Shown here: piece after piece, positions 1 through 64,000 of the stretch
Numbering within the stretch: the stretch's first letter is position 1
Layout of the letters: every line of letters starts with the position of its first letter
Origin: Owenia fusiformis
Taxonomy: Eukaryota; Annelida; Polychaeta; Sabellida; Oweniidae
Direction of reading: 5' to 3'
DNA length: 64,000 nt
NCBI GenBank assembly: GCA_903813345.2
Contig: CAIIXF020000008.1
Coordinates: 17,962,822-18,026,821, forward strand
The notes under the pieces: model-generated
The model's database searches: none
Told to the model about the DNA's origin: nothing
Seen by the model: only the letters and a program-made list of their open reading frames with translations
Translations under genes and position numbers: made by a program

Positions 1-1743
1 TTTTCTCGATTTTTGGGAAGCTACGGCTGCTAATAAGAATATCGAGATCATCAACAAATCATACAATGGCAATTTATTTATCAAAATGGGTTTACGCAAG
101 GATGTTTTACTGTGCACTTTAGTTTGATGCTTTTATTATACGCAAGTTAGGATTAGAATGCGGAATACATTATGGAACACAATTATCTTGCAGATATTAT
201 TCATTTTGAATAATTGCAAGTCCCAAAGTTTACACTCACCCTGACATAGTTTAAGAAGGCCTATAAATTACAACAGTTAATTTTCTCCTGATAAGACGCA
301 TTTCTAAACATCGGAAGCGACATCTTTAGAACTAGCCCGACCATTTAAAAGGACAAAGTGCGTAAATGAAGACTCACTTTTGATCTTCATAGTATTTCCA
401 ATGGATTAATAGCCCGATCTTTCATTTGACACCAAAAAAAGCTCAAACAGACCACATCAGAGTTGACACTTGATCATGACAAAATATTTTTGATCTATCA
501 ATTTATATATGTCAAGTTTTTAGCAATGCCATAGAAAGATGGCATTGTTGTTTGCATTAATTATCAAATCATTTTTGACAGGATTTTCAAGCATACGCCA
601 TCTTTTAATCCAAGAGTTAAAATTTAAAACATACACTATTTGTGAAAAGTGGTAATTCACTTTTTTCAATCTCTGAACTTCAAATGCTGTTTTCTATGCA
701 AGTAATTTTTTTCACTTCAGTATTATCCCAAATTAAAGTTTTTATCATATTTGATTGACTGTGTGAGTGACATGTCTCAAACAATAGTTTGTCCTTTTTC
801 ATTCAAAAATAGGCGCATTGCCTGTTTAATTACAGTACTGAGAGAATCTAGAGACCTCTTTGATAATAGCATCCTCCAAAGCAGGTGTCCAGAATCCGTC
901 AAGTCAAACGATCACAACAATCACAAACGTTTTAATTTTGTGAAGTATGCAGGAATGATTATTCTAAGATTAAACGGTATTTCAGGAAACCTTTTTTAGT
1001 CTCAAGTATAGCTATTTCACCAAAATATTCTTTAGGACTTCAATGCATTCTGACGGATTTTAGTTCCTGGAAAATGAAACATGTACAAATGTTTTTGGTT
1101 TATTTTTTCGACCATTCTATGAAGATACAATTGAAAAACTTCCATTCTTTAAAATTCAAATGTTGTGATAACGAGGAAACCAACATTGTCGCTTTCCAAT
1201 GGGTCTAGAGAGGTAGAAACAATCGAAACCTTGTGAATCAAGATGGAAATCAATTGGTAACAATGGTGTCGTCTTGACTGTGGTCCACAACCAAGGGAGG
1301 GTTCATTTGGTGAATAAATAACGCAAATAAACACATCTTTTCAAGTAAGATAGCCTAATAATTTTCTGTTTAGAAAGTTTAGCATATTTAGAAACGATTT
1401 GATTAATATTGAATGTTAAAAAATAGATCATGGACCTTAAATGACATCAGGGCGTAACAATTTTTGAATGTAAACCATCTTTCAGCGCCGTATTTATGAC
1501 ATATATCATTTTAAATATGAGCACTAAAAACATATGGCTAAATGTAAATGGAGGGGTTTAAAAGGAGGTTTATATATATCATTGTATTACCAGGTCGATC
1601 AATAAGTTCTGAGATGATCATCTCATTTTGATCATTTCGTCGTGTTTTCTTATTGAATATATCATTATAGATAAAAACAAGAAAGTATAGTATCGGGTGT
1701 CCTTAAAATGAATCGCTTTTTGACAAGTGTTTTCTCAGCAATA
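1..1743. other. AT-rich stretch without a recognised gene
   Basis: No open frame here resembles a known protein and no exon-like segment with good splice sites was found. Around 1592-1640 there is a single end resembling a mariner terminus (a GATCAATAAGTTCTGAGA-like string) with no matching partner nearby, so it is probably a transposon fragment. Confidence 0.5.
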
Positions 1744-2582
1744 CTGGGTGGGCCAAAAAAACAATACCCAACTTTAAATCAGAATAAAAATAGCTATGTT
1801 CAATATGATACATTGATTTATATATCATTTTAAAGGTTATCCATTCTCGAACAATTTGGTATATAACACTATGTCATGAAATCAATATTAAAGTTGTATT
1901 TTGCTTATTTGGCATTTCTTTGCAAACAAGGTGTCAATTTGATTGATCTCGATGCTTGGCCACCCAACAGCCCCGATGCTAATGTGTTTGATTACCATAC
2001 ATGGAGCCATCTCGAGGAAATGGTACAGCAAAAGCATCCAATAAACAGCATTGATGAGCTGAAACAAAATTCTAAAGTGCTAAAAGGAATTGCAACATAA
2101 ATCTCTCAATAAGGCTATTGATAGATTGCGCTACCACTTGAAGCTTATTGTTGATGCAGAGGGGAGGGGTGGGGTACATTGAGCAATTGTTAAAATTATG
2201 TAAATAAATAAAGTGTAAAATGTTATTAAACAACATTGAAATTCATAAACAATAAATGTAGTCACACGATGATGCAAATATCAATACCCAAGCATGTATT
2301 CACCTAACAAAAGAATGATATTCTATAAATAAAAAATTAATATAATATCTTCAGATTTATTATTTTCTCCCTAAAATCTAGAGACCCCAAATAGCAACCC
2401 GGCCTCACAAATAAGTATAATAATAAAACTTTACTATCGATTTCATGACATAGTGTTATATACCAAATTGTTTGAAATTGTATAACCTTTAAAATGATAT
2501 GAGAGTCTACGTATGTACCATATTGAATGTAACTATTTTTATCCTGATTTGAAGTTGGGTATTGTTTTTTTGGCCCACCCTG
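1744..2582 (+). mobile_element. Decayed Tc1/mariner element with transposase C-terminal relic
   Basis: The ends are inverted copies of about 36 bp, starting CTGGGTGGGCCAAAAAAAC on the left and ending with its complement at 2582. TA dinucleotides flank both sides, as expected for Tc1/mariner. Inside, 1876-2100 encodes the WPPNSPDANVFDYHTW block that surrounds the last catalytic acid of these transposases, followed by a lysine/glutamate-rich tail. The frame is short and lacks the N-terminal DNA-binding part and the first two catalytic acids, so the element is dead. The same terminal family recurs at 21297-22557 and 31044-31565. Confidence 0.85.
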
Positions 2583-3517
2583 TAGATAACTCAAATTAAT
2601 TGAAAATTTATGTAAAGTAGCCTTAAGATAAAGTAGCCTTAAGGTATCGTTATCAATTGAAAACTAGTGCTGCCATCTTTTCAGCTTTTATTTGTGCCAC
2701 ACTGCCATTGACTTTTGTGTTAAAGATGTTCGAATAATTTCATGCTTTATCAAAAAGTGAGTGTTTGTTGAATCTGTCTAAAACTTGAATAGTATATCAT
2801 ATGATGACCCTATTAATATGCATATTTTATTCCTTATGGCTAACTGCTTGCTAAGCAGATGGTATTCACAACTGCAACAACTCTTGATCTTAGATCAATA
2901 GGATAGTTTCTAAAAAGCAGAAAAATCAATGAAATCTAGTGCTGCCATCTTTTATTCAGCTTTTAATTTGGGCTAGAGTTCCATTCACTTACATGCTAAA
3001 ATCTTGGAAAAGTGGCTTAATTTCATGATTTATCAAAGTGTGTTAGTTGAATCTGTATCAAACTTATATGATATACCACATGATGACCCTGTTTATGTAC
3101 ATGTTGTAATTAAACATGCAAATGTTGATTGACATACAAATCATCCAAAGTTTTAAAGAATTTTAGCATTGCATCTATGGATATTTTTTTTAAATTGTCA
3201 TAGAAAATTTTTCAAATTACATAACGTGTAAATCAAAACTTTTATAGGAGAAAACATTTCACTGAATTCAAATATGCAATTTAAAAGAAGGTAATGTAAG
3301 TCATTAGAGGTCTAATATGCAAGTCTCTTAAAATCTCAAGAAAAACGAGATTTTGCGAGATTTCAAAAGCTATATGGAAACTATACTTTTATTTCAAAAC
3401 ATATTGAACAACCCTCATGCATGCAAAAAATGGTTAGACTGCTATGAGCGCGCGCCACTATCCACTTCTTACATATATGTTTTAACATTTGATCTGCAAC
3501 ATTCATACGGCTGAAAC
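2583..3517. repeat. Diverged direct duplication
   Basis: Two related segments, about 2663-2830 and 2936-3100, share 'agtgctgccatctttt', a 'tttcatg..ttatcaaa' block, 'gttgaatctgt' and 'atgatgaccct'. They look like an old tandem duplication of unknown origin. The remainder up to the EF-hand gene is AT-rich with no recognised feature. Confidence 0.55.
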
Positions 3518-4138
3518 ATGGAAGTCGGCAAATTAACAGAAATGACATCGCATCTGACATCTGATATTTGGAAGAAGAAAACAAAAACATTCCATACTGT
3601 CTGTGATAGGGATAACGATGGTTTTCTAACACGAAAGGACTACGAGGACATCGTCGTAAGGATAACTGCGTATACGAAGGAAAGAGATAATGAGCCATCA
3701 AAATCGATGTTAGAAGCTATCCGAAGAAATTTCATCGACACGATGTGGTGTGAATTTGTTGCGCTTGGACCGAACAAAGGTGACACGCGCAAAGTGAATG
3801 TTGAGGAATTTACGGTTAACGTTTTTCGAACGCTTGCAATTGGTCTACCAGAATCCGAGAGAATGGCAGCAATATCGCTCTGCAGTGAGACCGCTGCATT
3901 CTATTTTGATGTCATCGACTTTAATGAGAACGGCACTATCTCCTGTGCTGAATATGAAGATTTTCTTCACCTGATTGGTGCAGATACACGACAAGCAAAA
4001 ACCGCGTTCGAATCGATCGACGCTGAGGGCAATGGCATCATCAGTCGTGAAGAATTCGTCAGTGCGTTCCTTGATTTCTGGCTAAATCCAAATAAAGGGG
4101 GTGTAGGGGAGCTGTTGTTCGGGAAACTGGTCGACTAA
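3518..4138 (+). CDS. Sarcoplasmic calcium-binding / calexcitin-like EF-hand protein
   Basis: This uninterrupted 206-residue frame belongs to the invertebrate sarcoplasmic calcium-binding protein/calexcitin group, cytosolic Ca2+ buffers or sensors with four EF-hand positions. Three loops look functional: residues 30-41 (D-R-D-N-D-G, ending in D rather than the usual E), 134-145 (D-F-N-E-N-G, ending in E) and 168-179 (D-A-E-G-N-G, ending in E). The second hand (about 84-100) is degenerate, which is common in this family. The length matches family members (about 170-210 residues). The ATG has A at -3 and G at +4. The stop is followed at once by another TAA, and the AATAAA at 4137-4142 overlaps the stop, so the 3' UTR may be very short. 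Lack of introns suggests a retrocopy or a lineage-specific intronless form. No neighbouring gene is functionally related. Confidence 0.85.
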   Translation: MEVGKLTEMTSHLTSDIWKKKTKTFHTVCDRDNDGFLTRKDYEDIVVRITAYTKERDNEPSKSMLEAIRRNFIDTMWCEFVALGPNKGDTRKVNVEEFTVNVFRTLAIGLPESERMAAISLCSETAAFYFDVIDFNENGTISCAEYEDFLHLIGADTRQAKTAFESIDAEGNGIISREEFVSAFLDFWLNPNKGGVGELLFGKLVD

Positions 4139-4142
4139 TAAA
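4137..4142 (+). terminator. Polyadenylation hexamer overlapping the EF-hand gene stop codon
   Basis: AATAAA formed by the tandem stop codons TAATAA plus following A residues. It is the nearest canonical poly(A) signal to the gene; use is inferred. Confidence 0.4.
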
Positions 4143-4775
4143 ATGACGTAATTATTCTTAAGTGACTTATAGACTCCTCTGTATGCAAGAAATTCTTTAA
4201 TGACTTGATAAGAATAGCCCCATACAAGTATTCCCTAGGTGGAGAGACCTATGTTCATATATACATATCAGACATCTTGGCAACTGACAATTCGAAAAGT
4301 GATTAATTATACAATGTAAATGGCAGCGGACAGAAAATACCAGTTTGACGGAATTAATATTTTTATAAATGATATTTATGTACACGATAACTTGGCACTG
4401 TTTATTGCCATATAGGAATTGCAGAATTTCATTAGATTGTTTTTTTAATTCTGTACCATGTAAAAATCAGTATTTTATTTTACAAGTGGGTCGCACTTTT
4501 TTGATAGTATAAGTAGTACATAAAGGTATGTAATATTATACATATAATGAATATAGAAATAACTGAATTCTCCTTTCCTGATTTTTTTTTATTTTCTTCG
4601 ATAATTTAAAAAATTGCTACACCTTTATATATTTATATATATTATTTTCTGGTACAAAATGAAGTATGAAAACATTGGTGCACTTCCTTAACTTTTCTTG
4701 AAAGCATATCCTCGTTGCATCTTTGTGCAAGTGAATTAAGAATGAATTCTAGGCAATCTAGTGTTGCTGAAAAAC
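4139..4775. other. AT-rich non-coding stretch
   Basis: Likely contains the 3' UTR of the EF-hand gene and low-complexity T/A runs (4600-4650). No gene seen. Confidence 0.4.
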
Positions 4776-5600
4776 TTGGTAAAGAAGCGTAGCGAATCCC
4801 ATCGAACAGCCATGGATGGCATTTTTACAAACAAAGTATATAGCAAAAATGGCAGCCATTTTTCAAAATGGCCGCCTTCTACCAAAAGTGACATTAGACC
4901 ATGTGCCATGCTTATAGTATTCACATACCAAATATGAACAAAATCACTCCACTACTTTTCAAGTTATAGTAAAATACGTTAAAATGGCGGCCATTTTTCA
5001 AAATGGCCACCTTCTTCCAAAAGTGCCATTAGACAGTGTGCCGTGCTTATAGTATTTACATACCAAATATAAACAAAATCGCTCCACTACTTTTCGAGTT
5101 ATAGTGAAATACGTTAAAATGGCGGCCATTTTTCAAAAAAAAATTTTCAAAATGGCCGCCTTGTACCAAAAGTGTCATAGGACAGTGTGTCATGCTTATA
5201 GTATTCACATACCAAATATGAACAAAATCGCTCCACTACTTTTCGAGCTATAGTAAAATACGTTAAAATGGCGGCCATTTTTCAAATTTTTTTCAAAATG
5301 GCCGCCTTCTACCAAAAGTGTCTTTAGACAGTGTGCAATGTTTATAGTATTCACATACCAAATATGAACAAAATCGCTCCACTACTTTTCGAGTTACAGC
5401 AAAAATCGTAAAATAACGAGTAAAGGCCTCCATTTTTCAAGATGGCTGCCATGTGCTTCTTTAATATCTACATTTCTAGCTTTATTAATGTCCTATATAA
5501 TGTTTTTACATCTAAAACATATTGCTATTACAGTTTTACATATTTCACCTAAATTACTGTAAATTCGGCACTAAAATGGCCGCCATTTTGAAATGAGCGG
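4776..5600. repeat. Tandem repeat array, ~133-149-bp unit
   Basis: About four to five imperfect direct copies. Each contains AAAATGGCGGCCATTTTTCA, then a complementary AAAATGGCCGCC, 'accaaaagtg', 'tgcttatagtattcacatacc' and 'aaaatcgctccactacttttc'. Unit starts lie near 4848, 4980, 5116 and 5265, with a degraded copy to about 5600. A diverged relative occurs at 28728-29070. No coding potential. Confidence 0.85.
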
Positions 5601-6589
5601 CCATATTAAACTGTCTGAATGGGACTATAAGGTCAAAATTGTCCCATAAATCAGAGAATTTTGAACATGTGAAACTTCAGTGATGCAATGCACGTGATGC
5701 ACCAAAGTTCTGAGCGCTAGAAACTCTATTTTGGTCAGGATCGGAGTAACTTTCAAAATTGTTTTTTTCATTGGAACTCACATTTTGCTATTCTTATGCC
5801 TCTTATTTATTTGAAGAGTACATTGTGCAAGTAATGGAAAATAGACAATTGTATTACACAACCTATGTTTGAATTAAACTGGGGGGAGTTTTTGTCTGAA
5901 AATGATAAAGTGTAAAGGGATTTTAACAGGCCTTTGTTGAAAAAAAGTTTTAGATTAATTTTTGCCCATGAATGTTCCAAATGTACTAAATTGGTCAAAT
6001 ATTGGGATATCAAATATTTCACTTGTCCTATGATTTTGCTCTATTGCAATTGTTTGGCAAAGGTAAAACTTTAGATTCCAGCAAACGGGCAAAAATTAAT
6101 AAAATGGACCACAATTAAGCGGCATAATTTAAGCAACTTCCGCAAAATTTAAGCAAATTAGGCAGAGATTAACCAAATTCACCGTTAGTTGGATCCTAAA
6201 AAAAATTTGCCGAAAATATTCGAACCTCCTCCTGTCAAATTCTGGCTACGCCACTGCAATGCGTTTGCCAAACTTAGGCTCCATCTCCAATATGTATAGG
6301 TTATACTCATATCATGATAGGAACCACCTTTTCATTCATAAGTGTCATCTATGTTCTCTCATTTACAATATTGAGCTCATGAGTTGTTTTATGACAAAAA
6401 ATGATTTTTGGATTGCCTTTTCACTTATCCATTCATTTATCCAGTTTTTACATTCAAACTGCATGTGTCTAAGATCGATGAACTGACAATTTATTCTTTT
6501 TTACTGTCAATGAACCTACATTTTTCATTGCCTCATTGGCATGTCTCAGAACAGGCTCAAGGGTTTGTAAAAGCATGCACAAGTGTGTC
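5601..6589. other. Non-coding stretch with a transposon end
   Basis: AT-rich, no gene. The 'tctggctacgccactgcaat' string near 6240 is a terminus-like sequence also seen near 8931, 9125 and 39789, so a dispersed non-autonomous element probably ends here. TTTATT at 6490-6495 is an AATAAA on the minus strand, about 95 nt past the stop of the transporter gene, and is a plausible poly(A) signal for it. Confidence 0.45.
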
Positions 6590-7392
6590 TCATCTGTTCT
6601 CGTGAATATTATTGTGTTGTTTTACAACGTTCCCCTCTCGGAATATTCCTTTCTTGAGACATGGATCCAACATGTTATAACCCCCAACGAATACAAATAT
6701 TGTTAATAAGGATGAACATAATGCAACTGAGCCCACAATTGTGTAGTACCTTGACATGTTATCAAGACTATAACGCCAGAGAAGATTCCAACAGATGCTG
6801 CCAGATGTCGCTCCCATCGCTAAAATTCCACTGACCAACCCAACTCGCTTCGGCCAGATAAATGGTTCCAGTCCGAAGTTTGTACCCTGAGTATTCTGAT
6901 AGCAAAAACTCCAGAGAATAAGAACAGCAATTGCACTGGGAAGACTCTCCATATAGCCAAATAAGATCATCAAACTACCATGCATGGCGAGAAAAAGTGA
7001 ATGAATCATAAGCCTGCCAGATAAACTAAAACGTTTGGCAAGTAAATCAGAAAATAAACCACCGGTTAAACAAGCAAACAGAAGCATGAGATTAAAAATG
7101 GATGTTATTAGACTGGCAGTTTCAGCACTTATAATTGAGCATTCATCGCTCATCATGGTGGTATTAGCAAATTTGGAATCCTTCAGATCACAGTCTTTGT
7201 CTTTGAATTTTCGCAATAGATACACATTCATTGTGCTGTTGATAGATATCCCAACACCCGAAAATTGTATGAATAGGACAGCGATTGCGAAAATTCTAAA
7301 TCCAATGTGCCCTCGAAATCCTTTGTTATTCTGCTTTGTGAATTTCTTGGAAGTATCATCTGCTACCTTTGCTGGAACTATTGAATCATCAC
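6590..7392 (-). CDS. NNP transporter exon 3 (terminal)
   Basis: Acceptor TTTGCAG|GTGATG. Encodes the central cytosolic loop, helices 7-12 and the stop codon. Confidence 0.8.
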
Positions 7393-8618
7393 CTGCAAAT
7401 ATATCATGATGGTTATAGCTCTTTTGAGATATGCGGTGCAAACTATTTGACGATCAAATCCTCTAAAATGTACCCAGTGTATTTTTAGATAAAATGTTTC
7501 TACGTTTTGGTAAAATGGGCATGATAAGAATTGATATGACTCATAAAGTCACTGAGAATTATTTTCATTAGCTTGAAAATTACTTGTTTTATTTGAATGA
7601 ACATTATACTCACTTGCTGCATTAACTGTTCCATTGGCAGTTTCAAGTGTGTCTATTTCAACAATCGTCTTTCTTGATCCCCATCTACCTTGTGGGCAAT
7701 CATCCGTGAATAACCAAAAGAGTACTGCACTGATAAGACATATTGTTGCTGGAATAGTCAAACATATCTTCCAAGCATTTGATTTCCCAACTCCGATCAG
7801 CAGTACTAGTTTTAGCAGCAGAGGCATTACAAGAAAAGCCACACCTACTCCCATCGTTCCCCAGCCAGCTGCTAATGAATTTACAGCGCCAACAATATTA
7901 GAACTGAATAAACTGAACGCCCAAGAATGACACGGGACAATTGTCGCACCAAGAATGCCAATAAAGAATCTAGTAATTATAAGTCCATTGGCGGTAGATG
8001 TGAGCCCTGTAACTCCCAGAGAAATTCCTCCAGTCATGAGGAGTATGGCCATGATACGTCTCGGTCCAAATCGATCAGTCAATGGACCTGTTGCAAGTCG
8101 CACCCCTATTACAGAGACAACTGCAGCTATTCCTGAAAATAAACATGCCCATACTTCAAAAATGTCTCAATGCTTATTGCGAGTTGTGATATATCATTTA
8201 TGATTAGATCTGCCGAGATAATTAAATAATAACATGATAGTTTTGAATCATAAGGGTTTAAATTATCCCAAGCTTCTGTTCTAAATGAAAATAATCCAAC
8301 ACATCACTAACCAGAATTTGCAACTTCTTCATCTGTTAATTTCAGATCTTCTTGAATATCAGGAACTAATGACTGTACACTGAACCAACCAAAGAAGGCA
8401 ATAAAAGTGCCAAACCAGGATGCCTGGAAACCTCTCATGTGAGGTCGCTTACAACTAAATAACCAAAATTGTGTTGCTTTCTCGTAATCATCTATGCTGA
8501 GATTCTTTTTGTTTTGACACTTTGCCCAGCAACCGTTTTCATCTCGGGAATTTTCTTGAGCTCCTCGTGGATCAATTCTTTTGTTTATGTTAGGCGTCCA
8601 TTTTGATTTATTATCCAT
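6590..8618 (-). CDS. NNP-family (nitrate/nitrite porter-like) MFS transporter, three exons
   Basis: Exons 8312-8618, 7614-8132 and 6590-7392 join in phases 1 and 1 with GT-AG borders to give 542 residues, a normal length for a 12-helix MFS carrier. Features match the nitrate/nitrite porter (NRT2/NarK-like) family: a first helix around residues 75-95; GPLTDRFGPRR (about 118-128), the MFS loop 2-3 motif; and AAGWGTMGVG (about 190-199), resembling the AGWGNMG family signature in helix 5. The C-terminal half has the typical WPKRVGLVSGILAMGA stretch. A large loop with Lys/Asn/Ser joins the halves. The family moves nitrate or nitrite across the plasma membrane in plants, fungi and bacteria; animal members exist but their substrate is not established here. 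The first in-frame ATG (8618) was chosen; an upstream 5' exon cannot be excluded. Confidence 0.8.
7614..8132 (-). CDS. NNP transporter exon 2
   Basis: Acceptor TTTTCAG|GAATAG and donor GCAA|GTGAGT. Encodes helices 2-6, with the MFS loop 2-3 motif and the AGWG signature. Reading through the donor would add only about 20 residues before a stop. Confidence 0.8.
8312..8618 (-). CDS. NNP transporter exon 1
   Basis: Begins at the first ATG of the open frame and ends at a TCTG|GTTAGT donor, phase 1. It encodes a charged N-terminus and the first transmembrane helix. Confidence 0.75.
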
Positions 8619-8675
8619 ATTGTATGGTTTAAACAAACCAGAGATTGACCCAGATTGGTATGAGCGAAAAGACAA

Positions 8676-10020
8676 AGCGTTGTACTAAACTTCTTTCTCA
8701 ATTTGCATTAGATGTTCCGGGCTTGATACAGGGTGGTCCAAAAATTGGACCCAGAGTATACTCAATAACTTATTGACCGTAATCAATAGAGACTTGTGAT
8801 CTCTGGGGCTGTTTGGGGGGGGGCACCAGTCCACCTTGCATATACCGGAAGCTTGTCGTTTTTTCGAATGAGAAAAAATTCTTAGATGTAGTTCAGGGAA
8901 AGAAGTTTCAAAAATTTGGGGATTGAAGTCATGGGCGTAGCCAGCTTTCAATCAGGGTGCAGGGTGCGATCGTGGCATAATCGAGCCAAAAATGTTTTAA
9001 GATTTGTTTTGAAAAATTGATGGAACTTCCTTCATAATTGACCTACAAACAAAGCATTTTAAAGCTATTTTCTTCTATCCACAAATCGGTTCTATCTTTA
9101 TTTGTTTCTGTTATCGCACCCCCTGGCTACGTCTATGGGATTACCATTCGATCAAATGAAAGGACAAAAAATATCCGAAACAAGTTTTATTTCTGAAAGG
9201 ATAAATTTCGTCAAACCTGTTTCTCGTCAAAAACATATTATGATGAAAACTGCTATTTTTCAATCTCATTTTTTCACAATGAAATCTTTTAAAACATAAA
9301 TTAAAAGCAGTTTGAGGTAAAGTGCATTTAAAAACGTTCACAGAGCGTAACAATCGACAAAAAGGACATCACTTCCTCAGTGATAAGCGTTTGATCACAA
9401 AGAGTTGAAAAATTAGAAATTTTCTTTTTTTCTTTCTGCTCCACATCTTTTTACCCGATGCAGATTGAGCGAGCAGAATACAATCGGTGTGAATTGGCGC
9501 TTGGTGCAGACATCAAGGACATCTTTGACTTTGAATATGTGATATATTATAAACTATTATAAACTATTGGGTGTCCATTTTTTCTCAAGTGGGATTCTAC
9601 CTTTTGCTAAATCCCCCAAGCCCTTGAAATGATGAGGGTATGGGATTTGTATGTAGAGGTCAATACTCTCTCCTGAATTGATAAAATACTAATACCCAAA
9701 TGATATGACATTAAGCGAGTCATTCCCAAATGATATGGCATTAAGTGAGTCATTCCCCCCATTTTCTTTTTCACAACAAAGCCCCTACTATAACTAGGGA
9801 CATATTCTCCAAACAAACATTGAGTCCTGTATTAAGTAACAAGGATCCATGACTCATGATACTTTAATGGTATTTTAAAAGTATGCGAAACGCGAAATAC
9901 AAAATAGATAAATATATTCGTCGTGCTTAGAAAATTTAGTTTGCGTTTCCATGGGTGCAAAATATTCAATTGATCTTACTTTTCAATTTCTTTGTTTGCT
10001 ATTTCTATAAAAACGGATGA
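8676..10020. other. Non-coding stretch with small transposon fragments
   Basis: No gene seen. Near 8729 there is a lone 'cagggtggtccaaaa' end of the Tc1/mariner type. Segment 8931-9138 has inverted ends (GGGCGTAGCCAG and CTGGCTACGTC), suggesting a short non-autonomous element. At 9697-9757 a ~30-bp unit ('cccaaatgatatg.cattaag.gagtcatt') is present twice in tandem. Confidence 0.5.
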
Positions 10021-10028
10021 AGAATAAT

Positions 10029-10140
10029 CAGTCTACCGTATGTCATCAGTCTATCGCGTGTCATCAGTCTAGAGTGTGTCATAAGTTTATCGTGTGTCAT
10101 CAGTCTGTCGTGTGTCATCAGTCTTTCGTGTGTCAAGAGT
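10029..10140. repeat. Minisatellite, ~18-19-bp unit
   Basis: Six imperfect copies of a TCGTGTGTCATCAGTCTA-like unit in direct orientation. Confidence 0.85.
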
Positions 10141-10479
10141 ATCTGCGAATGTTTGAGTATTCAGAAACGAACGTCAATTTTTTATTGTGATTCTTTCTAC
10201 GTTTCAGTAATTCAGATGAGAGTTAAAGGCAGAATTAGATCTATATGGACTGACAAATTGCAAGCAACATGTACAATTAACCTACCGATCCTCCTTGCGA
10301 TCTCAAATACAATATACAGGGTGTCCCGAAAGTATGCCCCTCCCCCACCTAGGCAGACATATACCAATGTCTCCATAGTATTGTGTCATATATCATTTTA
10401 AAGCGTATCCAAAGTTACATTTGATTCGCCAAGTATGGTTCATCTCAAAAATGGAACAAGGCACAGGACGTGAACGAGA

Positions 10480-11415
10480 TCACACCATCAAATAGGCATA
10501 TCATGTACAGGAAATCCGATGAGCAGTTTTCCTGAAATGGCAATGACAAGATTTTTCAAAAAACCTTAAAAATGGCCACCAGAAAACAAGATGGCCGCCC
10601 AAAAGTTAATCAGCTCTAGTACTTGATAACCTCTATCATCTGTGCGAATTTGAAGGAAATCCAATGAGCGGTTTTCCTAAATTGGCGATGACAAGATTTT
10701 TTCGAAAAAACTTCAAATGGCCACCAGAAAACAAGATGGCTGCCACAAAGTTAATCAGCTCTAGTACTTGATATCCTCTATCATGTGTGTAAATTTGAAG
10801 GAAATCCGATGAGCGGTTTTCCTGAAACGGCGATGACAAGATTTTTCAAAAAACCTTCAAAATGGCCACCAGAAAACAAGATGGCCGCCCAAAAGTTAAT
10901 CAGCTCTAGTACTTGATATCCTCTATCATTTGTGTAAATTTGAAGGAAATCTGATGAGCGGTTTTCCTGAAATGGCGATGACAAGATTTTTCGAAAAACC
11001 TTCAAAATGACCACTAGAAAACAAGATGGCCGCCCAAAAGTTAATCAGCTCTAGTACTTGATATCCTCTATCATGTGTGTAAATTTGAAGGAAATCCGAT
11101 GAGCGGATTTTCTGAAATGGCGATGACAAGATTTTTCGAAAAATCTTCAAAATGGCTGCCAGAAAACAAGATGGCCGCCCAAAAGTTAATCAGCTCTAGT
11201 ACTTGATATCCTCTATCATTTGTGTAAAAGGAAATCCAATGAGCGGTTTTCCTGAAATGGCGATGACAAGATTTTTCGAAAAACCTTCAAAATGGCCGCC
11301 AGAAAACAAGATGGCCACCCAAAAGTTAATCAGCTCTAGTACTTCATATGCTCATCATCTCTGCGAATTTGGAGAAAATCTGATGAGCAGTTTTCCTTAA
11401 ACGGCGATGACAAAA
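10480..11415. repeat. Tandem repeat array, ~145-148-bp unit
   Basis: Six direct copies. Each includes 'gatgagcggttttcctgaaa', 'ggcgatgacaagattttt', AAAATGGCCACC, AACAAGATGGCCGCC and 'aatcagctctagtacttgat'. The open frames within it are repeat artefacts: the same short peptide recurs once per unit. A single 'acagggtgtcccgaaagtat' transposon-type terminus at 10317 precedes the array. Confidence 0.9.
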
Positions 11416-11424
11416 AGCGGGACG

Positions 11425-11470
11425 ATCACGACCACCACCACGATCACGACCACGACCAGTATGACGACTT
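11425..11470. repeat. CACGACCAC-type low-complexity tract
   Basis: Short imperfect run of CACGAC/CACCAC/GATCAC triplets. Confidence 0.7.
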
Positions 11471-11586
11471 TATCCCACCGATGGTGTGATAAAAAGTTAC
11501 AAGCATTTCAAAACTAATTGTTTAACAGCGAATTGAGTGTTCATTAAATAATATGTTTATTCCAATTATGACTTGAAAGCATTCCA

Positions 11587-11675
11587 ACTGTACTGTACTG
11601 TACTGCACTGCACTGTACTGTGCTGTACTGTACTGTACTGTACTGCACTGTACTGTACCGTACTGTTCTGTACAT
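11587..11675. repeat. Pentanucleotide microsatellite (TACTG)n
   Basis: About 17 units of TACTG with a few substitutions (TGCTG, CACTG). Confidence 0.9.
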
Positions 11676-13951
11676 TTATTACAAAATAGAAGTTCATTAT
11701 GAAGTGTTCATATGAACAAGTTTAACTACATATTTAAGATGATGGCACAAGTACAAAAATTACACTGCCCTCCGCATCTTTTAATAGGGCCTATTCATAT
11801 TGTGTCTTCCTTCTTTGTGAACGTCCCCATAGGGGATACAACCAAAAGGTGCTATTTTTTCATAAAATATGGCACCTTATTATTTAACATATAATGACAA
11901 TAAGGCACTTGGTAATGAATGAATAGGCCTAAATAAATTATATCTACAAAAAGTCCTGCTTATATTTCTTTTAGAATAACTGAAATCAACTTTAAATACA
12001 ATCTTTAAACCTATACTAGCTACTCCCATGTGTAGCAAATCCCACCAAAACAAAACATCAAATCATTCATCATTTTTAACATGATATTATTGAAATAACA
12101 AGGCAGTAGTGTTATTGCCTTATATGGAAAATTCTACACCCATGATGTCATGTGACTATAAATTTAATCAGTTCCTTTTCGACTGAAGGTCCTTGCATCA
12201 GAAGTCATTACTAGTGTATAAATTTTGGACAGTGACAGTATGTCCTTTATTTATTTTGAAAATTGGTTAGTTTTGGATGCAGCAATCATTTTGAAAATTC
12301 ATTCTTGAGCCCATAAGGCATCGCCACATAAAATCTGAACCAAAACTGACTACTGGAATTGGGTTATCAATAATTTTATCTTTCTGAAAGAGTGGTGGCC
12401 ATCTTCAATTGATCAGCCATACTGGAAATTTCTTCTTGCACAAAGAAAGTCCTATTCCCATGAGACATTAACTCAGGATAAGATGGATGAATGGCTCCTT
12501 TATATGAATTTAAGTATCTACATGATTCATTTTAAGTGACCAGCAAAATCAATGATCATTGTTATACCCGTACAATCAGACCTATACATTATGACATCAC
12601 ACTTTACCTACCTATGATGTCACAATCCACTGTTGTGACCTTTGCTTAAATAACTGAACTTATGACTCAGTCACATATGATCTATGGCAACCGTACGGCG
12701 GCTGTAGCTTCTCAAAATCAAGAGAAATATGCAGCATAAAATATAGGGATAAGCAGTAAGATGTAGATTTTCTATATCGATTTTGAGAAGCCAAGATCGC
12801 TGTACATCTGCCATAGAGCAAATGTGACTGAGGCTTAAAGCATGTTCATGCACAAGTTTGCATAGAGTGTCCAATAAATATAATGATTCTTAACACCCCC
12901 ATACATCAAAGGCAACCATGCAATGATCGATGCAGTTTAACCAACTTGTATGCTTCCGTAATAACTTCAGAAATCATGAGAATCAAATCATTCTAAATTG
13001 AAAATGATAAAATTAAGGCAGCTCCACATTTTCAAAAAGAAATAAAACAAGAAAATATGAGAAACATCATTTCAACATTTAATTGAATATTTTGATTTTG
13101 AACAATGTATTTTAACATATTATTGTGTGAATTCACATAAAATGTGGAAAATATTACGATTTAATATTACTCATTATTAATTTGTTTATGCAATTGTTCT
13201 GAAAGCGTTTTGGCAAATAAATAAATAAAATATTGGTAATTGTTATCAAGAAAATTGCATGAAAAGTCTAATTATTATGCTTAAACCGCCTTAATGCCTA
13301 CAAAATGATGACTAGGGAATAGTCACAATTCAATAGTCAACATTTCATATGCTTCAAGAACAATTCTACATATCTTATATGTACTCTGAAGCAACTCAGA
13401 CTTATTAAAATAGCCATTACATGTATATAAATGCATATATACTGAGCAGGTAACACTAAAATCTAATAATATTGCAATTTTAAATGTATATTATGTACAA
13501 TATTATATATACTTTGTTATATACACTATCTACATATATACAATGTAATTATGCAGAAGACTTCTCATTATACCTTTGTGTTACGTTTTCCTTCATTTCA
13601 TCAGACAGAGGCAACTGGAAAAACTAGGCAATACTTTCATAAGTTAGACTTTCTAGAATTTGGATCACTCTCAAATAACATTCTCTGCACTAAGATTCAA
13701 TCATTATGCATTAAGAATTCTTCATTTGGATTGTGAATACTTTAAATGTACTAAACAAAAAATTTATCTGCACTGAGGAAAGTTCATCAGCACTGAGAAT
13801 ACTACGTCAGCACTGAGAATACTTCATCAGCACTGAGAATATACTTCATCGGCGCTAAGAATCCTTAATTTGCACTAAGAACACGTCATCTGCACTTAAA
13901 TAACTTAATTGCCTGAATATAATGATGATCTCATCCAGGCATACACTATTA
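11676..13951. other. AT-rich region, probably including SRF 3' UTR
   Basis: It lies directly downstream of the SRF stop on the minus strand, so part is probably its 3' UTR; no single poly(A) signal stands out. Segment 12662-12834 folds into an imperfect hairpin (arms about 65 nt, matching over CTCAGTCACAT, TCTATGGCA and CTTCTCAAAATC). Segment 13768-13910 holds a ~24-bp minisatellite of the 'cagcactgagaatacttcat' type. Confidence 0.5.
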
Positions 13952-14041
13952 TCATTTCCTCAGTTTGTTAGGTGATCGTACCTCCATTGAGCCACCTCCA
14001 TCTCTGCTTGTTTGAGATGCTAGCACAGGAGACTGGACTAC
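13952..14041 (-). CDS. SRF: SRF exon 9 (terminal)
   Basis: Acceptor TTTTCCAG|GTAGTCC, phase 0; 29 codons then TGA at 13952-13954. Basic, Ser-rich end (...EVRSPNKLRK). Confidence 0.7.
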   Translation of the reverse strand, partial: VVQSPVLASQTSRDGGGSMEVRSPNKLRK

Positions 14042-17000
14042 CTGGAAAAGCAGAATATCAAAATATCATCATTAATACAGGATACACATGGATAAAAAAT
14101 ATCTCACTAGTTATGTATCACTGCACCCCCAAAATGCAATCTGATTTTGACACCATTTCGGTGCCAAATTCGGATCAGTAGCAAATTTTGGTGTCTAAAG
14201 GTTTCGGTGCCGGAATGGTGCCGAAACGGTGCCAGAACAGCGCTGAATTTTTTCGATGCCGAAACGGCGCCGAATTATATTGGCTTTGTAGTATACAAAT
14301 CATTCGTCACCCCCCCCCCACTCCAATGTCTCAGCACTTCCATGACCTGTGTTGGATCACAAAAGGTTGGTGTCAGTGGGAATTCAGTTGCTTTTTAAGG
14401 CATATTCTGGAAAAGCTTTGAGATGTTTACTTTGTTTTTTGTTTCATTCCAAAACACAATTTCAGAACTTAAATTCAAAGCAAAGGGAGGCCTGCTCTCA
14501 GGGTATAAGTATCATGTTTAACTACAGGTGTATTTATTTTTATTTTGTCTTAAACATGTTAGATTTACTTACCCCAGGTAGTCCAGGCCCAGTTCCTATA
14601 GACACTGGTATAGGAATGCTGATGAACTGTGGTTGTTGTTGTTGACTACTACCACCTTCAATGAATAAATAAAACATTATGGAATTAAATGATTCATTTG
14701 TTGAGGAGGGGGGGTAATATCCTATAGACAATGGTATAGGAATGCTGATGAACTGTGGTTGTTGTTGTTGACTACTACCACCTTCAATGAATAAATAAAA
14801 CATTATGGAATTAAATGATTCATTTGTTGAGGAGGGGGGGTAATATCCTATAGACAATGGTATAGGAATGCTGATGAACTGTGGTTGTTGTTGTTGACTG
14901 CTCCCACCTTCAAGAAATAAATAAATGTTGACATATTTTATTGAACACTGCTCTTACAACTTGAAAGTATGATTTCAAACAGTTGATACAGTCATTTATG
15001 AGTTGAAAACATTCCTGAATTAAAAAATTCTTTGTTTTCTTCATGGTCACTTTCTTTAATGTCCTATTTAGTTAACCAAATATGAACAAAAGGGTAAAGT
15101 TCGTTATGACAATCATAAAACCAGTCTGTTGTAGCTAGATCTATCAAGGTATCACATTAAAACTAAAGAACACTGGTTTAACAATTTGGTAGCTCTAGGG
15201 AGCAAACTGTCCAATTTGATAATCTAATATACAAGGTGTTAACATGCAAAATGTCACCACCTGTCATTTGTTACACTGTGCTTTCATTAACGCCGTCCCA
15301 TAATGGAGAGGACCCGGTTTTTATTATAGGGACCCCAAACAATGAAAATTAGTACCGTGGGTACTGGGCTCACATGGTGTTGCTCAAAAGTGAAAATAAA
15401 AAAGACGGGTATAATTTTTTGCAGATTTTTTTGTGACAAAATTATTTCATACAACTACTCTTTACAAAGACATGGCTTTTTACAATGCAGGACACCTGAA
15501 CTATTTTGTAAAGCTAGGAAATGGGCCAAAAGTGAATTTCCCGAGACAAAAATGGTGGCCATTTTGAAATTAGGCGAGATTTTGAAGCAGGAGTCACAGG
15601 TTTTTTTTTCTTTATTGATGTTGAACAAAATTATTCTAAATCGGGAATCCTATCTACAGAGGATTTAAAAAGTGTTGACAGAGGTTTAAAACTTGCCACT
15701 TTTTTGGACTGACTGAGAGACAGATGGACGAATCAATGTTAACTAAAATGGCTGAAAATAAAAAAACTGATATAATATTTTGCCGACTTTTTGTAACAAA
15801 ATTATTTCATACAACTACTCTTTACAGTGACATGGCTTTTTACAATGCAGGACAGCTGAAATTATTTGTAAAGCTAGGAAATGGGCCAAAAGTGAATTTC
15901 GCGAGACAAGAATGGTGACCATTTTGAAAATAGGCGAGCTTTTGAACCAAGAGTCATAGGAGAGTTTTTTGTATTGATGTTGAACAAAATTAACTTAAAA
16001 CAGGAATCCTATCGACAGAGGGTTTAAGGCAAATGGTCCAAAAGTGGATTTTGCGAGACAGATAGACAAATCAATGTTAACTAAAATGGCTGAAAATAAA
16101 AAAAAAAATGGATATAATTTTTTGCTGATTTTTCGTAACAAAATTATTTCATACATCTACTCTTTACATTGACATGGATTTTTACAATGTAGGACACTTG
16201 AAATTATTTGTAAAGCTAGGAAATAGGTTAAAAGTGAATTTCGCGAGACAAAAATGGCGGCCATTTTGAAAATAGGCGAGCTTTTGAACCAGGAGTCATA
16301 GGGGAGTTTTCTGTATTGATGTTGAACAGAAATAACATAAAACAGGAATCCTATCGACAGAGGTTTTAAAACGTGCCAGTCAAAAGTGAATTTCGCGAGA
16401 CAAAAATGGCGGCCATTTTGAAAATAGGCCAGCTTTTGAACCAGGAGTCATAGGGGAGTTTTCTGTATTGATGTTGAACAGAAATAACTTAAAACAGGAA
16501 TCCTATCGACAGAGGTTTTAAAACGTGCCACTATTGTTGACGGACAGACAGACAGACAGACGGATGTTAAAGCTGGACTACGCTCCGAAACGCAATCTTG
16601 GGTTGTTTTGGGGGTGAACTTTATCATTTTGAGCTTAATGAAAGATTATAGAATGATGAACAAATGGGGCAAATCTTGTGTAGAAATACTTACGATAAAT
16701 GTGTCATTTCAAAGATTTTTCATTGAATTTGCTTCGATCGGTGCCGGCGATATGATTTTGGAAATGTTTCTAAATGAAGAACGTGACGTCACTTCCGAAT
16801 CATAGCATTCAAAATAAGTAGCGTTTAATTACTTCCTCCTTTCATAATAATACGTTGGTGTAGCGGGTAGAATCCTCGCTGAGCACGCGGGAGGCCCGGG
16901 TTCGAATCCCGCACTAGCCTTTTTATTTTTTTAACTAAATGATTGTTCTTTGATATTACGCAGAAAAAAACAATTTTTATTTACATAAACTTTATATTAG

Positions 17001-20000
17001 AGCTTGAAAATGTAAAAACAATATATGTCAACATATTGCGTTTCGGAGCGTAGTCCAGCTTTAACTAAAATGGCTGAAAATAAAAAAAAATAGATATAAT
17101 TTTTTGCTGATTTTTCATAACAAAATTATTTCATACATCTACTCTTTACATTGACATGGATTTTTACAATGTAGGACACTTGAAATTATTTGTAAAGCTA
17201 GGAAATAGGTCAAAAGTGAATTTCGCGAGACAAAAATGGCGGCCATTTTGAAAATAGGCGAGCTTTTAAGCCAGGAGTCACAGGGGAGTTTTCTGTATTG
17301 ATGTTGAACAGAAATAACTTAAAACAGGAATCCTATCGACAGAGGTTTTAAAACGTGCCGCTGTTGTTGATGGAAAAGTGGATTTCACAAGTCAGATGGA
17401 CAAATCAATGTTAACTAAAATGGCTGAAAATAAAAAAATAGATATAATTTTTCGCTGATTTTTTGTAACAAAATTATTTCATATATCTACTCTTTACATT
17501 GACACAGATTTTTACAATGTAGGACACCTGAAATAATTTGTAAAGCTAGGAAATGGGTCAAAAGTGAATTTCGCGAGACAAAAATGGCGGCCATTTTAAA
17601 AATAGGCGAGCTTTTGAACCAGGAGTCATAGGGGAGTTTTCTGTATTGATGTTGAACAGAAATAACTTAAAACAGGAATCCTATCGACAGAGGTTTTAAA
17701 ACGTGCCAGTCAAAAGTGAATTTCGCGAGACAAAAATGGCGGCCATTTTGAAAATAGGCGAGCTTTTGAACCAGGAGTCATAGGGGAGTTTTCTGTATTG
17801 ATGTTGAACAGAAATAACTTAAAACAGGAATCCTATCGACAGAGGTTTTAAAACGTGCCACTATTGTTGACGGACGGACAGACGGACGGACAGACGGACG
17901 GACGGACGGACAGACGGACAAGTGAGCGATTGCAAAAGCTCACCATGTGAGCTAAAAATGAGGGGTCACTTGGACGCAGTGCAGGTCATATCAAAAAATC
18001 ATCTCTGGATGAATGGATTGATAAAGATCTTACCTTCAGTCTTTTATTTGGTCAAAATCAGCTAAATAAACGAAGGATATTCTATTTCTAAAAGAAATAA
18101 AATTATCTTTCGGAGTTTCTTTCCCGGAAGTTGATTTCCGATCAATATAGTATGAGGTATGTGATAGGACAATCACTTGTAGTTGATTTCCGAGCGGTAA
18201 TCGTTACGAGTCCTATGATTGGCTGCGATTATTGATCGCGCATGCGTCTTGATAATTTTAACTAATCAAATTGCTGGATTTGTTGCGCATGCGCAAAAAA
18301 CTGAACCAAAGAATGGAACCTCACGGAGACTGCTCCTAATGAAACTTTCTGAGCGATCAAATCAATAGCAAATTGCTTTGAAATACGCGAAGAAAAATGG
18401 TATTTAATGGGTGAATATTACTTACCTCTTTCAAATGAAGGTATCTGCATCATTTAATGACCTACTAGACGTGTGTAGAAAACTAATCTGGGCCAAAAAA
18501 TAACAAAACTGATGCAAACGTTTCATCAATTTTTTTCGTTCAGTGCAAAAATGTGACTTTGAATTCCCGGGAACCTTTTTTCATAGGGACGCACTTTTTT
18601 GAGGGGGGACGCAATTTTGGAAAATCAATCCGTCCCAGGGAAGCACTTTTGGAGAAGCCTACTGAAAGCACTGTTACACCAACTCCTGAACACCATTCAC
18701 AAAAAGGTGGGCACTATAAAAGTATGTCAACGCTTCTGACGGGGAGTGGTGACAAAAGTTTAAAGAAATTATTTTTTCTATCACTTACTATTTGTAGTTT
18801 CTGTGTTGGTTGGTTGCTGTGATATGACTGGTGCCGAAGGGAGATTGAGAATGAAGGTGTCTGGTATATGGTTCACTTGTGTCGTGGGGGTGGCGTAAAC
18901 AACACCCTGGGGGGTCTGGTACATTACTGTACCCCCACTACTGTTGTTAGCCTGTGTCCTGTTTGAACGTTCTATAAATAATGAAAATAAAATGTCGTTA
19001 AATTTTCCAGATCAATGAGTGCCCTACCTGCATGCATGTGTTGACAGGGATCTTCATTGAAATGCATTTAAATAAAACACTCCCTTAAAATGAATTTAAA
19101 TGGAAAAACAAACTACAGTAAGGATTTAAAAATGGATTTAAATGAGATCTTAAAAATCTGCTACCAAAAGGCAGGCCTGTTGCAGGGACACAATGGCGCA
19201 ACATGTTAACCCAGTGAAAAAGTTAATAATTACAAGTGAAGAAAAAACATTCTTGATTTGCAGAACTTTTAGTGCATTTCTGTGAATCAAAGAAAAATTG
19301 GTGTAAAATGTCCACAACAATTTGTAATAACAAGAACATGTTGAAAAGAAAATGAAATTCATGAATTGACATGATTGAGTGCTTTATATGCATGAATTAA
19401 ACATCTTATATGCATGAATTAAATTAAATGTTATTCATGCATGTATATGTGTTAAACATTTTGCATGCATGAATCAAATGTTTAACATGCATGTATCTTA
19501 ACATTTTACACACATGAATTAAAATTACAATATGCATGTATGTATGTAAAACAACGAGCTTTACAATATGCATGTATTTAACATTTTACATGCATCAAAG
19601 TAAATGCTTTACATGCATGTATCAAACATTTACATGCATGAATCAAATGTTTTACATGCATGTATCAAACATTGCACATGAATGAATCAAATGTTTTACA
19701 GTCCCTACCTGGTATTGTGGCACTTTGGGTGGTTTGAGCTGCTTGTGTTGTAATAGTAGATCCTGAACTAGCATTAATGCTACCTGCTGAAATAGAAAAG
19801 CACAATTTAGGAGTCATCCAGCTGTGAAACGGTGACAATGGAAATAAGAAATTCTCAAGTTCATCTTTGGTGTACGTATGACTGTTGACAGTAAAAAAAT
19901 GGAAAGTGAAAATCAATTTTCATCCACCTATGTAATGATTTGACAAGGCATAATATGCCAAGTGTCACCACCAGCCATTTCTTACAGACGCCAATTGCCT

Positions 20001-23000
20001 AATACCAACCCCAAACACTGTCCATAAAGAGTTTGGAGTCTATAACAATATGTAACCACTTCTAGTGGTGACATAAAAATTTAAAAACTTACTTGAAGAT
20101 GATGCTGAATATTCTATTAGATTTTGGTTAGCTGGGGGTAGCCTAAATATTTGGCCTGCTTGTGAAGTACTTAGTTGTGCATTCTGTGTTAGTTGGCTCA
20201 TGGGGATTGCAATAGGAGTCCCAGGAGGCATACCTAGATTAATACAGAGACATATTAAAATTGAGCAAGTGTGGCTTGCTCTAATGACAATACTCCATAT
20301 ATCTATGACTGCTTTGTAGCTGCAATTTATTTCAATGGAAGCATCTGTCATTAGATTTTTGTGCCTATTGGCTTCATGTTAGTTTCTTATCATAAGGACT
20401 TTGTTTATTTCAAAGTATTAACAATACAAATAAATAAATATTAGTTTTATGACTTTTATGTGATTAACACCTATTGCCCTTTTATATTTTATATTTAGTT
20501 TTAATAAAATCAAACAATGTGTAAAGTAAAATACAGATTTTATAAAAAATTAACATAATCAGACAATATCTACAATACTGAATATAATTAAAAACCCTTT
20601 CATTTAATTGTTATACTCAGGTTAGCACTCTCACCAGGAAATATTTAGGGTAGTTGAATCATGATAAATCATATTTATGGTATGTTATATTTTATCCTAT
20701 TCACATGCTATTATTGTGTATTCAGTCGAGTTAAGACTGTGGAAACAGTCATGATATGCAAATAGGCTGTGGTGGGAGCTAAATAGAGTGTGGTGCTGCG
20801 CCACAGTCTAAAAGCCTGACGAGAGCCCTGCAGGTGTATCTGATTACGGTTGAGTGAATGATACTGCATTCTGATTGATCAGCTGAAGGTTTATTTATGT
20901 TTATTTTATCCACCAGAATTGGCGTGTTTACATGTATTATATAAAATATTACATAAGGGGTTGAAATTTAAAAAAAAAGTATTACATAAGGGGTTGAAAT
21001 TAAAATCTCGATCTTTTCATCTTTTAATAGTAGATAGAAAACCAATCCTAACCTGTGACTGCTGAGGGAGACAGTATGGCAGCGTAGCTTCCCCCAGGGA
21101 GCTGCACTGCCATTGTAGGTGTGGTTGCCTGGGGGGATGGTGTCGACAGTTTATTGGGGGCGACTACTGGACTTTGTTGTACCTGCAAAATGTATCATAA
21201 CAAATAAAATAAATGAAGTTTATTTACTAACAAATTTGAAAAGGAATATTCTGCATGTCATATACATGTTAGATATCAAATTACTACAAACATGTACAGG
21301 GTGGGCCAAAAACATGTTACTGATTTTAAAGTGTAATAACTCATTTATTATCGTCAAGATTGGTCTCAAACTTTCTGAGATGACTAAGAATTTATGTAAG
21401 TTTTGTTCAACATAAGTAGTTTTCATGTACTACTCAGCATCTTTTGGAGGCTGCCAATCAAATCATCATGTCCATTTTAGTGAATGTCATGTATGACAAA
21501 GCTCACTTTCACCTCTCTTGACATGTCAAAAAGCAGAACATGATATTCTGGGCTGCTGATAACCTTACACAGACACAAGATAGACCACTTAGTGATGAAA
21601 TAGTAACAGTAAGATGTGCTATACCATTCTGATTCAATGCCAAAGTAAAGTAACAGTGAATTCTGGGTGAGAATACAAAGTGTCGTCTTGCAGCAGGATG
21701 GACCACCTCCTCATTGCTCTAAGAGCAACCTAAGAATATCTAGAGAGAAAAGTTTCTGGTGAAAGGCTTATCTGACGTAGGACCCCAAACATATGGAAAC
21801 CATATCCTCTAGACGTCTAGATGTGATTACTTTATTTTGGGGTACCTTAAGGATAGGGATAACCAAAACCATCCGAACACAACTGATAAGCCTAAGGTTA
21901 ACATCACACATGAGATCAACCAAATACTACTGGACATGATTCAGCGAGTTATTGATAACTTCAATGTGCTTGTCCAAGCAATACTTGGCAAGCCTGGTGT
22001 ACGATTTGATTGGCACCCACCAAAAAATGCAGAGATGTACACAGAACCCACTTATCTTGATCAAAACTTACATAAAGGACAATTCTCGGTTTGGAGAACG
22101 AAGTTCATCAATCTAAATGAGCATTATCCCTGCTTCGGACAAATTTGATTTTTTTACATAATATAGATTTGAATGTCTTCTTTTGAATAATCATAATTTA
22201 ATTTGGGTAATATTTCTGGATTTTTCACAAAAAAATATTAGCGCAGTACACTGATGAACTTCTTTCCCCAAATCAAGACTTGTATTTTATTGAATCGGTC
22301 TAATTGAGCGTTATCCCTGCTTCAGACCAATTTGTTATTTTTAAATCTTGTAGATTTAAATGTCCTCTTTTGAATATTTATAGTTTAATTTGGGTAATAT
22401 TTCTATATTTTTCATGAAAAAAATTATTAGCCCAGGAGACTGTTCTCCAAACCGAGAATCATCCTTTTTAGTCATCTCAAAAAGTTTGAGATCAATCATG
22501 CCAATAATTAATGAGTAATCATATCTTAAAATCTGTAACATTTTTTGGCCCACCCTGTATGTAAACTGTATATGAAAAGTAGTTAAAGCAAATCCTCTCA
22601 TCACAGACGCTAAAATGGAAACATCTCTGATTAATTATATCATATGTTGTTTCAACTACTATATTTATATTGTGAGAATTTTAGTTTTACACAAATTTTG
22701 ACAATTCCCTGGCACTGAGTCAACTTTGGATGCAGCATAAATTTGAGAAGTTGAAAACCACCTTGTACTTGAGAGGGAATATATACTGAAACCAGATGAC
22801 AATTCAAGATTTCGATATTTCATTCAGGGCCATTTTTGGCAAAGGGAATGACTGCACTATGCAACTGACAAACAAATGATTGAAAGTAAACTCTCAGATC
22901 CCTACACTTTAATTACAAGGCATTAACATGCAAAATGTCATCCCCTGCCATTTGTTACAGATGATGGACACTGAACACCTACCACCGATCCCTAACCATC

Positions 23001-26000
23001 AAACACTGTCCGCAAAAAGTTGGAGATGATAACAATGTCACCACTTGTATTTTGCACATTTTGAACTAGAAATTAGAGCTGTTACAATGCAGTAAACCAA
23101 CCTGAGTTGTTGTTTGGGTTGAGACTGGAGCCATGTATGATGTCATAGATATCCCCTGGTTAAGGCCTGCTGACGATATATGTATATTCTGAGCTGCATT
23201 GTTTTGGTCACCTGAGCCAGGGACATTGGCGAGAGTGTAGGTCCTGGGGGTGGGGACTTGGCTGATCATTTGCTGCTGTTGGTCTAACTATAAATACAAG
23301 ATTAACATGACATCTTTTATTTTATCTGGAATCCTGTTTTAGATTATTAGAAAACAGCTAGCATAGTCCTGCACACAAGCCTTGAAGAGTGCTCTTATTC
23401 ATAATGCAGCTAAGTTAAGTTTGACTAATGATAATGATTTTCTGGCCAGTTTGCAAAGATTTAAAGCACTGATTGAATAATCATTACAATTCTAAAAATG
23501 TGAAACGTAAAGGCTAGAAGCACCATCGAGATGAAGTTTGTTTTTTTAATTTGTAAATGGGTTAACTAAGACAGAAAATTATCATTAAAGTTTCATATCA
23601 TCTTGAATCTGGGTAATTTAGGAATGTACTAAAAACCCTTCGACCCTGCAACCTACGACTTATAGTATAGTAGGAACAAGGGGTTCCCATGCACCCATAA
23701 GGTGTGAATAAGTTACATACATTTTTGTAATCCCTAGGGTGTCTATTTAATGAATTCATTTGTTAACATTGCCAACTAATGTCCCATAGTACTTTTATGG
23801 CGGCATTCAGTTACCATGGTTACGCATCTTTAGACATCTTACCTTGGTATCTTAAATCATTTGTAGCTCTGTCATTATTTGGTCTATAGAAATGATATTG
23901 GTACCAAAGTGAACCTCGTTAAATTTCCAATAAATTTCTGATATTCAATTATGCAAATTATCTAATTTGCATAAATTATGACGTCATCAATCTATTTTTG
24001 GTTCAGAATTTCCAACTATAGCAATGTATCTATTAGAACTGAGGCCGTATGGCAAAATTTCTGAAAGGTTTTGTCCTTTTTTCTATTAGTAGAAGGTATA
24101 AGCAACATAAAAGTGAAAACAGATTCAAAATTGAATCAGTATTACGAAAGTTATGTAACTTTCGAGGCAGCTATCGTGAATGTCATTATTTGACAATAAT
24201 ATACATTACGTCTTACCTTGGAGTCTTGAATCAATGTAGCTTCGCTATTATTTGGTCTATAGAGATGATATTGGTATCTGATTAAACCTTATTAAATTTA
24301 CTATATGGTTACAATATTCAGTTATGCAAATTAGCTAATTTGCATTAATTGTGACGTCATCAATCCATTTTTGGTTCAGAATATCCTAGTATAGCAACAT
24401 ATCTATTAGAACTGAGGCCTTATGACAGAATGTGTGCGTAGTTTTGTCCCTTATTTGATGAGTGGAAGATATAAGCAACATCAAAGAGACAACAAATCTT
24501 CAAAATTGGATCAGAATTAACAAAATTATCCAGCTTTGGAGGCAGCTACTGTGAACGTCATTGTTTGACAATTATAAAAAGAATATTAAATAAACAAAAA
24601 AAGTAACAACCATAGTTGTTTCAATCTAATTGAGTAAAAATGTGCATGTATTGAACTGAACTGATAAGTATGTGGAAAGGTTACATGTATTTTGACTATC
24701 ATTCACAGGGGTCAAAACGGTTATCTCGACCCTGTATATTAAAGATCCAATTTTATAATTTACCATGCACTTTCAATGATTTATATAAATAGTATACATA
24801 TAGTCTGATTTTCATCATATTCTTCATATTCTTGATTCTTAAAGCATCTGAAGTATAAAGCATGATTAGAAGTGAAGATGATTCATCATATGGTTTATGT
24901 AATATTTCTAACATTTCAGATGCTATGGTAACATCACTTGATAATGAGGTTTTTACATTTCACGTTCTTAATGAGTTAAAAGAAAGTTATTCTCCCTTTG
25001 CTTTAGAGAAAAATGGTCACATGAATTTGTTTAAAAAAATTATAACTTAATTTAACCCCCTCCTGACAGCCCCCATATTTGAAGATTTTGGTGAAACCTG
25101 GTAAAATACATTAATTATTATGTTCGAGAAGCCCTCAGAAGCTATATGATGGCCCCAAGAATCTATACAGGGGCCCCAAGTGGCCCCCAGAAGGTATACG
25201 ATGGCCCCCAGAAGCTATACAAGGGCCCCCAGAAACTAAACTGTGGTCTCCAGAAGCTATATGGTGGCTTCCAGTGGCCCTCAGAAGCTATATGATGGCC
25301 CCCAGAAGCTAATTAGTGGCCCCCAGGAGCTATACGGTGGCACCCAGAAGCTATTCAGGGAACCCCAGTGGCCCCAAGAAGCTATACGATGGCCCCCAGA
25401 AGCTATACAGCAGCCCCCAGAAGCTACACGATGACCCCAAGAATCTATATGATGGCTCCCAGAAGCTATACAGGGCCCCCAGTAGCCCCTAGGAGCTATA
25501 CAGTGGCCCCCAAAGCTATATGGTGGCCCATTGGGGGACACTGTATAGCTTCTGGAGGCCATCATATAGCTTATGGGGGCTACTGGGGGGCCCTTTATAG
25601 CTTCTGGGAGTCATTGGGGGCCACCATATAGATTCTGGGGGCCATTTTGTAGCTTCTGGGTACCACCATATAGCTCCTGAGGGTCACTATTTAGCTTCTG
25701 GGGGCCATCATATAGCCTATGATGGCCACTTGGGGCCACCGTATAGCTTCTAGGGGCTACTGGGGGCCCTTCACATCTTCTGGGAGCCATTGGGAGCCAT
25801 CATATAGATTCTGGGGGCCATCATGTAGCTTTTTGGGGCTCCTGTATAGCTTCTGGGGTCCATGGTTTAGCTTCTTGGGGCCACTGGGGTCCCCTGTATA
25901 GCTTCTGGGAGCCACCGTATAGCTCCTGGGGGCCACTAATTAGCTTCTGGAGGCCATCATATAGCTTCCGAGGGCCACTGGGGGCCACCATATAGCTTCT

Positions 26001-29000
26001 GGAGACCATAGTATAGTTTCTGGGGGCCCTTGTATAGCTTCTGGGGGCCATAGTATAGCTTCTGGGGGCCCCCCTATAGCTTGTGGGGGCCACCGTATAG
26101 CTTTTTGGGGCCACTGGGGGCCCCTGTATAGCTTCTGGGCGCCACCGTATAGGTCCTGGGGGCCACAGGGTTTCCTGTATAGCTTCTGGGAGCCACCGTA
26201 TAGCTCCTGGGGGCCACTATTCAGCTTCTGGGGGCCAACATATAGCTTCTGGGGAGCACAGTATAGCTTCTGGGGGCCACTTGGGGCCTCTGTATAGATT
26301 CATGGGCTACTGGGGGCCATCATATAGCTTCTGGGGGCTTCTGGAACCTAATAATTAATGTATTTTGCCAGGTTTCACCAAAATCTTCAAATATGGGGGC
26401 TGTCAGGGGGGGGTTAAATTAATTAAGTTATAATTTTTCTAAACAAATTCATGTGACTATTTATCTCTAAAGCAAACGAGAATAACTTCCTTTTAACTCA
26501 TTAAGAACGTGAAATGTAAAAACCTCATTATCAAGTGATGTTACCATAGCATCTGAAATGTTAGAAATATAACATAAACCATATGATGAATCATCTTCAC
26601 TTCTAATCATGCTTTATACTTCAGATGCTTTAAGAATCAAGAATATGAAGAATATGATGAAAATCAGACTATATGTATACTATTTATATGAATCATTGAA
26701 AGTGCATGGTAAATTATAAGATTAGATCTTTAATATACAGGGTCGAGATAACCGTTTTGACCCCTAGGTACTAGGATATTCTGAACCAAAAATGGATTGA
26801 TGACGTCACAATTAATGCAAATTAGCTAATTTGCATAACTGAATATTGTAACCATATAGTAAATTTAGTAAGGTTTAATCAGATACCAATATCATCTCTT
26901 TAGACCAAAAAATGGCGAAGCTACATTGATTCAAGACTCCAAGGTAAGACGTAATGTATATTATTGTCAAATAATGACATTCACGATAGCTGCCTCGAAA
27001 GTTACATAACTTTCGTAATACTGATTCAATTTTGAATCTATTTTCACTTTTATGTTGCTTATACCTTCTACGAATAGAATAAAGGACAAAACCTTTCAGA
27101 AATTTTGCCATACGGCCTCAGTTCTAATAGATTCGTTGCTATAGTTGGAAATTCTGAACCAAAAATAGATTGATGACGTCATAATTTATGCAAATTAGAT
27201 AATTTGCATAATTAAATATCAGAAATTTATTGGAAATTTAACGAGGTTTAATTTGGTACCAATATCATTTCTATAGACCAAATAATGACAGAGCTACAAA
27301 TGATTTAAGATACCAAGGTAAGATGTCTAAAGATGCGTAACCATGGTAACTGAATGCCGCCATAAAAGTACTATGGGACATTAGTTGGCAATGTTAACAA
27401 ACGAATTCATGAAATAGACACCCTAGGAATTACAAAAATGTATGTAACTTATTCACACCTTATGGGTGCATGGGAACCCCTTGTTCCTACTATACTATTA
27501 CAGCGTGTCAAGAATTTTTGAAATATATTTTTATAAAAACCCTTCGACCTTCTATTTCTCAGTCCATATGAAGTTGCTGGAAATATTACTTTGTGTATAG
27601 AACTTAAGAATCTGTCCCAAGAGAGTTAAAGATATTTAAAGCTGGACTTTGCCCCGAAACGCAATCTTGGGTTGTTTCGGGGATGAACTTTATCATTTTG
27701 AGCTTAATGAAAGATTATACTAGAATGATGAACAAATGGGGCAAATCTTGTGTAGAAATACTTACGATAAATGTGTCATTTCAAAGATTTTTCATTGAAT
27801 TGCTTCGATCGGAGCCGGTGATATGATTTTGGAAAGGTGTCTAAATGAAGAATGTGACGTCACTTCCGAATCATAGCATTCAAAATAAGTAGCGTTTAAT
27901 TACTTCCACCATTCATAATATCACGGTGGTCTAGCGGTAGAATGCTCGCTTAGCACGCGGGGGGCCGGGTTCGAATCCCGCATTCGCCTTTTTATTTTTT
28001 TTAACTAAATGATTGTTCTTTGACATTACGCAGATAATTTTTTTTTTATTTACATAAACTTTATATTAGAGCTTGAAAATGTAAAAACAATATATGTCAA
28101 CATATTGCGTTTTGGAGCGATGTGCAGGTTTAATGTATTCAAGCACATTCGAATGTGAACGTTTCTTACCTCCTCAGTAAAAATATTTGTGCTTTTTCCA
28201 TCACATTGTAACAGTGGCGCATCGTGCATATTTTCAGGAGGTCAAATTTTTTATATAGTTTAAAGAGAACCGTCTTTTGATTTTATCAACTTTGATTCAA
28301 TTTGGATTTGTATAGTTAAGAATCTAATGCCAACTAAATAAGTAGATTCTTTGTTTTGCATCCTACAAAATCCAAAGCATGCAAGGGTACAAGGAAAATA
28401 AACACAAACTCAAGAAAAAGCTTGCAAGCTAGGCCATATCAGGTTCGTATAACCAGCTTTTGCCAATTTAAGTTTTTCAAAAGGATCAAGGGTGAACATT
28501 TGACAATTTTCAAGTGGCCCAGAAATCTTGAAAATGCTCAGAATCGTGAAAAATTGTACTGATTTTGAGAGAATATTTGGCCAATGGAGTGGTCCACTTG
28601 AACCCACGAATGTCCCCCATGAATATATACATTTTAAGGGCATTAAGGTTATTACAAACACATCTATACAACTATATTTATTAGACATAGATATGAAACA
28701 TTTCAGAACTAGATAACAGCAACTCGAGGTGGAGCAAATCCCATCGAACTTTTGATCTCAAAATCGTTCAACTACTTTTCAAGTTTTAGTAAAAAAGTAA
28801 AACAAGACTTTAAAATAGAGGCCACTTTTCAAAATGGCCACCTGGCCAATGTGCCATGCTTATGTGTATCAACATATCAAATGTGAAAAAATAGGTCCAC
28901 TACTTTTCGAGTTAATATGCAAAATAACACACACTAAGTTAGAAGCCATTTTTCAAAATGGCTGCCTACTTGCCAAAGTGTCATAAGATAGTGTCCCATG

Positions 29001-32000
29001 CTTATGAGTTTTCACAAATTATATATGCAAAAATCGCTCCATAGCCTATTACTCTTCCCAGTTACAGCAACTTAGAATTTTGACACATATCAAATTGTCC
29101 GCTATTTCCAATTCTGATTGAATGAAATGCGATGGTACCTTCAGACCCTTGGGTTGCCATTTGGAAGTGATTGTGTTTTCTGATTTGCTTAAAATCTTGC
29201 AAGCAAAGGGATGCAAAACAAATAAGCTAATTCTCATTGCCTAGTCTAAATTAGTGTGTTTGTTCATTTCCCGCCTGCCGGGCATAGAAGATTATCATTC
29301 ATTTTCAGTTATTCATGTTCTTTCTGGTCAAATATAGAGAAAAGTACTTCTCCATTAATCATGAAAATTATTTCTTAAATTATCGGTGAATTAAGCTTTT
29401 TAATTGTGTATAAAACTTAGTGATTGGTCTTATATTTCTAGAGATATCGTAATTTGAAAAGAGTGTTTTTCAGCGCGATTCTTATATTCCTTCCGCAATT
29501 CAGCTGCACTATTCATACCTTTGATTGATAGGCTAGCAGTAGATTATGAATTCTTTGAAGTGACAATGTTTTGACATGTACAAACCTTCCTAATTCATAA
29601 ATATTCAAATCGTCATTGTTACATTTCCTTTTATGACCAGAGATTCTAGAGTTCTCAAGATTTCTGCTAAGTCTAATAACCATCATATTTGTAATGTGTG
29701 TGGGGTTGGTGTAAAAAATAGTAACAAGAGGACTGGGTACCAACTATGTTTCCATTGCAAGAGTACGTACAAAACATTTTCTAATATTAGGTAGATTAAA
29801 TCCTACAGGGAGCTCAAGTTGGAACTATACGTAATCATTTAGTAAACTGGACTGGGAAATCAGAGGTCGAAGGGTTTTTCAATAAAATATATTCCAAAAA
29901 TTCTTGACACCCAGTAAGTCGTAGGGTCGAAGGGTTGTAGGTCGAAGGGTTTTTAGTACATTCCAGTAATTTATGAAAGAAATGACATGTTCTGTCTTAC
30001 TTCATGCACGTCGTCATGTTAACAAGGTTTAATTTGACTTTCTACACCAGCAAAATGATACTTCGTATACTGATTTTGCGAAAAAGGCTTTTCAATAAAT
30101 AAAATATTTTATTCCATAGTTAGCATGATATTCATAGGATAATATGTGAAAATAAAAACGGTATTTTTGTAATCAGTGGTAAAATATGATATTTTTGACA
30201 AATTTTCACTTAACCATAACATACGGTTTTTTAGCCATGACATACAAAGTCGTATGCGATGGTTTATGGATTTTTGCTACTTCAGACTCAAAACGAGGCT
30301 AAATGTCAACATCGCCGGGTCGTTTGGAAATTCGAATTAAATAACTTAATTTCCAACGATTCTGATGATGACTTTAACTATGGAATAAAAAGAACATCCT
30401 ATGATTTACTCGTGATATGATTTTAATCCACTCATGGATATTGATATCTGCACTCTCTCACTACGCTCGCTCGTGCAGATATTATATCCATTCATGGATA
30501 AAAATCATATCACTCATAAATCATAGGATATCCTCTATTAAAATTCAACCAAAGAGATTCCGATATTAAAATAAAAACATATTAATTGGTTTCCAAAGTA
30601 CAATGTCAGTCATTTCCTTAGGCCTAATGCAAGTCATAATTCTCACATTTGCATTCCCCTTTCTCCATTAATAAAATGTATATTGAATCCTTAAAGGGAC
30701 TGACCTTGGAACCTGGTTTCTCATTTATCTCTTAGAGAATATATTGCAGAAGCAAACCAGTAGGTCAGAGATATACTTGCTATTTTGACAGTGCTACACA
30801 TCAACATAACAAAACACAAACTTTCCAACTGTAAAATAAACAAACTATTTTACTAACGAACAGGATCCAATCCCCCAAAAAACATCATTAATTTTCTAGC
30901 AAATTGTTGTTTACATAGTTGTCAAAATTGTGAAAATGGATGAAAAGTACTCATATGTGTATTTTAAGACTCATCTGAAGAATGAGAGCACCTTGGCTTA
31001 GATATTGGCAGGTTTCTAGGCCAGATAAGTACATACATGTTTACAGGGTGGGCCAAAAAAACAATACCCAACTTCAAATCAGGATAAAAATAGTTATGTT
31101 CAATATGGTACATTATTGACTTATATGTCATTTTAAAGGTTATATATTTTTAAAAATTTGGTATATTACACTATGTCATAAAATCAAAAGTAAAGGTATA
31201 TATTTATTTGAGAGGCCAGGTTGCTGTTTAAGGTTTCTAGATTTTGAAAATATTACCCTGTCCCACTATACCGTTATTGAGGTTACCATAACAACCATAA
31301 CTTCAGAAATATTTCTTACCAACATCTAAATTCTTTATAACTTATGAGGAAATAAATGACCTAGTTACTCTGGAAATATTGTGCAAAATGAATGATAAAC
31401 TTTTAAGTTAGAGCATTTTCATCTGGACTTCTGGATTAGCCCTTGAATATCAAATTGTTTGAAAATGTATTATCTTTAAAATGGTATATAAGTCAATGTG
31501 CCATATTGACTGTAACTATTTTCATACTGATTCAAAGTTGAGTATTTTTTTTTGGGCTCACGCTGTATAAAATACAGACATTGGTAAAGGGGCCATATAT
31601 GTAGCAACACAAAATACAAATCCAGACTAAGTACATGTACGAGGGGTGATCAATAAGTAATGGACGCTTTTTTACACAGATGCTTTTTATAGACCAATCC
31701 CTTCGATTTTCTTACCAGTTATACATCATTCAATTATCTATCAACTCTGAAGATTTGAAGACAAAATAATTAATACATGTTGATATATCCTTATTTCCGT
31801 GAAGGAGGTACAGGTACCCCGGGACCGACATTTACGTCACATATTCTGAAGCTATTTTAGCTTGTTTAACATGCAATGCAGTTGAATGCAGGCTGAACAA
31901 AACAAACCATTATGGTCATGAATTACCCCATTTTGTTTTGCCATAGTTGATTTTGAATATTTTATCATCACTATGTGGTATTCATGCCACATTCATTCCA

Positions 32001-35000
32001 CAGGGCCCTCTAAATAGGTTCCATCAAGTGCTACATGTACACAATTCCTCATCCTCTTAACTCAAGATTGTGAGACAAGGCTGAATCCATTCTCTGACAT
32101 GGTAGCAAGATGCAGTTGCACGGGTTGTTTTATTTCATCAATGTCAATAAACCTGCGTCCCTTCTCTATAGAAATAATGAATAGAAATAAACAAGTCACA
32201 TGTGAGCAGATCTGGACAATATGGTGCATTGGCCAAGGGCTCAATTTTGAGGTCCAGGGATATTGTTTTCTGAACATTTTGAGATCTGTGGGCAGGTGCA
32301 TTTTTCATATGGAGTTAGGTGTTCCCTTCTCTCACCACCCCTTTCTTCCACAATGCTTTCTCAAATTGACCTGCAAACCCCTTCCATACAACACTCTGAC
32401 ATCACAATACTTTCTGTTTGTGTGACCAGTCAGCAAAAAATTTCAAACAACACAACACTTGTTGCATATAAAAAGTTCAAATCTAACTGAAATTTACCAA
32501 ACTAGCTAAAAACTGAATATGTGACGTAAATGTCGGTCCCGGGGTACCTGTACCTCCTTCATGGAAATAAGGATGTATCAAAATGTATTATATGTTTTGT
32601 CTTCAAATCTTCAGAATTGATAGATAATTGAATGATGTATCAGTGGTAGGAAAATCAAAGGGATTGGTCTATAAAAAGTATCTGTGTAAAAAAGCGTCCA
32701 TTACTTATTGATCACCCCTCGTATTATTACTATTTCTAGACTTCACGAAATGAAATTCACATTTTTTGAAGCATTTAGAGTTTTTTTAACAGATTAATGT
32801 TTACATAACATGAAGATAACTTTGAATATATTTAAGTAAAAGACATAACATGATAATTTAATTATGTTCAAAGCCCTATAAACAATACAAAATATCAAAT
32901 ACAATGGCATATCCCTCATCATTTGTAGTTTTATCTTTGCAAGACAAATTATAGACAAGCAGCCACAATAAAATAATGAAGTATGAATTGGATTCATTAT
33001 AATATTAGCTAATTAGATGTTTTTTACCATTTACAGACCATTCGAAAAAAGGGACACAGACAATATATTGAAACCGTTGGAACAGTGTCTGATTATTGCC
33101 ACCTGTAAAGATATGTACAAATGGATATTTTTTATGTAGAGTTGATCTTGAACTAATTGCCAAGGTACTGCTATGATAAGTTTATAGTCAGTCAGCTTGG
33201 AGGCAACTTGAAGTTAACTTGTTCTGACTCTGATTGCTCAGGAGGAACGTCTCAAAAAACAAATGTCTTGTAATATGTGTTAAACTGCTGATGAAGTAAG
33301 GCCAAGCAATGCCCAAAAAAGACCCACTATTTGAGGCCCTCAAACTTTTTGGGCCCACAGGCAACTTGAAGTTAACCTGTTCTGCCTCTGATTTCTCAGA
33401 AGGAACGTCTCAAAAACAAATGTCTCAAATATGTGTTAAACTGCTGATGAAGTAAGGCCAAGCAATGCCCAAAGACCCACTATTTGGGCCCAAATTTTTT
33501 TTTGTCCTTCCACCCCTTGATCCGCCAGTACTGGTTCAGGTTGAATTTGATATTGAATCTTAATCCACAAAGAAATATCATTTTAACATTTTGAAAGAAT
33601 GAAATCATCGTGTATTATGAAAAGAGGTTATCTACAGATGAGGTATCATTTCTAGATGTCTATATTTGTAGGAATCATTTTCAATATTCAAGTGATTTTT
33701 CTTATTTAGTAATTGTTACACATATACAGATTTTCAATATAGATTATTTAAATTAATAAAGTGCTCAGATTTTCCATTCTTCAATATAAGTTAATTGATT
33801 TCAAATCATCTGATTATTAAGAGAACATTTGTATGAACTTTTCAGAAAAACCGAATATTTCATTCATACATTTTTCAAAAAACTGGGATGAAAACAAATT
33901 ATCCATTAAAGAATGTTATATTTGTCAAAGCTTTGCTCAACAGGCCCTCTGTTCCTGAATTGGAAGGGTCACCCTTACTGCTTACAGATCGTTCTATCCT
34001 CCATCTACAAACTGTTTCTGATTTGAGGTATTCTCCCATCATGAAATGCCCCCTTTGATTATATATATGGAGTAGTGGTAAAATATGTACATTGAAGGTC
34101 TGAACAACATTTGGCAATGCTAACACAGATACCAGGTTAGGCTGATGTTTGTACTGCTATGTAAGATCAGGTTTCTCAGCCTGGCCTCTTATGGATAAGA
34201 GGCTTGCCATATAAGGAGCTCATGCCCTTAACACTATCAGTACATGGAGATAAGTGGGCAGAACCTGAGTTCAATATTCTCAATATGGTCTATAGTCCAA
34301 CCTTATAGAGAGATATTGAGATAGTTCAATGCCCTACATGGCTTCTATACCCATAGTCAGAAATGGAGCAATTTGATTTATGAATAATCTACTAGTCTAG
34401 CTACAAGCCATTTTGACCCCCCCCCCCCTCCCAACTACTGTTGCGGTGGTGAAGAAGAACTAAGTAGTGGAGGGTTTATAAATTGTTTTAAGGGTGTTTG
34501 GGGAAATTTCAAAATACTGAGTTGACAACATTTTCAAATCAAAATCTACTGATGTTTCTGTTGTAATCAAATATGTTGTTGTTTAACACTTAAGAGACAC
34601 TCTATATCCCTAGACTCAAACTCTATTTGGTGGGATAAAATATTAGAAATCATGATTAACACAACATTGTATCTATATCACATAATAAAACCTTTTTTGC
34701 ACTCGTTTACTTAACATAAAACACTACAAAAGGTATCCCTAATATGGACTACATTACTATAATTAACAATTAAAACCTTTGAGGAATGCAATAAAATATA
34801 TGGTGATTTCAGAATTAATTATCTGTATAATTATAATATGCTCGTAATTAAACTTCTGAATGTAATGTAATATAATATTTTTAACCCAAGAAAGATTCCC
34901 CACTTTTCACACATTTGTATAAGGCTGATCTGGTCAATGTTTAACCCCCTCCCCCCACCCATATTAATTTATTTTAAATGGCTAATTAAAATATCTCAAT

Positions 35001-37721
35001 ATCTCACTATACCACCTGAAAACCAAAGTTTTAAGAAGCTGTCCATAAGACTTTGTATTTGTGACAGTCTCGAGCAAAGTGACAAATATCTGACACCTCC
35101 ATCCATTTTACAAGGGCTATATCTGTTTTCTATATTCTATTTTCTAGATGCAGTACATTCACTTCATTTTTCATATGACACTTTTATATGTTCTTGTTCT
35201 TAGTTAATTTAGGTTTGTAATAAGGTCGTTTGGTGCTTTACTATTTTATTTTAATCTTTTTAATAAATATGTTCTAGTTTATCAAATCTTTGTACCCAAA
35301 TTATATAATGGCATTTTTACCTAGTAAGGTGGATCTAAAACAATTAAAAAAGTTTGTGCATTTAAGGCCTTATTAGGCCTCATTTCCAAAAATAGGCCTC
35401 AATTGTGTTTGGAAAATGGACTTCGATTTTAATAATCTGGCATGAATTTTTTAAATGGGACAACAGTGTGATATTTATAAGATGAGGTTTAAAAACTCAT
35501 CAAAAACTAATTTGCGGTGATTGCAAAACATGTTTACTGTAATTAGGGATCATGTTCAGGTATTGCTTTCTATTATTACATGTTATTTACACTATTATTT
35601 ATGTTAAGCAAGGGTAAAAAATAACATGTTTACCATATCTATTTAAAACCATTTATATCAGTTTAAATTGATAAAGTTCATGTTGCATATAGTTATATAT
35701 TAGAAATAAATCTTGTCACCAGGTATTGTAAAGGTTTTGTCTTTTACTAAAGATTAACTTTGTAGATTTGACACTTTCCTCACTTGTTATTGTTGCTTTT
35801 TCCATTTGAATGGCAAATTTAAGTTGCAAATTTCCCCTTTAACAAAAAACATTTTAATATTTTTTAAATTGAATGTCTGTCATTTTGCTATTTTGAGGTA
35901 AAACAAAATACCCTAGTCATTTATTAACAAGGCATTAACTTACAAAATGTCACCACCAACCATTTGTTACAGACACCAAACACCAACTGTGGAACACCTA
36001 ACACTGTCCATGAAAAAGTTTGAGACAACAACATGTCACCACTTCTGGTGGTGACATAAAGACCCAATTTTGTTAAACACACTATTGACCCATATGGGCC
36101 TAACTTCAATTACCTTTAAAGCCTCCTCCTCTGCAGTTGCGGGGTATGTAAGATCTGGCTCTTCAAATCCACTAGGGTTCATTCTCTGTGATTCGCTCAT
36201 ATGCTGGCCAGGTGGGGGGTCGGGGGAATTCAGACATGTCTGGATAAGAGCCTTGCCACTCTCACTTGTAATCATTGGCTGTAGTTTCCGTGTTGCGAAT
36301 GTGTATACATGCCCAGTTTCACTCGCTACCAGTAACATTACTTGGGTCCCAGTTAGGGTTGATAGTTCATAAGCCTAAAAGAATGCAGTAAATCAATGTG
36401 TTGAATAGGTGAATGAACACAAGGCAAAATTACAAAAAACAAAGATTAGCAACAGGTTTATACAAATGAGTGACCATAATATTATAATGTACTTTGATTG
36501 TTTCATTTGTATCAACAACTTATTATGATCAAATAGGTTGATATCTTGTTTTAGACTGTTCTTTCAGTCCTGAGTCACATACTGGGGACTAAACACACTG
36601 TAATAAATGTTTAATTACACTATGCACGGTAGGCAGGGGGAGGTAGTTCGCTCAAAATTCTTTTGAAAATATGCTGTTTGTCACCATTCTGATCATTTTT
36701 CAAGTGATTTTGGCCATTTTTGGACCAAAATTGTCAAAATAGAACACCCTGGAATTTTTTAAAAAATGATTCCCCTTGACAAATTCTGGCTACAGGCCTG
36801 CTATGGGCTTTCAAGAGGAATAACAGTGTATGTCAAAACAGGAAGATGTAGGGATTAACATAGATAAACATGACTAATTCACTAGACCATGGATGTCATA
36901 GTCAGGAATAACAGAAAACAGATCCCTAGATAATTCAATGTCAAGAACTGAACTGAGTAATGAAGAACTTTGAAGTCCATGAGCAAGACGGGTATCATTA
37001 AATGAGACCCCACTGTCGCAACCGAGCGGTGCCCCGTAACTTTTGTTCCGGTCTATTGGACATGGCAAACTCAGAGACTGGGCAACCTCATCTATCTATG
37101 TATAACGTGTTAGAACAATTTTGGTAAGCAACCGCAGGTGGCTTGAGATTTCAACCCTTACCTCCCCTTACCCATGGGCTTTCAATTACTTCCATGCCCA
37201 ATTAAGAAGAATCTTGCGATTGAAAACAAGCTGGATTTTTATTTAGATAAAATTCAGCTTTTTGTCTGCCAACTACTGACAACATTTTGCCCTCAAGAGT
37301 TTACACAAGTAGCTGTGGATGTATTCGAATTTTGGGTAACTTTTAGGGCCTATTGGGGAATACCCACCTTTTTCATGATCCCTGTTTTTCTCTTGCTAAA
37401 AGTTGTATATCTTCGAAGTTTGTTTTCAATGAACTCCATTTTAATTTTGACACGCCCTTTCGTTTTTTTACCAGGCTTGAGACCGGGCTTTTGGTACATT
37501 TTCTGCATATCGCTGTCATCATCATCACTGTCAGTATCCAATGTGCATTCTACGGGTAGGGCCAAATTTGCCTGATCGGCGGTTCTTTTCAACTTTTCAG
37601 GACTCGGCAGTTGATCAGGCGCAAGCTTAAGCATACCTGCCCCATTGTTCATACTGCTCGTCATGCTGTATATTATATTCTGGACGCCATTTGCACCGAC
37701 ATTATCTCCTGATCCTTGCAT
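13952..37721 (-). CDS. SRF: Serum response factor (MADS-box transcription factor), nine exons
   Basis: Exons: 37368-37721, 36114-36374, 23102-23287, 21053-21182, 20093-20233, 19709-19786, 18789-18971, 14573-14655 and 13952-14041. All borders are GT-AG and all phases agree (0,0,0,1,1,1,1,0), giving about 501 residues (human SRF has 508). An acidic stretch (about 61-71) precedes the MADS domain (about 89-143; GRVKIKMEFIENKLRRYTTF then SKRKTGIMKK and ASETGHVYTFATRKLQP), which binds CArG boxes as a dimer. The SAM cofactor-docking extension follows. The C-terminal part is Ser/Thr/Gln/Pro-rich transactivation sequence with SRF-like landmarks (MTSYMAPVS in exon 3, VMYQTPQGVVYATP in exon 7). The start is the first ATG after an in-frame TGA. 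Intron 2 (12.8 kb) and intron 7 are full of mobile elements. The gene is nuclear-acting and probably self-regulated through upstream CArG boxes. Confidence 0.93.
14573..14655 (-). CDS. SRF: SRF exon 8 with three tandem acceptors
   Basis: Proximal acceptor CATTGAAG|GTGGTAG, donor CTACCTGGG|GTAAGT, 83 nt, phase 1-0. Encodes GSSQQQQPQFISIPIPVSIG. Two more copies of the acceptor plus exon start lie upstream at 126-nt spacing (starts 14781 and 14907), all in the same open frame. Confidence 0.75.
14573..14930 (-). repeat. 126-bp tandem triplication spanning an SRF 3' splice site and exon start
   Basis: Three direct copies at 126-bp period, the last only in its exon half. Each copy has the polypyrimidine/AG acceptor, the (CAA)n glutamine run and the CCTATACCA segment. 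The two upstream copies are nearly identical to each other, indicating a recent expansion. Confidence 0.9.
14656..15341. other. SRF intron 7, 3' part, with a fragment of the hairpin-ended repeat
   Basis: Besides the 126-bp repeat, 15236-15282 carries the 'ttaacatgcaaaatgtcacc' end of the dispersed hairpin repeat. Otherwise plain intron. Confidence 0.6.
16571..17060 (+). mobile_element. 490-bp TTAA-flanked element with internal tRNA-like sequence (copy 1)
   Basis: Perfect 26-bp inverted ends (16571-16596 and 17035-17060, starting AGCTGGACTACGCTCCGAAA), flanked by TTAA at 16567-16570 and 17061-17064. Neighbouring tandem units (e.g. 16072-16085) keep the unoccupied 'gttaactaaa' site with one TTAA, so the duplication is directly visible. 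TTAA duplications are typical of piggyBac and Kolobok elements. It has no transposase and is therefore non-autonomous. Confidence 0.88.
16854..16919 (+). tRNA. tRNA-Ala-like sequence inside the TTAA element (copy 1)
   Basis: A-box-like TAGCGGGTAG, an anticodon arm CTCGC-TGAGCAC-GCGGG with AGC at the anticodon position, a perfect B box GGTTCGAATCC (16899-16909), and a T-rich terminator after GCC. The acceptor stem pairs poorly and position 33 is G instead of U, so a functional tRNA is unlikely; it resembles a tRNA pseudogene or polymerase III promoter module. Confidence 0.6.
17941..18667. other. SRF intron 7 with a promoter-like block
   Basis: Segment 18110-18330 is richer in CpG than its surroundings. 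It contains CCGGAAG (ETS core, 18124-18130), an inverted CCAAT (GATTGG, near 18217), and the NRF-1-type palindrome TGCGCATGCGCA at 18284-18295 with a second CGCGCATGCG near 18237. No transcript evidence is available. Confidence 0.4.
18668..18757 (-). repeat. Truncated hairpin-ended repeat next to SRF exon 7 donor
   Basis: Shares 'tgttacaccaactcctgaac' and the damaged hairpin GTCAACGCTTCTG..AGTGGTGAC with complete copies; lies about 30 nt past the exon 7 donor. Confidence 0.65.
18789..18971 (-). CDS. SRF: SRF exon 7
   Basis: Acceptor TTTATAG|AACGTTC, donor ACAAATA|GTAAGT, 183 nt, phase 1-1. Contains VMYQTPQGVVYATP, akin to the MMYPSPHAVMYAP element of vertebrate SRF. Confidence 0.82.
19380..19680. 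repeat. ATGCATG-rich array in SRF intron 6
   Basis: Irregular repeats of CATGCATG(T/A)AT-type separated by 'caaatgttttaca' or 'taaacattt'. On the SRF sense (minus) strand TGCATG occurs seven times between 19436 and 19659. Confidence 0.85.
19709..19786 (-). CDS. SRF: SRF exon 6 (78-nt phase 1-1 exon, NAGNAG acceptor)
   Basis: The acceptor reads TTTCAGCAG|GTAGC, so splicing can use either AG, starting at 19786 or 19783; both keep the frame and differ by one residue. Donor ATACCAG|GTAGGG. Because length is a multiple of three with phase-1 borders, it is a candidate cassette exon. Confidence 0.75.
19946..20076 (-). repeat. Hairpin-ended dispersed repeat (copy beside SRF exon 5)
   Basis: Oriented like SRF: a hairpin TATGTCACCACTAGAAGTGG-type, a variable middle, then 'tgtaagaaatggctggtggt' and 'gacacttggc'. 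Full-length family member starting about 17 nt after the exon 5 donor. Confidence 0.8.
20093..20233 (-). CDS. SRF: SRF exon 5
   Basis: Acceptor AATCTAG|GTATGCC, donor TCTTCAA|GTAAGT, 141 nt, phase 1-1, so skipping it would keep the frame. Gln/Ser/Thr-rich. Confidence 0.75.
20234..21052. other. SRF intron 4
   Basis: AT-rich. Contains a ~30-bp tandem duplication ('attacataaggggttgaaa') at 20940-21003. No other feature seen. Confidence 0.5.
21053..21182 (-). CDS. SRF: SRF exon 4
   Basis: Acceptor TTTTGCAG|GTACAACAA, donor GTCACAG|GTTAGG, 130 nt, phase 0-1. Encodes a Pro/Ser/Thr-rich transactivation segment. Confidence 0.75.
21297..22557 (+). mobile_element. Decayed Tc1/mariner element hosting a nested insertion
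   Basis: Ends CAGGGTGGGCCAAAAACATG and its inverted partner, with TA on each side. Frame-shifted relics of a transposase remain: a QQDGPPPHCS-like block near 21690-21725 (second catalytic acid region), a WGYLKDR-like stretch near 21835-21860 (third catalytic region), and a downstream tail to about 22030. A 388-bp element at 22077-22464 splits its right part. Confidence 0.85.
22077..22464. mobile_element. Spy-like non-autonomous element (copy 1), nested in mariner relic
   Basis: Inverted ends of 23 bp (GGACAATTCTCGGTTTGGAG... and its complement). The mariner's own left terminal repeat (21337-21410) supplies the unoccupied sequence: its complement reads ACATAAA|TTCTTAGTC, while here the element sits between ACATAAA and TTTTTAGTC. 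Nothing is duplicated. Insertion between AAA and TTT without duplication is the published hallmark of Spy transposons. Confidence 0.8.
22917..23055 (-). repeat. Hairpin-ended dispersed repeat (copy beside SRF exon 3)
   Basis: Same family: 'caaggcattaacatgcaaaa' end, 'catttgttacagatg', 'aaacactgtccgcaaaaagt' and a decayed hairpin 'atgtcaccacttgtatt'. Begins about 46-50 nt after the exon 3 donor, same orientation as SRF. Confidence 0.8.
23102..23287 (-). CDS. SRF: SRF exon 3
   Basis: Acceptor TTTATAG|TTAGACC, donor ACTCAG|GTTGGT, 186 nt, phase 0-0. Opens with a Gln run (LDQQQQM); MTSYMAPVSTQ resembles the ITNYLAPVS segment of vertebrate SRF. Confidence 0.8.
23663..27497. mobile_element. 3.8-kb foldback element with TTA target duplication, in SRF intron 2
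   Basis: Left end TAGTATAGTAGGAACAAGGG and exact inverted right end, with TTA on both sides (23660-23662, 27498-27500). The arms are inverted copies of one another over more than 1 kb; the left arm has about 300 bp (24405-24712) missing from the right. A 3-bp TWA duplication suggests the PIF/Harbinger group. Each arm holds two TGACGTCA sites and ATGCAAAT-type palindromes, and a matching 78-codon open frame (24049-24285 and 26875-27111) of no recognised family. No transposase seen. Confidence 0.85.
25130..26345. repeat. GC-rich minisatellite with strand switch, centre of the foldback
   Basis: About 45 imperfect units of 22-28 bp based on CCCCCAGAAGCTATACGATG. Up to about 25540 the unit reads in this orientation; beyond it reads as the complement (TATAGCTTCTGGGGGCCA). 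The long open frames here simply reflect the repeat. Base composition differs sharply from the surrounding AT-rich sequence. Confidence 0.9.
27640..28129 (+). mobile_element. 490-bp TTAA-flanked element with internal tRNA-like sequence (copy 2)
   Basis: Same length and order as the copy at 16571-17060; ends AGCTGGACTTTGCCCCGAAA and a diverged complement, flanked by TTAA (27636-27639 and 28130-28133). Confidence 0.85.
27925..27988 (+). tRNA. tRNA-Ala-like sequence inside the TTAA element (copy 2)
   Basis: GGTGGTC/CATTCGCC acceptor strands pair in part. A-box-like TAGCGGTAGAATG, anticodon arm CTCGC-TTAGCAC-GCGGG with an AGC anticodon, T arm CGGG-TTCGAAT-CCCG with a perfect B box (27968-27978), and a following T run. 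Better preserved than copy 1 but with a short variable region; still probably a tRNA-derived module rather than a working tRNA gene. Confidence 0.6.
28130..31043. other. SRF intron 2, mixed repeats
   Basis: 28728-29070 is a diverged relative of the 4776-5600 tandem repeat ('gcaaatcccatcgaac', 'ctacttttcgagttaa'). 29862-29960 is an unoccupied counterpart, in reverse, of the site of the 3.8-kb foldback. 30385-30533 is a palindromic element with arms CATCCTATGATTTA...TAAATCATAGGAT. No coding exon recognised. Confidence 0.55.
31044..31565. mobile_element. Non-autonomous Tc1/mariner element
   Basis: Ends CAGGGTGGGCCAAAAAAACA and a diverged complement, TA on both sides. The terminal ~100 bp match the ends of the element at 1744-2582; the interior has no transposase. 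Confidence 0.8.
31640..32721 (-). mobile_element. Decayed mariner element with ~200-bp inverted ends
   Basis: TA-flanked ends CGAGGGGTGATCAATAAGTA and its complement, typical of mariner, with inverted similarity extending about 200 bp. On the minus strand 32062-32301 encodes GRRFIDIDEIKQPVQLHLAT, matching the C-terminal part of mariner transposases after the third catalytic acid. Frame disruptions mean it is inactive. Confidence 0.8.
32722..35928. other. SRF intron 2, plain AT-rich with one duplication
   Basis: Segments 33198-33355 and 33360-33505 are a tandem duplication (~160 bp; 'ggcaacttgaagttaac', 'aaactgctgatgaagtaagg', 'aagcaatgcccaaa'). The adjoining 'gatccgccagtactggttca' is an end also seen near 54250. 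No exon recognised. Confidence 0.55.
35929..36060 (-). repeat. Hairpin-ended dispersed repeat (copy beside SRF exon 2)
   Basis: Intact copy. On the SRF strand it starts TTTATGTCACCACCAGAAGT(GGTGACAT), a near-perfect hairpin, and ends with 'ttttgtaagttaatgccttg'. It begins about 54 nt after the exon 2 donor. Confidence 0.85.
36114..36374 (-). CDS. SRF: SRF exon 2 (rest of MADS domain and SAM extension)
   Basis: Acceptor TTTTAG|GCTTATGAAC, donor TTTAAAG|GTAATT, 261 nt, phase 0-0. Encodes AYELSTLTGTQVMLLVASE and the region up to the acidic AEEEALK end. Confidence 0.93.
37368..37721 (-). CDS. SRF: SRF exon 1 (N-terminus, first half of MADS domain)
   Basis: Starts at ATG 37721 and ends ATGAAAAAG|GTGGGT, phase 0. 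The exon border falls inside the MADS domain, right after the DNA-contacting helix. Confidence 0.92.
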
Positions 37722-37964
37722 GTTTATGTTGAAAATTCGCGGTTTATTTTGCAAAAATGTGCGATGTTGTTCTCATTTCCTGTGTCGTTCCAAAAAAGGA
37801 CTGCATTACAGCTCGCACTGAGATATTATAGCGCGTGATATAATTCTCGATAGTAAATATAGTTTCAGGTCAATTTTCAGAGATTTCACTATAAGCTTTA
37901 ACTATAAAATATAGTTTTTTAGTACTTTGTTGGTAAAATTCCATACGAGAAGTGCATGAAATAT

Positions 37965-38078
37965 CATAATATGGAATTTCATGTTGCGGATGAATATAAT
38001 ATATTATAGAAATAGTCCGTACAATATCCATTTATGGAAGATGACATCTCCCAAAATGGCTTCCATGTCCAAATATGT
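37965..38078 (-). promoter_or_regulatory. CArG-box cluster upstream of SRF
   Basis: CCATTTATGG at 38028-38037 is a perfect CC(A/T)6GG box, the SRF binding site. CATAATATGG (37965-37974), CCCAAAATGG (38050-38059) and CCAAATATGT (38069-38078) each differ by one base. They lie 245-360 bp upstream of the SRF start codon. Vertebrate SRF promoters also carry CArG boxes and are self-regulated; the role here is inferred. Confidence 0.55.
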
Positions 38079-38338
38079 CACAAGTATCGATATGGGGCGT
38101 GTCAATAGAAATTATAAACATTAGCACGTTGTTGACTTTCCCGGTTCAATTTGGAGGTAATGACATTAGCGGTACCTGGTTTCTGTATCCAGCATTGCTC
38201 ATGGACCTTTCTGCCTGGACTTCCTGTAAGTCTACTAAAATTAAGTGCATGTAGCCTACATTGTTTGATAAAACATGGGCATTCTTGGAGTGTAGCCTAA
38301 TAATCTGCAAACAAAAGGCTAAAGCCCATAATTAACTA

Positions 38339-38911
38339 GTCTAGAGTTTATCGCATCCTACGACCCCTTTAGATTGTGGTCGTAGGCCCGATTCATTAGT
38401 AAGCCTGTGTTTCTACAATGTCGGAGAATGAACTATGCATTGCACACATAAATGACCTACCTCGATACATTCATGAGTATTTAAGAATTCTTTTCATATA
38501 GTTGAATCGCAAATTGTATGGGTTTATCGGCAGAACGAAGATATTTTCGTTTTTGATAGCAATATTTGCGTGTAATATTTAACTTATTCAACCGTCAAAT
38601 TCCTCCATTCAGTTCCCGGCATGCACCAGTCATAAGGGAAATCCCTGGGGAATTCCCCTTCCGACATTTTGAAAATGCTGAGATATTTCCGATGTAAAAA
38701 CTAAAATCTCTTCGTTCTGCCGATAAACCCATACAATTGGCGATCTAACAACATAAAAAGAATTTTAAAATACTCTGGAATGTATCGAGGTAGGTCATTT
38801 AATAGTGCAATGCGTAGTTCATTCTCCGACATTGTAGAAAGACAGGCTTACCAATGAAACGGGCCTACGACCACAATCTAAAGGGGTCGTAGGATGCGAT
38901 AAGTCTAGAGT
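38339..38911. mobile_element. Foldback element between SRF and the TMEM160-like gene
   Basis: Nearly palindromic over about 570 bp: TCTAGAGTTTATCGCATCCT on the left pairs with AGGATGCGATAAGTCTAGAG on the right, and internal blocks such as 'gggtttatcggcagaacgaa' also pair. The single-copy loop contains GGGAAATCCC (38636-38645) and GGGGAATTCCCC (38647-38658), both Rel/NF-kappaB-type consensus sites. Confidence 0.75.
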
Positions 38912-39337
38912 CTAATAGGATTATATCTCTTGAAAGCCCATGATGTTAATCTAAACCTTAGCTAATATTAAAACAGTCATGGTTTGTTCAAATCATTTTA
39001 AAAAGAAACACCACTGATTTTTGTGAGATGTCATCCATTGGAAGGAAACTTCCTGGTTGGACCATAACCCCCCCCCCCCCTCCTCCTCCCAAAATTCTCC
39101 CATGAACTGCATGGAGTCCCTCTAAGTTTTAAAGTTACTTTGGAGGAACGTATGTTGAGACTTACTTCAGTGATAACCAAACATTCACGGTTTACTGGCT
39201 TTAAAATTAAATTAATTAATTAATTGATTTCTACTAATTTCGTGATCGTTTTTCATTTACTAATTTCGTGAATGCAAAAGCGCAGTCTCTAAATTAAACC
39301 CGGAAGTTAAAATCACCGAAATTTTATTTTCAAGAAA

Positions 39338-39712
39338 ATGAACAAATTAAGACATTTCTATTGCAGTTCACTCACACGGAACGTAAAATGTATGAAAGTT
39401 TCTCCAAAGACACCTCATATATCACAATGTGCGCAGTTTTCTTGTGAAGAACCTTTATTTTGTGATCGCCAAAGAGAGACATATTTTTCAACAAAATTTA
39501 GACAAAAAAATATTCCAGCGCAACAATGTTCCCTTTTGTATGGTACTCCTAAGAGGTTCTATGGTTTGGACACTACAAGAAATGAATTTAAGAAGAGCAC
39601 AATAGAGGCTGAGTTGGAAGATCATGTCGGTAAAAGTAATCGAGACATATTAGAGGATATTTATGAAGAGACAGTTTACCAAAGAAGCAAAATTCAGAGT
39701 GAGGGTGGATGG
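39338..39712 (+). CDS. TMEM160-like exon 1
   Basis: First ATG after AT-rich leader; donor GGATGG|GTAAGA, phase 0. Hydrophilic, no recognised domain. Confidence 0.7.
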
Positions 39713-42700
39713 GTAAGAATTAATTATCTGGCTCTTCGTTGAAATTGTACTAAAGTCATAATACATCGGCTGAACAATACTAGATGTTAGTGGCGTAGCT
39801 GTAATGTACGGCAATACGCCATGGCATACCCCCTGATCTACAAGTTCTCAAAAGTTCTAATCTGAATATAGATTTGACCTTCAATGACATTCTCATGGTT
39901 TAAAAAAATTTGACCTTCAATGACCTTCTCAAGGTCAAAAAGGTCTTTTTTAACTTGCTTCATATTGAACAATACATTATTTCAAAATCATCTACATTCT
40001 CTGAATTTCAAATCTGACTTGAGATTGAACTCATAATATTGTGAGCAACAAGGTGATGACATATTGTCATGTTGTGGCTTGTTCATTTTTTGAATAGTGG
40101 CCAGTCATGAAGTTGTTAATACTAGACTATCAGGTACGTCATGAGAAACATAGACTGTAATATTGGGAGGGGGTGATTTGGAAATGTTCTAGAGCAAATT
40201 CACACAATAATTTCATTCATGTTGTATTGGCGTCTAGTTGCCTAAATCCTCAGCTATGCCCCTTGATGTGAATGTCCCTCATATGTAATACGTCAATACT
40301 ATAGGCACATAGAAAGTGTAAAGTAGAAATTAGCCCTAATTAGTTTTTTGTCAATATTTTTCAAATTTTCAACATTGATTGCAAAATTGATTTAGCCTTG
40401 GCAATCATACATGATTCAACGAATTTGCATTCTGGGAAAGTGTCCATTCTTCAAGATCGGGCTTTGCTGAGCCCATGAAAAGAAATGAAATTCCCTTAGA
40501 CCAAGGATTGGAAGTGTCATACGGATCTTTATTATATCTACACAAGGCTTAAACATCTATATTCTATCCAAAATGTCTTTGCCCTTCCAGATATATCTGG
40601 TGCCATGTTCTTTCAAGAGATGGGTATGCTACTCTCTGTTACTAGCATGAAAATATGAGCATTGCCACGCTTAACTTTCTGATCGTATTTTCGATGAATA
40701 CTATATAAATGTATCATTATTTAGTATTATCCTCATTGGAAGCATATATTAAAGCATAAGTTACTACATTTGAACTCAATCAAAAGTTCATGAATAAACA
40801 AAAATGACCAATCAGAAAACAATCATACATTTTTTTTCCCTTGAGTGTTGCGCTATGGGTAATTGCTTAGGAGCACATTCCAAGAAAAAAATACAATTTT
40901 ATGTGTTAATTTATGCTTTCATTTTTTTCTGGAAGATTAATTCATGTTTGGTTTAATTAAAAAGAAACATGAAAGTACTTAACCACAAGCACGCAAAGCT
41001 TTGCTTTATGTGTTATTTTACTTATTTTATAATTTGAAAAATAGTTTTCTATTATATACAGCAAGCATAAAAAGCATGTGTTACAACTAGTTACAACAAG
41101 ATTTGCATTGTCATTATGAATTCCATTATGTTAATATTACCAGCATGTGCATGCATGCAATGCATATAATCATGTATTTTTATTTTTGAGTTATTTCTTT
41201 TGATTATATATGAAAAATACAAAATAAAAGTTTTTCTTAGAATGTGTACCAAAAGTGTTTTCATCCAGTGTTGAAAACCCAAGGCAATGTTCATACCTGT
41301 ATGTAGAATTTGGGACGATGCATGCCCTTTTCTTGAAACCCCATGCTATCTGGAAATGTCACATATATTCTCGAATAGACTAGATGCGATTAGAAATAAT
41401 CTTGATTTACTTCATTAAATATTCAAAATTCAGTCAAAGTGATGTCATATTATTTGAAATCTTTGAAATATTTCAAAAATTAAATTTTTTTGAAAATGTG
41501 ACTTCTAGTTCGGGTTGATTCCCCATAGACCCCATGTTACAAAATCACAAAAAGTGAATATCTTTTCTTGTATTGGACAGTTAACATTTTCTTTTAGTCG
41601 ACATATTTGAATTTGCATAACTATTAGATACATAAGGGTTATATGAAAATTGAACCATTAAAACAGAAATAATTTAAGTTAAAGGGAACATTCTGCTATA
41701 CCCGCCATGCTATCTGACCCGAACGAGCCACCTGGTAGTGAAACAGCGTTATTAAGCCTTGTTTCTATCTAGAACCTTAAGGGTTCAATTAGAATACAAA
41801 AGACAAACCAGTAAATGAATGCCGTCAGTACCCAGCTAAGCTATCCATATTAAAGGGGCCCATAACATTGTGATTTTTTGTGAAGCCACTAAGTAGAATT
41901 ACGATTTCTTTGCACCATGATGTCCAATCGGAATCATTTGAGTACCTCTGTTTTCCTGAGACATTTAGGCATCCGGAAATGACAGTGTTTACCCAAAGTT
42001 TGCAGTCACTACATTGGCATAATTTATGACTGAAATCTGGAACACAAAAAGGTGTGACATTCTTTTAGAATCGCTTATAAAATCTATTTACATTGTGGGC
42101 CCCCTTAAGGTAATTTACTATCCATATTTACCTTCTCAGCTTATTTCTCCCCTTATCCTGTGATAATTATTCAATGAATTATCCGCTTTCAATTTCTATG
42201 GCTTAATTATCACGATTTAATAATGTTTAAAAAGATTAATGCTCATATTATGACTTGTGTAATTTTAGATCGCAATAATTGACACTTTTTATAAATTAAT
42301 GAATTTTCTGTTTATGATTACAGATGATTCGGCTGGCCAATGAAAATGGTAAGTCGCACTCAGAATACTTGGTACAGTATTTGAAAAGAATATGCAGAAA
42401 AGTGTATCTACTAATTATAACACATTGATCTTATCATTTACTTGCTTTACATGTATTTGCAACCTCATTTCATTTAAGGTACTAGTACATGAAGTATTGG
42501 CAGGGGCTTTCTTGCATCTTTACGGCAATATAGTACTAAGATAAACATTTATTTTTGCAGTTGCAATTAAAAAATGTTTGAATTAATGTCCAATTTATAA
42601 CTGCTTGACCACTAATCCACCCATTTACTCACCTCTATTCCATACACCAAACAAAATAATAAATTATTAATGTTTTAGAGGGCAATATGTAAATCTCATG

Positions 42701-45700
42701 AAGCTATTTCTTATATATAAAATGCCATACCAGCGTATTTATACTTTAATTCACACCTGTACTTTAAATCAAAATAAAACCCAAACTTTGAATAAAAAAA
42801 TATATGAACATTCATTGTTTTGTAATTTCGTAATGTAATATATATTTCTATGTTATAGGGTATCTGTCCTGGTGTCGTAACACATACCTAGCATCAGCAG
42901 TGGCTGTAGCCTGCTTCTCTCAGGGTAGTGCAGTCCCATATGCTCCGTATGCAGCAGACAGTAAGACTTTAGCTACTTATATATACTCCTCAAAAAAAGT
43001 TAAGGACCAGTGGTTTTCCTCATAGGTTAACATGTTAACCCCCATATTTGTTTGAACGACTATTTTCTAAGCGGGGAACAAAAGAAATCGCAATAAAGAA
43101 AATAAATCTGTATCTTGATTCCATTCCCTATAAAGTCGGCAACATTTTAGTAGCCCAATTTACATTACACGCAGCATTTCAAGACATTTTGGCTAAAACA
43201 TTTTAGAAAAATTAAGTTGAGTTTACATTATCATTTTCAAGACGTCTTAGGAAATAAGATCGAGTTTACACCTGTTTTCCTAAAACGTCTTAGAGATGTA
43301 GGTATACATGTAAAATGAAAAAAGCAGTTCAGTACTGGTTGAACGACGGTTCAGTCAATATAGCTATTCCTTTTCTGCTTCTATACTTTGTACCCGACTT
43401 TGTACTCAAGAATGCATCGGTTTCAGAAAAATATGTCCTAAAGACAGCATTGTTAAAAGCATGAAAGAGAGCAGGAAGATTTTATGCATAAATTAGGATT
43501 ATGATAAATCGCCAGGAAAATAAGTTCTTCTCGATAATTTTTGCATGATATTGGGAACAAAGGATAAGACAAAATAAAGGATTATGCGACATATGTAAAT
43601 GGAAAGTTTCAAATGTTTCGTTCGGCGCAACGCAAAAAACCGGGCTAAGAGCTCTTAGCTAAAACCGATGGGTTTACACTCGCTTGTAAAACGTTTTAAC
43701 GCTAAGACGTCTTGGCTATGACTAGGGTCCTAAAATGTTTTAGCTAAGCGCTCTTAGCCGAGAGCTCTTGAGTAAATCTGGATTTACATTACATTTGTAA
43801 AACGTTTTGACGCTAAAACATTTTAGCTAAGACGTCTTAGTGCGCTAGTGTAAATCCAACAAATGTTATATCTCCATTACATTGGGTCAAAATTGATGAA
43901 TTTCATGAAATTTAACAAAAATGGCAGATCCCATGTTAGACAAATGGGGAATGGATGGGTTGCCATAAGTCATATGAGGAACGATCAATCCATCCGATTG
44001 CTTTCAAAATTTCAAAATTTAAGAGACAATTAAATTTGCTATATTGTCCACTGGACAAAAATATGATTTAATTTTCCAGGTTTTACAAAAAATAATGGTT
44101 TCAAATTTAGTAATTCTTTTAAGGATCCCTTATTGAAATAACACAGGTGGTCAGTGAGGTGGTCAAAATTACTCTATATCGCTAATTTTACCAATAGGAG
44201 CTAGACATTTAGCATGTAAAATGTAAAATCATTCGATTTTCTACCCAGAAATTTTTTTCAACAAATGTTTCACGGAATAGATATCCCAACATGCCAAAAA
44301 TTTAGTTGCCCCTAAGCCACCATTCCCAATTTGTTTAACATGGGATCTGCCATTTTTGTTAAAGGACGATTCTCGGTTTGGAGAACGAAGTCCATCAATC
44401 TGAATGAGCATTATCCCTGCTTCAGACAAATTTGATTTTTTTTACATAATATAGATTTGAATGTCCTCTTTTGAATTAGTAATAATTTAATTTGGGTAAT
44501 ATTTCTAGATTTTTCGTAAAAAAAATATTAGCGCAGTACACTGATGAACTTCTTTTCCCAAATCGAGACTTGTATTTTATTGAATCGGTCTAATTGAGCG
44601 TTATCCCTGCTTCAGACCAATTTGTTATTTTTACATCTTGTAGATTTAAATGTCCTCTTTTGAATATTCATAGTTTAATTTGGGTAATATTTCTATATTT
44701 TTCATGAAAAAAATTATTAGCCCAGGAGACTGTTCTCCAAACCGAGAATCGTCCTTTCATGAAATTCATCAATATGACATCAAAGGAGCACGTAGGTTAT
44801 CGCAAACAATTTCAAAAGATTCTAACTTGAATTATGAATATTTTCTGATCATGAACATGGGTGTATCTTTTAGATCCATTCATTATCTTCAAGAAAAGTA
44901 TATACAATGATAATTTAATTAATCAGAAGGGGCAATGGACCAATCAACATACTTTTTCAAAAATGTTGACCCAATTTTCACTAAAAATGCTACCTTATAT
45001 TATATTGTTGAATGCATAATTAGAATGGGCTTTGAGACATGTTTGATTTCTTAAAAGGAAAAGTTGATTGCTCCAGTGACTTTAAAGATATTCAATTTAT
45101 ATGACCAAAATGAACTGAAACCAATGGATAGCATGATACTTCTCAACTGAGAAATAACATGGAGAACCCTTATCCTAAAGCAATTAAGTTTTTCTTTCAA
45201 GAAATATTTGATATATCAAAATAAAATATAGTTGTAATGCATTAAACACTGTAAAAAATGATTGCATTTTTGGTGAAAATGGGTTCAACATCTTTGAAAA
45301 CGTTTGTTGATGGGTTGATTGCTAGTTAAATATCTCCACGTTTGTTTGACTTTATTATTACTGTATATAATTTTATTTGAGATAATGAATTGATCTAAAA
45401 TATAAACCTGTCTTCAATGTCAGAAAATAGTCATAATCGAAGATAAAACCTTCTAAAATTGTTTGCGATAACCAAAGTGCTCCTTTTGACCCAATATAAT
45501 GGAGATATAACATTGAAATGTTGCGGACTTTATAGGGAATACAATCAAGATACAGATTTATTTACTTTATTGGGATTTCTTTTGTTCCCCGCTTAGAAAA
45601 TAGTCATTCAAACAAATATGGGGGTTAACATGTAAACCCATGAGGCAAACCACTGGTCCTTAACTTTTTTGAGGAGTATAAATTAAGAGCATAACTGAAA

Positions 45701-46961
45701 TCTATTATACCAATTGTGCAATTATGAAACCGTGAACACTTACTCATCGGAACACTTTTGTCTGGTCCCAGTCGTGACCCCAGTGATCTCCCCAGCATTA
45801 AAGCAAGTTGGCGCATCACTAGGCTTGCATCCACCTGAAAATCCATTCGCACCAACTTGAAAATGAGAAAAAACATATTGGCATATTTTGACCAATTTTG
45901 GTCTACATTGTGAAAATGAGAATTTTTTGCACCCACCTGAGAAAAAATCCTGGGGAGATCACTCAGGGCCCGATCAGACGGGTTTTAAGACTAATGGGAT
46001 TTATCACTGGGATACGCACCGGGATATGTGCATAAAACGTACCAAGTTCATATAAAGGTCAGGTGATATGGTGGGATACTTCACAAACCCCTAAAAATCA
46101 TGCACTAAATGATATCAGCATTGAGCTTGTGTGGTGAATGTAACATGGAAGTGAAAAAGTAACTCTTTTATGAGAGGTGTACTGGACACTTACGCCATCT
46201 TTTTAATCAAACAATTTCAATTGATGTGAATGTACCAATAATGAGTTTTAAATCAGATTCCTGAAAAAGCATGAAGCCCAAGTATAGAATCGAACATAGC
46301 CTTGCCCAAGTCGGTCTATTTTACTTATCTTGATTTCTATTATGACTATTATGGTAATAATTCAAGATCAGATAAGTAAAAAGATTCCGACTTGGGCAAG
46401 GCTAAATCGAACATTACTTTTGTTATATTATTTCTAGCAGATGCTTTTTATGTCACCACCACATAAGTGGTGACTTATTGTCATAGTCTCCAAATATTGT
46501 GAATGCTGTTCGGTGGTCTGAGTTAGGCATTTGCTGTTCCGTGGTTGACATCTGTAACAAATGGCAGGTTGTGACATTTTGCATGTTAATGCCTTGTTTA
46601 ATTTTATATGAGGCTAGTAAAAGGAAGAAGGCTTTTTTTGCTTGTTATTAGATTAGATACATTAAAATATCCAGGTCAAGACACAAGACTGAATGCTGCA
46701 ATCTTAATTTCAGTTTTATTCCTTATGGGAGGCCTTAACCTTACACTTGGTACAGTAACATATGTTAGTCAACTTGTACAACTACGAGATGTCATCTATA
46801 TGTCCAGATTAACGACATTGACGCATAGCAGCATGGCGATCCTACATCTACTGCTCTGGTTCACTGCAGTCATCGTCTATATGGGGTATGGAGATGAAGA
46901 TGACATTGTAATAGTCGCAACAAAGGACCCTGATTGCGATTGTGATATGAAGAAAGTCTGA
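39338..46961 (+). CDS. TMEM160-like small multi-pass membrane protein, four exons
   Basis: Exons 39338-39712, 42324-42348, 42859-42960 and 46657-46961 join with GT-AG borders in phases 0, 1 and 1 to give 268 residues. A basic, Ser/Cys-containing N-terminus (MNKLRHFYCSSLTRN) could target mitochondria. A charged region follows, then YLSWCRNTYLASAVAVACFS, then two further hydrophobic stretches (NAAILISVLFLMGGLNLTLG and MAILHLLLWFTAVIVYMGYG). The YLSW-RN motif at the first helix and the overall layout resemble TMEM160, a mitochondrial inner-membrane protein; I recognise this by pattern, not by a search. It is longer than vertebrate TMEM160 (about 190 residues) because of the N-terminal part. A TATA-less start lies 1.6 kb from SRF in divergent orientation. 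A likely poly(A) signal is at 47308. Confidence 0.62.
39713..42323. other. TMEM160-like intron 1
   Basis: Segment 39860-39960 contains two units of the 'gaccttcaatgacctt' repeat also found at 54560-55200, and 39789-39835 carries a 'gtggcgtagctg' terminus-like string. Otherwise AT-rich without exons that I recognise. Confidence 0.5.
42324..42348 (+). CDS. TMEM160-like exon 2 (25-nt microexon)
   Basis: Acceptor GATTACAG|ATGATTCGG, donor GAAAATG|GTAAGT; eight codons plus one base (MIRLANEN). It is needed to join exon 1 (phase 0) to exon 3 (phase 1). Confidence 0.6.
42859..42960 (+). CDS. TMEM160-like exon 3
   Basis: Acceptor TGTTATAG|GGTATC, donor GCAGACA|GTAAGA, phase 1-1. Encodes the first hydrophobic segment after YLSWCRN. 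Confidence 0.7.
43150..43858. mobile_element. Nested element rich in palindromic decamers (left arm only)
   Basis: Absent from the right arm, where the corresponding sequence is uninterrupted (near 45495-45530). Inverted outer blocks of the type TTTACATTACACGCAGCATT and its relative (TTTACACTAGCGCACTAAGA in complement). The interior has repeated palindromes AAGACGTCTT, AAAACGTTTT, AAGAGCTCTT and variants. The exact ends and target duplication are not resolved. Confidence 0.65.
44364..44754. mobile_element. Spy-like non-autonomous element (copy 2), right arm only
   Basis: Ends GGACGATTCTCGGTTTGGAG and its complement, internally matching the copy at 22077-22464. The other arm of the foldback preserves the unoccupied sequence; its complement reads TTTTTGTTAAA|TTTCATGAAA. 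Here the element lies exactly between TTTTTGTTAAA and TTTCATGAAA, with no base gained or lost. Confidence 0.88.
45677..46445. other. TMEM160-like intron 3, downstream part
   Basis: 46290-46415 folds into a hairpin with ~50-nt arms (CTTGCCCAAGTCGG...CCGACTTGGGCAAG), probably a short palindromic element. Nothing else recognised. Confidence 0.5.
46446..46598 (+). repeat. Hairpin-ended dispersed repeat (TMEM160-like intron 3)
   Basis: Same family as the SRF copies, in gene orientation: TATGTCACCACCACATAAGT(GG), then 'ctgtaacaaatggcaggttg', ending 'catgttaatgccttg'. Ends about 60 nt before the exon 4 acceptor. Confidence 0.85.
46657..46961 (+). CDS. TMEM160-like exon 4 (terminal)
   Basis: Acceptor ATTAGATTAG|ATACATT; the upstream ATTAG is unusable because it would put TAG in frame. 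Encodes two transmembrane segments and an acidic tail (GDEDD...DCDCDMKKV), then TGA. Confidence 0.7.
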
Positions 46962-47115
46962 TTATGGACTACTGTATGAAGGAGTTAAGACATGGCTTAT
47001 GCTCTACATGTCCCGGTGTTTTTTATTAAATAGATTATATTGTTCTTATCTTTTTGATTATCTTCCATAAAGGTGTAGTCATTAATGTGCAAATTGCTCA
47101 AAACAGAACCAAAAT
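46962..47115. other. Probable 3' UTR start of the TMEM160-like gene
   Basis: Follows the stop codon; the nearest AATAAA is at 47308-47313, inside the palindromic element that begins at 47116. Confidence 0.4.
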
Positions 47116-47629
47116 CACACTGGAATAGCCTGACAATGGTAAAGTCAGATACCGTTGTCACAAATGGCGGACATAACCATCCCTTCTATTAGATTTCCAT
47201 GAACTGTTTGTTTAATAGAGCAACTAGATTAAATTCCTTTGGTACTGTAATTACTCAGTGTTTTTCTACTGATCATATACACGTAGTTAAATATGTTCTA
47301 CCATGGAAATAAAGTTTTAATTCTTCCGATCGGAATATGACATGACATGACAATACATCCACCATAGTCCGTTGTCACATCTTACCATTTGCCGTTGTCT
47401 TTGTAAATTATTTCAAATTTAGATTCCGTGGCGATTCATGACCCCATTGGATAGAAATTGGGATTTCATATAATACATCATCACACGATCTTAACACATG
47501 CACAGAATTAGCGACGATAAAGTCCCATGAAACGAGGATCAAGAGAGATTAAAGAGTTGAAGCGACAATTATGTCCGCCATTTGTGACAACGGTATCTGA
47601 CTTTACCGTTGTCAGGCTATTCCGGTGTG
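47116..47629. mobile_element. Non-autonomous element with ~60-bp inverted ends and AAAAT duplication
   Basis: Ends CACACTGGAATAGCCTGACA and its near-complement, inverted over about 60 bp. AAAAT occurs directly on both sides (47111-47115 and 47630-47634), suggesting a 5-bp target duplication. No coding sequence. Confidence 0.75.
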
Positions 47630-49256
47630 AAAATAGAATAACCGTGTAATTTAAAGTAGGACTATCACACAACATGCACAATGTAAAGCAATCACCTAAA
47701 AATGTCTGAACTAATTAATTCTGCTTTAAATAGCTTGTTTACCTAAACAATCAATGAGCTTTGCTTTATTGAATTAAATGGACTTTATTTGAATGTTTTT
47801 TCCAAATGCCTGAACTTGCATTTTTAAAGGAGCTTTCCAATCAGAAGTGCAGTCACTGCAATTTCTGCCAACAACATGTAAATGTACATAAGTAGTTGTC
47901 ATTTATTTCATATTTTGATAGACCTTTACAGTAAATCATGCCACCTTTTGATACATCAATGAACCTTTGATATATGGCTAGATTGATGATGTCATTGGTT
48001 GTTCTTTTTCGAAATTAGCAATAAGTAAGTCCTGTTTTTGCTTGGACAGATTGGCTGCGTTTTTGAACTGTCCGTGGCGCAAATCAGTGCACTTAGATGA
48101 ACTGTTTTTGTAAAACGTCTGACCATGTTGTGACCATGTTGTTCACTCCACAGGGCCTATTGATCTTTTTCCTGATACCTGGGGAGATATAACTCATATA
48201 AATATTACGTAACAGACTTGCGCCTCGGACATTCAAAAACACAGCCATTACCAACAGCCAATGACATCATCAATCTAGCAGAATATATCATCGTTTCTTT
48301 CATTGACAAATATGTACAGGTAGGTGGCAGCATTGAGCATTTATTGGAAAGGTCTATTCCCATGAAGGCAATGCCAGCTACTAGTTTGCTCATTAAAATC
48401 TTATCAGATTAAGAACTGTTAAATCTTAGTAGAGTGTAGTAGTTCTTACTGGACCCTAAGGGTAGTGCAAGAATTTTTCTCCAACTGTCTCAGTATTTAA
48501 GCTTGTACTACCAAAACAATGGATGCAATAAATATATTTGTTAAGTAGAAATTCAGAATCATACTTAATTTTTATGTCACCACTAGAAGTGGTCTCCAAC
48601 TTTTTTGTTGATGGTATTTGGCGGTTGGTGTTCGGCATCTTTAACAAATGGCAGGTGGTGACATTTACAAAATGCTTTTGCCAGTATTGGAGTATCTGGC
48701 TCTAAAGGAACAAGAAGTGATAGAGAGTATAAAATGTTTGAGCAATATTTTAGTCCATCAGTTTTCCTATCATCTTACTTTTATTTCCTCAAAAATGAAT
48801 GAAGATATCTGATTAAATTCAGTGTGGTTCAAAAAGTAAAAGTTCTGTGTACAGTTAACAAATGTTCACATTTTTGGACCACCCTGTAGTTATTGAAAAT
48901 TGTAGATACATGTATAAAATTGCAGAATAATGTGCATACTACTCGTAATTAGATTTGCAAAGGAGACGTCACTTAAAATTCTTCTCCATAACATCTAGTC
49001 CCTTCCATACACAAATGCTGAACACTAAAACTTGCATACAAGGAACGCTCTCTGGATTGGCCAAAATGTAGAGTGCAACCAATTTTCTATGTTCCTTGTG
49101 ATCGGGTGAATTTTCAAAACTTGCTCAGCTGAAATCTCTTAAGTCCATTTTATCTTCAAAAATCACAGAACATGTTCTGACTTATTTTGTTTGACTTATT
49201 ATATTTTCTCCCAGTTCTGAAAAAGTATGAGAACAATAGATTATTCAGTTATTCAC
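47630..49256. other. Intergenic stretch with one hairpin repeat copy
   Basis: 48572-48675 is another copy of the hairpin-ended repeat ('ttttatgtcaccactagaag', 'aacaaatggcaggtggtgac'). A lone 'ttggaccaccctgtag' transposon terminus lies at 48873-48888. No gene recognised; part may be the carotenoid oxygenase 3' UTR. Confidence 0.5.
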
Positions 49257-50654
49257 TTATTCATTTGGAAAAAAACGTCCGTGTATTGTCAAAGGAACAG
49301 GTGTGGGTAAATATATTTTGTTCACTGTCTTCATGGTTTTCGCATTTAGGATCAATAAATATGATTTTTCTTTTTCACCGTCTAGAACGAGACTCATGAT
49401 TATCCCATCATCCTCAGATGACCCTCCGATCTCATTGGATGGATTTGGAACAAACCAAGGTTCTGTAGGATAGTGATTGTTCATGCTCCAAACGGCATCA
49501 CGTGATCCTCCACAAACGTCTTTCTTAACCAATGATATGTCACTTAAGTTAATGCCGTCATTTTTCATTGCTTGCCCATAAATATAGCAATATTTATGGT
49601 GTCTGAATTTCTCATTTATTACTGGCATATCAAGTCTATTAACTGACCCCATTTTGCTACGCTTTATATTGCTCCCGAACGTGTAAGGTACCACCCGTCC
49701 AAGCTTTAAGTCTATCGTGTACCTCTTTAACACATTGTTTGCGCGGATTTGGTTCCTTTTATTTCTGTCACTTAGTGTGTCAACTGTAAATTGTTTGATG
49801 GAGTTGATATCTGGGTATGTTATCACATCAACTTTGATCTTGCCGCTTCGTGTTTCATACGCATTGACGTGATGTAAATTGAACGCACGTTCTGTTTGTA
49901 GTTTTGTGACATGACCATCTTTGATTTTCACGACGTAAACGTCAGTTTGCTTGTCCTTGTGCCAGTCTAAGCTGCCCATTGCATTGAATGATTTTAGAAT
50001 ATTCGCAACGCTAACGTACACAGGATTGGCAAATATTATGACGTAACGTTCTGTGGCGGCGAATGAGTGAACGTAGTGAACGTTATCAACGTCAATGCTA
50101 GTGATTACTTCCCTGTCCCCGGATGATCTGATTCGAACGACGTGAAGCTTGTTTGAACGACCAGGAAAGATTCCAAAACTTGAAGCGATTATGATATCAT
50201 TTGACGTTCCATATTCCGGCAATGGATGCGCTGTTGATAAAAGAGGAATGAAACTCAGTTTATTGATGTCAATGTCCGCGTCAATCTTTTCCGCTTTCGA
50301 AAGATCGCCTGTGTCTATCTTGTAATTAACCCAGAAGTCACTAAGAGTTACAGTTTCTTTAGCGGAACCATTACCAAAGCTGTATATGTTAATGTTGGTA
50401 TTGTCCACACCATTGTACAGCGCCTGTGCACTTTCAAAATACCCAAATGGTGGTTCGACTGGTCCGAATGTGAGGTAGGGGTACACATTGTCGTTATCAA
50501 TCGACTTTGAATATCCCTCACTTCTTAAAAACTTCGAGGAAAATTTTATCTTTCCATTATGAGTAAACTTTATGGTCGTGATTTTTGAGTAGGCATCAAA
50601 TGCGTGGATGAATCTCCGTGGTCCGATTTCAAAACGTCCAAGTCCATTTCGAAC
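49257..50654 (-). CDS. Carotenoid oxygenase-like exon 2 (catalytic propeller)
   Basis: Acceptor TTGTTTCAG|GTTCGA; one 1398-nt exon holds almost the whole propeller and the stop codon. The frame continues upstream of the acceptor, but that part is intron (it includes a 'acagggtgggcaaatag' transposon terminus at 50811). Confidence 0.85.
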   Translation of the reverse strand, partial: VRNGLGRFEIGPRRFIHAFDAYSKITTIKFTHNGKIKFSSKFLRSEGYSKSIDNDNVYPYLTFGPVEPPFGYFESAQALYNGVDNTNINIYSFGNGSAKETVTLSDFWVNYKIDTGDLSKAEKIDADIDINKLSFIPLLSTAHPLPEYGTSNDIIIASSFGIFPGRSNKLHVVRIRSSGDREVITSIDVDNVHYVHSFAATERYVIIFANPVYVSVANILKSFNAMGSLDWHKDKQTDVYVVKIKDGHVTKLQTERAFNLHHVNAYETRSGKIKVDVITYPDINSIKQFTVDTLSDRNKRNQIRANNVLKRYTIDLKLGRVVPYTFGSNIKRSKMGSVNRLDMPVINEKFRHHKYCYIYGQAMKNDGINLSDISLVKKDVCGGSRDAVWSMNNHYPTEPWFVPNPSNEIGGSSEDDGIIMSLVLDGEKEKSYLLILNAKTMKTVNKIYLPTPVPLTIHGRFFPNE

Positions 50655-52107
50655 CTGAAACAAATGCACATAAAACATCAAATCGATAAAAGATGACTGA
50701 TACATGTAGTATACTCCAGAGGACGCTGTAAGGACTACTGGACGTGTGATTTTTTGACGAGGAGTAGGCGTTTTGAAAAAGATGTGTTTTTGATTGACGT
50801 TGTGTAAGTACAGGGTGGGCAAATAGAAATGGGACAGAACATTATATTTAAAAGACCAAATATGGACCAAATGTCATAACAATTAGGGACTATAAAGTTT
50901 GAACATTTCTGTGTATGAGTGTAGAATTCTCCCCGAACGCTTCATCTGCTATTGTCTGTGACAAATATATGTTATTACATTATTTATGCATTTGGCTGTT
51001 GATTGTCACATTCAACCCCTTGGCAAAACACATCCTCCGAAAACAGGCCTCTAGAACTCGTACATCTTCTTCTGGAAGAAGGAAGGAACTTAGTGGATGA
51101 TGTCTGGGGCCTTGCGTTCGGAGGATGGGGGCAAACATATCCAGCTCGTCACCGAATCACCAATATGTGATTAGATATGATCTTGCCACGTGCTTACAAG
51201 CCGGTATATTCGTTATTTGATTCACTTGGTCGAAACTATTTGATACCAATTTATCAATTATTTTTCAATTGTCTTTATTTTGTTTTTATCGGTATGCTAT
51301 CAGTCAGTGATATTTCTGATCGATCATAGAGATTCTGGCAATATTTTGTCGTTCAATTTATCAGACGAGGCATATGCGAATTATATGTTTGGTTTCTGTC
51401 AAGTTCTGTCAATCCATCGAATATATGCGTATGATAAACGAATTTTTATTGCGTGCCAAAATGTTCTTAAGAAGAGCATTTATTCTGTTTAATGTTGAAT
51501 TAAAACAAAACAAAACAATTCTTAATTGTGTAATCATGGGCTGGGCAAATGGTTCTCGAGTTATCGCTTTATCTACTAGTAGGTGTAAAATGCACATGTT
51601 TGCACTCTATCAATTCGCTTCGCTCGCTTGAATTACGATATGATAAATATATTGCCAATAAAATGATCCATCTAAACTACCACAGAGTTATTCTATATTT
51701 TTCAAACTTCTTTGCTAACTTATTTTTGCTTCCATATGTAGAATCTTCACTGTTGAAAGTCTAATTTTTAATTAAGTCTAATTGATAATTGTTAAGGCTT
51801 CAGAACTTACCAGCGTTCCCCTCAACCAGGTAGGTATTGGGCGCTCAGCTGTTACCTCAAAATCTTCATATTCGTCTTCATTTGTGGTGAACAATAGTTC
51901 AAATCCTTTATCTTTGGTAGACATCTTATCTTTATCATTGCGTCTTTGGTTGTCCCCCATCTCGTGTCCATTTCGAAATGTCTTCCTCGTCTCCGATAAA
52001 CTTTCTCCGAAATTGGGAATTTTGTTTGAATACGAGACCATCTTTGTATCAACCGTGACCATCATCATAAGAAAACATATTAAAAACCACATATTTGAAA
52101 ACATCAT
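49257..52107 (-). CDS. Carotenoid oxygenase-family protein (BCO/RPE65 superfamily) with signal peptide, two exons
   Basis: Exons 51811-52107 and 49257-50654 join at phase 0 (ACGCTG|GTAAGT and TTTCAG|GTTCGAAA) to give 564 residues. The junction restores the family motif PxWLRGTLVRNGLGRFE. The four iron-binding histidines of this seven-bladed propeller family appear in their usual contexts: TAHPLPEYG (H242), VHSF (H295), FNLHHVNAYE (H360/361) and HGRFFP (H557). TEPWFVP supplies the expected third-shell glutamate. The family cleaves or isomerises carotenoids/retinoids with Fe(II). Oddities: residues 1-21 (MMFSNMWFLICFLMMMVTVD) look like a secretory signal although most animal members are intracellular; a charged 50-residue insert precedes the core; two second-shell glutamates seem replaced (Ser and Asp, by eye), and HLFDG reads HAFDA. 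Substrate unknown. Confidence 0.82.
51811..52107 (-). CDS. Carotenoid oxygenase-like exon 1
   Basis: First ATG after an in-frame TAA; hydrophobic leader, then a Lys/Asp/Asn-rich linker, ending PIPTWLRGTL. Confidence 0.8.
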
Positions 52108-52154
52108 GAGTTAAAAGTTGTCAATAGTGGTGTCCTCGTGGAACTGTGAATATT

Positions 52155-52185
52155 CACAATGTTTAGTTATATATATATATAATTC
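52155..52185 (-). promoter_or_regulatory. TATA-like run upstream of the carotenoid oxygenase-like gene
   Basis: A TATATATATATAT run about 55-75 nt upstream of the start codon on the coding strand. Position is compatible with a TATA box, but simple AT runs are common in this window. Confidence 0.3.
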
Positions 52186-54041
52186 TGATGAACCTAATTG
52201 TCATGCGCAATGGATGCTAATAAATGAGATAATTTTACTGGATCTTAAACCGCGATCTGTTCATAACAAAACCTGAATCTATTGTCTAGTAGATATTCAT
52301 CCGCCTTCGCATAATTAAATATACCACACATTTTTTCTATTTCATAATGATTAATTGGTTGTCCACCACAGTTTCCTATTTTTGATGCCGTTTTATCCTG
52401 GGTTTTCAAATTGTTTTTCATAAATAACTTATTTCTTCTCGTTTTGGAAAATGTCCGAACTTCAGATAGTTTCAATCCTGGTCAAATATAGTTCGGGGGT
52501 TGATGGTTGGTATATTATCATTGATTACTACCAAATGTCTTCACTCGGCTGGTGGGCGTTCTATGCAAGAGTAGTGATATTGTTCTTATATTCTTCGGGC
52601 GTTACATTAATGTACTTACAGAGTGATACAAAAAAAATTAAGCCCTCTATATTTGGAATAGCATTTGCAATAATGAAGGAATAAGTTCGCTTTTTGATTG
52701 CGTGTATAGTCACGGTGATAGTGTTCACTGCATGAAAGATCCGACTTTTAGTCGATCAATTCACCTTTTGGTTCATTGTTCATCTTCTTTGCAATTTTTA
52801 CCAAATAATCAAATCATTTTTGAAATGCTTAAAACACGTTATCCTCGAAGTATCCACAAATGATATCCAATTCCAAATGCCGATCTTTGTTCAAGAGTTG
52901 CATTTTTGTGTCTCTTCCTGTACACAATTAAAGACTATATGAATAAATGCTTACAGTTTATTGGAAAGAAGAATGCTTCCCCTCTTTCTGGCAAGATAAA
53001 GTCACATCTCTTTTGTCTCAATGTTCATCACTTCAAAGGTATGAGTTTTTGTGGAGGCGAACTCCAACATTGTAAATCTAATTGACAAATAGTGTATTAC
53101 ATGAAGCATAATGTCAAGAAACTTATAATATAAAAAGTCAACATGTTTATTCCATGTAGGCGAACTGTTTTCCTCCGACGCGGGGTTCCTCAGGTCAGTC
53201 TGGTCGAATTCCTTAATACGGAAGCTCCGTTTAAACTATTTCTAATAATTCAATTGAGATTGTTACAAGACAATTGTTGTAACAATTGTCACATGACCAC
53301 ACATCCCCGAGGGATATGCATTTACAAAGCCGGATATCCCCCACTCATATTGCCTGCATTCCTTGTTTATCGCCTTTGTGGGGAAGGTCACTGTCTGTAA
53401 GTCCAACACCTTAAGATGAAATACTTGTAAACAAGGACGGGTAGACTGTATTCTGTTTACTTGTTTCCGAAGGGAAATTTCACCAACTCATTATTTGAGG
53501 CAATTACCTACCCTTGATTTGACAGAATGTCTAGTTTTAATTATCTGGTCTTGATTTGCCGAAAATGATTTGAATGAGCAAAATCGGCAGAAACGAGGAA
53601 CAAGTATTTTGGAATCATCAGAAACAAATTCGTGCTGGGCTGTTTTTTGATAAGCAGGCAGATATCATCACATTGGTCGAAAGGGGATATCTGTGATTGA
53701 TTGAATGTGACTGGTTAAGGTACCAAACTTGACCATGAATAACACGTTAAACACATGGAAGCCATCAACATGTTCTCAAAGCGTTCATTATTGGGCAGAC
53801 GAGGTGAGAAGGTCAAGTCATGATTAGACCATTTATCTCGCATTTATCATGTTTCTGTTATATATGACAATTCGGTAATCAAACGAAATTCGATGTTAAA
53901 TGAACTCTTAATTAAAACCGTAATGCTGTATGTTTTAAGTCTGATGTTTTTGCTTGAAAATGTGACTTGATGAATTAATTTTGTATTGAAAGCAATTAGA
54001 CGTTGTACCTGCATGCATGTAGATGGAGTCTGTTTCAAAGT
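52186..54041. other. Intergenic stretch without a recognised gene
   Basis: Short open frames only; none resembles a known protein. A palindrome 'acaattgttgtaacaattgt' lies at 53271-53290. Confidence 0.45.
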
Positions 54042-54266
54042 ACTGGCGTATCCAAGGGGGGCCCTTGGATCGGCCCAGAAAAAAAATTGGGCCCAAGATT
54101 GTGTAGGGCCTCAATTAGTGGGCCTTTTTGGGCATTACTTGGCCTTTTCGGGCCTTTTTAGGCCATATTATCAAAAATGGGTCTTTAATTTTCAAAATTT
54201 AGACTTTGAATTTATGTCTGATTTGAAATTTGCTCCCCCTTGTCAGCTTCTGGATCCGCCAGTGAT
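54042..54266. mobile_element. Short non-autonomous element
   Basis: Inverted ends ACTGGCGTATCCAAGGGG and CTTCTGGATCCGCCAGT; the interior is rich in GGGCC(T/C) motifs. Related ends occur near 33520, and GGGCCC-rich related interiors near 62600. Confidence 0.6.
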
Positions 54267-54365
54267 ACTGTAGTATCGCATATCATAACAAGATATAGTT
54301 CGATCGTGACATGATGAATGCTCCTGAGGACATTAATTTTTGCTTTGGTGTGAGTCAGTCTGACT

Positions 54366-54467
54366 TTTTATGTCACCACCAGATATTGTGGTGGTCTCCC
54401 TTTTTTGACGGCGATCGGCGGATGGTGGTTGGCGGTTGGTGATCGGCGGTCGGCGTCTGTAACAAAT
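54366..54467 (+). repeat. Hairpin-ended dispersed repeat
   Basis: 'tttatgtcaccaccagatat' hairpin start followed by tandem GGCGGT/GATCGG units and 'cggcgtctgtaacaaa'. Confidence 0.7.
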
Positions 54468-54539
54468 TCTCACAACTTCTAATAATTTAACAAATAGTGT
54501 ACAGACTACAATTGTTTTCAAAATCATATACCGTACATG

Positions 54540-55400
54540 TTTTCAGAAGTTCAAATCTGACTTTATACGTAAGATTTGACCTTTAATGACCTTTTTCAAG
54601 GTCAAAAAGGTCTTTCTTCATCTTGCTTCAAATTGATCGATTTTTTCAAAATCATCTTTAAGTTATCAGAAGTTCAAAATCTGACTTAAGATTTGACCTT
54701 CAATGACCTTTTAAGGTCAAAAAGGTATTTTTTCAACTTGCTTCAAATTGACCAATTTTTTTCAAAATCATCTACAAATTCTCAACATTTCAAATCTGAC
54801 TATAGATTTGACCTTCAATGACATTCTCAGTTTGACTTTATATTTAAGATTTGACCTTCAATGACCTTTGCAAGGTCAAAAAAAGGTCAAAAGGTCTTTT
54901 TTCAACTTGTTTCAAATTGACCGATTATTTTCTAAAATCATCTATAAGTTATAGAAGGTTCAAATCTGACTTAAGATTTGAGATTTGACCTTCAATGACC
55001 TTTTCAATGTCAAAAAAGGTCAAAAAGGTCTTTTTTCAACTTGCTTCAAATTGACCAATTTTTTCAGAACCATCTACAACTTCATAACATTTCAAATCTG
55101 ACTCTAGATTTGACCTTCAATGACATTATCAAGGTCAAAATAGATTTGACCTTTAAGGATCTCCTCATGGTCAAAAAGGTCATTTTATCTTGCTTCAACA
55201 TTTTGTCGTGTGAATGCCTTGTTAAATATCTGTATTGAAGGTTAATGACAATCGCGATCGCCACAGAAGGTCAACTTATCTTAAAGATCAAATATCAATA
55301 TACGGATATATAAGCACTTCGATATATCATGAAGGTCTTCTGGAGTCATGGTAGGCCAAGATCAAGGTCATATCAAGGTCATATCAGGGTCAACTGCCAC
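54540..55400. repeat. Tandem repeat array dense in TGACCT/AGGTCA half-sites
   Basis: Six or more irregular copies of a ~100-bp unit: 'agatttgaccttcaatgacc', then TTTTCAAGGTCAAAAAGGTC, 'ttttcaacttgcttcaaatt', 'gaccaattttttcaaaatca'. The spacing TGACCT-N4-TGACCT recurs. 55265-55390 continues with AAGGTCA motifs without the full unit. Two units also occur at 39870-39960. Confidence 0.85.
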
Positions 55401-57242
55401 CATGATTATGTCACATCATTTCTGCAGTAGTAGTGTTCCCAGATGATGATTATGTCACATCATTTCTGCAGTTGTAGTGTTCTCAGATGTGAATCCTCTA
55501 TGGAAATCACCGTAGGTCAATGTTATAAGTAAAGGTCAATCAATAAATTCGTTAAATATAAGTATTTCATGTATTTGTGATTCCTGTCGTTTTAATGGGT
55601 GAACGTTTCAGTAAGACGATATCTTGAATGAAATGTCAAGGTTATTTAGAAGACCAAATTTTTCGATATTAAACGTCAATATAAGTTCAAAGGTTGCACA
55701 TTTAGCTATATTTATTTTAATTCCAATATTCTCAACATATTTACTAAGATGACAAAAAACTCCAAAATTTACATAAACTATCAATTTTATTTACAGTTCT
55801 ACAAAGCCATGCGATATTTACATTTACTTCGACAAAGGTAGAACCTACCAAAGAAAAAGTGAAGGAATAAGCAACGAACAGTATTTTCAATTAGGCAGTA
55901 GTATTTTCCCACTCAAAACCTCAATTATCTAAAATAAAAGTTGCCTGTTGAATGGTCAATGCAAATGGCCGGGGATATTTTTACCAATATCAAAGTTCTC
56001 ATTGTCTAATTTCCTGAATAGTATTTAGAAATGTGGATTTCTCAATTTTTTCAAAATAATATTTTCTATGGTTGATTCTCCCTTTATCCAATCTTGCAGC
56101 GACGTTTGATAAATACTACAGGATAATATGGATAAATGACTCAATCATATTTTCCAACATTCATGTTTAAAAGCAAAATATCTGTGCCACTCTATCTTTG
56201 AAATATTAAGTTCTAAATAATAAATTTTAGCCATAATATCTTGAAATAACGTGTTTTGATAAGAATGATAAGAAGCAATTACGGGCTGCACTTTCGCCAC
56301 TTATTCGTTAAAGCTAAACACCGGCAGTGTCCATTCATTTATTCCTCAACCTCACGACCTCCCGTTTATTATGTGTTCTACAATTAAATTATGCATAATT
56401 GCAACATGGATATTTAGCAAGATTATATACATGTATTAAAAGTATTGCTGATTAGTTATTAAATAATTACAATACTGCTGTTAATGTTTGAAGCTATGGC
56501 ACATTAATCATTATTATTTTATACAATAATGATGACATGAAAATCATGTACAATTAACTATCAACACGGAAACAAACTAGCCTCTTTACCAAAATGAAGA
56601 ACTACGCATTTATGTGTTACACAGTATGTTACACGATGTGTAGTAAATTACAAAATTCTCATTCAGATACAAAATTCTCATTTAAAGATGTCACCACATT
56701 CATAACATAACAAGTCAACAACAAAATTCTCATTTAAAGATGTCGCACACGCATCGTCACTGAAATTATGCAATGGTGCGTATATCAAAGATATATCCTT
56801 ATTATTACAGTCGGTATCTTTGGAAATGACGGTATAAATAACGTTTGCATATGAAATTATCAATATATCTACAGTAACAGCTGGGTGGATTGTAGGTTAC
56901 CAACACGACTTGGAACTAGAGGAGTCGAGAACGGAGTACTCTCATAGGATCTTCTCCCGACTCCATATGCTCAGGTCCCATAGCGCCACCTATAAAGTTA
57001 GAATGGGATAGCTGTCAAGTCAATGTGTAAGTATAATCTGATGCTGATGTGCTCAATTTGAATGAAACAAAACAACGCTTTATGAATGTTAGTCATGAAA
57101 AATATACCGGGTGGACGAAATGCATCTTACAATGCAAAATACATTGCACACTGTAAAGTGCAAAAACTATACTTTGACTAAACAAAATGTAATATAAAAG
57201 AACTATATATAGCAAGGAACTTTGACAGAAATGAGAAACCTA
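55401..57242. other. Stretch without a recognised gene
   Basis: 56655-56745 holds two copies of 'acaaaattctcatttaaaga'. 57106 begins a lone 'ccgggtggacgaaatgc' transposon-type terminus. The remainder is AT-rich. Confidence 0.45.
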
Positions 57243-57250
57243 TCATGTAC

Positions 57251-57793
57251 CTTTACAAATATGTTCTACGAAGAAATCTGTAAGTAAATAGAGATCTTTA
57301 TATGTGTCTACATTGTAGACGTGCTTATCAAGTGGGCAACTGGCAATCGCTTTCAACTCAACCGGATCTGCATGCGGGCCAATTCCGATGACAAACAGCT
57401 CAGCTCCTTCTTGCCGAGACTTCTGCGCATGCTCGAGGGTCTTCATCATATCGTCTGACTTCTTATCCATGATTACAATCCCTATCTTCTTACTCCCTGG
57501 CCTGCCTTGTTTCTGGAAGCTCTGTCTCATATGATGGGTCAACGCCTTCTTGTTGTTGGTGATGCCATTATCAAACTCTTGAAGGAGTTGACTTCTGGTT
57601 CGCTCCCCTAAGACGAACCCATCTCCACCCTCAGTGCATTCGTTGATGACCCCCACGTTGAGATGATGATCGCAGTCATCGATTGAGTTGACTATATTTT
57701 TCATAAACTGGACCAAGTTCATGTTATCTACCCCATGTGCGTGGTTGGAATCTATGACAAACTGGACATCTCTATCCTCTTGCAGTTCACATT
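57251..57793 (-). CDS. von Willebrand factor A domain exon (partial gene)
   Basis: Acceptor CGTTTCAG|AATGTGAAC and donor TGTAAAG|GTACAT give a 543-nt exon, phase 1-1, the usual exon pattern of extracellular VWA modules (collagen VI/XII, matrilin, cochlin-type). It opens with a Cys (ECELQEDRDVQFVID) and closes with a Cys (VEHICK), likely bridging the domain ends. The core strands are recognisable: VQFVID, IGIVIMD and ELFVIGIG. The metal site is damaged: DxSxS reads DSNHA, so metal-dependent ligand binding is unlikely. Flanking exons were not found; the upstream side runs into the assembly gap, so the gene is incomplete here. Confidence 0.75.
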
Positions 57794-58183
57794 CTGAAAC
57801 GAAGAAATGCGTGAATATATACAGTAGTGATTTAGTCCATGTTGAATTCATGCTTTTCAAGAAGTATTACATACAATGTGTTTTTCATGTTGCCCATTGT
57901 GATTTTTAGTAAATTGTCACATGTTTCTGTTTACAATGATTATAGTTATGTTTGGCGAAGTTTCATACAAAATCGTCTGAACCACATTCTGAGTAATCAA
58001 ATTAAGGATTGATAGATGGAACACCACAACCTATGTTAAAGCCAGACTGTTTCCTCCCACCAGTAGTCTATTCCAGAAGCGCCTTTGAACGGTTTTATCG
58101 AGCCAAGAGAAGGAAATACATCATAATTCATAAATGAACCTATCTCTGTGTTAATCTGAACCAAAAGAGGTTCATGCAGATAT
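57794..58183. other. Sequence between the VWA exon and the gap
   Basis: On the minus strand 58041-58183 is open up to the gap (…PSLGSIKPFKGASGIDYWWEE…) and could be part of an exon, but no splice site or family resemblance supports it. Confidence 0.25.
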
Positions 58184-58683
58184 NNNNNNNNNNNNNNNNN
58201 NNNNNNNNNNNNNNNNNNNNNNNNNNNNNNNNNNNNNNNNNNNNNNNNNNNNNNNNNNNNNNNNNNNNNNNNNNNNNNNNNNNNNNNNNNNNNNNNNNNN
58301 NNNNNNNNNNNNNNNNNNNNNNNNNNNNNNNNNNNNNNNNNNNNNNNNNNNNNNNNNNNNNNNNNNNNNNNNNNNNNNNNNNNNNNNNNNNNNNNNNNNN
58401 NNNNNNNNNNNNNNNNNNNNNNNNNNNNNNNNNNNNNNNNNNNNNNNNNNNNNNNNNNNNNNNNNNNNNNNNNNNNNNNNNNNNNNNNNNNNNNNNNNNN
58501 NNNNNNNNNNNNNNNNNNNNNNNNNNNNNNNNNNNNNNNNNNNNNNNNNNNNNNNNNNNNNNNNNNNNNNNNNNNNNNNNNNNNNNNNNNNNNNNNNNNN
58601 NNNNNNNNNNNNNNNNNNNNNNNNNNNNNNNNNNNNNNNNNNNNNNNNNNNNNNNNNNNNNNNNNNNNNNNNNNNNNNNNNNN
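58184..58683. other. Assembly gap (500 N)
   Basis: Exactly 500 N, a conventional placeholder length, so the real distance is unknown. Open frames across it are artefacts. Confidence 0.99.
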
Positions 58684-59204
58684 TAATCTTGGCAATTTGC
58701 ATAGCATCTTAGTAGTTGTTCATATCTTGACTGATCTGGCATCCAATGAATTTTCATATGCTAATAAAATGAGAATCGCATGCTTCAAATTAAAGATATT
58801 GCGTTTTTTATCATTTAGATTTTTTTTAAATCGTAACTTTTTTTTCACCAAGATCATTTCAAAAAGAAAGCTTCGAAAGTTTGATCAAAATTTGGACAAG
58901 ATTTATTGCTAGATTGTGATGTGATAGTTTGTATGAGATAGCTAATTGGACTTTAATTCTCGGTGGTCGGGATTGAGACATCAAAAGGGATAAGTGAAAG
59001 TTAGTGATGGTAAACTTGCTATATTTGCCAACTCAACTAAAATCATGTTCTGTAATGGCGAAGTTTGCAAACTTATCCGTGTAAACATTTGGCTAAATGC
59101 GGAGTAAACATGTAAATATTGAATGAAATAGGCATGGTCTCCCCCCGTTACCCCTCTAATGACCGAACAATCAAGAACAAGACTACCAAACAATCTTGAA
59201 GTAG

Positions 59205-59375
59205 AGTGATGAGCAAAATACCAAACTATGACCAAAATACCAAGTGATGGCAAATAAAACGAAGACCAATATACCAAGTGATAAGTAAAATATCAAGTGA
59301 TGGCCAAAGTACCAAATGATGACCAAAATGCCAAGTGATGCCAAGATACCAACAAATACAAAAATACCAAAAGTC
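59205..59375. repeat. Minisatellite, ~23-25-bp unit
   Basis: Six to seven irregular copies of 'ccaagtgatggccaaaata' in direct orientation. Confidence 0.75.
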
Positions 59376-59480
59376 TCGATGTAAATATCAAATGTCAAAA
59401 AAGTATTTTGAACTGACACACATTCTTGAATGTCAATTTAAAAAATCGGATGCACCCAATACTCAGCAGAGTAACATTTA

Positions 59481-60009
59481 CACTGGTGATCCACTCGATT
59501 ACGCTGGTTACCAAAACGAACCGTTTTGGTAACAAAATGTCGGAACGTCGAAGGCACGATTTTTTTCCTTATTTCACGCGTTGTAGGCAGAATCCCCACG
59601 ACATTTTTTCTCACAACGTGCATCAGTATGCATGTTTTAGAAAATGTACATGTTTGCAAAAAATAGCTCAGAGGACAACAGAATCGTCGATTTACTTCCT
59701 CACTTAAGTTACATAAACGGTTTTTCGAAAAACAGTTAAGATCTGCACTTTTAACCCAAACCGTTTATGTAGCTTAAGTGAGGAAGTAAATCGACGATTC
59801 TGTTGTCTTCTGAACTATTTTTTCGCTAACATGCACATTTTCTAAAACATATGATACTGATGCACGTTGTGAGAAAAAACGTCGTGGGAATTCTGCCTAC
59901 AACGTGTAAAAAAAGGAAACGAGAAAAATCATACCTTCCGGATGTTCCGACATTTTGTTACCAAAACGAACCGTTCTGGTAACCAGCGTAATCGAGTGGA
60001 TCACCAGTG
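59481..60009. mobile_element. Foldback element with ATTTA duplication
   Basis: Almost fully palindromic over 529 bp. Ends CACTGGTGATCCACTCGATT and its complement; ATTTA on both sides (59476-59480 and 60010-60014). Near the ends a second palindrome, TTACCAAAACG...CGTTTTGGTAA, is present. No coding sequence. Confidence 0.85.
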
Positions 60010-63000
60010 ATTTATCTATATGAAAAAATGAGAAAAGCAAAAAATATCCAGCCGGGAAAATCGAAACAGTTCAATTAAAGATATGCCTTTTTGTTTCTAT
60101 TCAACTGCATACCTTATGATTATATAGTATGATGCGTGCATCCGGGTTTGTATGGCAGTGGTTCCACATATGTTTAAGGACCACTATAGTGTGACTCCAA
60201 TTCATCACTCACTTGTACAGATGGGATGACCTTGTTGTTTCACTGTTAATTATATCGCTATTACAACTATACGAGACAATTGAGACTCTAATTCGCCAAG
60301 ATTATCAATGAGGAGGATTGTCACGCGAGGTTATGACTGAATGTCAAAGTGCCAGTTTGTAAAATGGAAACTTCCTTTCAAATGATCGTTTATATCTTTG
60401 AGGGCAATTATCATTAAACAAGTGAATTAGCACGAAGCTGCCAGAAGAAATCTGTTCCGAAAGAGCTATCAGAATTTCATACATTCATAGGCGGCCTACC
60501 CCCTGGAATGAGTACTCCTGAAGGTCGTTAGTAACAGAAAAGGTAAAACAACGAGACAAATAAAATCTCTACCCTATTTCCGTGGATTCCTGGGGTATGA
60601 ATTGAAAGAAAAACACCGAAGTAGCGAAGAGAGTGGCTGGCGGAACAGAGTGGAGAGGTTGATATATCCCCAGGGGGTCTTCTTGGAGATTTTTGGGTTA
60701 TATTGAAAAATCTATTGTTTTATTTTGCGTCGGTATTATATACCCTAAATAATAGTCAAGCAAGCAAGCAAACAAACAAACAAGCAAGCAAAAATCCTTA
60801 GCCGCCCGCGCAATTTGTTAGTGGTATCAACTCATGCATTGAGCAGTCTATGTTATCCCAAATCTCATCTTCATGAGCTCAAATGGATTTCATTTTTCAA
60901 TCGAGTGCTCCATTTTAATTTACGTTGCAATCAATAATGACAACAGGATGATTAGGAGTAAAAAATCTTAGTTTTCTGACAGGAGGTCATGGATGCGCAC
61001 CTAGCAAGATTTATTGTCTGCCTCCATTGTAATTAACTTTCATTTTTATTGACTCAAAACTGAAAACCACTGTCACAATTCAATCATTTTTCAACCTTAA
61101 GTAATCACCGATGGCATGCAACGTTGGACAATATCTCCACCCAACGCAACCTCTTATCACGGATATCATGAACGAGGCGACGTACATGCGCGACCGCGAG
61201 CAAAACGCAATGGTAAAGTATCAATATATTCAAACAATGAGAGACACAATTGGAATCAAATAAAAGAAATGATTTGCAGTTGTCAATATTTTTCTAAATG
61301 ATGATAATTGGTCCACCGTATGTTCATTGCAGGCGAAAACACCAATTGTAAGGAACTGCCACCACGAAATAACCTCAAAGAGAGGCCAATTAGTTAGATC
61401 TCAAATCGTGTTCTATGAGCTCTATTCCCAAATGCTAAATTAATGATCGGATAATTAGGATTCGATATTTGATTACGCGGAACTGGTAGGTGAGTTCCGT
61501 AGTCAACGGTTTGTGCTTTGAGATCTCTGGTGGTCACCTCGTACCCCGAGGGAGGTTTTTGCTGTGTCGGTACTAATTGCCTACCAATATTGTGGCCGGT
61601 CGGGGGTAGCCCTGTTGTCATGAGCCTAATTAGTTTTCACCCAGTTGCGGTAGGTATCGTCTAAATGAACTGAAAGGGGCTAAACTGGGATGTTTGTATC
61701 ATGTGAGCCCCAAGAAAGACGCTCTTTCAAAGCAATCAGATCGAACCTCAAAGGCCTCCCGATGGGCGACTTTACAAGTGGATTTTTACTCTCTATGATT
61801 GCATTGTCCAGTCCAATGACCCATCGCACCTGGCCCACGTGCAGTCTCCAAATATTGCAAACGCCATTGTTAAGATGGCTGAAACAATAAAAGAGCAAAC
61901 ATCTCGTGCCCCAAGTTGGATGTCATCACAATAATGAAATAAACTCACAGGGGTGACATTCGACAACGTACACTACCAAATCAATCTAGCCCGGATCAAC
62001 CCATTATGGTGTTCAATCTTTTTCAATCTGATACAGTATTGTGACTGCCTTTTGTAAAATCTATCAAAATGAGCTGAACAAAGGGAGACATCATGCTCAT
62101 CCACCTTGGCACGGATAGAAAAAACTGAACCCCATGAAAAGACCCATTCTGATACTCATCACACGTTTCTGTCTTTCATGTTTCTAGAACATTTAATAAA
62201 AGGCCATGATTTCTCATGATGGAAAATACAACATTAGATCAATGCATCATCGCTACAGACAGTTGATTTGAAACAAGACCCTACGCAACAAGATATTCCG
62301 TAGAACAATGACCATACAATGGGAGAAAATGAGACATCACAGCAAGTAGCTGAACCATATTGTCATGAAGGTAATCAAGAGTCTGACATTGTTACCCCGT
62401 GATTTCACTCAATTACCTACCGTATTACACTCAAAGAATTGCTTAAATACCATGTGAACACATCACCATCAAAGACCACCAAAAGATACAGGAAGTCTTA
62501 CCCAATACACGGGGGGGGGGGGGGGGGGGTATTTCAAATGAGAAAACAATTTTTGGGCCCCAAAATCAAAAAATATTTCGAAAATTCAAGACCCGTTCTT
62601 TGATAATTTTGTCTAAAAAGGCTCATTAAAGGCCAAGTGATGCCCAAAAGGCCCACGAATTGAGGCCCTACAAAATTTTTGTTTGGGTCCTATAAAATAG
62701 AAATAATGTTTGAAAACATCTTGGACTTTTTCCAGGGAGTTGGAGCCAGTGAAACCTTGTGAATCAAGACGGGTTGTCATTGGAAATTTTCAGATTGACT
62801 TAATTAATGGCAAAAAACAGGTGGAATGATTTTTTAAGAGCCAATGTACAATCAATTTCTCGCCTCTCAAACTTATCTTGTTTCTATTGTAGGATTAAGA
62901 CGTAGGGGAAATATACCGCGAAATAACAATTCACCATTATAAGTGGCAAAATTTAAAATTCAGTTTTCCTGATGGTATTTTATGTTCCCATAGAAACCCT

Positions 63001-63936
63001 TACAACAATGATATATGAATGGTCATGTTATGAAATTTTAAAAATAAGTCAAAAAACAATAAACATAACAAAACAAATCGCTGAAACATCTGCAACATAA
63101 AAATTCAAATTCATGCTCACTTTCATATCAACCTTGAAATCGTTGGTACATATTATTATAAAAACTATAATTTTCGTTTCGAAAGTTTTCGGTTAGAACG
63201 ACGGATGAGTAGGAGGTTCAGGTGTGTCGATATTTTAATAAAATTAATTTAACCTCCCATATGTTTCGATGCTCCTACTCGAGGGACCTTCCTTCCTATT
63301 CACACCTCAAGAGACCCTTCAATGCCAATACTGGAGATGACTGGCGTAAAATTAATTTCTTAACCCTGGTCGCTGTATAGAGTAATGAAAGCAAAAAGAA
63401 ATAACTGTAAAAAGCTTTTCAATGAAAAATAATTATAAACAGCATTTGTAGCATAAGGTAGATTGCTAGCCTTTTATTTAGTACGTGGCACTACCCACTC
63501 CAGTGGCATTCAATTCAGGGCTTTTCTAGTTTCTTGAACGCTTCACGTTTGTCCCCTTGTCTTAAATGCCCCCATTGAGCTAATCCGTGTTAAGTGGTAT
63601 GGCGAAATTGAATGTGATATCATTATACTAAATGAAATGAAAATGTAAAGGTAGAAAGTCAGGTATTACTTTTTTAGCAAACAGAAGAGAGAAATTGCTT
63701 CAATGTCAATTGTTTCCAATGTCTTTATCAATTGATAAAATAAAAAATAAAATATCTGATGGATATCATAATATGATAATTGTGTAAAACCATGGTCCAT
63801 GTAAAACACATTCAACAAAATTTTGGGATTGTTTTAAAACACAGAAACTTCACTTGTTATAATGAGTTCGAACTGCACAACGCAGCACTAACTTACACAA
63901 CACAACACTACACTACACTACAATACAAGCGGGAAT
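60010..63936. other. Stretch without a recognised gene
   Basis: Contains a (CAAG/CAAA)n tract at 60752-60792 and a G run at 62511-62529. 62560-62700 is a GGGCCC-rich repeat like those near 33500 and 54100. 61390-61900 has more balanced base composition and two short minus-strand open frames (61394-61621, 61680-61898) with no recognised family or splice support. Confidence 0.4.
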
Positions 63937-64000
63937 ACAAGGCATGCAAAATGTCACCACCTGTCATTTGTTACATATGCCGAACTTCGAACGTCAACCG
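63937..64000 (-). repeat. Hairpin-ended dispersed repeat, cut by window end
   Basis: 'acaaggcatgcaaaatgtca' and 'cacctgtcatttgttacata' match the family; the hairpin end would lie beyond the window. Confidence 0.75.

Follow-up and report, generated by a model that had tools for sequence, protein, structure and literature searches.

A TTAA-flanked nonautonomous DNA element of Owenia fusiformis with a tRNA-like module, most likely a captured and decayed tRNA gene

Does a short DNA-transposon-like element in the annelid Owenia fusiformis carry a working tRNA gene, and how could such a unit have come to lie inside it? We addressed these questions in a window of 64,000 nucleotides (64 kb) of contig CAIIXF020000008.1, within which all positions below are counted. 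The window has 35% GC. When nine of its ORFs were scanned against Pfam, five gave matches (EF-hand, MFS, SRF-type, RPE65, and VWA domains), and no transposase was found among the nine.

Insertion, ends, and class of the element

The two TIRs of copy 1 are identical at 26 of 26 bases (E 1e-7), and a TTAA lies on either side (Table 1), as the sequence-only reading had described for a 490-bp unit with perfect 26-bp inverted ends and a TTAA duplication. When the flanks of this copy were joined over one TTAA, the joined sequence aligned through the junction with three unoccupied stretches of the surrounding tandem array, namely, 15677–15840 (83.8%), 15977–16182 (85.6%), and 17301–17512 (84.6%), and TTAACTAAAATGGCTG was unbroken at 15739, 16077, and 17411, the empty sites of copy 1. 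Copy 1 is therefore an insertion with a TTAA duplication, for which the three empty sites are direct evidence; an unoccupied TTAA site had been pointed out in the array before, and three neighboring units carry one.

The window contains two copies of the element, both of 490 bp and both carrying the tRNA-like module. They are identical at 453 of 486 aligned bases (93%), with 6 indel events. The joined flanks of copy 2 were also searched within the 64 kb, and no empty counterpart was found. Both copies (2/2) have the makeup of a MITE, with TIRs that are perfect in copy 1 and worn in copy 2, a flanking TTAA at either end, a short length, and non-coding sequence, and none of the 16 listed ORFs of at least 110 aa overlaps either of them. 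As DNA, the whole element folded well (z -6.6), with the TIR pair as the outer stem.

Table 1. Features of the two element copies and of the array around copy 1 (positions in the 64-kb window)
Feature	Position	Strand	Basis or remark
Tandem array, rows of 152-bp and 342-bp periods	15386–17860		contains the copy 1 insertion and three empty sites
TTAA target-site duplication, left, copy 1	16567–16570		sequence; empty array sites
MITE-like element, copy 1, 490 bp	16571–17060	+	TIRs, flanking TTAA
Left TIR, copy 1, 26 bp	16571–16596	+	starts AGCTGGACT; matches right TIR 26/26
tRNA-like module, copy 1	16854–16919	+	covariance model match 16854–16914; 3' end placed by aligning the two copies
A box, copy 1	16856–16867	+	strict consensus match TRGYNNARNNGG
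B box, copy 1	16899–16909	+	GGTTCGAATCC
T-run, copy 1	16920–16932	+	directly 3' of the module; possible Pol III terminator
Right TIR, copy 1, 26 bp	17035–17060	-	inverted-repeat match
TTAA target-site duplication, right, copy 1	17061–17064		sequence; empty array sites
TTAA, left of copy 2	27636–27639		
MITE-like element, copy 2, 490 bp	27640–28129	+	TIRs worn
tRNA-like module, copy 2	27925–27988	+	covariance model match 27925–27989; anticodon triplet AGC with U33; relaxed ARAGORN Ala(agc)
A box, copy 2	27927–27937	+	one base under strict spacing; relaxed spacer only
B box, copy 2	27968–27978	+	GGTTCGAATCC
TTAA, right of copy 2	28130–28133		

To which family the element belongs can be judged from its ends. 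According to excerpts of the Xenopus work, Kolobok elements combine TTAA with an RR end, and ten elements have AG ends, all but one of their TIRs lying beside an intact TTAA (PMC6004289). The present element has a TTAA duplication and ends in AGCT, with AG as the RR end. Since AGCT ends beside TTAA fit this description and not that of piggyBac, whose terminal motif beside TTAA is given as CC[C/T]T in excerpts of the Acropora paper (PMC2872659), membership in piggyBac was rejected. With the Xenopus T2-type and other Kolobok MITEs, as excerpted, it shares the TTAA duplication, the AG ends, the short nonautonomous form, and the inverted repeats, whereas the T2-MITE TIR begins with AGGRR and that of the present element with AGCTG (PMC6004289); these excerpts make no mention of a tRNA module. 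In molluscs, excerpts of one paper report Kolobok almost only from bivalves, in genomes rich in MITEs (PMC10294476).

The nearest published parallel that we met is provided by the CMITEs of Acropora corals, TTAA-flanked MITEs of the piggyBac type with an internal region of unexplained origin, for which capture of host DNA is discussed in the excerpted text (PMC2872659). They resemble the present element in being TTAA-flanked MITEs with an internal region, but they end in CC[C/T]T instead of AGCT, and between CMITE families the internal region is better conserved than the TIRs (PMC2872659), whereas the tRNA-like module described here is less conserved than the interior around it. The main text of that paper contains no word starting with tRNA (PMC2872659). 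Among the titles and abstract openings listed in a literature search, none reported a tRNA gene inside a TTAA MITE. Exact patterns of the TIR, a conserved interior stretch, and the tRNA-like module gave 0 matches in a viral contig collection, those of the TIR and interior gave 0 in a genome contig collection, and plasmid blastn gave short weak matches only (best E 0.1 among the best 20 of 33); as none of these collections consists of animal genomes, these results are uninformative on copy number.

The tRNA-like module and its structure

A tRNA covariance model was built from 22 tRNAs of five fetched phage/E. coli loci, with a hand-written cloverleaf. Searched on both strands with E up to 10, the window gave exactly two matches, one per element and at the equivalent place, with 31.2 bits (E 3.9e-8) in copy 1 and 30.0 bits (E 1e-7) in copy 2, both E values being for the 64-kb window. 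When the unfiltered model was run on each element, nothing beyond the module match exceeded 3.1 bits. The match in copy 1 spans model positions 6–67, and most of the acceptor stem was unrecognized. As a yardstick, six fetched loci, in which all 22 training tRNAs lie, gave 72 model matches of 13–80 bits with E up to 0.1; short-arm tRNAs mostly scored 48–80 bits, long-arm and other ones lower, and the two modules 30–31 bits.

Homology to tRNAs was likewise seen in blastn against phages, with weak E values and with some phages appearing twice. For copy 1, annotated tRNAs lay in 16 of the best 20 of 243 records (E 0.001 to 2; tRNA-Asp in 14, no annotated tRNA in 4), and for copy 2, in 10 of the best 20 of 185 (E 0.05 to 8; tRNA-Asp in 8, no annotated tRNA in 10). 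In one of the unannotated rows, that of phage SSBI34, the covariance model found a tRNA at the match (5987–6059 of the fetched locus, 73.7 bits). A tRNA-derived module inside an element of the cut-and-paste type, as proposed from the sequence alone, is present in both copies found (2/2). The tRNA covariance model matches each copy; Rfam at gathering scores gave no tRNA in the window.

The module is a tRNA-like relic and not an intact tRNA gene. Standard ARAGORN reported no tRNA in the 64-kb window and none in the two element excerpts, and an intact nuclear-type tRNA gene was rejected, with 0 of 2 copies recognized by standard ARAGORN or at Rfam gathering scores. At a relaxed Rfam threshold, each copy gave a 12.4-bit T-arm match to tmRNA within the tRNA clan (one further match of the same clan was left out for each copy, and the other rows were far under gathering scores). 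When the ARAGORN thresholds were lowered to 85%, copy 1 was read as Leu(gag), and at 70% copy 2 was also read, as Ala(agc). In the mitochondrial mode at standard thresholds, copy 1 was accepted as Leu(gag) lacking the D arm, and copy 2 was rejected.

The defects can be located in the stems. In a hand-set cloverleaf frame, the pairs formed in copy 1 were 3/7 in the acceptor, 3/4 in the D, 5/5 in the anticodon, and 4/5 in the T stem, and those in copy 2 were 2/7, 3/4, 5/5, and 4/5, respectively. Shifting the frame by five bases gave copy 1 an acceptor-like stem of 7/7 (GU pairs counted), without a D-stem; in the same columns copy 2 had 4/7, and in ARAGORN's own frame, 5/6. Because the full frame loses acceptor pairing and the shifted frame is without the D-stem, one of these two stems is missing whichever frame is taken, and no frame tried had all four stems paired in either copy. 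The T-stem mismatch is identical in both copies, indicating that, in the hand-set frame, it predates the copy split. Of the tRNA-like fold, intact B box, and T-run noted from the letters alone, the B box and the T-run stand in both copies, but the predicted RNA folds of the module were not better than shuffles (z -0.56 and +0.69 for the two copies).

The reading of the isotype as Ala rests on the anticodon of copy 2. In the shared frame, position 33 is G in copy 1 and T in copy 2, and the Ala label, that is, AGC with U33, fits copy 2 only, copy 1 reading as Leu(gag). Compared with 13 human tRNAs, copy 1 was nearest to Pro-AGG and Gly-GCC equally, with Ala-AGC joint fourth, and copy 2 was nearest to Gly-GCC, with Ala-AGC fourth. 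Among 36 phage/E. coli tRNAs (of 50 annotated in five loci), the nearest was a tRNA-Asp for each copy, and the sole Ala ranked fifth for both. The body of the module is therefore nearer to Gly, Pro, or Asp, and an intact tRNA-Ala gene was not supported.

Promoter boxes and divergence between the copies

A and B boxes 25–70 bases apart occur as one strict pair in the window (16856, 16899), and a second pair (27927, 27968) appears once the A-box spacer is allowed 1–3 bases, with no others in the window. The only two B boxes in the 64 kb are those inside the tRNA-like modules, and they are identical at 11 of 11 bases. Among 100 dinucleotide-Markov sequences, each 64 kb long, none contained an A and B pair. 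The T-run that follows the module has 13 of 13 bases common to both copies, plus one extra T. Boxes and T-run together have the arrangement of a candidate type 2 Pol III promoter with a terminator behind it, strict in copy 1 and with relaxed spacing in copy 2. Since A box, B box, and T-run are present, a short Pol III transcript would be possible in principle, ending in the T-run and not spanning the element.

If the module were preserved for function, it might be expected to have changed less than its surroundings, as the sequence-only reading proposed. The two copies gave no support for this: conservation of the module does not exceed that of the remaining element interior, with 57 of 64 aligned bases identical (89.1%) versus 352 of 370 (95.1%). 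Counted as events, 7 substitutions and 2 indels fall in the module, where 57 columns match (9 events in 66 columns); the remaining interior has 18 substitutions and 4 indels, with 352 matching columns (22 events in 374 columns). The Fisher p was 0.034 with indels and 0.075 without, and 0.006 with indels once the shifting A/T run at 16962–16980 was excluded; the test was made post hoc on an alignment already seen, and the surplus of changes in the module is weak. The most divergent stretch of 66 columns starts at 16912–16914 and lies mostly outside the module, including its last bases only (permutation p 0.15). The lack of higher conservation counts against selection for function, at the level of two copies. 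The identical B box and T-run could reflect constraint; short identical runs are expected at such identity, and with 11 and 13 bases, respectively, they are too short for more to be concluded from their lack of change.

Origin of the module

In tRNA-derived SINEs, a degenerate tRNA-like head containing A and B boxes is followed by a body and an A-rich or simple-repeat tail, with variable target duplications on the flanks. The module resembles such a head in its degenerate tRNA-like sequence and its boxes. In contrast, it lies within an inverted-repeat element flanked by TTAA, and no hallmarks of retroposition were seen by eye. In both copies the T-run adjoins the acceptor end, and inspection by eye revealed no SINE body, CCA, or A tail. 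Membership in tRNA-derived SINEs was rejected for these reasons. The same observations favor capture as DNA over a retroposed SINE, and we infer that the module probably arose in this way. A Pol III gene-derived unit in a nonautonomous mobile element is also known from Cassandra, which differs in being an LTR-type retroelement and in carrying a unit derived from 5S RNA instead of tRNA.

Our preferred explanation, which we hold to be probable, is that the ancestor of a nonautonomous element of the Kolobok type took up a tRNA gene at the DNA level, with the module as a decayed passenger that is perhaps weakly transcribed. The element, which targets TTAA, would most likely be Kolobok-like, and its transposase would be supplied from elsewhere in the genome. 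Before the copies split, the ancestor would have acquired a tRNA gene together with the downstream T-run, the probable occasion being the repair of a gap between the inverted repeats. The module would then have been carried along as a passenger while decaying, and the Pol III machinery may still bind to it and produce a short transcript stopping at the T-run. This explanation is limited by the number of copies, two, by the 7/7 shifted-frame acceptor stem of copy 1, and by the acceptance of copy 1 in the mitochondrial mode of ARAGORN.

A tRNA-derived SINE or tRNA retropseudogene might instead have been reverse-transcribed into one ancestral MITE, which then multiplied. SINE heads are commonly without most of the acceptor stem, as is the model match in copy 1, which covers the D-arm to the T-arm, and the module lies at the identical place in both copies. 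But inspection by eye showed neither a SINE body nor an A-rich tail nor a target duplication around the module, and a T-run behind the acceptor end would halt Pol III ahead of any SINE body, so that we regard this origin as unlikely. The acceptor-like stem of copy 1 in the shifted frame makes capture as DNA slightly weaker and retroposition slightly stronger. It is far less likely still that different tRNA-like sequences entered two subfamilies by capture or gene conversion. Such an origin would account for differences within the module, of whose 7 substitutions 5 are transversions; however, the rest of the interior is alike (11 of 18), and the alignment continues through the module edges.

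It appears improbable that the Pol III module works for the element, its transcription or the binding of factors opening chromatin, shielding the element from silencing, or aiding transposition, and that selection on the element maintains it. A box, B box, and T-run persist in both copies, the window has no other box pairs of this kind, and in the shifted frame copy 1 retains an acceptor-like stem of 7 pairs, but the whole module is not more conserved than the rest, and the A-box region of copy 2 is shorter by one base. It is equally doubtful that a cut-and-paste family uses a Pol III promoter unit of its own, for example for open chromatin or excisable copies, and spreads tRNA-like units in an animal genome. 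Nothing found here shows a role of the module in movement or for the host.

The element is real and slightly unusual, and its tRNA-like module is most likely a captured, decayed tRNA gene of which the promoter boxes are left. Read in this way, it would show how a family of DNA transposons can take in a Pol III promoter unit and scatter it, and it would provide a source of tRNA-like loci that is independent of retroposition.

Large palindrome and palindromic site of the MITE-like copies

The large palindrome, a near-palindrome of 3.8 kb at 23662-27498 of the window, contained additional arms within the outer pair, together with a 21-bp minisatellite array with a strand switch near 25540. It looks like a foldback-type element, and no obvious target duplication was found at its ends (23662 and 27498). 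Its right end was separated by 141 bp from copy 2, the second 490-bp MITE-like element.

A perfect TGACGTCA palindrome, which is CRE-like, was located in the left interior of both copy 1, the first 490-bp MITE-like element (at 16784), and copy 2 (at 27855). Elsewhere in the window it occurred at four sites, all within the arms of the large palindrome.

Coordinates of palindrome arms, tandem arrays and motif sites
Feature	Positions	Details
Outer arms, large palindrome	23662-24391 + 26769-27498	730 nt; 98% complementary
Tandem arrays	54570-55176	units 115, 134 and 36 bp
AAAATGGC[C/G]GCC motif	4846-5589, 11289, 16251-17749	

Sequences common to tandem arrays

The three unit types of the tabulated arrays had a GATTTGACCTTCAA stretch in common. 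The 500 consecutive N at 58184-58683 probably represent an assembly gap. Tandem arrays with different units, and also sites near those arrays, shared a AAAATGGC[C/G]GCC motif (13 sites on the plus strand and 9 on the minus strand), which is similar to a YY1 core.
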